Source: Clostridia bacterium
GTDB lineage: Bacteria; Bacillota; Clostridia; Acetivibrionales; DSM-27016
DNA: 43,982 nucleotides
Assembly: GCA_026414765.1 (NCBI GenBank)
Contig: JAOAIJ010000014.1
Coordinates: forward strand, 1-43,982
Direction: 5' to 3'
Shown here: in pieces, positions 1 to 43,982 of the stretch
Position numbering within the stretch: position 1 is the stretch's first letter
Layout of the letters: each line of letters starts with the position of its first letter
Translations under genes and position numbers: made by a program
Notes under the pieces: generated by a model
Told to the model about the DNA's origin: nothing
Seen by the model: only the letters and a program-made list of their open reading frames with translations
Database searches by the model: none

Positions 1-471
<471 letters not shown>

Positions 472-588
472 AATATCTGAAAATTTAATTAGCTCATTTT
501 AAAACTTACTGACTTTTTTTAATAAAGTTCGCATGTTTTACTCAAATTTATTGTTCGAGTTCCTTTTCATGATTATCATGAATTTACA

Positions 589-608
589 CTGTTCAATTTT
601 CAAAGTCC
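589..608 (-). promoter_or_regulatory. boxA-like antitermination element in rRNA leader
   Basis: On the minus strand this reads GGACTTTGAAAATTGAACAG, resembling the conserved CTTTGAAAACTGAACA-type element of Firmicutes rRNA leaders. It lies about 120 bases upstream of the 16S start, with a small TCATGAT/ATCATGA palindrome just downstream (about 567-581). Assignment as the antitermination site is by similarity only. Confidence 0.6.
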
Positions 609-636
609 ATTGCTGCTCTTGCGAAACAGCTTTTAT

Positions 637-665
637 ATATTATCACGCTGCCTTGTTTTTGTCAA
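637..665 (-). promoter_or_regulatory. rRNA operon promoter P1 (proximal)
   Basis: Minus strand TTGACA (665-660), a 17-base spacer and TAATAT (642-637). It lies about 170 bases upstream of the 16S gene. The region from the -10 onward (TAATATATAAAAGCTG) is identical to that of the distal promoter. Confidence 0.85.
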
Positions 666-761
666 CAACTTTTTTGTTGTTTCTTTTTACCAACTGTTTT
701 CAACATTAATTTAATGTCTACCAGTGGCCGCCACCGTGTTATCGGCGACAACAGCTTTTAT

Positions 762-790
762 ATATTAACATGCACTTTTAGGTTTGTCAA
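762..790 (-). promoter_or_regulatory. rRNA operon promoter P2 (distal)
   Basis: Minus strand TTGACA (790-785), a 17-base spacer and TAATAT (767-762), followed by the same TATAAAAGCTG as in the proximal promoter. Tandem sigma-A promoters about 125 bases apart are typical of rRNA operons. Confidence 0.85.
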
Positions 791-796
791 TACTTT

Positions 797-1027
797 TTAT
801 TTCTTTTCACTTTTCGCCTTAGACACTAGTAATATATCCAAAAAACCCTTTTCTATAGTATGAAAGCAGCTTGGTATGTGTGTCTTTTTATACAAAGAAC
901 AAATGCCTCCATACTTTTCCTTCTTTAAAAATTGCTTTCCCTTTTTACAGCACAGTGCATCAATCTTATACAGATCATCCAGCGTATCCTTTTTAGCTAG
1001 ATTTATACCCAGCCTGTATATAAGGAA
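797..1027 (-). pseudogene. Possible gene remnant: 76-codon open frame without a start
   Basis: On the minus strand an open frame runs from just after a TAA (1030-1028) to a TAA at 799-797. It has no ATG and no ribosome site, and GTG/TTG codons occur only late. The predicted peptide is lysine-rich with a plausible protein composition (for example TLDDLYKIDALCC, then KKEKYGGICSLYKK and IEKGFLDILLVSK). It stops 7 bases before the -35 of the distal rRNA promoter. I do not recognise the family. It could be the tail of a gene truncated by a past rearrangement at the rRNA operon, or a chance open frame. Confidence 0.3.
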
Positions 1028-1053
1028 TTAATCCTTAATCTTCTATAAAACAA

Positions 1054-1076
1054 AAAACACTCGTTGGAAGTGTTTT
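1054..1076 (-). terminator. Terminator of the SigB module
   Basis: An 8-bp stem (AAAACACT with AGTGTTTT) with a 7-base loop, followed on the minus strand by TTTGTTTT. It lies about 90 bases downstream of the last gene of the sigma-factor module. Confidence 0.75.
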
Positions 1077-1163
1077 ATCAAATCCGAATATATTAACTGA
1101 CACAAAAGGTTAGCTTTTATAAAATCAGTATAAATTTTTTATAGGCAATTCAGTCAACTTATA

Positions 1164-1607
1164 TCATTCATACAATAACCTTTTTAATATAACAATTCTA
1201 TTCCCTTTTTTATTTAGTCTTAACTTTTCACTCAAGTTAGCTACTATTATAAGGCCTCTTCCTGAGACTTTCATTTCACATGAATCTTCATCACCCAATG
1301 AATTTACTGCATTTTTGGCAATACATTTATAGTCGTAACCTTGCCCCTCATCTTCTATAACAAGAAACATTCTGCCGCTTTTTGTAACAGCAGCTGCTAT
1401 CTTTACGAATCTATCCCCCATCTCCTGGTTGCCATGCTTTATAGCATTAAGAATCAATTCATTCAAGATAACTTTTACTTCAAACAGTGTGTCTTCAGAT
1501 ATAACTTCACAGGCGCTCTGCAAATAGCGGAGTATTTCATTGATAGTAGCGCACATAATATTTATATCGCTGGGTATCTTTGTTTTATATATTTTTAGCT
1601 TAAGCAA
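1164..1607 (-). CDS. HATPase-fold anti-sigma/serine kinase (RsbW/RsbT/SpoIIAB-like)
   Basis: This 147-residue GHKL ATPase resembles the serine kinases that act as anti-sigma factors or stressosome switch kinases. All ATP-binding boxes are intact: N box ELILNAIKHGN (about residues 50-60), G1 box EDEGQGYD and G2 box SGRGLII. The start is TTG at 1607, with GAGGATGGGAAG upstream; the nearby ATG is out of frame. It lies 98 bases downstream of the sigma-factor gene, and that gap contains a SigB-type promoter. It may therefore be made under control of the sigma factor, as a feedback inhibitor or as the active kinase of the module, because the upstream RsbW looks degenerate. A role as a switch kinase for another STAS protein is also possible. 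Confidence 0.8.
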   Translation of the reverse strand: MLKLKIYKTKIPSDINIMCATINEILRYLQSACEVISEDTLFEVKVILNELILNAIKHGNQEMGDRFVKIAAAVTKSGRMFLVIEDEGQGYDYKCIAKNAVNSLGDEDSCEMKVSGRGLIIVANLSEKLRLNKKGNRIVILKRLLYE

Positions 1608-1643
1608 AGTCTTCCCATCCTCATAATATTATTATATTTATTA

Positions 1644-1668
1644 ATACCCACCTTGATATGTTATAAAC
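1644..1668 (-). promoter_or_regulatory. SigB-type promoter before the second HATPase gene
   Basis: Minus strand GTTTAT (1668-1663), a 13-base spacer and GGGTAT (1649-1644). This is close to the SigB consensus known from Bacillus (GTTTAA, 12-15 bases, GGGTAT). It lies in the gap just downstream of the sigma-factor gene and about 40 bases before the TTG start of the HATPase gene. A matching site with the same spacer length precedes hpf at 40760-40784. Confidence 0.6.
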
Positions 1669-1705
1669 ATAGTTGAAATATTATTGTATAAAAAGCAACC
1701 GTATA

Positions 1706-2473
1706 TCACGCTTTACCCAATATTGTCCTGAATTTGTCAAGTACCTTTTTTTCCAATCTGGAAACATACATCTGAGATACCCCCAACCTGTCGGCAATCT
1801 GCTTTTGAGTTTTATTATTAAAGTATCTCATTTTGATAAATTCTATCTCTGCTTCATTAAACTTGTTTAAGCTTTTTTCAAGAAAATCTCTGTTTTCTAT
1901 TTTTTCAAAAGTAACGTCTTCTGCTCCTATTGTTTCATGCAGCTCAAGATCGTCATCAGCATATACGTTCTGCTCAAAGGATTGGATATTATATGCATTC
2001 CATGACTCGATAATCTCAAGAACGCTTTCCTCACTTATATTCAGATGCCTCGCTATTTCATCTACTTTCGGAACCCTTTGAAGTTCATGGGATAAAACTT
2101 CCTTTGCATAATTGACCTTCTGGTAAATTTCATAAATTCTTCTTGGGATTCTTATAACAGAGCCTTTATCACGGAAGTACCTCTTGATCTCGCCCACTAT
2201 AGTGGGAGTTGCAAAGCTTACAAACTTAACCCCCCTATCAAGGCTAAAGCGTTCAACTGACTTAATAAGAGCAATACAAGCTATCTGGTGTATATCTTCG
2301 TAATCAATGCCTCTGTTTACAAACTTCTTCGATATTATATCTGCGAGATAAATGTACTTGTTTACGATCTCATTCCTATTTTCCACAGTAGGGTTTTGTT
2401 TATAGTTTATAAATAATACTTCATGCTCTTCAGTAGAATTCATTATGACCTGAGTCTCTCTGTTATCTGCCAT
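1706..2473 (-). CDS. sigB: RNA polymerase sigma factor, SigB/SigF/SigG family
   Basis: A 255-residue sigma-70 family group-3 factor. Region 2 includes YEDIHQIACIALIKSVERF and the -10-binding segment RGVKFVSFATPTIVGEIKR. Region 3 follows, and region 4 ends in a helix-turn-helix TQKQIADRLGVSQMYVSRLE near residues 220-240. The ATG lies 2 bases after the rsbW stop, with GAGGGG upstream, so translation is probably coupled to rsbW. Its place after rsbV and rsbW indicates a SigB-like factor released by partner switching rather than the sporulation factors SigF or SigG, which share the fold. Two candidate target promoters are visible in the window (1644-1668 and 40760-40784). Confidence 0.9.
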   Translation of the reverse strand: MADNRETQVIMNSTEEHEVLFINYKQNPTVENRNEIVNKYIYLADIISKKFVNRGIDYEDIHQIACIALIKSVERFSLDRGVKFVSFATPTIVGEIKRYFRDKGSVIRIPRRIYEIYQKVNYAKEVLSHELQRVPKVDEIARHLNISEESVLEIIESWNAYNIQSFEQNVYADDDLELHETIGAEDVTFEKIENRDFLEKSLNKFNEAEIEFIKMRYFNNKTQKQIADRLGVSQMYVSRLEKKVLDKFRTILGKA

Positions 2474-2475
2474 AT

Positions 2476-2868
2476 TCAGATATTCCCCTCAAGAGCTTTT
2501 GACATGGAAAACAGGTAAGCATTGCTTGTACACAACTCAACTTCATCCATCAATGCATTAATTATGGATATTCCCAGCTCATCAGTCTCACTATTAAAGA
2601 TACATTTTAGAGATTTGTCCTCGCAATTAAAAACTACTTTGAGCTTATCTGCATAAACATAGAATGCGATTGTAAAAAAATCTGCTTCCGTGCTTCCGGC
2701 ACTAACCAGTTTATTACATACTTCCGCTATAGCTACTTTTATGTCTTCAATGACTTCTATATCAAACCCTAATCTATTAGCTATACCTGAAGAGGTTAAT
2801 CTTGCTATGCTTACATACTCAGCTTTAAAAGGCAGAGATATTTCTATCTTATCATAATTATTGTTCAT
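2476..2868 (-). CDS. rsbW: Anti-sigma factor RsbW, apparently degenerate kinase
   Basis: 130 residues from the ATG at 2868, chosen because GGAGG lies 5 bases upstream and because the N-terminus then aligns with Bacillus RsbW (YDKIEISLPFKAEYVSIARLT resembles ADYIEMKVPAQPEYVGIIRLT as I recall it). The tail LGISIINALMDEVEL is typical of RsbW. The ATP-binding parts are unusual: the N box reads AEVCNKLVSAGS without the usual TNAxxHAY, and the DEG of the G1 box is replaced by NCEDKSL. The ATP lid is also shortened. RsbW binds and inhibits SigB and phosphorylates RsbV; here binding is likely kept but kinase activity is doubtful. The downstream HATPase may supply it. Confidence 0.82.
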   Translation of the reverse strand: MNNNYDKIEISLPFKAEYVSIARLTSSGIANRLGFDIEVIEDIKVAIAEVCNKLVSAGSTEADFFTIAFYVYADKLKVVFNCEDKSLKCIFNSETDELGISIINALMDEVELCTSNAYLFSMSKALEGNI

Positions 2869-2976
2869 TATTTCCTCCATGCTTCCTGTCTCCGCGTTAA
2901 TGGATGTTATTACACAAACAAGCACTATATTACTCGTTTGCAGAGATAACCATATGATAAACCGTTCACAACCCTG

Positions 2977-3291
2977 TTATTCTAAAATAAAGAGCTTATC
3001 CAAACCAGTAATCAGGAATAATTTCTTTATGCTGTCCTTCAAATTACATATATATATCTTTTTATCATTCTGTTTGGCCTTTTTTAGTGTGCCCACAAAT
3101 ATTCCCAAACCCGTGCTGTCTATATAGTTTAGCTCTCCGCAATCAATTCTCAAATCCTTTTGTGCAGTGTCCACTATGCTATATAGCTTTTCTTTTAGCT
3201 TCTGCGAAGTATATATATCCACTTCACCTGATACAAAAACATTAACTGCATCATTAGTCTGTTCTTCTCTTACTATCAGCTCACTTGACAT
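2977..3291 (-). CDS. rsbV: Anti-sigma factor antagonist RsbV (STAS domain)
   Basis: A 104-residue single STAS domain. It carries the conserved phosphorylation site motif NYIDSTGLGIF with the acceptor Ser at residue 59, so the switch residue is retained. Unphosphorylated RsbV binds RsbW and frees the sigma factor. The ATG at 3291 has GGGAGGA about 7 bases upstream. It is the first gene of the module, followed after 108 bases by rsbW. No PP2C phosphatase gene (RsbU/RsbP type) lies in this window, so dephosphorylation must be provided from elsewhere. I did not find a convincing SigB-type promoter directly in front of it; an AT-rich TATAAT lies near 3345. Confidence 0.9.
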   Translation of the reverse strand: MSSELIVREEQTNDAVNVFVSGEVDIYTSQKLKEKLYSIVDTAQKDLRIDCGELNYIDSTGLGIFVGTLKKAKQNDKKIYICNLKDSIKKLFLITGLDKLFILE

Positions 3292-3382
3292 AGAAAATTC
3301 CTCCCTGAAAAATGTGAGTTAAAGCGTACTTAACCATATTATATATTATCATTACCTACAAAAAAAGTACTACTAAATAATA

Positions 3383-3403
3383 AGAGGAGATATTATCTCC
3401 TCT
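3383..3403 (-). terminator. Terminator after the J-like protein gene
   Basis: Perfect 8-bp stem AGAGGAGA/TCTCCTCT with a 5-base loop, followed on the minus strand by TATTATTT. It begins 17 bases beyond the stop at 3420 and separates this gene from the SigB module. Confidence 0.75.
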
Positions 3404-3419
3404 CAAACAGCGATAGAAT

Positions 3420-4289
3420 TTACTTTACTGCCAGCTCTATAAACTTGACAGCCTTATCAAAATTTTTAGTTCTACTGTCAATGGCAATAATCTTTTCCTT
3501 ACTTTCACCTTTTATCCCTTTAAGAAACCCACTGGAGCTGACATCAATGCCATAGACATGTTCTTCCTGCTGTTTTCCACTTTTTCCCCGTATGCGCCTG
3601 CTGTTATCGATATTAAGATTTTCAACTACCTTATCCAGACTCAAAAATGTTACAGAGTTTGCATACTTGTCGAAAATGCTTTTTTCAACGATATAGATGT
3701 CTATTCCTCCGGCAGCCACGACAGTAATTTCCTTCATTTGCATGGCATAACCCATTTGGCTCTTGTCGCCCTTGGAGATACTTATAACATCTATTACCGG
3801 TTCTTTTATCCCTGCAATTTTTTCTTTTATTTCATGTTGGAAAGTGCTCAAATCCTCTGCATAAAATCCACCCATCACCGTTACATTGAAATCCGGATCC
3901 ACCTTAGTAACAAAGCCATATACTATATATCCCAGGACAAGCACTGCGATAAGCCCAAATACAAAGTGATACTTGTGATAATGCATAAAATTTCTGGCTT
4001 GTTTTTCGTCAACACCCATTTTTTTAAATACAGGGTTTGGCTTAACATATACTTTATCTTCTAGCTCTTTCAGTTCTTTTGCTACTATACTGTTATATGC
4101 CTGTGATATCTCTTCTAATACCCGCTTACCTTCTACGATCTTTTCTTCATCATCGGATTGCACAAAAGCCTTATATTTTTTTATGAGGTAAGTATACCTT
4201 TTTTCTATTTCATCTTTACCTGCATTTTTACTCAGCCCGAGAACTTCATACGCGTCTCGGGTATATTCTGGATTTTTCTTATCAACCAT
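3420..4289 (-). CDS. Membrane protein with degenerate J-domain
   Basis: 289 residues from the ATG at 4289, preceded by a GGGGGG ribosome site; upstream in-frame starts would overlap that site. Residues about 10-70 resemble a DnaJ J-domain (DAYEVLGLSKNAGKDEIEKR and ISQAYNSIVA). The HPD motif needed to stimulate Hsp70 ATPase is absent: the loop reads KAFVQSDDEEK. A single hydrophobic segment (HFVFGLIAVLVLGYIVYGFV, about residues 110-130) would anchor the protein, leaving a C-terminal domain of about 160 residues probably outside the cytoplasm. I do not recognise that domain. It lies downstream of lysS and has its own terminator. It is probably a clostridial protein of unknown function rather than an active co-chaperone. 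Confidence 0.7.
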   Translation of the reverse strand: MVDKKNPEYTRDAYEVLGLSKNAGKDEIEKRYTYLIKKYKAFVQSDDEEKIVEGKRVLEEISQAYNSIVAKELKELEDKVYVKPNPVFKKMGVDEKQARNFMHYHKYHFVFGLIAVLVLGYIVYGFVTKVDPDFNVTVMGGFYAEDLSTFQHEIKEKIAGIKEPVIDVISISKGDKSQMGYAMQMKEITVVAAGGIDIYIVEKSIFDKYANSVTFLSLDKVVENLNIDNSRRIRGKSGKQQEEHVYGIDVSSSGFLKGIKGESKEKIIAIDSRTKNFDKAVKFIELAVK

Positions 4290-4429
4290 CACTAACCCCC
4301 CCAAGCTAACTGGCAATCACCAATACCATAGTTCAGCTATAACTAATGATACCATTTCACAGAAGGTATATCCACTTGAAATGATTAGATCTAAACATAC
4401 ACGGTAATTGTCAATAATCCGCCTTCAAA

Positions 4430-5923
4430 TTACTTCATTGGTTTCATTGTGGGGAAAAGCAATACATCTCTTATTGAATAGGAGTCGGTCAACAGCATTA
4501 TGAGCCTGTCTATACCTATACCAAGTCCGCCGGTTGGAGGCATTCCATATTCCAATGATGTAACAAAATCATCATCCATCATATTTGCTTCTTCATCTCC
4601 GGCTTCTCTTTTCTGAACCTGATTTACAAACCTCTCTTTTTGGTCAATAGGGTCATTCAGCTCAGAGTATGCGTTCCCCATTTCCCTGCTGGTAATGAAT
4701 ATCTCAAACCGCTCTGTCAATTCAGGCCTGTCAGGCTTCCTTTTTGTAAGAGGAGAAACTTCAACCGGATAATCGTATATAAAAGTTGGTTGTATGAGGT
4801 GCTCCTCAACAAATTCCTCAAACATAAGGTTTAGCACTTCACCCTTTGTAGGTTTGCCTTCCAGGTGCACTTTCTTATCCTTCGCAATATCTCTTGCTTC
4901 CTCATCCGAGGCAACTGCATCAAAATCTATACCTGTGTACTGCTTGACAGCTTCGGACATAGTCATCCTGTTCCATGGCGGAGTAAGATCTATTTCCTGT
5001 CCCTGATACATTATCTTTGTAGTACCCAATACTTCTTCAGCAACTGTAGATACAAGGTTTTCTGCCAGCTCCATCATTCCCTTATAGTCAGTATAGGCCT
5101 CGTATACCTCCATCATAGTAAACTCAGGGTTATGCTTAATAGACATACCCTCATTTCTGAACATTCTTCCCATTTCATATACTCTTTCGAGACCACCGAC
5201 TATCAAACGCTTTAAATACAATTCTGGAGCAATTCTTAGATATAGATCTATATCAAGAGTGTTATGATGAGTAATAAAAGGCCTGGCTGTCGCACCCCCT
5301 GGTATTGTATTCAGGAGGGGTGTATCCACTTCCAGGAATCCCCTGTCATCAAGAAATTTTCTTATTGATTTGATTATTTTGCTTCTCGCTATGAATGTCT
5401 TGCGCACATCAGGATTAACTATCAAATCTACATATCTTTGCCTGTATCTCAAATCTGTATCTTTAAGACCATGCCATTTTTCAGGCAGAGGCTGCAATGA
5501 TTTTGAGAGTAACGTAACTTCCTTTGCTTTCAGAGAAATCTCACCCTTGTGTGTTTTAAATACTTCGCCCTTCACCCCTACAATATCGCCGATATCAAAT
5601 TTTTTGAAGTCTTCATAAACACTTTCACCAATTTCATCAATTTTCACATATAATTGAATTTTTCCATCTCTGTCCTGTACATCGCAGAAACTTGCTTTAC
5701 CCATACCCCTCTTAGACATCAGCCTGCCTGCGATAGAAACAAATTGGCCTTCCATATTTTCGAAATTATCTATTATATATGTAGTGGAATGTGTCACATC
5801 ATACTTAACAGTTTTAAAGGGGTCCTTACCATTTTCCTGAAGTTCATGTAGCTTAAGCCTTCTGACTTTCAATATCTCGTTTAGATCCTGCAATTCCTGA
5901 TTGTTTTCCATATTTTCTGCCAT
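4430..5923 (-). CDS. lysS: Lysyl-tRNA synthetase, class II
   Basis: 497 residues, the normal length for class II LysRS. It charges tRNA-Lys with lysine in the cytoplasm. An N-terminal OB-fold anticodon-binding domain (about 55-150, with [20 protein letters not shown]) precedes the catalytic core. Motif 2 is visible as [20 protein letters not shown] and motif 3 as [14 protein letters not shown]. The ATG has AGGAGG 8 bases upstream. It follows greA with a hairpin terminator between them (6010-6047), so it may be read by partial readthrough from the greA promoter. A greA-lysS pair near an rRNA operon is common in Firmicutes. Confidence 0.98.
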
Positions 5924-6009
5924 TTTAAGTCCTCCTACGTTTCATAATCAACCATAAGATATTATATATTATGTTTTACAGAAAACCAAGTTCTAAATAC
6001 ACAAAAAAA

Positions 6010-6047
6010 GACCATTGAAGCAATATACCTGAGATATGCCAATGGCC
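6010..6047 (-). terminator. Hairpin terminator between greA and lysS
   Basis: A two-part stem (6010-6017 with 6040-6047, and 6020-6026 with 6034-6039) is flanked by seven A and seven T residues, giving a T-run on either strand. It starts about 12 bases after the greA stop. Confidence 0.8.
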
Positions 6048-6058
6048 TGTTTTTTTCA

Positions 6059-6535
6059 TTATTTGTGAATTGTCAATACTTTAAACTTAATTGTGCCATC
6101 CGGCGCTGCAACCTCAGCAATCTCCCCTACGCTTTTCCCCATCAGAGCCTTACCTACAGGGGATTCATTAGAAATCTTAAACTTACTGGGATCAGCTTCT
6201 GTAGAACCAACAATCTGATATTCAACTTCTTCTTCATATTCCATATCATAAAGTTTAACCTTGGCTCCAAGGCTCACTTGCTCGGTACTTACTTCGTCTT
6301 CATCTATAACTCTTGCATTTTTCAGCATATTTTCAAGTTGGACAATTCTTCCTTCTACTTGAGCCTGTTCATTCTTTGCTTCATCATATTCCGAATTTTC
6401 TGATATATCTCCAAATGACAGAGCTTGCTTTATTCTTTCGGCGACTTCCCTTCTTTTTACCCCTTTTAAAAACTCAAGTTCTTCTTCTAATTTCTTTAAG
6501 CCCTCATAAGTCAATACCACTTCTTTGTTGGTCAT
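6059..6535 (-). CDS. greA: Transcription elongation factor GreA
   Basis: 158 residues, the usual length. GreA enters the secondary channel of RNA polymerase and stimulates cleavage of backtracked RNA. The N-terminal coiled coil is clear ([17 protein letters not shown]), with the tip acidic residues in the [14 protein letters not shown] segment (about residues 42-55). The C-terminal FKBP-like globular domain ends with [14 protein letters not shown]. The ATG at 6535 has AGGAGAGG upstream. It is transcribed from a consensus promoter at 6741-6769 through a leader of about 200 bases that carries two small hairpins. Confidence 0.97.
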
Positions 6536-6740
6536 CTAGAGCCTCTCCTTTACCTAAAAGATTTTAAAAAAGATTTTGTTGCTTGTCTAAGGTTAATAAT
6601 ATATGTATTAGCGCCTAATTTATTCTATACACTTTATAAATTTTATCTCATTCCACATATAAATACAAATAGCACTGATATAATTCCGAACAGTGCCTTG
6701 GACATTTAAAAGCAGGCTCATTGCCTGATTATTTTTATTT
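6536..6740 (-). promoter_or_regulatory. Long 5' leader of greA with two hairpins
   Basis: About 200 bases of non-coding leader lie between the promoter and greA. Two stems form on the minus strand: CAGGC/GCCTG (6713-6727), followed by CTTTT, and GCACTG/CAGTGC (6672-6696), followed by TATTTG. Either could be a weak attenuator. A second possible promoter, TTGTAT-17-TAAAAT, lies between them and the gene. I recognise no known riboswitch class. Confidence 0.4.
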
Positions 6741-6769
6741 ATTATAGAATACAAAGTATGTCTTGTCAA
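6741..6769 (-). promoter_or_regulatory. Consensus sigma-A promoter of greA-lysS
   Basis: Minus strand TTGACA (6769-6764), a 17-base spacer and TATAAT (6746-6741): a full consensus match located about 100 bases downstream of the preceding gene. Confidence 0.85.
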
Positions 6770-6872
6770 GAAGTGTCTATGTAAAAAACCATTTACCTAT
6801 TTTACATTTTATTACATAAATAAATTGAAAATGAATCTGTCGAAATCCCCACAACCTTTAATAATCATATCC

Positions 6873-7868
6873 TTAAGCACCATTGAGTACTATATCGCGT
6901 GCTTTAAAAATATTTCTTCTGCCAATAAATCCAGTAATTTTAAAACCCATTTTTTTGAACTCTTTGCTTATATTATTATATAATGTAAAATCCTGTATCC
7001 CTTCCAATAAATTAGTCGATGCCTCAGTTTTATAGCAAATGATTATCTCTGCTATTTCACTTCTGGAATAATAATCAAATATATTACCGCCCAACCGGGT
7101 ACTTATAGCCTGCGGAATCTCTATATCCAAGCCATTTATAATGGTATTATCAGTCAGGATTTTGCTGCAATTGATATTTCCATAATTTAATATAATAGCT
7201 CTTGGATTAATCCTTGTGTTAAAAACAAATTCTTTAGAATCAGCAAAGTTTATGATCAAATCGGCACTTTTCAATCCACTCCTGTATTCATTAGTTACAC
7301 GAACTGCCAATCCTGTATCATAAAATAGTTCGTTTGCTTCTTCTTCAACCTGCTCCTTTTCTTCAGTGACCACAGTCAAAAACTTGACATATGGGGACAG
7401 CTGGCTGATAGCAGTATGCAGATCTCCATATTTCCCGCTATGAATGATGGCTATATCTAATGCACTGACTTCAATATTTTTCTTTGTATATACTTCGTCT
7501 ATTATTTGTATCAGGAGTGATTTATAAAGATGTTTTCCGGTAAATACACCTGATATAAACCCTTCAAAAGGATACATGCCGGAAACCTTTTCCGGAACAA
7601 TACAGCATATACCCTTGCATTCCTCTTTTAGCAGTGATAGTATTCGCTTCACTTTTGCAGTCTTAAGCCCGATTTCACTTTCAGAGAACGGCAAACTCAT
7701 AATATGAGCCTTTACTTCATCAAAAAGCTCATAAGATTTAAGTAATTCCCCGATTTGTGGTTCTTTTACCCTATCACGCAAAAGAGTATACAGGTACTTC
7801 AGAAAGTTTTTTTCTTTTTCCCCCTCCACTCCTTCTTTTTTACAGATAAGCAATGCAAAATCACTCAT
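6873..7868 (-). CDS. Protein of unknown function, possibly Rossmann-like
   Basis: I do not recognise this gene. From the ATG at 7868 (AGGG 8 bases upstream) it encodes 331 residues; an ATG at 7895 would add nine residues but has no ribosome site. The predicted protein is soluble and has no signal peptide or membrane segment. The middle, ALDIAIIHSGKYGDLHTAI followed by VKFLTVVTEEKEQ and SADLIINFADSKEFV, alternates strands and helices as in a nucleotide-binding Rossmann-type domain, but the first loop lacks a clean GxGxxG. It lies between guaB (which ends in a strong terminator) and the greA promoter, so it is probably transcribed alone. It is a genuine gene by length and codon structure, but the function is open. 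Confidence 0.6.
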   Translation of the reverse strand: MSDFALLICKKEGVEGEKEKNFLKYLYTLLRDRVKEPQIGELLKSYELFDEVKAHIMSLPFSESEIGLKTAKVKRILSLLKEECKGICCIVPEKVSGMYPFEGFISGVFTGKHLYKSLLIQIIDEVYTKKNIEVSALDIAIIHSGKYGDLHTAISQLSPYVKFLTVVTEEKEQVEEEANELFYDTGLAVRVTNEYRSGLKSADLIINFADSKEFVFNTRINPRAIILNYGNINCSKILTDNTIINGLDIEIPQAISTRLGGNIFDYYSRSEIAEIIICYKTEASTNLLEGIQDFTLYNNISKEFKKMGFKITGFIGRRNIFKARDIVLNGA

Positions 7869-7977
7869 ATCATTGACCCTATTCCCAATATGCATTTCGA
7901 AAGAAAAATGCAGCCGATACAGTTGTTTTTCATATATAAATACATATTTAGCTGGTAAATAAAATATTACACGAAAT

Positions 7978-8011
7978 AAAAAAGAGGGAATCGGATTAAT
8001 CCAACTCCCTC
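7978..8011 (-). terminator. Terminator of guaB
   Basis: The inverted repeat GAGGGA/TCCCTC with an inner GGATTAATCC palindrome (7984-8011) is followed on the minus strand by six T residues (7983-7978). It lies 22 bases after the guaB stop. Confidence 0.9.
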
Positions 8012-8033
8012 AATTAGTACAAATTATTAATAG

Positions 8034-9536
8034 TTATGAAGAACGGTCATTTTCTTTCAGAATAACGTCATGGGCACCACCCTCGATTATGCTTGTTGCA
8101 GACACCAGGGTCATTCTGGCTTCCTTCTGTAATTGTTCAATCGTTCTTGCACCACATGTACACATGGTGGACTTAATCTTACTTACAGAAATATCAAGGT
8201 TATCTTTCAGTTTACCCGCATATGGAACATAGGAATCAACACCTTCTTCAAACGATAACTTTTGATCTCCTCCCATATCATACCTCTGCCAGTTACGTGC
8301 TCTGTTTGACCCTTCTCCCCAGTATTCCTTTACGAAATTTCCGCCTATTTTCAGTTTCCTAGTAGGGCTCTCGTCAAATCTTGCAAAATACCTGCCCAGC
8401 ATTACGAAATTTGCTCCCATTGCTAAAGCCAGTACCATATGATAATCGTGTACTATACCTCCATCCGAGCATATAGGTACATATACACCGGTTTTTTCAA
8501 AATATTCGTCCCTTGCTTTTGCCACTTCAATAATAGCCGTTGCCTGGCCTCTTCCTATACCTTTCTGTTCTCTGGTTATACAGATGGACCCACCGCCGAT
8601 ACCAACCTTTACGAAATCTGCACCGCCTTCTACAAGATATATGAAGCCTTCCTTATCAACAACATTTCCACCGCCAACTTTTACAGATCCATTGTATTCT
8701 CTCTTTATCCATTCAATTGTTTCTCTCTGATATTCAGTATACCCGTCGGAGGAATCAACACAAAGTATATCTGCACCTGCTTCAACCAATGCAGGTACTC
8801 TTTCGGCATAATCCTTGGTGTTTATACCCGCACCTGCAACTAACTGCTTATTGCTGTCCAGAAGTTCAAGAGGATTTTCCTTATGGCTATCATAGTCTTT
8901 TCGGAAAACCATATAAACCAGATTCTGGTTCTTGTCTATAATCGGCAGACAGTTAAGTTTATGGTCCCATATCATATCGTTTGCTTCCTTGAGAGTAATA
9001 CCTTCCTTCCCATAAACAAGTGAAGAAAACGGCGTCATAAACTCTTTTACCTTTGTATCCGTATGAGTTCTGCTCAGTCTGTAGTCTCTACTTGTAACTA
9101 TACCCAGCAGTTTTCCTGTTGGTGCACCGTTTTCGGTAATAGCAATTGTAGAATGTCCGGTTCTTTCTTTTAATTCAATGACACTCCTTAAAGTATCTTC
9201 AGGCTTGAGATTTGAATCACTGACAACAAATCCCGATTTATGTTTTTTTACCTTGCGCACCATCTCTGCCTGCTGCTGTACAGCCTGAGACTGGTAAATA
9301 AAAGAAACCCCCCCGCACCTAGCCAATGCAATAGCCATGTTATGATCAGAAACCGACTGCATTATTGCTGATGCAAATGGCAGATTGATCTCAAGAGGTG
9401 ACTTTTCTCCCTTATTGTACTTTACTATAGGAGTTTTTAAAGAAACTGTCGCCGGAGTACAATCTTTTCTAGTCAAATTTGGTATTAGCAGATATTCGTT
9501 AAATGTTCTCGATGGTTCATTATAGTAAAAAGCCAT
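8034..9536 (-). CDS. guaB: Inosine-5'-monophosphate dehydrogenase (Tritrichomonas-like subtype)
   Basis: 500 residues. It oxidises IMP to XMP with NAD+, the committing step of GMP synthesis. The TIM-barrel core is interrupted by a CBS-domain pair (about residues 105-215). The catalytic loop reads [20 protein letters not shown] with the nucleophile Cys319, and the flap has the Arg-Tyr pair at about 417-418 (RARNWQRYD). The sequence differs from ordinary bacterial IMPDH (GPGSICTTR, VDTAHG): it has [15 protein letters not shown] and [13 protein letters not shown]. These closely match the Tritrichomonas foetus enzyme as I remember it. The ATG has GGGAGGAATT upstream. The promoter lies at 9704-9732, with a leader of about 160 bases. 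Confidence 0.97.
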
Positions 9537-9617
9537 TTTCCAATTCCTCCCTTTTAAACTTTGATTTTAATGGTTGTATATAATGTCAATTATTTACAGG
9601 CATTTTAATACAAAAAT

Positions 9618-9641
9618 GCACCTGGTCTTACGTCCAGCTGC
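9618..9641 (-). promoter_or_regulatory. Terminator-like hairpin in the guaB leader
   Basis: In the untranslated leader the minus strand forms GCAGCTGG/CCAGGTGC (one mismatch, 8-base loop), followed by ATTTTTG. It resembles a weak intrinsic terminator between the promoter and the gene and could be an attenuator. I saw none of the conserved sequences of purine or PRPP riboswitches. Confidence 0.35.
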
Positions 9642-9703
9642 TTATTAGTATATTGTACTATTCTATTTGTATAATGTATACCAAAATCGATAATTTATAG
9701 AAC

Positions 9704-9732
9704 ATTTTATACTATCAAAATGCCTCTGTCAA
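9704..9732 (-). promoter_or_regulatory. Promoter of guaB
   Basis: Minus strand TTGACA (9732-9727), a 17-base spacer and TAAAAT (9709-9704). The -35 box begins only 7 bases beyond the stop codon of the upstream GH18 gene. Confidence 0.8.
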
Positions 9733-9738
9733 ATACTT

Positions 9739-11505
9739 TTAATCCAACTGGTTATATACATACTTTTTATCCCTGTTTATACTTGACCATTGTTCATAAC
9801 TACTTATTTCTTTCAGATTGGTTTTTAGCACCTGCCAAACCTCAGGTGTCTCGTTGTTTTTACTCCATGCTGCTGCACCTGCCAACCTGTATTTCAGTAC
9901 AAGAGAGGATTTTAGGTTAATAGAATCTTCGTTTTCATACCATATTTTGAAAACTGCGCCATCTTTTGAATATTCGGCATAGTATTGTCCGCTTTTTTCA
10001 TCCCAAAGCACTTTTTCTGCATAGTCATCTATTGAAGCTTTCGCTTTTTTCATCGATAAACCTGTCGAACCCGATACTTTTACCTTCCCATCAGTGCCTT
10101 TCTCTTCTTTCCACAACCGCGTATAAAACGGCATTCCCAGGATGAGCTTTTCAGCAGGTACAAATTTCAGAGTTTTATTGATATTTTCTTCCACCCATGA
10201 TACTTCTGCCACAGAACCTGCTACCGGACTTGTCCTCCAGTGCTGATCATAAGCCATAAGTATAACATAGTCTACAATCTCCCCCAATGCCTCCCTATCG
10301 TAGCAGAGAGAGTATGTTTCGCTCCCATCGGGGACACTGATATCTATAGAGACCACCAGCCCCTGCTGTTTTAGTAGAGGGGTAATCTCTCTCACAAACT
10401 GGGTAAGCGCATCTTTGTCTCTCTTATATATATTTTCAAAATCGATATTTATGCCATCCAGCTTGTATAAAGCTGCATAAGCTAATAGCTGCCGTATGGC
10501 ATTATCTCTTGAATCAGTATTGTTTAAGAATTTGCTGGTAAGCTCTATATCACCAAAACCGTTGCTGAAAAGAGCCCATACTTTATAGTTGCTCTTGTGC
10601 GCCCATTCTACATATGCGGGGTCTGCCCCATTACTCAGTTCTCCTTTCACATTTATGACCCGAAACCAGGTAGGTGACAGTACATCCAAACCTTCTATCT
10701 TTTTCTGTCTGGAAAGATCGGGGCTTCCCTGGTAAATCATCTCCCACACCAGGTTGATTCTGCCACTGCCCGGACTCCATAATTCTCTCCTGCTATCATG
10801 TTTCTTTGGAATATCTACTGTAATATCCCGTGTTGCAGTAAATCTCTTTTCTATATACCCAACCAGGCCCTCCGGAGTTCTGACTTTATACCATTTATCA
10901 TACTCACCGAACACCCTTAGTTGCAGTTTCTCTTTTTTACCATATTCAGCATCAAGTTTTTTGATAATCGGGTTATGCTTAGAATGCCCTTTTCTTATAA
11001 CAGCATTCTCTTTTACAGGCTCAGCCAGCTTCTTACTGCTTGTTACAGCATCGATTACTACAACACCGGTTGATGGTATATACATAATTTCTACACCATA
11101 TAGGTCACTCAAAAACTTAATGGGAATATATACAGTACTATCTATTATCTTTACAGGGATGTTAAGTTTTACAGGCTTATTATTCACCATTGCACTTAAG
11201 TTGTCCGTTTTCATCCTTATTACCTTGTCCTGCGTAGTTATTGTCACTTTTTTCAGTTTTTCATCCCAGAATATATAGGGGTCGATATGCTTTTTTACTA
11301 TATCAATAGGTAAAAGTATCTCCTCACTTAATATTTTAGGCTCGTTCCTTGTAACAATATAATCTCCTCCAATAACAAGATGTGTATCCCCTTCATCAAA
11401 CGCAGGGACAACTCTGTTGTTCGGAAGGACAGAGTATAATATTATGTACAGAACAGCAGATACTATAAGTATCCCTGTAATACTGGCAGCAAAGTTTTTT
11501 TTCAA
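9739..11505 (-). CDS. Membrane-anchored GH18-family protein with copper-amine-oxidase-like and SH3 domains
   Basis: 588 residues from a TTG at 11505, chosen because GGGGG lies 7 bases upstream; an in-frame TTG at 11544 would add 13 residues. An N-terminal hydrophobic segment (ITGILIVSAVLYIILYSVL) anchors or exports the protein. A copper-amine-oxidase N-terminal-like domain (about 45-155) and an SH3-like wall-binding domain (about 168-225) come next. The C-terminal glycoside hydrolase family 18 barrel carries the catalytic signature DGINIDFE (residues 350-357, acid Glu357). This architecture is known for spore-cortex and cell-wall N-acetylglucosaminidases of the YaaH/SleL kind in clostridia. 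The substrate is probably peptidoglycan. Monocistronic expression seems likely. Confidence 0.85.
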   Translation of the reverse strand: MKKNFAASITGILIVSAVLYIILYSVLPNNRVVPAFDEGDTHLVIGGDYIVTRNEPKILSEEILLPIDIVKKHIDPYIFWDEKLKKVTITTQDKVIRMKTDNLSAMVNNKPVKLNIPVKIIDSTVYIPIKFLSDLYGVEIMYIPSTGVVVIDAVTSSKKLAEPVKENAVIRKGHSKHNPIIKKLDAEYGKKEKLQLRVFGEYDKWYKVRTPEGLVGYIEKRFTATRDITVDIPKKHDSRRELWSPGSGRINLVWEMIYQGSPDLSRQKKIEGLDVLSPTWFRVINVKGELSNGADPAYVEWAHKSNYKVWALFSNGFGDIELTSKFLNNTDSRDNAIRQLLAYAALYKLDGINIDFENIYKRDKDALTQFVREITPLLKQQGLVVSIDISVPDGSETYSLCYDREALGEIVDYVILMAYDQHWRTSPVAGSVAEVSWVEENINKTLKFVPAEKLILGMPFYTRLWKEEKGTDGKVKVSGSTGLSMKKAKASIDDYAEKVLWDEKSGQYYAEYSKDGAVFKIWYENEDSINLKSSLVLKYRLAGAAAWSKNNETPEVWQVLKTNLKEISSYEQWSSINRDKKYVYNQLD

Positions 11506-11644
11506 TTCATGACCCCCAAATATAAATAAAAAGTCGGATTTCAATTAATTATACTACTAAAAATACTATAAAACTTATAAAAATTCATTACAAAAATGTA
11601 AATAAATATTAACTCAACAATTTGGGGAAAGGGCCGCAAAAAAA

Positions 11645-11674
11645 ATACACCCCAAGTATTAATCTGGAGTGTAT
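11645..11674 (-). terminator. Terminator of the small membrane protein gene
   Basis: ATACACTCC and GGGGTGTAT pair with one mismatch, and a run of eight T follows on the minus strand. It lies 25 bases after the stop at 11699. Confidence 0.85.
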
Positions 11675-11698
11675 CGCATTTGATTTTTAAAATCTAAA

Positions 11699-12202
11699 CT
11701 ATTCAAATACTTTTCTGGGTATATAAGCCTTAAAAGCATTTAACATTCTTTTGTCAGGCTCAAAAAAAACAACTGTTTTCTCTCCTTTATAGCTGGTTGT
11801 CAGGAAGTAAACATCCGGAGAATCTATGGAACTTGCCAATTCCATTCTCTTCCTGATGCTTTTCACTTCATTGCTGTACTTATCACTGCTTACCTTTGCA
11901 ACTATATCAAACTCTTTGCAGTTTCCGCTGAATACTCTTTTACGTTTCCTTCGCGCAATAATCCTGTCAATATCAATATCACTATTGGTAACTATGTATT
12001 CATACTCAATATTTCTTGAAGTTATCAGATAATACGCACCAAAAACCATACCGGCAAACAAAAACAGAATAAAGTTCTGGACAAATGGTATCATCATCAA
12101 AATAAAACTGATTATCAGTACTGCCAAAACAATACCTATATTAAAAAGAGTATCCTTAATATCCTTTTTCCTTGCTACAATTTTCTCTATAAATATATCC
12201 AT
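11699..12202 (-). CDS. Small membrane protein of unknown function (DUF6106-like)
   Basis: 167 residues from the ATG at 12202, preceded by GGAGGG. It has two adjacent membrane segments (about residues 20-65: IGIVLAVLIISFILMMIP and FILFLFAGMVFGAYYLI), then a cytoplasmic part of about 100 residues that is rich in charge (RIIARRKRKRVF). It resembles small membrane proteins found throughout clostridia (DUF6106 from memory, not checked). Function is unknown. The likely promoter is TTGTTT-17-TAAAAT, with -10 near 12256-12261. The same stretch also shows a weak SigB-like arrangement (GTTTAA, 12 bases, TGGTAA at 12257-12280). Confidence 0.7.
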   Translation of the reverse strand: MDIFIEKIVARKKDIKDTLFNIGIVLAVLIISFILMMIPFVQNFILFLFAGMVFGAYYLITSRNIEYEYIVTNSDIDIDRIIARRKRKRVFSGNCKEFDIVAKVSSDKYSNEVKSIRKRMELASSIDSPDVYFLTTSYKGEKTVVFFEPDKRMLNAFKAYIPRKVFE

Positions 12203-12364
12203 CTTAACCCTCCATGCCTCCACTCTATAAAATAACTTAAGTTGATAGCATTGATTTTACCATACTAAAACAGATTAAACAATCTGTATATTATTCAAAA
12301 ATAATGCTATGCTGGTGTTTCTGTATAAGCTCTGATATCACATAATGTTAGACTAATATTACAG

Positions 12365-13399
12365 CTACAGGTATTTTAGCATTTCCTTTTCAAACTCATT
12401 GTAAATAAGAGGTTTGTATAATACACTTACTCCTTTTGGAACTATGTTTCCGCTCTCCTCTGTTTCCTGGTCTCCTAAAGGTATCAGAAGCATGATTTGT
12501 ATGTCCGGAAAGCCCAGTGTCAGTTGCTGAAGCATTTCTGCTATTTCATCATTCAGGTTATCCGTATCAATCACAACAACCTTTGGCTTTTCTTCTGAAA
12601 AGAAATCGGAATAAAACTTAAAATTGTGAAATATTTCAAAATTCTCTGCACCTATTTTCACAAGGATTTCCCTGATCTCATAGCTCTCATCTGCATCATA
12701 GCAAAGAATAGAAATCTTTGCATCAAAATATGAATCATTCTTATTCGTATACTCTTTTAATATATCAAGTGTCTTCAGATATTCTCTCTCATACTTCAAT
12801 ATTTCTTTATTAAAAATTTTATTATTATCTTCGGATATCTCAACGAACTGTATACCATAGCTGAATCCCTTTTCTCCATCCACAGACTTTCTTAAAACTC
12901 TTGCTGTTGCAGTAAAACTGTTTTGCGATGTAAAGGTTATTTTGATACTTATAAGGGAATTCAGCTCGATATCCGCTCCGGATACTACCATTGCTCCGCC
13001 GCGGCTTATATTCTTTGCTATACTTTCAATCAACCGGTCTTTAACTTCCAGCGTTACTTTAAGATTTGTATCAAACCTCATATACTTTCTCAAGTTGAAA
13101 TACCGCTGCGCCATTATCAGCTTTACGGTAATTACTACAGGCTGGCCTGATCCCTTGTATGCAACCTTTCCGCTTACTATATACTCATATCCGAACCTCT
13201 GGAACTTAATAATGACCTCATCTTCTATATTAAATACACTTGTGCTATCCAGATTTACAACTATGTCAACACTTTCTTCCGTTGCAAAAAGCATTGGAGC
13301 AATAATCCATGTATCCATCGGGCCGAATTTCACCTTTAAGATATTCAAATGCTGCATTACTTCACATAACTCATCAGGCTTTATTATAGTAATCTTCAT
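12365..13399 (-). CDS. PilZ-domain protein with C-terminal receiver-like domain
   Basis: 344 residues from the ATG at 13399, with GGAGAG upstream. An N-terminal YcgR-like beta domain (about 1-98) is followed by a PilZ domain: the RxxxR motif is R104-KYM-R108 and the second motif is NISRGG at 130-135. PilZ binds cyclic di-GMP. The C-terminal part (about 226-344) has the pattern of a response-regulator receiver: acidic residues D235 and D237 after the first strand, a possible acceptor D278 in VVVIDTD, and K329 in LYKPL. The switch Ser/Thr is not obvious. Fusion of PilZ to a receiver-like domain suggests a c-di-GMP effector with a second input or a partner-binding module. About 260 bases upstream contain no clear promoter. 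Confidence 0.8.
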   Translation of the reverse strand: MKITIIKPDELCEVMQHLNILKVKFGPMDTWIIAPMLFATEESVDIVVNLDSTSVFNIEDEVIIKFQRFGYEYIVSGKVAYKGSGQPVVITVKLIMAQRYFNLRKYMRFDTNLKVTLEVKDRLIESIAKNISRGGAMVVSGADIELNSLISIKITFTSQNSFTATARVLRKSVDGEKGFSYGIQFVEISEDNNKIFNKEILKYEREYLKTLDILKEYTNKNDSYFDAKISILCYDADESYEIREILVKIGAENFEIFHNFKFYSDFFSEEKPKVVVIDTDNLNDEIAEMLQQLTLGFPDIQIMLLIPLGDQETEESGNIVPKGVSVLYKPLIYNEFEKEMLKYL

Positions 13400-13658
13400 A
13401 CAAACTCTCCTCATTGACACTTTAATTGCTGAATGATTATCTTCATAGACTGTAGCATATTACAATATAAGATGTATGAAAGTTGCTTTCTCATCTACCT
13501 ACCAGACCCCAGCCAATAATAAAAGCTTTTATCAGTTTCCGGAAATGGATTAAGATGTGTTTATAGCTCAGAGCATATTGAAAGTTTATATATTTTATTT
13601 TATACCTAAATTGTTATGTTGTGAAGTATAAATGATAAATTGCATATCGGATAAACAT

Positions 13659-13687
13659 AAAAAACCCGCAGTAATCTGCGGGTTTTT
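13659..13687 (-). terminator. Terminator of groES-groEL
   Basis: CCCGCAG and CTGCGGG with a 4-base loop, flanked by A and T runs. It lies 18 bases after the groEL stop. The stem is perfect and can work on both strands. Confidence 0.95.
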
Positions 13688-13704
13688 TATTTCAGGAGTG
13701 TGTA

Positions 13705-15399
<1,695 letters not shown>

Positions 15400-15449
15400 T
15401 TATCTTTAAACATTAATCCCGGGACATAATCCAAAAAACTAAAACCGCA

Positions 15450-15752
<303 letters not shown>

Positions 15753-15767
15753 TTAATTCTCGCATTG

Positions 15768-15794
15768 TTAGCACTCACTTAAACTGAGTGCTAA
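15768..15794 (-). promoter_or_regulatory. CIRCE operator (HrcA binding site)
   Basis: A perfect TTAGCACTC, 9 bases, GAGTGCTAA inverted repeat, just downstream of the -10 box and 31 bases before the groES start. HrcA repressor binds this element and is released upon heat shock. hrcA itself is not in this window. Confidence 0.98.
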
Positions 15795-15805
15795 TCACAT
15801 TAATT

Positions 15806-15834
15806 ATATTATATAATATCCAAATTTGAATCAA
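15806..15834 (-). promoter_or_regulatory. Promoter of groES-groEL
   Basis: Minus strand TTGATT (15834-15829), a 17-base spacer and TAATAT (15811-15806). The CIRCE element begins at about the expected transcription start. Confidence 0.7.
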
Positions 15835-15930
15835 ATATGTGTTTTTAGCAAATTAATTAGTTTTTAGCAAATTTGAACTGTTTTCCTGGCAAATTAATGC
15901 GATTTCTCCGTTTTTCTTTTTTTTTCTAAG

Positions 15931-15977
15931 AATAATGATGCCCACTGGCTCTACTAGAGCCAGTGGGCATCATTATT
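15931..15977. repeat. Perfect 22-bp inverted repeat without T-run
   Basis: The arms 15931-15952 and 15956-15977 are exact reverse complements (outer part AATAATGATG, inner part CCCACTGGCTCT) with a 3-base loop. It lies between the AlbA_2-type gene (stop at 15994) and the groES promoter. On the minus strand it is followed by A-rich sequence, and on the plus strand no T-run follows, so it is not a classical intrinsic terminator. The stem is long for a terminator and resembles a small repeat-type element, although only one copy was noticed here. It may protect or end the upstream transcript. Confidence 0.85.
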
Positions 15978-15993
15978 ACAACTTTATTTCTCT

Positions 15994-17130
15994 CTATTTA
16001 CCCCCTCGGGGAAATATGACCTTAAACAAATTCTGAGCTCCGATGTTCAGGAACTTAACCTCGCCCAAATCTTCAAAGGCCTTTCTCATACGGTTCATTC
16101 CAATTCCCGACCTTAAAAATCTCCTTTTTGTATCCAGCGTCAATAATCTTTGATATAACCATGGATTTCTGCGATCAGGATTATTTTCCTTAACAAACTT
16201 ATATATGCTGTTATTTGCTATCAAAGCACCCGGATTACTTATTTCTATATTCTTAGGTGTAACAGTAACCGTCACTCCTCTTGAATTGTCAAGATAGTCC
16301 CTGTGTACGAGAGCATTTGCTATAGCTTCTTCCACTGCCTCCAGGGGATAATTACAATCTTTTATGATCTCCTTTAAATGAGCTGAAGCACTATCCAGCA
16401 TATTCAGTATGTTTCCATAAAAACACCTGGCCTCCTCCTGGTTTACAACTTTTATATATACATGGGGAAGAAATAAGGACGGGTTGTGCCCGAAAAGCAA
16501 AAGTCCGCCAATGGTTGGATGATATCCGTCTCCATCCGCCTTTTCACCGATTATGCCCATTGCCTCCAGTAGGATCTCACTGGGTCTTTCTGTGATTACA
16601 TTCAGGCTTGCAAAGTACTGCCTTATCAGATCACTGTTGAGTTCTGCCATTTCAGCATTCTTAAGAATAACGGTTTCATAAGTCATCAAACCGTTTTCCT
16701 GAAGCAGATTCGCTATCTCACCTCTTCTTGCTGTGTCGGTTGTGGAACCCCTTCTTATATAAAAAGCTCCGTTCTGTATCATCTGGTGGGGCTGCTGACT
16801 GCTCCTGAAAATGGTAAGTACTGCTACGCATTTATCTTCAATATGAAAAAAGTCTGCAGAAACCGGTACAGGTGGGTCACATCTGTTATAGATTATTTGT
16901 TGGATTTGTTCCTCTTTAAAGCTGCACTGATCTATTCCCAATACCCTTTTTGTTTTATCCTCTATGCCGAAAACAATATATCCCCTTCCACCTCTGGAAT
17001 TCGCAATAGCAATTACATCCTTAGTCAGCTCCTTTTTCTCACTTTCAGTATTAAGAGTCAAGCTGGCTTTGAAATCCAACTTGGGCCCTTCTTCCTGCTT
17101 CAGTAATTGCTTAAGCTTGTTGATATCCAT
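15994..17130 (-). CDS. AlbA_2 (Schlafen-type) domain protein with C-terminal ATPase-like region
   Basis: 378 residues from the ATG at 17130, with GGGGGA upstream. The N-terminal AlbA_2/Schlafen-like domain is clear (EGPKLDFKASL, about residues 12-130, with IANSRGGRGYIVFGIED and FYIRRGSTT). The C-terminal part contains a GHKL-like helicase-associated segment typical of COG2865 proteins (EAIANALVHRDY, about 270-280, and SNPGAL). Such proteins are called predicted transcriptional regulators or RecG-related and often have a C-terminal winged helix, which seems to be lacking or very short here. The true function is not established. It is transcribed alone, ending at the long hairpin at 15931-15977. 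Confidence 0.75.
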   Translation of the reverse strand: MDINKLKQLLKQEEGPKLDFKASLTLNTESEKKELTKDVIAIANSRGGRGYIVFGIEDKTKRVLGIDQCSFKEEQIQQIIYNRCDPPVPVSADFFHIEDKCVAVLTIFRSSQQPHQMIQNGAFYIRRGSTTDTARRGEIANLLQENGLMTYETVILKNAEMAELNSDLIRQYFASLNVITERPSEILLEAMGIIGEKADGDGYHPTIGGLLLFGHNPSLFLPHVYIKVVNQEEARCFYGNILNMLDSASAHLKEIIKDCNYPLEAVEEAIANALVHRDYLDNSRGVTVTVTPKNIEISNPGALIANNSIYKFVKENNPDRRNPWLYQRLLTLDTKRRFLRSGIGMNRMRKAFEDLGEVKFLNIGAQNLFKVIFPRGGK

Positions 17131-17248
17131 GGTATCCCCCAGACTATGTGATTGAGATTGGATAAACTTCCTCAATATATGCTATATTATTAAATTCACG
17201 CACTATGCCGGTTTGAATAATTCAGCCGACAAGACAGATTATTTTCGT

Positions 17249-18166
17249 TTATTTAAATTGAACTTTTACCTCTTCATAAAGAGCGTTAAGTTCCGGCTCA
17301 CTTAAGAAACCTTGTGCCGCTCCATTTTCACCAATTTTATATGATGAAAAAACTATTGCCTTTTTAAGTGATTCATATGGATCTCCACTTATTGAGTAGA
17401 AATGCACGAAGGCTGAAAAAAGTGAATCCCCTGCTCCTATAGTATTTACAATTTTTCTTGTTTTTACTGCATTAAACCGTCCCATAAATTTATCTTTTTT
17501 GACGTATAGCAGTGCACCTTCTGCTCCAAGCCCCATAACCAGTATCTCGTTATGGTATTCAGCTGTTACGCTTGCTGCAAAACTTTCATATGGCTCCTGT
17601 AGCTTCTCATTGCTCATAAAAACAATGTCGGCATACTGCATAAAATCTTTATTATACTCATCATGTATGTTGGAAACCACGTGTACATCAGTAGCTATTA
17701 TTTTACCTGCCTCTTTCGCTCTTTTCAGAAAAGGCCTGGAAAAGTTAATGTTGCAAAGAGCCAAAATCCGGCAATCCCTTGATGCTTCATCAAACAGTTC
17801 CAGAGGATACTCCGTCTCCTGCACATCCTTAAGGTCTACATTTATCATTCTCCTACCGTCATCATCATATAGAATGACAGACTGGGGAGTACTCTTAAGT
17901 ATGTCTAGAACATTACAGGTACTAATGTTCTCACGCTTCAATCCTTCGAGCGCGCTCAAACCGTTCAGGTCTTTCCCTACAAGCGATATCAGCTTAGAAT
18001 TGGTCCCAAGGCAGTTCAGGGCTTTGCATACATTGACTCCCACACCGGAAACACCTGAATTTATTCCCCAGAAAGGATACTCAACGGGTGAATATTCAAC
18101 GGGAAATGATTTGATTTTAGCATTGACCTCGATATTGATCAATCCTGATACTAATATATTATTCAT
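17249..18166 (-). CDS. PfkB-family carbohydrate kinase
   Basis: 305 residues of the ribokinase/PfkB family, which phosphorylates sugars or nucleosides with ATP. The N-terminal glycine-rich signature is represented by NSGVSGVGVNVCKALNCLG (about residues 36-54). The C-terminal signature NTIGAGDSLFSAF, with the catalytic base Asp of GAGD, lies near residue 245. The substrate cannot be read from the sequence; ribokinase, fructokinase and nucleoside kinases share these motifs. The ATG has AGGGGG upstream. It follows hisIE by 83 bases with no obvious terminator, so it may be the last gene of the histidine operon, or may have its own promoter. Confidence 0.85.
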   Translation of the reverse strand: MNNILVSGLINIEVNAKIKSFPVEYSPVEYPFWGINSGVSGVGVNVCKALNCLGTNSKLISLVGKDLNGLSALEGLKRENISTCNVLDILKSTPQSVILYDDDGRRMINVDLKDVQETEYPLELFDEASRDCRILALCNINFSRPFLKRAKEAGKIIATDVHVVSNIHDEYNKDFMQYADIVFMSNEKLQEPYESFAASVTAEYHNEILVMGLGAEGALLYVKKDKFMGRFNAVKTRKIVNTIGAGDSLFSAFVHFYSISGDPYESLKKAIVFSSYKIGENGAAQGFLSEPELNALYEEVKVQFK

Positions 18167-18249
18167 TTTTCCCCCTAAACAAACGTATTGTGCTTATTAA
18201 GTTAACTCATAATAAAATCAACTGGCACAATAGACTAATTCAGCCGCTT

Positions 18250-18945
18250 CTATCTTCTCCCGGCCAATTCCTTATATATATCCTCAAGCTTTACGCCTCT
18301 TTCAACCATCAGTACACAAAGATGATACATAAGGTCTGCTATTTCGCCCTTGATTTCCGAGCCATCTTTATTCTTTGATGCTATAATAACTTCAGCCGTT
18401 TCTTCTCCCACTTTTTTCAGGATCTTATCTATACCCTTTTCAAACAGATAGTTTGTATAAGATCCTTCTTTCGGGTGTAATTTTCTGTCTGCAACAACAT
18501 TGTAAACTTCCTGCAGTACTTCCGATAAATCTGCTGAAGAACTATGTTTGGCAGTATCTACACTTTCAGTTGCTTTGCTTTCTTCCACTGCTGAACTACC
18601 TGTTGTATTTTTGATACTCTCCATATCCATCTTCCTGAAAAAGCAGGAATGATGTCCCGTATGACAGGCTGAGCCTTTCTGTTCCGCTTTTATCAGCAGC
18701 GTATCTCCGTCACAATCATAACTTATGGATTTTATATATTGAAAATGCCCGGAAGTTTCACCTTTAAGCCAAAGTTTATTTCTGCTTCTGCTCCAGTAAT
18801 GCACTGTACCTGTCTCAATGGACTTTTCCAGGGCCTCCCTGTTCATATACGCAACCATAAGAACTTCATCTGTTCTGTCGTCCTGAGTGACTACAGGAAT
18901 CAAACCTCTATCATCAAATTTCAGTTCATCAAACAAATCTGCCAT
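18250..18945 (-). CDS. hisI: Bifunctional phosphoribosyl-AMP cyclohydrolase / phosphoribosyl-ATP pyrophosphatase HisIE
   Basis: 231 residues from the ATG at 18945, with GGAGGAG upstream. The HisI domain (about 1-110) has the signatures [20 protein letters not shown] and the zinc-site region [10 protein letters not shown] with [10 protein letters not shown] serine/threonine-rich linker of about 30 residues leads to the HisE domain (about 140-231), with the MazG-like metal site [12 protein letters not shown]. It catalyses the second and third steps of histidine synthesis. The start lies 23 bases after the hisF stop. Confidence 0.97.
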
Positions 18946-18968
18946 TTTCTCCTCCAAAATAATACATA

Positions 18969-19730
18969 TTACAGCCTTACCTCTATCTGCCTATCTCTCA
19001 GATACTTCTTTAAATCGCGTATTTCCATTTCCCTGAAATGAAAGAGTGATGCAGCCAACACAGCATCAGCTTTTCCCTCAGTCAGGGCATCATAGAAATG
19101 TTCCATAGTACCTGCTCCGCCTGAAGCGATAACAGGTATTTTTACACTTTCAGATATTTTTCTGGTTAATTCTATATCATAACCGCTTTTAGTACCATCA
19201 CAGTCCATACTTGTCAGAAGTATCTCTCCTGCGCCAAGCTTTTCTGCTTCGATAGCCCATAAGACAGCATCCTTGCCTGTATTTACTCTTCCCCCGTTCA
19301 GGTATACTTCCCACCCTGAGCCGTCCTGTCTTTTCTTAGCATCTATGGCAACAACCACGCATTGGCTTCCAAAACGCCAGGCAGCCTCGGATATCAACTC
19401 CGGCCTTTTTAGAGCTGCAGAATTCACCGATATCTTATCTGCTCCGGCTTTAAGTATTTCCCTGAAATCTTCTACTGTTCTTATACCGCCGCCTACAGTA
19501 AAGGGTATGAATACTTGTTCAGCTACCCTGCTTACAACATCAAGCATTATACTACGGGCATCACTTGAAGCTGTAATATCGAGGAAAGTAAGCTCATCTG
19601 CACCGGCTTTATCATATATAGCCGCAATTTCAACAGGATCACCGGCATCTCTTATATTTACAAAGTTTACACCCTTTACAACCCTGCCTGCATGTACATC
19701 GAGACAAGGTATAATTCTCTTAGTTAGCAT
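18969..19730 (-). CDS. hisF: Imidazole glycerol phosphate synthase, cyclase subunit HisF
   Basis: 253 residues from the ATG at 19730; GAGGTG lies upstream and a GTG three codons earlier is part of that site. A TIM barrel with the catalytic Asp residues in [15 protein letters not shown] (residue about 11) and in [15 protein letters not shown] (about 130). Together with HisH it converts PRFAR and ammonia to imidazole glycerol phosphate and AICAR. It lies 32 bases after hisA and 23 before hisIE. Confidence 0.98.
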
Positions 19731-19762
19731 ATTTTTCACCTCATAAAGACCCCAGCCTCAGA

Positions 19763-20479
19763 CTAACCCTTAGCAAGTTTTATTGCTTCCTCTAAATCCA
19801 CATCTCCTGTATAAATGGCCTTGCCTACAATTACGCCAGGCATCCCTATATCTTTAAGATTTTTTATATCTTCGATTTTTCCAACCCCACCCGAAGCAAT
19901 TACATTTATGTTTACTGCCTTTACCATCTCTTCCATTGCCTTAAGATTTGGGCCTGAAAGCATCCCATCCCGTGAAATGTCAGTATATATAATTGTTTTT
20001 GCCCCCAGGTCTTCCATCTTCTTAGCAAACCCTACAGCAGTGAATTCACTGGTTTTTGCCCATCCTTCTATGGCAACCATCCCGTCTTTTGCATCAATTC
20101 CTATAACAATATTTTCTCCGAAAGTTTTTAAAGCCTTCTTCACCAGATCCGGGTCTTTCACGGCAGATGTACCGAGTATTATCCGTTGAATTCCCTTGCA
20201 GAGGATAATTTCTATTGTTTCTATACTCCTTATTCCACCACCTACCTGCACGGGAATTCCCAGCTTAACAGCCATTTCACTGATTGTTGCAATATTCTGG
20301 GGTTCTCCCGTCCTGGCTCCGTCCAAATCTATAATGTGAAGGTATTCAGCACCAAGATTTTCCCATTTAAGTGCCATTTCTACAGGGTTATCCGAATATA
20401 CAGTAACATCAGTGAATTTCCCCTGTGCCAGTCTTACACATTTACCATCCTTAATGTCTATTGCAGGATAAATAATCAT
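19763..20479 (-). CDS. hisA: ProFAR isomerase HisA
   Basis: 238 residues, the usual size. It isomerises ProFAR to PRFAR in histidine synthesis. A TIM barrel homologous to HisF, with catalytic Asp8 in MIIYPAIDIKDGKCVRL and the second acid in IYTDISRDGM (about residue 129). ASGGVGKIEDI forms the C-terminal phosphate site. The ATG has GGGAGGA upstream. It is 86 bases downstream of hisH. Confidence 0.98.
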   Translation of the reverse strand: MIIYPAIDIKDGKCVRLAQGKFTDVTVYSDNPVEMALKWENLGAEYLHIIDLDGARTGEPQNIATISEMAVKLGIPVQVGGGIRSIETIEIILCKGIQRIILGTSAVKDPDLVKKALKTFGENIVIGIDAKDGMVAIEGWAKTSEFTAVGFAKKMEDLGAKTIIYTDISRDGMLSGPNLKAMEEMVKAVNINVIASGGVGKIEDIKNLKDIGMPGVIVGKAIYTGDVDLEEAIKLAKG

Positions 20480-20565
20480 AAACTTCCTCCCAAAAGTATG
20501 TTTGCACTATTAACTTTATGTAAATTAAAAGGGACATTCCTTAACGTAAAGAAATGCTTCGTGTT

Positions 20566-21192
20566 CTAAAAAGCCGTGTCCCCTAACCTTGTTATCCAAT
20601 TTTTCAGAATCTGCAAACCTAAATCCCCGCTTTTTTCCGGGTGAAATTGGGTTGCAAATACATTTCCCTCAGCCACTGCCACATCAAATTGAATTCCATA
20701 ATCGGTAGTTGCAGCCACAATACTCCTATCCTCTGCTTTCAGATAATAGGAGTGTACAAAATAAACATAAGATTTCTCAGGTAACTCTTTGAACAAAGGA
20801 GATCCACCATTAATCTTTATGGAATTCCATCCCATGTGGGGAACCTTTAGACCCATATTCTGGGGAAGCTGCCGGATTGCGCCCCTTAGTACACCCAGTC
20901 CGGGAACCCTTTCTCCGCCTTCCTCACTATAGTCAAACAACAGCTGCATGCCAAGGCATATTCCCAGGAAGGGCTTATTGCTGTTTATAACATTTCTTAC
21001 CACATCAACCATACCATACTTTTCAAGACTCTCCATTGCATCTGCAAAAGCGCCTACTCCCGGAAGTACAACTGCATCCGCAGCCATAATATATTCCCTG
21101 TCCGATGTTACTACAGCCTCAGCACCAATAAAGTGGAAAGCCTTTTCAACACTTCTCAGATTACCAACACCATAATCTATTATTGCTATCAT
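20566..21192 (-). CDS. hisH: Imidazole glycerol phosphate synthase, glutaminase subunit HisH
   Basis: 208 residues from the ATG at 21192 (GGAGCG upstream); the longer open frame in front is non-coding leader. A class I glutamine amidotransferase: the nucleophile Cys lies in LGICLGMQLLF (about residue 82), and the His and Glu of the triad in ATQFHPEKSG (about 188-192). It supplies ammonia to HisF. A 50-base imperfect inverted repeat lies in the gap to purC. Confidence 0.98.
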   Translation of the reverse strand: MIAIIDYGVGNLRSVEKAFHFIGAEAVVTSDREYIMAADAVVLPGVGAFADAMESLEKYGMVDVVRNVINSNKPFLGICLGMQLLFDYSEEGGERVPGLGVLRGAIRQLPQNMGLKVPHMGWNSIKINGGSPLFKELPEKSYVYFVHSYYLKAEDRSIVAATTDYGIQFDVAVAEGNVFATQFHPEKSGDLGLQILKNWITRLGDTAF

Positions 21193-21220
21193 AAATATCG
21201 CTCCTGTGCCACGATGGTTA

Positions 21221-21270
21221 TAGGCAGAACAGGTGGAACAGGTTTTAGCCCATTCCACTCATTCTGCCTA
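21221..21270 (-). repeat. Imperfect 50-base inverted repeat between purC and hisH
   Basis: TAGGCAGAA and TTCTGCCTA form the outer 9 bp. After a 3-base mismatch, GTGGAA/TTCCAC adds 6 bp, then two mismatches and two more pairs surround a short loop. There is no T-run on either side. It could form a stable hairpin in the operon mRNA, acting as a processing or stability element rather than a terminator. Confidence 0.7.
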
Positions 21271-21281
21271 CTTCCATCCAT

Positions 21282-22169
21282 TTAATCCAGCTTCCTGCCG
21301 GTTATCCTTTCATATGCCTCTACATACTTCGCCTCTGTCTTCTTTACCACATCTTCAGGCAATTCAGGCGCAGGCGGCTTTTTATCCCATTTGACAGCTT
21401 CAAGATAATCCCTTAAGTACTGCTTGTCAAAGCTTTTTTGCGGTCTTCCGGGTTCATACTCATCCATAGCCCAGAACCTTGAATTGTCAGGTGTAAATAT
21501 TTCATCTGCTATTACAAGCTCTCCATCCAGCATACCGAATTCAAACTTTGTATCCGCCAAAATGAGGCCTTTGCTTTCAGCATGCTTACTTGCCTTATTA
21601 TATAAGGCAATGCTTATATCTTTAAGCTTGTTGGCCAGCTCACTTCCGATTTTCTTAACCAGCTCGTCAAAACTGATATTTTCGTCATGCCCCTCAAGAG
21701 CCTTAGTTGACGGCGTAAATATAGGCTCAGGAAGCCTGTCTCCCTGCTTGAGTCCTTCAGGCAGTTTTATTCCACAGATACTTCCGCTTTTCTGGTAGTC
21801 TTTCAGACCTGAGCCCTCAAGATACCCCCTCACTATGCATTCAGCCGGTACCATCTCAAGCTTCTTAACCAGCATTGATCTTCCCTGAAGCTCCTTCTTA
21901 TACTCCGAAAGTCCCGCGGGATACTGGCTTACATCTGAAGTAATAACGTGATTTCCGATTATATCCTTTGTATAGTCAAACCAAAACTCAGAAATCATGT
22001 TAAGTACATTCCCTTTATTAGGGATAAGATTCGAGAAAACAACATCAAATGCAGAAATTCTGTCCGTCACTACAACGAGCAGTTTGTCTTCCAGATCATA
22101 AACATTCCTTACCTTGCCTTTTATAAACAAAGGAAGGTTAATAAAGCTTGTGTCGTTGATCAGCATCAT
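21282..22169 (-). CDS. purC: SAICAR synthetase PurC
   Basis: 295 residues from the ATG at 22169, which has AAAGG 6 bases upstream; the ATG at 22175 overlaps that site and ATG 22166 is also possible. It ligates CAIR and aspartate to SAICAR in purine synthesis. Hallmarks are IKGKVRNVYDLEDKLLVVVT at the N-terminus, PAECIVRGYLEGSGLKDY, and the signature ILADTKFEFG. It is longer than the roughly 235-residue bacterial form and resembles the type of about 290-300 residues. It sits inside the histidine operon, 34 bases after hisB and 89 before hisH. The link is metabolic: HisF releases AICAR, the product made from SAICAR in the purine pathway. Confidence 0.97.
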   Translation of the reverse strand: MMLINDTSFINLPLFIKGKVRNVYDLEDKLLVVVTDRISAFDVVFSNLIPNKGNVLNMISEFWFDYTKDIIGNHVITSDVSQYPAGLSEYKKELQGRSMLVKKLEMVPAECIVRGYLEGSGLKDYQKSGSICGIKLPEGLKQGDRLPEPIFTPSTKALEGHDENISFDELVKKIGSELANKLKDISIALYNKASKHAESKGLILADTKFEFGMLDGELVIADEIFTPDNSRFWAMDEYEPGRPQKSFDKQYLRDYLEAVKWDKKPPAPELPEDVVKKTEAKYVEAYERITGRKLD

Positions 22170-22203
22170 TTTCATCCTTTCGTAAATTGTTTTTATATAT
22201 AAT

Positions 22204-22791
22204 TTATATTACACCTTTTGTGGACATGACTCCTTCTATCCTCTCATCTACCTTTGTCGCCTCATCCAGAGCTCTGCCGAAAGCCTTATAAACAGCTTCT
22301 ATCATGTGGTGGTTATTGCTACCGTACAATACCTTTATATGCAAGTTTAGTCCGGCATTAAATGCTACTGCTCTAAAAAATTCCTCCACAAGCTCTGTAT
22401 CCATGTCCCCTACCTTGTCCTGGGTAAATTGCGCATCAAATACGAGAAACGGTCTTCCTCCGAGGTCTATTGAAACCATTGCCAGAGATTCATCCATAGG
22501 TACAAAAACAGTCCCATACCTTTTAATGGATTTTTTATCGCCCAAAGCTTCTTTTAGTGCCTGACCCAGTACTATTCCTACATCTTCCACCGTATGGTGC
22601 GCATCCACATACAAATCACCGGCAGCTTTGACATTCAAGTCAAAAAGTCCGTGCCTGGCAAACAGGTTCAGCATATGATCGAGGAAACCTACACCTGTTC
22701 CGATATCAGTCTTTCCACGGCCGTCAATATTAAGCGATAATACAATATCAGTTTCTCCTGTTTTTCGTCCAACCTCAGCAATTCTGCCCAT
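22204..22791 (-). CDS. hisB: Imidazoleglycerol-phosphate dehydratase HisB
   Basis: 195 residues from the ATG at 22791, which has AGGAGG 5 bases upstream; this gives the standard length, so the longer open frame is not used. It dehydrates imidazole glycerol phosphate to imidazole acetol phosphate. The metal-binding motifs are present: [26 protein letters not shown] and, near the C-terminus, [19 protein letters not shown]. It is the monofunctional form, without the phosphatase domain found in E. coli HisB. Confidence 0.98.
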
Positions 22792-22869
22792 AGCAACCTC
22801 CTGTATTGCGCTTTGCAGCTTTTTGTCCGCTTTAATTATACCAGACATATCCTGCACAATTCTACAAAT

Positions 22870-23928
22870 TTATTTGATTATTTCCTTTAAAGCTTCTACC
22901 ACCTTATTCATATCTTCATCAGTTCCTATACTCACTCTTAAGAAATTATCTATTCTGGGTTTTTTAAAATGTCTCACTAGTATTCCCTTATCCCTTAGTT
23001 CCTTGAAAATAACACCAGCATGTATCTCAGGATGACTGATGAAAATAAAATTTGCCTTTGAATCCGTTACTCTGAATCCTATAGAATTAAGTTCTTTAGA
23101 AACCCTTTCCCTGGTGTTTACTATTTTGGATACCGTCTTCCTGAAATACTCCTCATCCCTGAAGGCCTCAGTTGCTGCGATCAGTGCTATGCGGTCCAGA
23201 GTATAGGAATTGAATGAGTTCTTTATCCGGTCAAGGGCTTCTATCAGGTCTCTGTGTCCTAATGCAAATCCTATACGGAGTCCTGCAAGAGAACGTGATT
23301 TTGACAGTGTCTGTACGACCAGCAGGTTAGGATATTCATCAATCATACTTACTGCTGACTGCCCTCCGAAGTCGATATATGCTTCATCTATAATGACTAC
23401 CCTGTCAGTATTTCTATTCAGTATATTCTTTATGGATGATATGTCCATACACTGTGCCGTAGGGGATTTGGGGTTGGATATTATTATGCCGCCGTTATCC
23501 TGGAAGAATTTATCTTCCGGAATACTAAAGTCCTCATCCAACTCCACGGTTTTATAATCTATATTGAACAAGTCCGAATACACAGGATAAAAAGTATATG
23601 TAATATCCGGAAAAAGTATGGGCTTGCCTGGGTTAAAAAACGCCATATATGCAAATGCTAGCACTTCATCGGAGCCATTGCCTACAAAAACCTGCTCTTT
23701 CTTCAGCTTATGATACTCCGCTATTGTTTCGCGCAGCCCGTTGCAATCCGGATCAGGATACAGGCGCAGACTTTCATCCGCAGCTCTCTTTATACTTTCG
23801 ATGACTTTTGGTGACGGCGGATAAGGATTTTCGTTCGTATTAAGCTTGATATATTTTTTATCCTTTGGCTGTTCCCCGGGAACATATGGTTCTATACGCT
23901 TTACAAGCTCACTCCAGTATTTACTCAT
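22870..23928 (-). CDS. hisC: Histidinol-phosphate aminotransferase HisC
   Basis: 352 residues from the ATG at 23928, with AGAGGTG upstream. A fold-type I PLP enzyme that transfers an amino group from glutamate to imidazole acetol phosphate. Visible are KLNTNENPYPPSP at the N-terminus, IIDEAYIDFG with the pyridine-binding Asp, and the Schiff-base lysine in TLSKSRSLAGLRIGF (about residue 210). It follows the Nudix gene by 42 bases and precedes hisB by 78. Confidence 0.97.
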   Translation of the reverse strand: MSKYWSELVKRIEPYVPGEQPKDKKYIKLNTNENPYPPSPKVIESIKRAADESLRLYPDPDCNGLRETIAEYHKLKKEQVFVGNGSDEVLAFAYMAFFNPGKPILFPDITYTFYPVYSDLFNIDYKTVELDEDFSIPEDKFFQDNGGIIISNPKSPTAQCMDISSIKNILNRNTDRVVIIDEAYIDFGGQSAVSMIDEYPNLLVVQTLSKSRSLAGLRIGFALGHRDLIEALDRIKNSFNSYTLDRIALIAATEAFRDEEYFRKTVSKIVNTRERVSKELNSIGFRVTDSKANFIFISHPEIHAGVIFKELRDKGILVRHFKKPRIDNFLRVSIGTDEDMNKVVEALKEIIK

Positions 23929-23970
23929 AGGTATATCACCTCTCAAATTCACTGATTTTCTCAATATATT

Positions 23971-24444
23971 TTAACAATTGGGATTTTCACTCAAATACTC
24001 CAGTATTGTCTCGTATACTTTGTCTTTATATGATAAGTTTTCAGGCAGTTGTTTAAAACACTCAACCTTTCCCATTTCACTCCACTCAGGCTTTTCAACC
24101 AGGTTTTCGACTCTGGCGGTAAAAATAGCTGCTTTCTTCTTCTTCCCTGGTTTTTTTATAGTATAGTACCCTATAAGCTTCATTTTCTCAAGTATGATAC
24201 CTGCTTCCTCATATGCTTCTCTTTCAATGCACTGTTCTGGTGTTTCGTCGGCTTCTCTCTTTCCGCCAGGAAACTCCCATGACTTCCGGCGTTTATGAAA
24301 GGACAAGATAAAGCCGTCTTTATAATAAGGAATCAGTATTGCGCCCATACAGTCCTTAACATCAGTTGGTGAAATATTACCAAGTATTACACTGACATCT
24401 CCTCTGGGACCCTTCAAATGGGTTTCACGGGTGTGTTCGTCCAT
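23971..24444 (-). CDS. Nudix hydrolase inside the histidine operon
   Basis: 157 residues. The Nudix box is intact: GGKREADETPEQCIEREAY followed by EEAGI (about residues 59-82), matching GX5EX7REUXEEXGU. Nudix enzymes cleave nucleoside diphosphates linked to another group; the substrate here is unknown. The ATG at 24444 directly follows the hisD TAA (TAAATG), so translation is coupled. It sits 42 bases before hisC, firmly inside the operon. A house-cleaning MutT-like role is the default. A role in hydrolysing a pathway nucleotide is a speculation based only on position; the step that normally removes pyrophosphate is already covered by the HisE domain. Confidence 0.93.
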   Translation of the reverse strand: MDEHTRETHLKGPRGDVSVILGNISPTDVKDCMGAILIPYYKDGFILSFHKRRKSWEFPGGKREADETPEQCIEREAYEEAGIILEKMKLIGYYTIKKPGKKKKAAIFTARVENLVEKPEWSEMGKVECFKQLPENLSYKDKVYETILEYLSENPNC

Positions 24445-25737
24445 TTATTTTTCAAACCTCACTCTTATGGCGTTGGCGTGTGCCGTCAACCCCTCAGCTT
24501 CCGCAAACAGTATTACATCATCCCTTACCTTTTCCAATGCTTTCCTTGTATATGATATCACACTCGACTTTTTAATAAAATCGCCTACATTCAGCGGTGA
24601 AAAGAATCTTGCTGTCCCGTTTGTAGGCAATACATGATTCGGTCCTGCAAAATAATCTCCCAAAGGCTCTGAGGCATAATGTCCCAGAAAGATAGCCCCT
24701 GCATTTTTTATACTTCCAAGCATGTTAAAAGGTTCTTCTACGCATAACTCCAGATGTTCGGGTGCAATATCGTTGACTATTTCCGCCGCTTCATCAAGAT
24801 TTTCAACGATTACTATGGCACCATATTTTCTCAGAGATTGCATAGCAATCTCTTTTCTGGGAAGCACCGCTACCTGTCTTTCCAGCTCGTAAATCACTTC
24901 ATTTGCAGTTTTCTCAGATGTTGTTACAAGAATAGAAGAGGCCAGTGTATCATGCTCTGCCTGTGACAGAAGGTCTGCCGCTACAAACGCAGGGTTGGCA
25001 CTTTCATCTGCAACTACAGCTATTTCACTTGGGCCTGCAATAGCATCAATATCGCAATACCCGTAAACAATCCTTTTTGCCATAGTAACATAAGCATTCC
25101 CCGGACCTACTATTTTGTCAACCTTTGGAACTGTGTCCGTACCAAAAGCCAAAGCTGCAATTCCCTGAGCTCCGCCTGCCTTGTATATTTCATCTACTCC
25201 TGCTTCCCTGGCGGCAACCAGTACCGCAGGATTTATGCCGTTTGTCTTGGGAGGTGTAATCATTACTATTTTCTCTACACCCGCGACCTTGGCAGGAACT
25301 ATATTCATCAAAACAGAGGAAGGATATGCTGCTGTCCCTCCCGGCACGTATACTCCCACCACACTTAGAGGTCTGTACAGCTGCCCCAGTATGACACCAT
25401 CACCTTCAGTTGTAAACCATGAGTTTTCTTTCTGCTTTTCATGAAAACTACGGATATTCTCTTTAGCTCTTCTTATAACTCCGATAAGCTCCTTATCTAC
25501 ACGCTTATACGCCTCATCAATCTCCTGTTCCGTAACCTTAAGCATATCCGGTGTCATATCAACCTTATCAAACATACCGGTGTAGTCAAGCAGAGCTTTG
25601 TCTCCATTAGCCTTCACATTGTTTACTATATCTTCAACACGTTTTAGTATATCTCCAAGCTCAAACTGGCTTCTTTCACTCAATTTTTTATATAAAACGC
25701 TTCCATCGCTGTTTCTCAAATCAATTTTCTCTATCAT
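24445..25737 (-). CDS. hisD: Histidinol dehydrogenase HisD
   Basis: 430 residues from the ATG at 25737 (AAAGGAATGG upstream). It oxidises L-histidinol to L-histidine in two NAD+-dependent steps with zinc. The signature region IAGPSEIAVVADESANPAFVAADLLSQAEHD-like is present (AGPSEIAVVAD, then LLSQAEHD with zinc ligands), as is the catalytic Glu-His pair in APEHLEL (about residue 323). It lies 70 bases after hisG and abuts the Nudix gene. Confidence 0.98.
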   Translation of the reverse strand: MIEKIDLRNSDGSVLYKKLSERSQFELGDILKRVEDIVNNVKANGDKALLDYTGMFDKVDMTPDMLKVTEQEIDEAYKRVDKELIGVIRRAKENIRSFHEKQKENSWFTTEGDGVILGQLYRPLSVVGVYVPGGTAAYPSSVLMNIVPAKVAGVEKIVMITPPKTNGINPAVLVAAREAGVDEIYKAGGAQGIAALAFGTDTVPKVDKIVGPGNAYVTMAKRIVYGYCDIDAIAGPSEIAVVADESANPAFVAADLLSQAEHDTLASSILVTTSEKTANEVIYELERQVAVLPRKEIAMQSLRKYGAIVIVENLDEAAEIVNDIAPEHLELCVEEPFNMLGSIKNAGAIFLGHYASEPLGDYFAGPNHVLPTNGTARFFSPLNVGDFIKKSSVISYTRKALEKVRDDVILFAEAEGLTAHANAIRVRFEK

Positions 25738-25807
25738 TACTACCATTCCTTTCATAACTCTCAGGACACAAGCTGTAGAACAAATCCTGTGTGTAGGGCC
25801 GCTGTTT

Positions 25808-26461
25808 TTATGCCTGTTCCTTCGTCTTTTCCAGCTGCGTTCTTACGCCGTCGATAATTCTGTTTATTCTCTCGCTTTCCATCTTCAGGCTTACCCTGTT
25901 TACAACCATTCTTGCGCTTATGTCGGCTATAGTATCCAGTACGACAAGTCCGTTTTCCTTTAGGGTCCTTCCACTTTCAACAAGGTCTACAATTACCTCT
26001 GACAGCCCTACAAGGGGCGCAAGCTCCACAGAACCGTTAAGCTTGATAACTTCAATGGATTCACGTCTTTTATGTTCAAAATACTCACGCGCTATTCTGG
26101 GGTATTTTGTAGCGACCCTTTTATTATTCAGTTGATCCAGCCGTCCCTGCAGTGCTGCCGGTCCTGCGACCACCATCCTGCACGCAGCAAAACCAAGGTT
26201 TAGCACCTCGTACAGATGTCTTCCTTCTTCAAGCAAGGTATCCTTTCCTACTATACCGATATCCGCAGCCCCGTATTCTACATATGTAGGTACATCCGCA
26301 GGTTTCGCGAGAAAAAACTTGATCTTGTTCTTTTCATCGGTAAGTATAAGCTTTCTTGATGAATCCTTCAGTTCTGAACAATCAATGCCTATGGCCTCGA
26401 AAAGCTCTATAGATAAGTCAGTCAGCCTTCCTTTAGAAAGTGCAATAGTTAAATACCTCAT
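25808..26461 (-). CDS. hisG: ATP phosphoribosyltransferase HisG, short form
   Basis: 217 residues: the short form lacking the C-terminal regulatory ACT-like domain, which requires HisZ. It catalyses the first step of histidine synthesis, joining ATP and PRPP. Features are [13 protein letters not shown] at the start, [20 protein letters not shown], and the PRPP-site segment [18 protein letters not shown]. The ATG has GGAGGGG upstream. It follows hisZ by 41 bases, consistent with a HisG-HisZ hetero-octamer. Confidence 0.98.
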
Positions 26462-26502
26462 GATTCCCCTCCAGTTCTATTTCCAAACTGTACCGCAGCC
26501 TG

Positions 26503-27759
26503 TCATTTGCTTGTCAGCTCGGTTACGCTTGTACGGTCCACTTCCCCGGTTTCTATATTGTGTACCTCGATGTTGTCTTTATCCAGTATATATATTATCC
26601 CGCCTATTCCCTTACTTTTTGCATATTCTTTCACATTAAGTATATCACCATTTGTTATGCTCATTTCTACCTTCAGGCCTTGTGCACGAAGCTCTTCACA
26701 AACCTCAAACGCAGTTTTCCTTCCATCCTCCTTATAGCTTATCATACTGTCTATCTGAGGCCTCTCTGTTTCAATCTTCTGCCTGTCTATAGCCATCATA
26801 ACCATGTTTATTCCTAATGAAAATCCTGTTGCAGGACATTTCATGCCAAATTTGTCAACAAGACTGTCATATCTTCCTCCGCTCAGGATAGGAAATCCTA
26901 CCCCATAGGTGAACCCTCTAAAAATAATGCCCGTATAGTAATTCAAACTTTGAACCATGCCCAGGTCTACAGATACGTACTTACTGAGTCCATAATCATC
27001 AAGGATTTTCAATACCTGCCTCAGATTTTCAAGAGCATCCAGCGATCTTTTATTTATGTTTATCTTTTCAACCCTGTCAATGACATCGATCGAACCAAAC
27101 AACCTCGGAAGGCTTAATATCAACTCTTTGAGGTCATCCCTGATATTATGCGCCTTTACCAGTTCTTCAATACCGAGATAATCCTTCTTGTCTATGAGAA
27201 TTCTCATCTGCTCTATGTCCTGTGCGGAAAGCCCCGTCTCTTCCATAAGTCCCTTGAAGAATTCCACCTGGCCGATGTCTATCTGGAAGCTTTCGAGTCC
27301 GGTTGACCTAACGGCTTTTATGGCTGAAGCTATAACCTCAGCGTCAGCCTCCGGATTACTTGCTCCTAATATTTCCAGCCCTGCTTGTGTAAACTCCTTC
27401 TGTTTACCGCCTCCAAGCTCGTTATATTTGAATGCATTACCCAAATAGAAGATTTTCATGGGGAATTGCGCTTCTTTGTATTTGGTCGCAACCATTCTTG
27501 CTATGGGAACAGTTATATCCGGTCTCAGTACCAGTATTCTGCCCTGCTGGTCAAAAAATTTGAACATTGTTTCCTGTGGCGTAAGTTCAGTATCAGAAGA
27601 GAAAACGTCATAAAACTCCAGCGTGGGGGTTTCCACCTCACAATATCCGCAGCTTCTGAAATATCTTCTGATGCTCTCCTCAAGATTCCTTTTTATAAAA
27701 CATTCTTCAAACAATATATCCTGTACACCCTCAGGCGTATATATCTTCCACTTACCCAA
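26503..27759 (-). CDS. hisZ: ATP phosphoribosyltransferase regulatory subunit HisZ
   Basis: About 418 residues starting at a TTG (27759) 6 bases after GAGGTG; a GTG at 27768 is part of that site and is less likely. HisZ is a paralogue of histidyl-tRNA synthetase that has lost aminoacylation and activates short HisG while conferring histidine feedback. Visible are WKIYTPEGVQDILFEE, the class II motif 2-like FYLGNAFKYNELGGGKQKEF, and the remnant LNYYTGIIFRGFTYGVGFPI. The anticodon-binding-like C-terminal region is present in part, which is more than in some HisZ. A histidyl-tRNA synthetase is less likely, given the position before hisG. Confidence 0.94.
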   Translation of the reverse strand: MGKWKIYTPEGVQDILFEECFIKRNLEESIRRYFRSCGYCEVETPTLEFYDVFSSDTELTPQETMFKFFDQQGRILVLRPDITVPIARMVATKYKEAQFPMKIFYLGNAFKYNELGGGKQKEFTQAGLEILGASNPEADAEVIASAIKAVRSTGLESFQIDIGQVEFFKGLMEETGLSAQDIEQMRILIDKKDYLGIEELVKAHNIRDDLKELILSLPRLFGSIDVIDRVEKININKRSLDALENLRQVLKILDDYGLSKYVSVDLGMVQSLNYYTGIIFRGFTYGVGFPILSGGRYDSLVDKFGMKCPATGFSLGINMVMMAIDRQKIETERPQIDSMISYKEDGRKTAFEVCEELRAQGLKVEMSITNGDILNVKEYAKSKGIGGIIYILDKDNIEVHNIETGEVDRTSVTELTSK

Positions 27760-27819
27760 AACGAGCACCTCACTTTATCGCTTTATCATGTTAAAGTAGT
27801 AAATTAATGAATTAAAATA

Positions 27820-27848
27820 ATTATAATGTGATTTTTTTCCCTTGTCAA
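27820..27848 (-). promoter_or_regulatory. Consensus promoter of the histidine operon
   Basis: Minus strand TTGACA (27848-27843), a 17-base spacer and TATAAT (27825-27820). The leader to hisZ is only about 55 bases, too short for a T-box or his leader-peptide attenuator. Regulation would have to be at the promoter or by HisZ-mediated feedback. Confidence 0.9.
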
Positions 27849-27876
27849 TAATATACCACAAAAATGAATAAAAAAA

Positions 27877-27904
27877 ATGACCCCCGTTTTGATACAGGAA
27901 TCAT
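27877..27904 (-). terminator. Terminator of the SLH protein gene
   Basis: ATGATTCC pairs with GGGGTCAT (two G-T pairs), and eight T follow on the minus strand. It lies about 95 bases after the stop at 28000 and immediately before the histidine promoter. Confidence 0.7.
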
Positions 27905-27999
27905 CTTTTATATCATAACCTCTTTATAATACTATTCCAGGTGCAAGCGTCCTTTCCGGCAGCAATTATACCTGCAATATCCTTTAATGCTATAAACTG

Positions 28000-29025
28000 T
28001 CACCTGATTTGCGCTTCATACCCATCGGGATTAATTCTGAAATCATCGGATTCACCTGTTATGAAACCTTTCATATATGCAGCCTTGCCCTTTACACTAT
28101 CCAGTATGCTCTCCTCGACATCCCAACTGAATTCTATTGATTTTCCCGGCTCAATGACAGTCTCCGTCAAAGCCATTATGAAAAGTTTATCTGAAGACCA
28201 TCTGTATAGAACCTCTTTATTTGAATCAAGCAAAGCAAAGTCAAACTTTTGTCCCGAGGAATGCTTGATGGTAACAGGGGTTTCTGAATTGTTTACAATC
28301 ATAAGCTTCAGCTTTAAGCTGTCCTCGCCTTTTTCTGCTACAGGTACTACCTGTACTTCCTCACTGAGCGACTTCAATACGTTTAGCAATCTGTAAGTTA
28401 CCATTACAGCTTCAGACCTTGTAGTTTTATGTTCCGGATGGAACATGTTTTTTCCTTTTCCCAATACAAGCTTCAGTAGCTGAGCCTTAATAAAATCGTT
28501 TTTATATGCAGGATTTATTTTATCTGCATCAGCAAAAGGCTCAGGCATCATTTTAATGAGCGAATAGTTTCCTCCTGTCTTATACTCCAGTGCATTAATA
28601 ATGTAGTGAACCATCTCATCTCGGGGCAAAGTATCATTGGGCCTGAACTTACCCTTGTAGTCGATTATATTCGCTGTTACCAGGTCAATCAGTGCAGATG
28701 CGTAAATATCCTCATTCTTCACGTCTTCGAAGTAGTCTTTGACATCTGGAGCTTTAAAATACATAATCTGGATTCCGAGCGCCTTATGAAGCATCATCAC
28801 GAATTCACTTCTCGTAATAGCTTTACCTGGAGTGAATTTACCGCTTTTGTCGGCAAAAATGCTTTTGTCGGCTACCTGGTTTATTGCTTCCTCTGCCCAA
28901 TGCTTGTCGATGTCGGTAAACTTCTTATCAGTCGCCTTGCTGTCCCCAGCTTCCTTTGCAAATGCTAAAGTACTGGAAGAAATAACTGCTAAGATCAGTA
29001 TGAATGCGATAATAATTTTCTTCAT
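28000..29025 (-). CDS. Secreted S-layer homology protein with BsuPI-like domain
   Basis: 341 residues from the ATG at 29025 (GGAGG upstream). A signal peptide (KKIIIAFILILAVISSSTLAFA) is followed by three SLH domains (about 35-85, 95-145, 155-210) with the typical starts FTDIDKHWAEEAI, FEDVKNEDIY and FADADKINPAYK and ITRSEFV-like motifs. SLH domains bind pyruvylated secondary cell-wall polymers. The C-terminal about 110 residues (KLMIVNNSETPVTIKHSSGQ, FDFALLD, SIEFSWDV) resemble the BsuPI intracellular proteinase inhibitor fold, here in an extracellular setting. It might inhibit a surface protease, but this is inferred from the fold only. It is transcribed alone. Confidence 0.85.
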   Translation of the reverse strand: MKKIIIAFILILAVISSSTLAFAKEAGDSKATDKKFTDIDKHWAEEAINQVADKSIFADKSGKFTPGKAITRSEFVMMLHKALGIQIMYFKAPDVKDYFEDVKNEDIYASALIDLVTANIIDYKGKFRPNDTLPRDEMVHYIINALEYKTGGNYSLIKMMPEPFADADKINPAYKNDFIKAQLLKLVLGKGKNMFHPEHKTTRSEAVMVTYRLLNVLKSLSEEVQVVPVAEKGEDSLKLKLMIVNNSETPVTIKHSSGQKFDFALLDSNKEVLYRWSSDKLFIMALTETVIEPGKSIEFSWDVEESILDSVKGKAAYMKGFITGESDDFRINPDGYEAQIR

Positions 29026-29259
29026 ATAAATACCTCCAATCAATAAGTAAACCACATATCTTGTTATCAGAAACCAGTGTTTTATTCTAAAAGCAAGTTC
29101 ATCATTTAAAATCTTTAAGCGCGCCTGATATTAAATGGTTAAAGAGAATTCTGTACTTTAATTCTCTCTATTTATTCTCTTTGTTTATTAGACTTATAGT
29201 AAGGCTATTTGTTCCGTAAAGTCATGTTAAGAAATTATTACATCCTTAAAATAATAAAA

Positions 29260-29299
29260 AACAACTGCATATGCAGGTTTAACCGCACGTGCAGCTGTT
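29260..29299 (-). terminator. Terminator of the lasso precursor/NHL transcript
   Basis: A stem of about 17 pairs (AACAGCTGCA with TGCAGTTGTT and an inner part, few G-T pairs and one mismatch) around TTAAA, followed by TTTTTT on the minus strand. It lies about 50 bases after the stop at 29349 and ends the transcription unit that begins at the lasso precursor. Confidence 0.85.
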
Positions 29300-29348
29300 A
29301 ATCGTAGAGTTACAGAAACATTCAATCAAAGTTATTGGATATTGCCGT

Positions 29349-29669
29349 TTACTTTATACTTTCAAACTGCAAAATCTCCAATGCCCTTTTAAAAGTAGTT
29401 GCCTGGTTTAGATCATATATGCCGGCTTTGATTTTCAAACCGTTTTCCTTCATATATTTCGCTAGTGATTCCCTTTCTTTCTTATCCAGCAGATCAATTT
29501 TTTCGACCGTTCTATAATCTGCTGTCTCACCGCTTTTTACCTCCAGGCGAAAGTGCTTGCCAATTTTCATTTCGTTTTTAGGCTTGAACAAGCCACTAAA
29601 ATTCATAAACAAAATACCTCCGGCAATTGAAACTATGAGGATTATAGCTAATAGTACTCTCTTTTTCAA
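29349..29669 (-). CDS. Small membrane-anchored protein, MltG/YceG-like fragment
   Basis: 106 residues from a TTG at 29669 with GGAGATG upstream (an in-frame TTG at 29687 is an alternative). One N-terminal membrane segment (VLLAIILIVSIAGGILFM) is followed by an extracytoplasmic part of about 75 residues. Its end, ENGLKIKAGIYDLNQATTF followed by RALEIL, resembles the LysM-like segment of endolytic transglycosylases (MltG/YceG) but lacks their catalytic domain. It lies 35 bases after the large NHL protein gene and shares its terminator, so it probably belongs to the same transcript. Function is unknown. Confidence 0.6.
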   Translation of the reverse strand: MKKRVLLAIILIVSIAGGILFMNFSGLFKPKNEMKIGKHFRLEVKSGETADYRTVEKIDLLDKKERESLAKYMKENGLKIKAGIYDLNQATTFKRALEILQFESIK

Positions 29670-29704
29670 CTTAACATCTCCGTTCAATCCAGGCTATGCG
29701 GATC

Positions 29705-32530
29705 TTATTCGCTGCCGGGTGTAATGAAGTCACCTGTTGCTCTGATATCCTCACCCGCATCAGCCGGTGTATACCCGTTCAGATCCTTCAAAAGATAATC
29801 TGCTATTGTTCCCTTGCCCGGTACGAGCTTTGGCAGTCCGTTCTCAACAATGGATTTGGTGTTTGGAGGCAGTGTCCAGTTGTGCTGCGACGTAGGCGAA
29901 GCAATACCAATACTCTGCAGAGCTTGTACCGCAACTGTCGTACAGTTGTTTGTCACCATATTATAGTCGCCGTTATAATTTATCATGAAATTGTATACTT
30001 TTTCTGCCTCTTCTGTAGTTATTTTATACTTTTTGCCTATATCCCACAAGCTTGTATTATCATCTCTTACTTCTCCATCCACGTCTGTCTTTAAAAGAAT
30101 TTCTTTTTGGGATAGAGCATTTTTAGGCCAGAAACCCTTATAGTATATACGTCCGTCACCAAAATCCACCCGAATAAATGTATGACCTACAGAACGCGCA
30201 CTGTTAAAATCAATAACAGTCCTGGTTCCCGGTACGGGCTGCTCTACCAATATTGCAACCGTAGGCTGCTTGATGATTTTGAAATCAGAAACTACTACTC
30301 CTGAATCAACGATCATATCTCCTACATCAGAAACAAGGACGCTTAATGTAACAGCTTTACCTTCATAGGCAGAAACATCAACTTCGACCTTTATTTCATC
30401 TGTGGATCCGTTAAACCCGGCTACACCAGCCTTCCATACCGATGTGTTCAGATTGCCCTTAGCCAGTACTTTAGCGCCTCCGGGGGTAATGAGCTTCACT
30501 ATGTAAGAATCATTAAACTGTGAGCCGTACCATGTAGGCCATTCATTGGAAACAAACTTTATCCTGCCTACAAGCTTCGCTGCATCTTTTTCAACCTTAA
30601 AAGTCTGCTGTAGTGTACCGTCAGCAACAGAATTCCCTGCAGTAGTTACTATGGCCGAATACCCTGGAGTGGCAGCAGCTAACGCCTGGACCGGTTCTTC
30701 TGCAGCAGCAAAAGACTGGACAGATTCTGCTGCCTTAAAGCTTTCGTTTTGTTCAGCCGCAAATTCTGACCTGGTAATTGTGCCTTCATCAGAAGTGCTT
30801 TCAGCCTGCGGTATTACACTTGTAAAAAATGCAGGGTCCGGTACTTCTTCCTGTTTCTCATCTACCTGTGGTTCCGGCGGAGTATCTTCATCAATGACAG
30901 GAGGATACTCTTCCGGAAATACCTGCTCTTTAGGTACGATGATAACATTGCTTGACGCTTCCCAACCATCCAGAGTCCCGGATGAGAAATCCCCATTTGT
31001 CAGCTTTTCCTGGATAACTATCGGTTTTTTTATAGTAATCTGTACAGAATTATGAGTTACATATGGAGTGATATAGGATATCTCCGTTCCGGAAGCAGCT
31101 GAAACCGGGTCAAATGCAGTTACCATGCAAGAACCGTCTGTAGGCAGTCCCAGGAGGCTGAAATCCCCATTTTCATTAGTAGTTGTTGTAGACTTTGCAT
31201 TGCTTTCTGCAAATTGGAGAGTAACTACAACATTGGCTGCTGTTTCTCCCGTATCAAATTTTACATTTCCCGTTACATTTCCGGCACCGGGAGTGGTCAT
31301 AATTAAAACAAAGTCAGCTTTGAGCTCCGATTCATTGATAAAACCGTCTATTGAACCTGAATAATTTTCATTAGTTGCAGTAATTACGAAATTTTCGTTT
31401 ACTGGTAAGTTATCAAAAATGACAGCTCCTGATTCGTTTGTGGTCCCCTGGTAGGTTGCCCCGGTGCTTACAACCGTGAGTGTAACACTTGAGCCGTTCA
31501 GAACGGTATTATCAGGAAGTTTAGTGATAACTGTAGCTGTTCCCGTGACCGGTATCAGAGTATCAGCTGCATACTGGATTTTAGCTGCGGTAGCATCAAC
31601 GACCCATATTGTATCCGATTTATCAATATTTACCCCTACAGGGCTTGTAAACAATCCTGCTGTAGTACCTTTTCCAGCAAATGTGAAATTATTGTTTACA
31701 CACTTTATATAACCTGATTGCCGTTCAGCGGCAAAAACATTTCCTAAGCTGTCTACACCCAATCCATACGGATAATTTGCAGAAAAACTACTTAAATACG
31801 AAAAATCTTTATCAAAACTCTGTACACGGTTATTGAAGGTATCACTTACCCATATATTATCCTCATTATCAATAGCCACATCATAGGGAGCTTTAAATTG
31901 TCCTTCTGCTGATCCGTTCATTCCAAAGGCTTTCCATGTTGCAGAAGCATCAGAGTTGTCAAACACACTAATACGATGATTATAAGTATCTGCTACATAA
32001 ACTACATTTCCTTTTACGTACACACCCATCGGCTTGTTGAACTGAAGCGGACCATTTCCTGAAATGCCGCCCCATACCTGCCATTCATCTGCTTCTATGG
32101 TTCCATTGGCATTATCATCCTTGAACCTTACAACCCGGTTGTTGTACGTATCAGCAACATAAACACGGTCTTGTCCATCAGTTGCTATACCACTTGGCTT
32201 GTAAAACTTCCCTACTTCAGAGCCATAAGTTCCGTAAGCTGTCAAAAACTTACCCGACTTATCAAACTTAACAATACGGTTATTGCCAAAGTCCGATATG
32301 TACAGGTTTCCGTTCGAGTCGACAGCCGAATCTGTCGGTCCATTGAACGGGGCGTTATTCCCAGTCACACTAAAGTATGAAAAATTAAGCTCAGGTTGAA
32401 TATTCGGAACAGAATCTGAATCTATTCCCAAATCACTGGCAAACAAAATATTGCCGGGTAAAAAAACAGTTGTCATCAAAATAAAAACCAAAAGACTGAC
32501 CAAAATTTTTCTTATTGCCCTATACCTCAC
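29705..32530 (-). CDS. Large secreted NHL-repeat protein with permuted papain-like C-terminal domain
   Basis: 941 residues from a GTG at 32530 (GGAGG 8 bases upstream; an in-frame GTG at 32557 is less likely). A signal peptide (ILVSLLVFILMTTVFLPGNILFA) is followed by about six NHL repeats forming a beta-propeller (about 55-330; for example GPTDSAVDSNGNLYISDFGN and PSGIATDGQDRVYVADTYNN). Two carboxypeptidase-regulatory-like beta-sandwich domains follow (about 335-410 and 415-500), then a Pro/Glu-rich linker (about 535-560) and a jelly-roll-like region (about 630-770). The C-terminus has His783 (GHTFIRVDF) and later Cys863 (NNCTTVAVQALQ), the His-before-Cys order of permuted NlpC/P60-like enzymes. 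The gene begins 24 bases after the lasso precursor stop without a terminator. A role in processing, retaining or sensing the lasso peptide is inferred from this position only. Confidence 0.8.
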   Translation of the reverse strand: MRYRAIRKILVSLLVFILMTTVFLPGNILFASDLGIDSDSVPNIQPELNFSYFSVTGNNAPFNGPTDSAVDSNGNLYISDFGNNRIVKFDKSGKFLTAYGTYGSEVGKFYKPSGIATDGQDRVYVADTYNNRVVRFKDDNANGTIEADEWQVWGGISGNGPLQFNKPMGVYVKGNVVYVADTYNHRISVFDNSDASATWKAFGMNGSAEGQFKAPYDVAIDNEDNIWVSDTFNNRVQSFDKDFSYLSSFSANYPYGLGVDSLGNVFAAERQSGYIKCVNNNFTFAGKGTTAGLFTSPVGVNIDKSDTIWVVDATAAKIQYAADTLIPVTGTATVITKLPDNTVLNGSSVTLTVVSTGATYQGTTNESGAVIFDNLPVNENFVITATNENYSGSIDGFINESELKADFVLIMTTPGAGNVTGNVKFDTGETAANVVVTLQFAESNAKSTTTTNENGDFSLLGLPTDGSCMVTAFDPVSAASGTEISYITPYVTHNSVQITIKKPIVIQEKLTNGDFSSGTLDGWEASSNVIIVPKEQVFPEEYPPVIDEDTPPEPQVDEKQEEVPDPAFFTSVIPQAESTSDEGTITRSEFAAEQNESFKAAESVQSFAAAEEPVQALAAATPGYSAIVTTAGNSVADGTLQQTFKVEKDAAKLVGRIKFVSNEWPTWYGSQFNDSYIVKLITPGGAKVLAKGNLNTSVWKAGVAGFNGSTDEIKVEVDVSAYEGKAVTLSVLVSDVGDMIVDSGVVVSDFKIIKQPTVAILVEQPVPGTRTVIDFNSARSVGHTFIRVDFGDGRIYYKGFWPKNALSQKEILLKTDVDGEVRDDNTSLWDIGKKYKITTEEAEKVYNFMINYNGDYNMVTNNCTTVAVQALQSIGIASPTSQHNWTLPPNTKSIVENGLPKLVPGKGTIADYLLKDLNGYTPADAGEDIRATGDFITPGSE

Positions 32531-32553
32531 TGAACAAGCCTCCTTTCCAATTT

Positions 32554-32688
32554 TCACGACCCGTATATTTCCGGTCCGTATTCGGGGTATGCCCCATCAA
32601 AATTCTCTCCAACCCACCCATTTTGGGTAAAATCCTCGAATTTCCCCAATTCTTTCAGAACCGGAACTTCATACTCTTTCTTTTGCAT
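32554..32688 (-). CDS. Lasso peptide precursor (44 residues)
   Basis: A short gene not found by length-limited ORF calling. The ATG at 32688 has AAAGGAG 8 bases upstream. The leader, MQKKEYEVPVLKELGKFEDF followed by TQ, has the lasso signature Y-x2-P-x-L-x3-G-x-F with a Thr just before the core (Y6, P9, L11, G15, F17, T21). The core is NGWVGENFD then GAYPEYGPEIYGS. The ring acceptor is most likely Asp31. It would close a 9-residue ring if the core starts at Asn23 (Thr at -2, the rule) or an 8-residue ring if it starts at Gly24. There are no cysteines. The last residue is Ser44, fitting C-terminal phosphorylation by the neighbouring kinase. Its promoter is at 32774-32802. Confidence 0.9.
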   Translation of the reverse strand: MQKKEYEVPVLKELGKFEDFTQNGWVGENFDGAYPEYGPEIYGS

Positions 32689-32714
32689 ACTAATACTCCT
32701 TTCACCTAAACTTT

Positions 32715-32763
32715 TTGGAATTACTTATTTCTTGGAATTCACTATTATTTACAAATAATTCCA
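32715..32763. repeat. TTGGAATT repeats in the lasso precursor leader
   Basis: TTGGAATT occurs at 32715-32722 and 32732-32739 in direct orientation, and AATTCCA at 32757-32763 in inverted orientation. All lie between the precursor -10 box and its start codon. The arms can pair as GGAATT/AATTCC in RNA. It may be an operator or an mRNA hairpin; the sequence alone does not decide. Confidence 0.45.
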
Positions 32764-32773
32764 TATATGTTAT

Positions 32774-32802
32774 ATTATATATACGAGAATTCCCATTGTC
32801 TA
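32774..32802 (-). promoter_or_regulatory. Promoter of the lasso precursor gene
   Basis: Minus strand TAGACA (32802-32797), a 17-base spacer and TATAAT (32779-32774). The leader is about 80 bases. On the plus strand a weaker TTGTCT (32796-32801), 16 bases and TAATTT would serve the maturation genes, so the two -35 boxes overlap. Confidence 0.7.
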
Positions 32803-32872
32803 GTACGCGCAGTAATATAATTTATTTCCCTGCTTCTGCTATATAAATGAAATCAGTTAAAGGAGTATACAA

Positions 32873-33133
32873 ATGAAGATTGTTGTCGAAAAGGAGATCA
32901 TTAAGACACGTTTGGATGATGAAATGGCAATACTCAACCAAAAGAATGGAAAGTATTTCAGTCTGAACAAAACCGGAATACGTATATTTGAACTTCTGCA
33001 GGAATGCGGAGAGACGGAAAAAGTCATTAATATAATGCTTGATGAGTATAGCATAGACGAAAGTCTATTAAGACGCGACTTTGACAATATTATGTCTCAA
33101 ATGTTGAAAGCAGAACTGGTGGTGCTGTCTTGA
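32873..33133 (+). CDS. Lasso leader-binding protein (PqqD-like RRE, B1)
   Basis: 86 residues, a stand-alone PqqD-family RiPP recognition element. Such proteins bind the precursor leader and present it to the leader peptidase. PqqD-type features are the N-terminal strands and the segment MAILNQKNGKYFSLNKTGIR, followed by a helical C-terminus (FELLQECGETEKV, DESLLRRDFDNIM). The ATG has AAAGGAG upstream. It overlaps the next gene by 4 bases (TTGA), indicating coupled translation. It is the first of three plus-strand lasso genes. Confidence 0.93.
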   Translation: MKIVVEKEIIKTRLDDEMAILNQKNGKYFSLNKTGIRIFELLQECGETEKVINIMLDEYSIDESLLRRDFDNIMSQMLKAELVVLS

Positions 33134-33540
33134 AAGCCATTACAGGCTTCCTTAAACTTTCACATCCTCAACGTTTAGTCGCTTTAAGGCTTTTATGGTA
33201 TATTATCCGTGCTGAATTTATTCTCCGGTTTATTCCTTATGCCACTGTGCAAAAAATTGTCTTTACAAAAAAGCCTTTACGCCGCCCCTCTTCTCCTGAA
33301 CCGCTGCATACTCTGAACTGCCATTTAAGATTATTGGACATGGTATGCAGGAACCTTCCATGGATTCCCACTTGCTTGCGAAAAGCAATTGCATTACATG
33401 ATTCACTGGCTGCACATGGTATAGATTCAACTATCAGAATCGGGGTCTGCCGCATACAAGGCAATCTGTCTGCCCATGCGTGGCTGGAATGCTGCAACCT
33501 GGAAGTGCTTAAAAACGGGACATATAGCTCACTATACTGA
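33130..33540 (+). CDS. Lasso leader peptidase (McjB/B2, transglutaminase-like)
   Basis: 136 residues, typical of split B2 proteins. It belongs to the microcin J25-processing family, a transglutaminase-like cysteine protease that removes the leader. The catalytic Cys82 is in WIPTCLRKAIALHDSL and His116 in NLSAHAWLE. DSTIRIGV before the His is also characteristic. The third acid is not certain. It starts with TTG inside the end of the B1 gene (4-base overlap). The kinase gene starts 37 bases downstream. Function assignment rests on motif and context together. Confidence 0.93.
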   Translation: MKAITGFLKLSHPQRLVALRLLWYIIRAEFILRFIPYATVQKIVFTKKPLRRPSSPEPLHTLNCHLRLLDMVCRNLPWIPTCLRKAIALHDSLAAHGIDSTIRIGVCRIQGNLSAHAWLECCNLEVLKNGTYSSLY

Positions 33541-33577
33541 TTTGAAAGCTGTACATATCCAACCATGGAGGGGTACT

Positions 33578-34492
33578 ATGCAAAAAAATGGATATAAAAT
33601 TCCTATCTACCGTGCATTCGGACTCAACATACAATGTGAACTGCCATCAGCACATACCTTTGGTATGGCCTGTGCGGGACAATCAGTTCCTGACGTTACC
33701 ATACGTGTTTCAGATGTACCTGTTGATCTGGAAAATGTATTTTATAAAGACAAGTTCATATCGGCATCTAGCGGGTGTATTCTGCTAAAAATAGAGGGGA
33801 TTGCCCGTTATCTTATTCGTGATGGGAAAGAAATTATTATACAAGTTGAGCCTGATGCTAGGGAAGGTGATGTAGCGACTTTTGCTTTCGGCTCCGCTTT
33901 GGGTACACTTTTATACCAACGCGGAATATTAGCCTTTCATGGCAGTGCTGTCCTGACTCCAAAAGGTGCTGTTATATTCACGGGTGAAAAAGGCGCAGGC
34001 AAGTCTACAACAGCTGCTGCCTTAAATGCAAAGGGACTGGATTTTATGTCCGACGATGTATGCGCTGTATATATAGAAGACGGTAAACCTATTCTTTACC
34101 CAGGCCTCTCACGGGCAAAGTTATCCATAGACAGCTACTCCCATATTAAAGGGTACGAGCCTGCTGAATCCCCCTTGTCTCCTGTATTGAAGAAGTATGG
34201 TGTTTCCTTCGGAAGCTGTATGAAGCCATCTCCTCTGCATGCGATTTGTGTTCTGGAAGCTGCTGTGGATAAGCCGGCGATTCGGAAGGTAAGTGGCGTC
34301 GAGCGCCTTTCATTATTATCCCGCCATATTTACCGCCCTTTGATTTATAAGCTTATAGCGCCTCCTTCGTTGCAATTCAGTCAATGCTCTGCCGTTTCAG
34401 CCAATGCGATTGCCATGCGTATTTATAGACCTGCCGATTACTGCATGATGGAAAGCTTTTTGGAACTGCTCCTGAATGCAGTTTTAGCTTAG
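33578..34492 (+). CDS. HPr-kinase-like lasso precursor kinase
   Basis: 304 residues from the ATG at 33578 (GGAGGGG upstream). It resembles the HPr kinase homologues found in paeninodin-type lasso clusters, which phosphorylate the C-terminal Ser of the precursor. The P-loop FTGEKGAGKSTTAA is at residues 136-144, preceded by ILAFHGSAV and followed by the Asp pair MSDDVCAV, as in HPrK. The C-terminal SRAKLSIDS and later parts are family-like. The precursor here ends in Ser, so the substrate is at hand. The TAG stop overlaps the stop of the convergent synthetase gene by 3 bases (TTAG). It is not the HPr kinase of carbon control: it lacks the usual HPrK N-terminal domain. Confidence 0.88.
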   Translation: MQKNGYKIPIYRAFGLNIQCELPSAHTFGMACAGQSVPDVTIRVSDVPVDLENVFYKDKFISASSGCILLKIEGIARYLIRDGKEIIIQVEPDAREGDVATFAFGSALGTLLYQRGILAFHGSAVLTPKGAVIFTGEKGAGKSTTAAALNAKGLDFMSDDVCAVYIEDGKPILYPGLSRAKLSIDSYSHIKGYEPAESPLSPVLKKYGVSFGSCMKPSPLHAICVLEAAVDKPAIRKVSGVERLSLLSRHIYRPLIYKLIAPPSLQFSQCSAVSANAIAMRIYRPADYCMMESFLELLLNAVLA

Positions 34493-36384
34493 TAATATAC
34501 TTTTCCAAACTCCAAAGGAACTGTCATGTCAAAGTCTGTATCAAAGGAAGCGAGAAAAAGTCCTGCCGACAATCCTGGGAGAAGGATTCTCGAGCAGTCT
34601 TTCATTATATCAAATCCGGTTTCTCCTTTTATTATCCTTTGAAGTATAAGACGCATGTTAGCTATATTTAGCAGCCCGCATGCAAGTAGGGAGGATTCTA
34701 TACACGCTATCGCCTGCAAAACATGGTGTCTGAAATTCCGTACCCTCGGAACAATATCTGAAGACTGCTGTCCCCTGTGCTTATTCAGCCTCACCTCATC
34801 AGGCAATATCCCTTCCATTCCGATTCTCATCATACGCCTGTCCATACCATCCTGAAAAAACATACTGTCAGGCAGGGAAAGAAGAAATTCCGTCAGCTTT
34901 ATATCCATTGTAGGATCACGCACCTCTACTCCATTCCAGTAACTGTTGTGATACCATATATCAAAGAGGTTCATATTTACCTCTGCTATACTGGCGTGAT
35001 CAACACTGTTTGTATCCTGTACACAGCCTGTACAAGACCTGAATAACTCACTGGATACAAACTGGAGATTCAAAAGAGGATATTCCTGTTTTACACTATA
35101 TCTACAGTCGTGTATAGTTTTCCTTATCTTTCTCATGGTTCTTCCGCTCTTCTGCCTAACAAGTCTTAAATAATCCTTCCACGGGGTGTGGGGATAGTAC
35201 TTCCACTTCGGTAAAAGTGTTATTTTGTGGGGAGACCATGAAACTGTACTATTTCCAAACTGGCCTGTCAGTAGTACACTGCAACCAGATTCTGCAGCCA
35301 GTGTAAGTATTTTATCTATCCAATATTGATTTGCAGCTGACACCTGAGGTCTTCCAGTACGAAGTATCTGCATCCTGATCGACTCAATAGGACTTACGCC
35401 TGCAGCATCTACTATTGTATGCCGGACATTTCCTTCCGCTGATATGGCTTTGGAAGCCAGAGTTCTCTCATCAGTAAGCCAGGAGCCAAAGGAGCATGCC
35501 TCATCAGGGTAACGTGGTGCCGCCGTCCATGTATGCAGAACCTTTCCATAAGGAATTAGTCCTCGTGCCGCCAATACACATACTGAAGACGAATCCAATC
35601 CTGCACTAAGCGTAGCACCAACTTCCGACTGACTCCTCAAACGTTTTTTGACAGCCTCGCTATAAAGTACTGAAAATCTATCAACAGCTTCCCTTTTATC
35701 CTTTATCCTGATTTGCCTTACTTGTGAGGGCCTCCACCAGACATGTTCATGTATCCTTCTATGTTTTACATCAATTCGGGAAGCAGGTAGGAGCTGGCTT
35801 ATACCCTTCCAGCAGGTAGCCTCCGGAGCCAGCGGTACAGCGCATAACATCTGGGTAATAACCTGTATATCCGGTTCATGCGGTATGCCGGGTAACCCAG
35901 CAAGCGAGCCCGGGTGTGTTGCAAAGGCCAGAAACTCATCTCCACGAAAAAAGTAGAGGGAAGAATGTCCCCATGATCTGGCCAGCAGCAGCTCCATGCT
36001 TGAGCTGTCATAAGCTGCAAGCATCCAATCCCCTTCAATACGCACCGGTGCATCTGCACCCCACTTCTGCCAGGCAGCCCACATGAGTTGCAAATCTGTT
36101 GCATTATGACTGCAAGCCAGTTCTTCTATCAGCTCTTCCCTGTTGTAAAGCGAGCCGGCTCCTGCCAAAATCATATCCTCTCTCCCGATAGTAATCATAT
36201 CCAATCCTGCATTTTTTGTACTGACAGGGATAGCTGCCGCAAGAGCAAGCGCACCACATATCTTCAGTTCAGTATATAAGCCTTCAGGCATATGCATGTT
36301 CTGCAGCAGCACTTTAGCATCGTCTATAGAAGCTTTATAGCCGTCAAAGTATATTTTTCCAGTAAAACCAGCCAGCATTTCCAT
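34489..36384 (-). CDS. Lasso macrolactam synthetase (McjC-like, asparagine-synthetase fold)
   Basis: 631 residues from the ATG at 36384 (AAAGAGAG upstream; the ATG at 36378 would give the N-terminus MLAGFTGKIYFDG, equally possible). The N-terminal glutaminase-like domain (about 1-200) lacks the Cys at position 2 and so cannot release ammonia. The C-terminal synthetase domain holds the ATP-pyrophosphatase loop LSAGLDSSSV (about 259-268). It adenylates the Asp side chain and closes the ring with the core's alpha-amine. Unlike B1, B2 and the kinase it is on the minus strand, transcribed towards them from its own promoter (36444-36472). Confidence 0.92.
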   Translation of the reverse strand: MEMLAGFTGKIYFDGYKASIDDAKVLLQNMHMPEGLYTELKICGALALAAAIPVSTKNAGLDMITIGREDMILAGAGSLYNREELIEELACSHNATDLQLMWAAWQKWGADAPVRIEGDWMLAAYDSSSMELLLARSWGHSSLYFFRGDEFLAFATHPGSLAGLPGIPHEPDIQVITQMLCAVPLAPEATCWKGISQLLPASRIDVKHRRIHEHVWWRPSQVRQIRIKDKREAVDRFSVLYSEAVKKRLRSQSEVGATLSAGLDSSSVCVLAARGLIPYGKVLHTWTAAPRYPDEACSFGSWLTDERTLASKAISAEGNVRHTIVDAAGVSPIESIRMQILRTGRPQVSAANQYWIDKILTLAAESGCSVLLTGQFGNSTVSWSPHKITLLPKWKYYPHTPWKDYLRLVRQKSGRTMRKIRKTIHDCRYSVKQEYPLLNLQFVSSELFRSCTGCVQDTNSVDHASIAEVNMNLFDIWYHNSYWNGVEVRDPTMDIKLTEFLLSLPDSMFFQDGMDRRMMRIGMEGILPDEVRLNKHRGQQSSDIVPRVRNFRHHVLQAIACIESSLLACGLLNIANMRLILQRIIKGETGFDIMKDCSRILLPGLSAGLFLASFDTDFDMTVPLEFGKVYY

Positions 36385-36443
36385 CTCTCTTTTCTTGGGT
36401 AGCAAACTTCATAGTCATCTTGTTCATATCAATATTCTTAAGC

Positions 36444-36472
36444 ATTATATCACCATTGGGATTAATTGTAAA
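36444..36472 (-). promoter_or_regulatory. Promoter of the lasso synthetase gene
   Basis: Minus strand TTTACA (36472-36467), a 17-base spacer and TATAAT (36449-36444), about 60 bases before the start codon. Confidence 0.7.
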
Positions 36473-36484
36473 CTTATACAATAA

Positions 36485-36515
36485 ATGCTCATGCAATTTA
36501 CCACTGCATGAGCAT
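36485..36515 (-). terminator. Hairpin terminator of pcrA
   Basis: ATGCTCATGCA and TGCATGAGCAT form a perfect 11-bp stem with a 9-base loop; a weak TTTATTGT follows on the minus strand. It begins 14 bases after the pcrA stop. Confidence 0.7.
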
Positions 36516-36528
36516 CTATACCCCTTAC

Positions 36529-38826
36529 TCAACCTATCTTGTTTAAATTCGCAAAAGCAGCCATAAGCCTTTTCATTCCAGCCTTCTCAAATTGGATTTC
36601 AAGCTTGAAGTCGTCTCCTTCTTTTTCAACTGAAGTTATTTCTCCTACACCAAATTTTTTATGCTCAACCTTATCCCCTGCAGCAAAACTCAAACCGGCC
36701 GGCGTTGGCTTTGAAACAGGGCTTGCTACAATTGAAGGTCTGAAGGATTTCATCTGAGCCTGATTACCGATACCAGCTCCTGTATTGATTATGCTGTCAA
36801 CACTTCTTCCGAAGACTGGCTTTGCAGCCCCCAAACCACCCATCTGGCTACTTCCCGGCCTGCTGCCAAAGCCGGTTTCTACTCTGTTTTCTTTTATTTT
36901 ATTAAGGTCATCTACAAGTTCAGCAGGAATTTCCTTCAGAAATCTGGAAGCCTTGTTATAAGTCGTGTTACCAAACAGAGTCCTGCTGAATGCATTTGTC
37001 AAAAAGAGCTTTTCCCTTGCACGGGTAATTCCCACATAGCAAAGTCTTCTCTCCTCTTCGACTTCATTTTCGTCCAGCATGGATCTATATCCGGGAAAAA
37101 CCCCTTCCTCAAGACCGACCAGGAATACTACAGGAAATTCAAGACCTTTTGCACTATGCAGTGTCATAAGGATTACATTGTCTGCATCCGGATCAACATT
37201 ATCAATATCTGCTACAAGAGATACATTTTCCAGGAAGCCCTCCAGGGTGTTTTCCATATCTCCTCTTGCCTCAAATTCCAGCGCTCCGGAAATTAATTCC
37301 TTAATGTTTTCTATTCTCGTACGGGATTCAGGTGTATCTTCATCTTCCAATTCTTTCAGTATGCCTGATTGTCCAATCACCTCACTAATCAGTTCCGATA
37401 CCTTCATACTCTCTTTCAAAGCTCTGAATTTTGATATAAGCAATACAAAGTTCTGCAATTTTCCTGCCGCTCTCTGTAAGTCCGGAATTTCATCAGCAGA
37501 CGAAATAATTGCAAATATACTGCAGCCACGTTTGTTTGCTATATCCTCAGCTTTACCCAGAGTAGCATCACCTATTCCCCTCTTTGGAACATTGATGATT
37601 CTCTTCAGGCTTATGTTATCCGCAGGATTTTGTATTACCCTGAGGTATGCTATTACATCCTTGATTTCTTTTCTATCATAGAATCTCAGGCCTCCGACTA
37701 TTTTGTAAGGGATGCCTTCCTTCATAAGCGTATCTTCTATAACACGGGACTGGGCGTTCACCCTGTAAAGTATGGCAAAATCCTTATATGACTTGTTATC
37801 AAGCCTGCTGAGTTTTTGGATCTCATTGCCTACAAAGAACGCTTCATCATGCTCGTTATTTCCCTGGTATAGCTGGATTTTGTTTCCTTCGGTATTATCA
37901 GTCCACAGACTCTTGGTCTTTCTGCCTGTATTGTTCTTTATCACACTATTTGCCGCATCAAGTATAGTCTGGGTAGAACGGTAATTCTGCTCGAGTTTTA
38001 TGGTTTTACATCCTTTAAATTCCTTTTCAAAGTCAAGAATATTCCGTATGTTAGCCCCTCTCCATCCGTAGATGGACTGATCATCATCTCCCACGACACA
38101 AAGATTTTTGCTTCCCTGTGCCAGAAGGCTGACCAAAGAATACTGGGCAGTATTTGTATCCTGATACTCATCTACAAGTACATATCTGAATTTTCTCTGA
38201 TAAAATTCCAATACAGCAGGGTTGTCCAGGAAAAGCTTTATTGTACACATAATAATATCATCAAAATCCAACGCATTATTCAGCCGCAGCTTCTTCTGAT
38301 AGAGCTCATATATAGCAGCAACCTTACTCATTTTAAAGTCTGATGCGTACATCTGAGTATAGGTTTTGGGTTCTATCAGTTCATCCTTTGCTCTACCTAT
38401 CATATCAAGAACAGACCTTGGCGGAAAATTTTTATCATTAAGGTTAAGTTCTTTAAGACAATCTTTAACAACAGTCTGCTGATCTGCTGAATCATAAATA
38501 ACAAAACTCTTGTCAAAGCCGATTTTATCTATATCACGCCTTAGCATTCTGACACACATGGAGTGGAATGTACTTACCCATATACTGTCACCCGCATCCT
38601 CTACCAGCTTTTCAATTCTTTCTTTCATCTCTCTTGCTGCTTTATTTGTAAAAGTGATTGCAAGAATACTGGCAGGATGCACACCCTTTTCCCGTATCAA
38701 ATAAGCAATTCTGTGTGTAAGTACACGGGTCTTGCCTGATCCGGCACCTGCAAGTATCAGAAGCGGACCCTCTGTATGTAATACAGCTTCCTGCTGTGGT
38801 TCATTTAAACCCTTCAACAAATCCAT
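36529..38826 (-). CDS. pcrA: ATP-dependent DNA helicase PcrA/UvrD
   Basis: 765 residues, full length for this superfamily 1A 3'-5' helicase of DNA repair and plasmid replication. Motifs in order: Q motif GLNEPQQEAVLH, Walker A ILAGAGSGKTRVLTHR (about 25-40), Ia AITFTNKAAREMKERI, Walker B VLVDEYQDTN, III VVGDDDQSIYGWRGA, IV EQNYRST, V MTLHSAKGLEFPVVF and VI YVGITRAREKLF. The C-terminal tail has the KVEHKKFGVGEITSVE PcrA-type Tudor-like segment, which binds RNA polymerase in Bacillus. The ATG has GGAGATG upstream. The truncated UvrC-like gene lies 110 bases upstream. Confidence 0.98.
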   Translation of the reverse strand: MDLLKGLNEPQQEAVLHTEGPLLILAGAGSGKTRVLTHRIAYLIREKGVHPASILAITFTNKAAREMKERIEKLVEDAGDSIWVSTFHSMCVRMLRRDIDKIGFDKSFVIYDSADQQTVVKDCLKELNLNDKNFPPRSVLDMIGRAKDELIEPKTYTQMYASDFKMSKVAAIYELYQKKLRLNNALDFDDIIMCTIKLFLDNPAVLEFYQRKFRYVLVDEYQDTNTAQYSLVSLLAQGSKNLCVVGDDDQSIYGWRGANIRNILDFEKEFKGCKTIKLEQNYRSTQTILDAANSVIKNNTGRKTKSLWTDNTEGNKIQLYQGNNEHDEAFFVGNEIQKLSRLDNKSYKDFAILYRVNAQSRVIEDTLMKEGIPYKIVGGLRFYDRKEIKDVIAYLRVIQNPADNISLKRIINVPKRGIGDATLGKAEDIANKRGCSIFAIISSADEIPDLQRAAGKLQNFVLLISKFRALKESMKVSELISEVIGQSGILKELEDEDTPESRTRIENIKELISGALEFEARGDMENTLEGFLENVSLVADIDNVDPDADNVILMTLHSAKGLEFPVVFLVGLEEGVFPGYRSMLDENEVEEERRLCYVGITRAREKLFLTNAFSRTLFGNTTYNKASRFLKEIPAELVDDLNKIKENRVETGFGSRPGSSQMGGLGAAKPVFGRSVDSIINTGAGIGNQAQMKSFRPSIVASPVSKPTPAGLSFAAGDKVEHKKFGVGEITSVEKEGDDFKLEIQFEKAGMKRLMAAFANLNKIG

Positions 38827-38935
38827 ATATACATCTCCAATGTAAAAATTAAATACCGGGAATATATGTTCGCGGCATTTATCATTATAGTAGATTATTT
38901 ACTTTTTCGCAAATGAAAAAAATTAATTCTTCTTC

Positions 38936-40039
38936 CTATCCGGTTATTATCTTGTCAGCTATTTTGGCAATGGCATTACCCAACTTGCAGCTATTACTTT
39001 CAATCCAGTTTTGCGGAATCCAGAAACAATAGATTTTTTCCTTGTTCTTTTTAAGATATGAGTAGATTATTTGTACCTCATCCATTTCCTGTTGTCCAAT
39101 CCTCCCGGAAGATTTTATATTGGTATTACGAAAGTGTGCAAGCAGCGATTTTTTAAGCAGTTCACTTATATCACCTACTTGTCTATCCGCAAGCGTTATA
39201 GTTTCCATACTCATCATTTTGTTGCCTTTTATAAAAAAGACCTTTACAGACATATTATCCATATTTTCCACACAAATTACATTCCTGCCCCTTTGTGAAG
39301 AATAAATCAAACCTTGCTTATACAGGACATGCCTTACACCATTGATATATTCCCTGTACCTGGCTGCTTTTTCAAAATCAAGTCTTTGAGCCGCAGCATT
39401 CATTTTCTGTTCTAAATCGATCACCGGCTTTTTATCATAGCCTTCCAGAAAGGATATGATCCTTTTTATGCAATCCTTGTATTCCTCATATGTGCCACCA
39501 TTACAGCAAACTCCGAGACAAAGCTTTAATTCATGGTTCATACACCCCGATAGCCTTTTCCCAAATGATGCAGTAGTGCACTTTCGTATCTGAAAATATT
39601 CCTTAATAAACTCCACAGCCTGCTCAACCAGGTATACACTCGTGTAAGGACCGAAATACTGTGATCCGTCATCAGAAACCTCTGTAGAGATAAAAATTCT
39701 GGGGAACTCCTCGCTCAGACTCAGTTTAATGTACCTGTAGTTTTTTTCATTTTTCATCTGACTGTTATAAACAGGTTTAAATTCTTTAATAAGTTTACAT
39801 TCTGTCAAAAACGCTTCCAGCTCTGTATCTGTGACGACTATATCAAAGTCATATATTCTGGGAATCATATTCTTTATTTTAGGGGCATGGTTTTTAGACT
39901 TTTGAAAGTATTGCGAAACCCTTCTTTTTAAGTTCTTTGCTTTACCGACATAAATAATATTGCTAGAAGTATCTTTCATCAGGTAAACACCGGGTTCTTC
40001 CGGTAAATTCTTGATTTTCTGCTTCAAGTCCACACACAA
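38936..40039 (-). CDS. UvrC-like (Cho-type) GIY-YIG nuclease, lacking the C-terminal half
   Basis: 367 residues from a GTG at 40039 (AAGGAG upstream; GTG 40033 also possible). It has the UvrC GIY-YIG domain (GVYLMKDTSSNIIYVGKAKN, about residues 17-36), a middle region and a UVR motif (EQKMNAAAQRLDFEKAARYR, about 210-230). The RNase-H-like endonuclease and the helix-hairpin-helix part of full UvrC (about 600 residues) are absent. The protein therefore resembles E. coli Cho, which makes only the 3' incision in excision repair. It ends cleanly before a normal intergenic region, with no coding remains of the missing half, so this is probably not a broken uvrC. It neighbours pcrA, another repair gene. 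Confidence 0.88.
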   Translation of the reverse strand: MCVDLKQKIKNLPEEPGVYLMKDTSSNIIYVGKAKNLKRRVSQYFQKSKNHAPKIKNMIPRIYDFDIVVTDTELEAFLTECKLIKEFKPVYNSQMKNEKNYRYIKLSLSEEFPRIFISTEVSDDGSQYFGPYTSVYLVEQAVEFIKEYFQIRKCTTASFGKRLSGCMNHELKLCLGVCCNGGTYEEYKDCIKRIISFLEGYDKKPVIDLEQKMNAAAQRLDFEKAARYREYINGVRHVLYKQGLIYSSQRGRNVICVENMDNMSVKVFFIKGNKMMSMETITLADRQVGDISELLKKSLLAHFRNTNIKSSGRIGQQEMDEVQIIYSYLKKNKEKIYCFWIPQNWIESNSCKLGNAIAKIADKIITG

Positions 40040-40103
40040 TACTCCTTACATTTCAATCATATATGTCTATTCTCCTCATTAAAGGCTTCCGTTATAATGG
40101 GAT

Positions 40104-40135
40104 AAAAAAACTGCAACCGAGGTTGCAGTTTTTTT
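40104..40135. terminator. Bidirectional-type terminator after hpf
   Basis: CTGCAACC/GGTTGCAG with a 2-base loop is flanked by seven A and seven T, so it forms a long perfect stem. It lies 7 bases from the hpf stop. Confidence 0.95.
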
Positions 40136-40141
40136 GGCAGT

Positions 40142-40672
40142 TTAGAATTCCGGCTCAATCAAACCGTAATTTCCGTCTTTTCTCTTATAAACAACATTTA
40201 CTGCGTTAGTATCCGCATTTGAGAATACAAAGAATTCATGCCCCAGAAGATTCATCTGTAAAACAGCTTCTTCTACATCCATTGGTTTTATTGCAAACCT
40301 TTTTGAACGTACAACCTTGAATTCATGCTCTTCAGCTATATCCTCTTTAATAGCAAAGTTATCAATCACAAAAGCTGTTTCGTGGAGTTTCTTCTCAAGC
40401 CTGGTTTTGTTTTTCCTTATTTGCCTTTCTAGAACATCAATTACTTTATCAATAGAAGCATACATATCATCATTTGCTTCTTCAGCCCTTAAAACAACTC
40501 CATTGAAGGGGATGGTAACCTCTAAAATCTGTCTGTTTTTTTGAACACTCATTGTTACATGAACTTCTGTACCCGGATTGAAAAATTTCTCCAGCTTCCC
40601 CATTTTTGAGATTACTTTTTCCTTTAATGCCTCGGTTACTTCAATATTTTTTCCGCTTACTATGAATTTCAT
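40142..40672 (-). CDS. hpf: Ribosome hibernation promoting factor, long form
   Basis: 176 residues from the ATG at 40672 (GGGG 10 bases upstream); earlier in-frame ATGs give a non-homologous extension. The N-terminal domain (about 1-100, MKFIVSGKNIEVTEALKE) binds the 30S subunit where tRNA and mRNA sit. The C-terminal domain (about 120-176, RSKRFAIKPMDVEEAVLQM and LGHEFFVFSNADT) dimerises and joins two 70S ribosomes into 100S particles. A SigB-type promoter lies about 85 bases upstream, as expected for stress or stationary-phase control known for this gene in Bacillus. Confidence 0.97.
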   Translation of the reverse strand: MKFIVSGKNIEVTEALKEKVISKMGKLEKFFNPGTEVHVTMSVQKNRQILEVTIPFNGVVLRAEEANDDMYASIDKVIDVLERQIRKNKTRLEKKLHETAFVIDNFAIKEDIAEEHEFKVVRSKRFAIKPMDVEEAVLQMNLLGHEFFVFSNADTNAVNVVYKRKDGNYGLIEPEF

Positions 40673-40759
40673 ATACGTCACAGCCCCTTTCATGTTACAA
40701 ATAAATACTGTCAATTTAGAGAATACTACTTACAAAATTCGTAGAATTCTTTAATATTC

Positions 40760-40784
40760 TTACCCAAAACAAAAATTATAAAAC
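40760..40784 (-). promoter_or_regulatory. SigB-type promoter of hpf
   Basis: Minus strand GTTTTA (40784-40779), a 13-base spacer and GGGTAA (40765-40760), near the SigB consensus GTTTAA/GGGTAT. Spacer length equals that at 1644-1668. The Bacillus hpf homologue (yvyD) is known to have SigB control, which supports the call. Confidence 0.6.
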
Positions 40785-40991
40785 ACTGCTTATGCGACAT
40801 TTTAAACAAGGATATATTTGATTCCAAGTAAGAATATTCTATTATATTATTATTCTACATTCAGATAATAAATCCTTCTATTTTATTATTCAAAAACCAA
40901 ACTTATCGAAAAAATGCATATTTTATTCCATTATACCCAGGTTGAACCCTCGTAAATTGTAGTAAATATACCCGTAACTATATTAACAAAA

Positions 40992-41300
40992 TTATGCACA
41001 TTACTTCCACAAAACACCTGTTTTGTGTATATAAATTCTGTGGATAATGTGGATAAATCTGTGAATAACTTATTCAGGCTAATTTCAGGTGTGGATATTA
41101 TTACAATATGAATGTACAAAATTACTATTTTATGTATACTAGATAAACAAAATATACTTATCTTCATATTATTGATATATCCTGTAAAATTGGCAGGTTC
41201 TGGAGTCTAATAGGAAAGTTAAGTCAGGGCTGATTACCCTAAACATTTATTCCACTTACATTTTATGGTAATATGTATTTTTTTCTATAACCTATCCACA
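40992..41300. other. Cluster of DnaA boxes
   Basis: Four exact matches to TTATNCACA: 40992-41000 (plus) and 41039-41047, 41048-41056, 41060-41068 (minus, tandem). Two near matches lie at 41090-41098 (TGTGGATAT) and 41292-41300 (CTATCCACA). They lie in AT-rich intergenic DNA. The three adjacent minus-strand boxes are far from random. It could be a replication-origin-type or DnaA-titrating region, or a DnaA-controlled promoter region; dnaA or dnaN is not in this window. Confidence 0.6.
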
Positions 41301-41354
41301 AGGTGGTTTATCAATACTGCTTGTACCTTATGTATAAATTCGTATATATTAATA

Positions 41355-41382
41355 AAAGCCCTGTATATTCATACAGGACTTT
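41355..41382 (-). terminator. Terminator of the zinc-ribbon protein gene
   Basis: AAAGTCCTGTAT and ATACAGGGCTTT pair with one G-T pair around GAAT; TTATTA follows on the minus strand. It lies about 20 bases after the stop. Confidence 0.8.
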
Positions 41383-41402
41383 CTGATATTAATAGATTAT
41401 TC

Positions 41403-41690
41403 TTATTTACCGTTTGAGAAACACTCACTGCAATATACTGGCTTATCAAGGTGTGGCTTGAAGGGTACTTTTGTTTCCTTTCCACATTCAGCACAAACAG
41501 CTTCGTACATTTCTCTGTTTCTTTTTGCACCAGAATCCCTGTTAAATTGGGATTTCTTCAGGTCTCTGCATTCTTTACATCTCAAAGGCTCATTCTGAAA
41601 ACCTTTTGATGCGTAAAATTCCTGCTCACGCGCAGTAAAAATAAAATCTTTTGAGCAATCCTTGCAAACCAGGGTTTTGTCTTCGAACAT
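41403..41690 (-). CDS. Small zinc-ribbon protein
   Basis: 95 residues from the ATG at 41690, chosen because this conserved family usually begins MFEDKTLVCKDC-like; GAGG lies 11 bases upstream. Two CxxC pairs at the N-terminal half (VCKDCSKDF and RCKECRDLKK) and two at the C-terminal half (VCAECGKET and YCSECF) would bind two zinc ions. The middle FTAREQEFYASKGFQNEP is the family signature. Function is unknown; nucleic acid binding is plausible. It is transcribed from its own promoter at 41805-41834. Confidence 0.85.
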   Translation of the reverse strand: MFEDKTLVCKDCSKDFIFTAREQEFYASKGFQNEPLRCKECRDLKKSQFNRDSGAKRNREMYEAVCAECGKETKVPFKPHLDKPVYCSECFSNGK

Positions 41691-41804
41691 AGAATAAGTC
41701 GCCTCACTTCGTACAGCATATATTATATGCATAGAATAATTTTACCCATATACCGGATTAGTGTCTATATAGAAATAGTCAAAATATTTCCAATATTCCG
41801 GGCA

Positions 41805-41834
41805 CTTATATATCGTATTATAAAAAAATGTCAA
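41805..41834 (-). promoter_or_regulatory. Promoter of the zinc-ribbon protein gene
   Basis: Minus strand TTGACA (41834-41829), an 18-base spacer and TATAAG (41810-41805). A second TTGACA is directly upstream (41840-41835), giving an alternative with 17 bases and TACGAT. Confidence 0.65.
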
Positions 41835-41877
41835 TGTCAAGATTTTTACAACTCCTAAATACAGCTTAATAACCCGT

Positions 41878-43734
41878 TCATTTTCTGTAAACCTTAAAGT
41901 AATTACTTTTTATTATAATATCAGATATATCAACACCTCTGACAGCCTCATTCTTTTCGCTTTCACTGCCGGCCTTTCCGATATAATTCTTATTCGATAG
42001 TACTGCAAAGCTTTTATTCGTCTTTAACAAATTGCGCCCCAAAGCAGTATATATATACTCTTTTTCATCAACACCCATCAGGTAGGCAACAGTAGGCAGA
42101 ATATCAATCTGTGATCCTATGGTTTTTACTATCTCTCCCTTCATCCCCTTACTATAAATAACAAAAGGAACTTTATAGTTATTCTCTAACCACCATTTTT
42201 CCTGGAGTTGTGCATCAGGTATTTCATTGGGGTAAAATTTATGCACACCACCATGATCTCCATATATGACAACCACGGTATCATCCAGAATTCCATTCTT
42301 GTCCAGGTTTGCTAGGAACACACCTATGTGCTTATCTGTATAATGCAGGCTCTGGAGATAGCCCCCCAATTTTGTATTGTTTATCTTTTCATCTATCGTC
42401 AGCTCCCTGTATTTTCCAGGTAAATCATATGGTGTATGTGTAGTCTGGGTTACCAAAAACAGATAGAATGGCTGCTTTTGCTTTAAAACAACAGGCCCGA
42501 TCTGTCTTAGAAAGGAACCGTCGCTTAGCCCAAGACCGATTTTCTCATCCAAGTAGAAATAAGAAGAATCCATGCACTGATCAAACCCGAAAGAAGTTAA
42601 GGCATTCATCCAGTTCCAGTAGGAGCCCCTGTCCGGTTCTATTGCCAGCGTTGAATACCCTCTCGCTTCCAATAGACTGGGAAGAGAATTGTATGTATTA
42701 TTTGGATACCTGAAAAATGTAGTCCCTCTCCTGATAGGATAGACTGAAGTATTTCCCAGAAGCATGGCATCCGAGCTTGTACCTCCTAGTGTCTGTTCAT
42801 AAAAATTGGGAAAGTATATGCTGTTTCCAAGCAGTTTGTTTAAAGCTGGTGTTATTTCCTGCCCGTTGATCTTTTGGTTTACAACACAATTTTCAAGTGA
42901 CTCCGTTTCAATAAATATAAGATTTTTACCTTCAAATATCCCCTTATACTTGTTATCCGGAAGGACTTCTTGTTTATCACGAAACCATTTTTCTATGCTT
43001 TCCACTTCGGCTGTACTTAACTTTACCGGCTGGCAATCACGCCAGTAAACATATATATCGAAAATATGATATCCGATAGGGGATAAGTTCAACATTGTCG
43101 TTCTGGGCGTCCAGCATACGGTAAAAAGAAATTTCCCTTTGTATTTTCTTTTAATATCGACATTGTAGTGACTATATGAAATGAATGCTGTTGATAAAAC
43201 AAACAGTAGAACAAAAGCCAGTATACTCCTTCTTGAATTGTCCGCCAGATTTATTTTCTTTCTTATTATCTTAGCAAATAAAGGGATCAGTAGAATATCT
43301 GCAACAAATATAGCATCTGCAAAACGTACCATAGATAATATACTGTCCCCCAGATTGCCTATATTTACAAGGTTATCTTTGGAGTGTATAGAGATAAAAG
43401 CTTCAAAGGCACGGTAGTTCCATATGTCTACTAAAATAATAAATGTAACTAAGATATTTACAGCCATGCTGAATATCATCTTAAGCCTGGACCTGAAGAG
43501 AAATGCAAACGACAGTATTGCTGTAATGAAAGACAGGTATATGGGAAAAGACCAGATTAGTCTTACCGCTCTTATCAAGTCAATTTTTTCGCGGCTTTCA
43601 CTGTATATTATTCCTATGAAGAATACACTTTTTACAAAGATTGAGATAAGTGTATAGTGCCAGAAGTAATCACCCACAAAGCTTATTGTATTTTTCTTTA
43701 ACAATCCCTTAATATCCAGTTGTAAAGCAGCCAT
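41878..43734 (-). CDS. LTA-synthase-family membrane sulfatase-fold protein
   Basis: 618 residues from the ATG at 43734 (GGAGG 5 bases upstream). Five membrane segments occupy about residues 25-190. The extracellular sulfatase/alkaline-phosphatase-fold domain (about 265-600) has the metal ligand Glu276 in FIETESLE, the nucleophile Thr319 in LGGTSSDA and GDHGG further on. LtaS-type enzymes transfer glycerol phosphate from phosphatidylglycerol to a wall polymer. Phosphoethanolamine transferases share the fold, but the family motifs favour LtaS. Gene order gives no partner. It is preceded by the right-hand rRNA terminator. Confidence 0.85.
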   Translation of the reverse strand: MAALQLDIKGLLKKNTISFVGDYFWHYTLISIFVKSVFFIGIIYSESREKIDLIRAVRLIWSFPIYLSFITAILSFAFLFRSRLKMIFSMAVNILVTFIILVDIWNYRAFEAFISIHSKDNLVNIGNLGDSILSMVRFADAIFVADILLIPLFAKIIRKKINLADNSRRSILAFVLLFVLSTAFISYSHYNVDIKRKYKGKFLFTVCWTPRTTMLNLSPIGYHIFDIYVYWRDCQPVKLSTAEVESIEKWFRDKQEVLPDNKYKGIFEGKNLIFIETESLENCVVNQKINGQEITPALNKLLGNSIYFPNFYEQTLGGTSSDAMLLGNTSVYPIRRGTTFFRYPNNTYNSLPSLLEARGYSTLAIEPDRGSYWNWMNALTSFGFDQCMDSSYFYLDEKIGLGLSDGSFLRQIGPVVLKQKQPFYLFLVTQTTHTPYDLPGKYRELTIDEKINNTKLGGYLQSLHYTDKHIGVFLANLDKNGILDDTVVVIYGDHGGVHKFYPNEIPDAQLQEKWWLENNYKVPFVIYSKGMKGEIVKTIGSQIDILPTVAYLMGVDEKEYIYTALGRNLLKTNKSFAVLSNKNYIGKAGSESEKNEAVRGVDISDIIIKSNYFKVYRK

Positions 43735-43852
43735 TGGAGCCTCCTCAATACTCATAATCAACTCTTTCCACATTTGCGCTCAATTTGCAATATTACTATT
43801 CCAAAAGACAACTGATTTATATTCTGGTATTTTATGCCTAAATAAATAAAAA

Positions 43853-43883
43853 GAAAGCCTCATGGTATATCCATGAGGCTTTC
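43853..43883 (-). terminator. Terminator of the right-hand rRNA operon
   Basis: A perfect 13-bp stem GAAAGCCTCATGG/CCATGAGGCTTTC with a 5-base loop, followed on the minus strand by TTTTTATT. It lies 8 bases after the 5S gene. Confidence 0.95.
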
Positions 43884-43891
43884 ATATAAAT

Positions 43892-43982
43892 CTGGCAGAG
43901 ACCTACTTTCCCGGGGCGCTTCCACCCAAGTATCATTGGCACTGAGAAGCTTAACTGCCGTGTTCGGTATGGGAACGGGTGT
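43892..43982 (-). rRNA. rrf: 5S ribosomal RNA, 3' part (cut by window edge)
   Basis: The minus strand carries conserved 5S segments: CCGTTCCCATACCGAACACG, AGTTAAGCTTCTCAG and GGGTGGAAGCGCC, ending with TCTCTGCCAG. The 3' end is near 43892 and the 5' part lies beyond the right edge. It belongs to a second rRNA operon in the same orientation as the 16S gene at the left edge. Confidence 0.97.

What the first reader, a model, noticed from the sequence alone, without database searches (positions are those of the whole stretch)
32554..32688. Unannotated lasso peptide precursor ending in serine
A 44-codon minus-strand gene with a strong ribosome site encodes a textbook lasso leader (Y-x2-P-x-L-x3-G-x-F and a Thr before the core) and a Cys-free core with an Asp at ring position 8 or 9. 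The core sequence (GWVGENFD then GAYPEYGPEIYGS, with or without a leading Asn) matches no lasso peptide that I remember. An Asn at core position 1 would be unusual.
Basis: partly seen in the sequence, partly recalled or inferred. Interest (0 to 1): 0.9.

Follow-up and report, generated by a model that had tools for sequence, protein, structure and literature searches.

The report
Lasso peptide precursor starting with asparagine
A small bacterial gene encodes the starting chain of a probable knotted "lasso" peptide whose ring most likely begins with asparagine and whose last residue is probably phosphorylated; it is a new example of a known class, with an uncommon leader and an unusual, probably secreted protein encoded right behind it.

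Summary
32554-32688 (-) is a 44-codon gene with a ribosome site, beside lasso genes B1 (PqqD), B2 protease, an HprK-like kinase and an Asn-synthetase-like cyclase. The full signature (Y-17, P-14, L-12, T-2, ring acid, terminal Ser) occurred in none of 300 random window-size sequences and only at this gene in 1.83 Mb of fetched loci.

Core start: published leader spacing and T(-2) put Asn first: NGWVGENFD-GAYPEYGPEIYGS, Asn1-Asp9 ring. Asn1 is not a freak: 10 of 96 distinct candidate cores from related loci begin with Asn, all 10 with Asp9, and metanodin (2025) is a published Asn1 lasso peptide. The only Ser is the last residue and the kinase keeps the His-Lys-Asp-Asp residues, so C-terminal Ser phosphorylation is likely.

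It is not of the paeninodin family: Y(-17) instead of W(-15) leader, cyclase and kinase outside the group holding most Bacillota rows. The genes lie in 8.76 kb between hisZ and pcrA that two relatives lack at this site. No transporter family was found among 35 window proteins. A probably secreted NHL-repeat protein with a conserved Cys/His region starts 23 nt behind the precursor, role unknown. Structure and phosphorylation remain predictions.

The parts
32554..32688 (-). lasso precursor gene A: leader MQKKEYEVPVLKELGKFEDFTQ, core NGWVGENFDGAYPEYGPEIYGS (core codons 32557-32622, stop 32554-32556)
32873..33133 (+). B1, discrete RiPP recognition element (PqqD family), divergent from A
   Evidence: Pfam PqqD 50 bits; NCBIfam lasso_PqqD_Strm 55.1 bits, cut-off 70
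33130..33540 (+). B2, leader peptidase (transglutaminase-like), Cys82 and His116 conserved
   Evidence: NCBIfam lasso_biosyn_B2 61.8 bits over cut-off 33; Pfam Transglut_core3; alignment of seven
33578..34492 (+). K, HprK-like kinase with H121, K142, D159, D160
   Evidence: weak Hpr_kinase_C and HprK_rel_A matches, both under cut-off; alignments with kinases of other such clusters
34489..36405 (-). C, asparagine-synthetase-like macrolactam cyclase; no Cys at the start of the amidotransferase part
   Evidence: Pfam Asn_synthase and GATase_7; NCBIfam lass_lactam_cya 194.3 bits, under its cut-off of 525; trees
29705..32530 (-). 941-aa protein starting 23 nt after A's stop: signal-peptide-like start (read by eye), NHL repeats, carboxypeptidase regulatory-like repeats, weak Lnb_N match near the C-terminus (GH...NNC); probably one transcript with A
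   Evidence: role in the pathway not shown
32689..32872 (.). divergent A/B1 intergenic region with promoter-like sites (32802-32774 on -, 11 of 12; 32748-32776 on +, 10 of 12) and the inverted repeat ATTATTT-N2-AAATAAT
   Evidence: consensus scan: 30 sites found in 27700-36600, 23.1 sd 4.5 expected from shuffles, so not evidence of function; inverted repeats
27769..36528 (.). 8760-bp segment holding the cluster between hisZ (HisRS-like, next to hisG) and pcrA; relatives G003 and G013 have hisZ and pcrA adjacent

Best explanation
The gene encodes the precursor of a class II (Cys-free) lasso peptide. B1 binds the leader through Y(-17)/P(-14)/L(-12) and presents it to B2, which cuts after Gln(-1), the residue that follows Thr(-2). 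C activates the Asp9 side chain and joins it to the amine of Asn1, trapping the tail GAYPEYGPEIYGS in a nine-residue ring. The kinase phosphorylates the only Ser, the last residue, probably on the precursor before cyclisation, as for paeninodin. Shown: genes, spacing, conserved residues, comparative pattern. Inferred: binding, cleavage, cyclisation, threading, phosphorylation. Export, target and the part of the co-encoded NHL protein are unknown.
For: Gene and signature beyond chance. B2 over its curated cut-off; B1 and C over Pfam cut-offs with lasso models as best NCBIfam hits. Y(-17), P(-14), L(-12) are published as what B1 proteins recognise. Asp lies 10 residues after Thr(-2), as in 77 of 96 distinct comparison cores (Asp9). 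Asn1 in 10 of 96 distinct cores, all with Asp9; metanodin's MS data support an Asn1 ring. Kinase residues H121, K142, D159, D160, invariant among six aligned kinases, fit the published His-Lys-Asp-Asp motif. The precursor has one Ser, its last residue, the site phosphorylated in paeninodin and pseudomycoidin (PMC9266682 passages).
Against: lasso_leader_L3 is below cut-off (16.5 of 19), B1 and the cyclase are under their lasso-specific cut-offs, the kinase matches are weak, and in another set of six kinases the second Asp is not invariant. Paeninodin-like Bacillota precursors have W nearly invariant, this one has Y. In the cyclase tree, 3 of the window's 8 companions (L091, L093, L094) show no B2 by my profile and 2 (L093, L097) no kinase, so that group is not purely lasso. 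BsfK phosphorylates Ser3, not a terminal Ser (abstract). No transporter found. No product data. B2 ends a few residues earlier than its relatives and matches positions 6-117 of the 132-position profile.
Confidence: 0.75

Rival explanations
1. Core starts at Gly24 (GWVGENFD), Gly1-Asp8 ring, cleavage after Asn.
For: Gly is a common first residue (13 of 99 rows), and a Gly1-Asp8 ring is proposed for BsfA.
Against: Would put Thr at -3 and the YxxPxL motif one residue off the published -17/-14/-12; Asp8 is rare in the comparison set (1 of 96 distinct cores), though that set is anchored on Thr(-2).
Confidence: 0.12
2. A linear phosphopeptide (LPP-like) or another RiPP: the synthetase-like enzyme does something else, such as C-terminal amidation or nitrile formation.
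For: Linear polyphosphorylated peptides share an RRE and an HprK kinase with lasso clusters; Asn-synthetase-like enzymes can make nitriles (abstract of PMC13060819); some of the cyclase's tree companions show no B2.
Against: B2 present and over cut-off; T(-2) and Asp9 present; the LPP motif YxxPxVLxHQxIxFETxxS is absent; the eight proteins of 28003-36405 scanned against Pfam, seven of them also against NCBIfam, gave no signal peptidase or MNIO match.
Confidence: 0.08
3. Decayed or silent cluster: genes are relics and no peptide is made.
For: No transporter found among 35 window proteins; B2 slightly short; no relative found by the single-protein cyclase scan.
Against: All reading frames open, catalytic residues kept, ribosome sites present.
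Confidence: 0.05

Closest known systems
Paeninodin-type lasso peptides (PadeA/PadeK; PMC9266682 passages)
   Same: split B1/B2, HprK-like kinase, terminal Ser; Asp9 in most comparison cores
   Different: Y(-17) instead of W(-15) leader; no NF033524 hit; cyclase and kinase outside the group that holds the paeninodin-type rows; no ABC transporter found; different gene order
Metanodin (PMC12670498)
   Same: Asn at core position 1, Thr(-2), Asp ring residue
   Different: gammaproteobacterial, classical A-B-C order, the expressed construct held A, B and C and no kinase, different core
Bacilli Asn1-Gly2...Asp9 two-Cys precursors (L075/L084, L098, L105, L119, L145, L146, L147, L157)
   Same: Asn1-Gly2...Asp9, kinase, terminal Ser
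   Different: two Cys in the tail, W(-15) leader; two of them tested match the paeninodin family model
Halopiger xanaduensis plasmid cluster (L055)
   Same: Y(-17)P(-14)L(-12)G(-8)T(-2) leader, B1, B2, kinase, cyclase
   Different: archaeal; core would start with Gln and ends in Thr
BsfA of Bradymonas (PMC10368454)
   Same: Y(-17) spacing, split B, kinase
   Different: Ile(-2), Gly1-Asp8, phosphate on Ser3
Linear polyphosphorylated peptides (PMC13381572)
   Same: YxxP leader, RRE, HprK-like kinase
   Different: no cyclase, signal-peptidase-like leader peptidase, different leader motif

Membership tests
lasso peptide gene cluster | precursor with YxxPxL leader and Thr(-2) | tested here: met
   lasso_leader_L3 16.5 bits, below cut-off 19
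lasso peptide gene cluster | B1 recognition element | tested here: met
   PqqD over Pfam cut-off; lasso-specific models 55.1 and 47.2 bits, below cut-offs 70 and 80
lasso peptide gene cluster | B2 leader peptidase | tested here: met
   NF033537 61.8 bits, cut-off 33
lasso peptide gene cluster | Asn-synthetase-like cyclase | tested here: met
   Pfam over cut-off; a lasso cyclase model is the best NCBIfam hit but under cut-off; tree companions are mixed, 5 of 8 with B2 and 6 of 8 with kinase
lasso peptide gene cluster | Asp or Glu at core 7-9 | tested here: met
   Asp9 from Asn1, Asp8 from Gly2
lasso peptide gene cluster | isopeptide bond and threaded tail | not testable with these tools
   needs MS or NMR
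paeninodin family (NF033524) | NF033524 precursor match, W(-15) leader | tested here: not met
   no hit, Y(-17); three comparison Bacilli precursors hit at 57.7-58.7 bits
paeninodin family (NF033524) | HprK-like kinase and terminal Ser | tested here: met
paeninodin family (NF033524) | cyclase and kinase in the group of paeninodin-type rows | tested here: not met
   window outside the 100/99 (C, 15 rows) and 95/91 (K, 17 rows) groups; window rows are long branches, and two other Bacillota rows, L048 and L094, also fall outside
linear polyphosphorylated peptides | YxxPxVLxHQxIxFETxxS motif, signal-peptidase-like protease, no cyclase | tested here: not met
   sequence, families, definition

The most novel reading that the evidence does not exclude
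The NHL-repeat/Lnb_N-like protein encoded 23 nt behind the precursor is a dedicated partner: a secreted beta-propeller with a Cys-His hydrolase-like domain that binds, anchors or opens the lasso peptide outside the cell. It would be a non-homologous counterpart of the beta-propeller-bearing lasso isopeptidases (architecture recalled), in a cluster where neither transporter nor isopeptidase was found.
Probability: 0.1. Interest if true: 0.7.

Novelty: new member of a known kind. Interest (0 to 1): 0.4.

Why it matters
It adds a precursor whose core is in no held paper, in a cluster whose precursor, B1, cyclase and kinase all score under their lasso- or kinase-specific cut-offs. It also shows that Asn as first ring residue, reported once by experiment in 2025, recurs in predicted Bacillota precursors, so mining rules that demand Gly, Ala, Ser or Cys at position 1 can miss candidates. 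If the kinase works as predicted, it couples terminal-Ser phosphorylation to a Y(-17) leader in Bacillota, a useful test of what the kinase and B1 read.

Tried and rejected
AlphaFold on the last 192 residues of the NHL protein without an alignment gave mean pLDDT 34.2; discarded, no fold search was run. Relatives of the precursor: 16 of 100 genomes had a match at E <= 1, but apart from the window's own (3.4e-27) none was better than 0.19, so treated as noise. The single-protein cyclase scan of genome contigs found no relative. The kinase alignment A1 was too divergent to scan with. Plasmid searches gave only distant kinases and cyclases, under 60% identity: 13 records and 7 records. The whole NHL protein matched in 10 of 58 relatives (E <= 1e-10), strongly only in its own genome and G042; its last 326 residues matched in 1 of 291 genomes of the class, its own (G042 is not among the genomes listed there). 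The NHL protein has no match in the 79 genome-contig loci by profile (E <= 1e-5) or phmmer (E <= 10), so a general link to lasso clusters is not supported. Long-branch neighbours in the trees are not taken as sister groups. A frameshift in B2 was considered and rejected: its end aligns with relatives' ends apart from a few residues. Papers: PMC12670498 abstract and section 5 read; PMC13381572 abstract and sections 6, 7, 9; PMC10368454 abstract and section 22; PMC9266682 passages; PMC13060819 abstract; the rest listing and abstract starts only.

Full report
Observation. The minus-strand ORF 32554-32688 exists as described: 44 aa, ATG, AAGGAG seven bases upstream, terminal Ser, no Cys. The pattern Y-17, P-14, L-12, T-2 with an acid at core 9 and a terminal Ser was absent from 300 first-order random sequences of window size; the leader part alone came at 0.187 and with a ring acid at 0.01 per sequence. 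The window holds the leader part twice; the second is a plus-strand ORF without the rest. In 1,830,493 bases of fetched loci (L040 onward, partly overlapping) the full pattern occurred once, and the list shows that this is L072, a stretch of the window's own contig. The NCBIfam leader model gives 16.5 bits against a cut-off of 19.

Neighbourhood. Divergent from the precursor lie B1 (32873-33133), B2 (33130-33540) and an HprK-like kinase (33578-34492); the cyclase (34489-36405) converges on them from the other strand. B2 passes its curated cut-off (61.8 of 33 bits); B1 passes Pfam PqqD but not the lasso-specific models; the cyclase's best NCBIfam hit is a lasso cyclase model, far under cut-off; the kinase matches are weak. 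Kinase residues H121, K142, D159 and D160 are invariant among six kinases; in the other set of six the second Asp is not. They fit the His-Lys-Asp-Asp motif described for lasso kinases (PMC9266682 passages). B2 keeps Cys82 and His116 in all seven aligned. None of 35 window proteins scanned matches a transporter family (at E <= 0.1 for the eight of 28003-36405; at E <= 1e-10 for 27 others, four of which had no family).

Core boundary. [quoted passage not shown] In this precursor these numbers, and Thr(-2), hold only if Asn23 is core residue 1. The ring acid is then Asp9. I collected candidate precursors from fetched loci: aromatic-xx-P-x-hydrophobic, Thr at the matching distance, a ribosome-site-like motif, and either a terminal Ser or an acid at 7-9. 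That filter fixes Thr(-2) and biases the counts for terminal Ser and acids; it does not select on residue 1. It gave 101 rows; by eye I dropped two that are plainly chance ORFs (the one in L070, a pcrA region, and YGCPC... in L138), leaving 99 rows in 80 locus ids and 96 distinct cores. Of the 79 genome-contig loci, 67 gave a row. Residue 1 of the distinct cores: Ala 49, Gly 13, Leu 11, Asn 10, Tyr 6, His 2, Lys 2, Thr, Arg, Phe 1 each. Asp9 in 77 of 96, Asp8 in 1 of 96, terminal Ser in 93 of 96. All ten Asn1 cores have Asp9. The set is dominated by paeninodin-type clusters, because the scan used a cyclase alignment with such members, so 10 of 96 is not a general frequency.

What is published on Asn1. 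Metanodin, expressed in E. coli from a soil metagenome cluster, is reported as the first lasso peptide with Asn as ring-forming residue 1 (PMC12670498, abstract and section 5). A search for 'lasso peptide' with 'Asn1' gave two papers, judged from listing and abstract starts as not about this. No held paper contains the pieces NGWVGENF, GWVGENFD or GAYPEYGPEIYGS. The library holds open-licence PMC papers only.

Type of cluster. PMC13381572 (section 9) reports that W in the W/YxxP motif is nearly invariant in paeninodin-like precursors, while other Bacillota lasso precursors mostly have YxxP. Here Y(-17) comes together with a kinase. In trees of 34 kinases and 32 cyclases (15 of the 79 scan loci added to the earlier rows; rows of L043, L085, L086 and L087 left out) the window falls outside the supported groups that hold most Bacillota rows (kinase 95/91, 17 rows; cyclase 100/99, 15 rows). 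Two other Bacillota rows, L048 (same class as the window) and L094 (Sporomusa), fall outside too. The window cyclase lies in a mixed-phylum group (99/97, 9 rows) with Desulfobacterales, an Acidobacteria MAG, Bacteroidota, Sporomusa, Wallbacteria and others. Of its eight companions five have B2 and six a kinase by my profiles, so the group is not purely lasso. Window rows are long branches, so the exact neighbour is unsure. The Halopiger plasmid precursor (L055) has the same Y/P/L/G/T spacing and also sits by B1, B2, kinase and cyclase. Transfer from outside the paeninodin line is my inference, not shown.

Place in the genome. pcrA (UvrD helicase with PcrA tudor domain) and hisZ (HisRS-like, beside hisG) are named from Pfam and context. 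pcrA was found in 8 of 8 relatives searched and I fetched regions of 6. In G003 and G013 hisZ and pcrA are adjacent (gaps of about 0.7 and 0.1 kb); in G042 one unrelated ORF lies between them; in G024 an SLH protein like that of the window follows pcrA before unrelated genes, and hisZ is not in the stretch; in G001 and G005 hisZ is not near. The window has 8760 bp between them, so the genes were gained here or lost in the relatives. G003 and G013 carry a B2 gene elsewhere, so they lack the segment at this site, not lasso genes altogether.

The protein behind the precursor. The gene at 32530-29705 starts 23 nt after the precursor's stop with its own GGAGG, and no terminator-like site lies between, so one transcript is likely. 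It has a signal-peptide-like start (by eye), NHL repeats and carboxypeptidase regulatory-like repeats over their cut-offs, and an Lnb_N match of 19.6 bits, below the cut-off of 22.2. Its last third is 68% identical (214 of 317) to a protein of G042 that carries SLH domains instead of the propeller, with GH and NNC conserved; G042 has no B2 match. So the C-terminal part exists without lasso genes, and a lasso-specific role is unproven.

Mechanism and limits. Most likely order: phosphorylation of the last Ser on the precursor, B1-guided cleavage before Asn1 by B2, Asn1-Asp9 closure by C. Only genes, residues and comparative patterns are shown. Interest is moderate: a sound, easily overlooked member of a known class with an uncommon first residue and leader.

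Noticed in passing
window 29705-32530 (-): Probably secreted NHL-repeat protein with an Lnb_N-like Cys/His region, encoded 23 nt behind the precursor; its C-terminal third is 68% identical to an SLH-domain protein of G042, a genome without a lasso B2 match.
   Followed up: partly
L045 / L158: Lasso-like cluster with B1, B2, kinase, cyclase and a radical SAM/SPASM enzyme; two precursors with T-Q-N...D9 and Cys near the end.
   Followed up: partly
L105, L119, L145, L146, L147, L157, L098, L075/L084: Recurring Bacilli precursors starting Asn-Gly with Asp9 and two Cys in the tail; in 5 of these 8 (L105, L119, L145, L146, L157) a second, Ala1 precursor is near, in L147 a Leu1 one.
   Followed up: partly
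L055 5761-5922 (-): Archaeal (Halopiger plasmid) precursor, not in the listed gene table, with the Y(-17) leader beside B1, B2, kinase and cyclase; lasso_leader_L3 19.3 bits, just over its cut-off of 19.
   Followed up: partly
L056, L054, L049: Alphaproteobacterial plasmids with lasso-type kinases but no B2 found by my profile; L056 and L049 also carry a PqqD protein and an Asn-synthetase-like protein, L056 an aspartyl hydroxylase, L049 and L054 a sulfotransferase.
   Followed up: no
L110, L115, L133, L136, L151, L169: Small ORFs with a YxxPxxL-like start and Q-x3-F-E-T-A-Q-S-W, resembling the published linear polyphosphorylated peptide motif, near lasso clusters.
   Followed up: no
L095: Record titled Klebsiella pneumoniae MAG holds a cyclase that groups with that of an Acidobacteria MAG (L092, 95/96), and no precursor was recognised; the title may be wrong.
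   Followed up: no
window 1-472 (-) and 43890-43982 (-): The contig ends in partial 16S and 5S rRNA genes, so the assembly probably breaks at rRNA operons.
   Followed up: no
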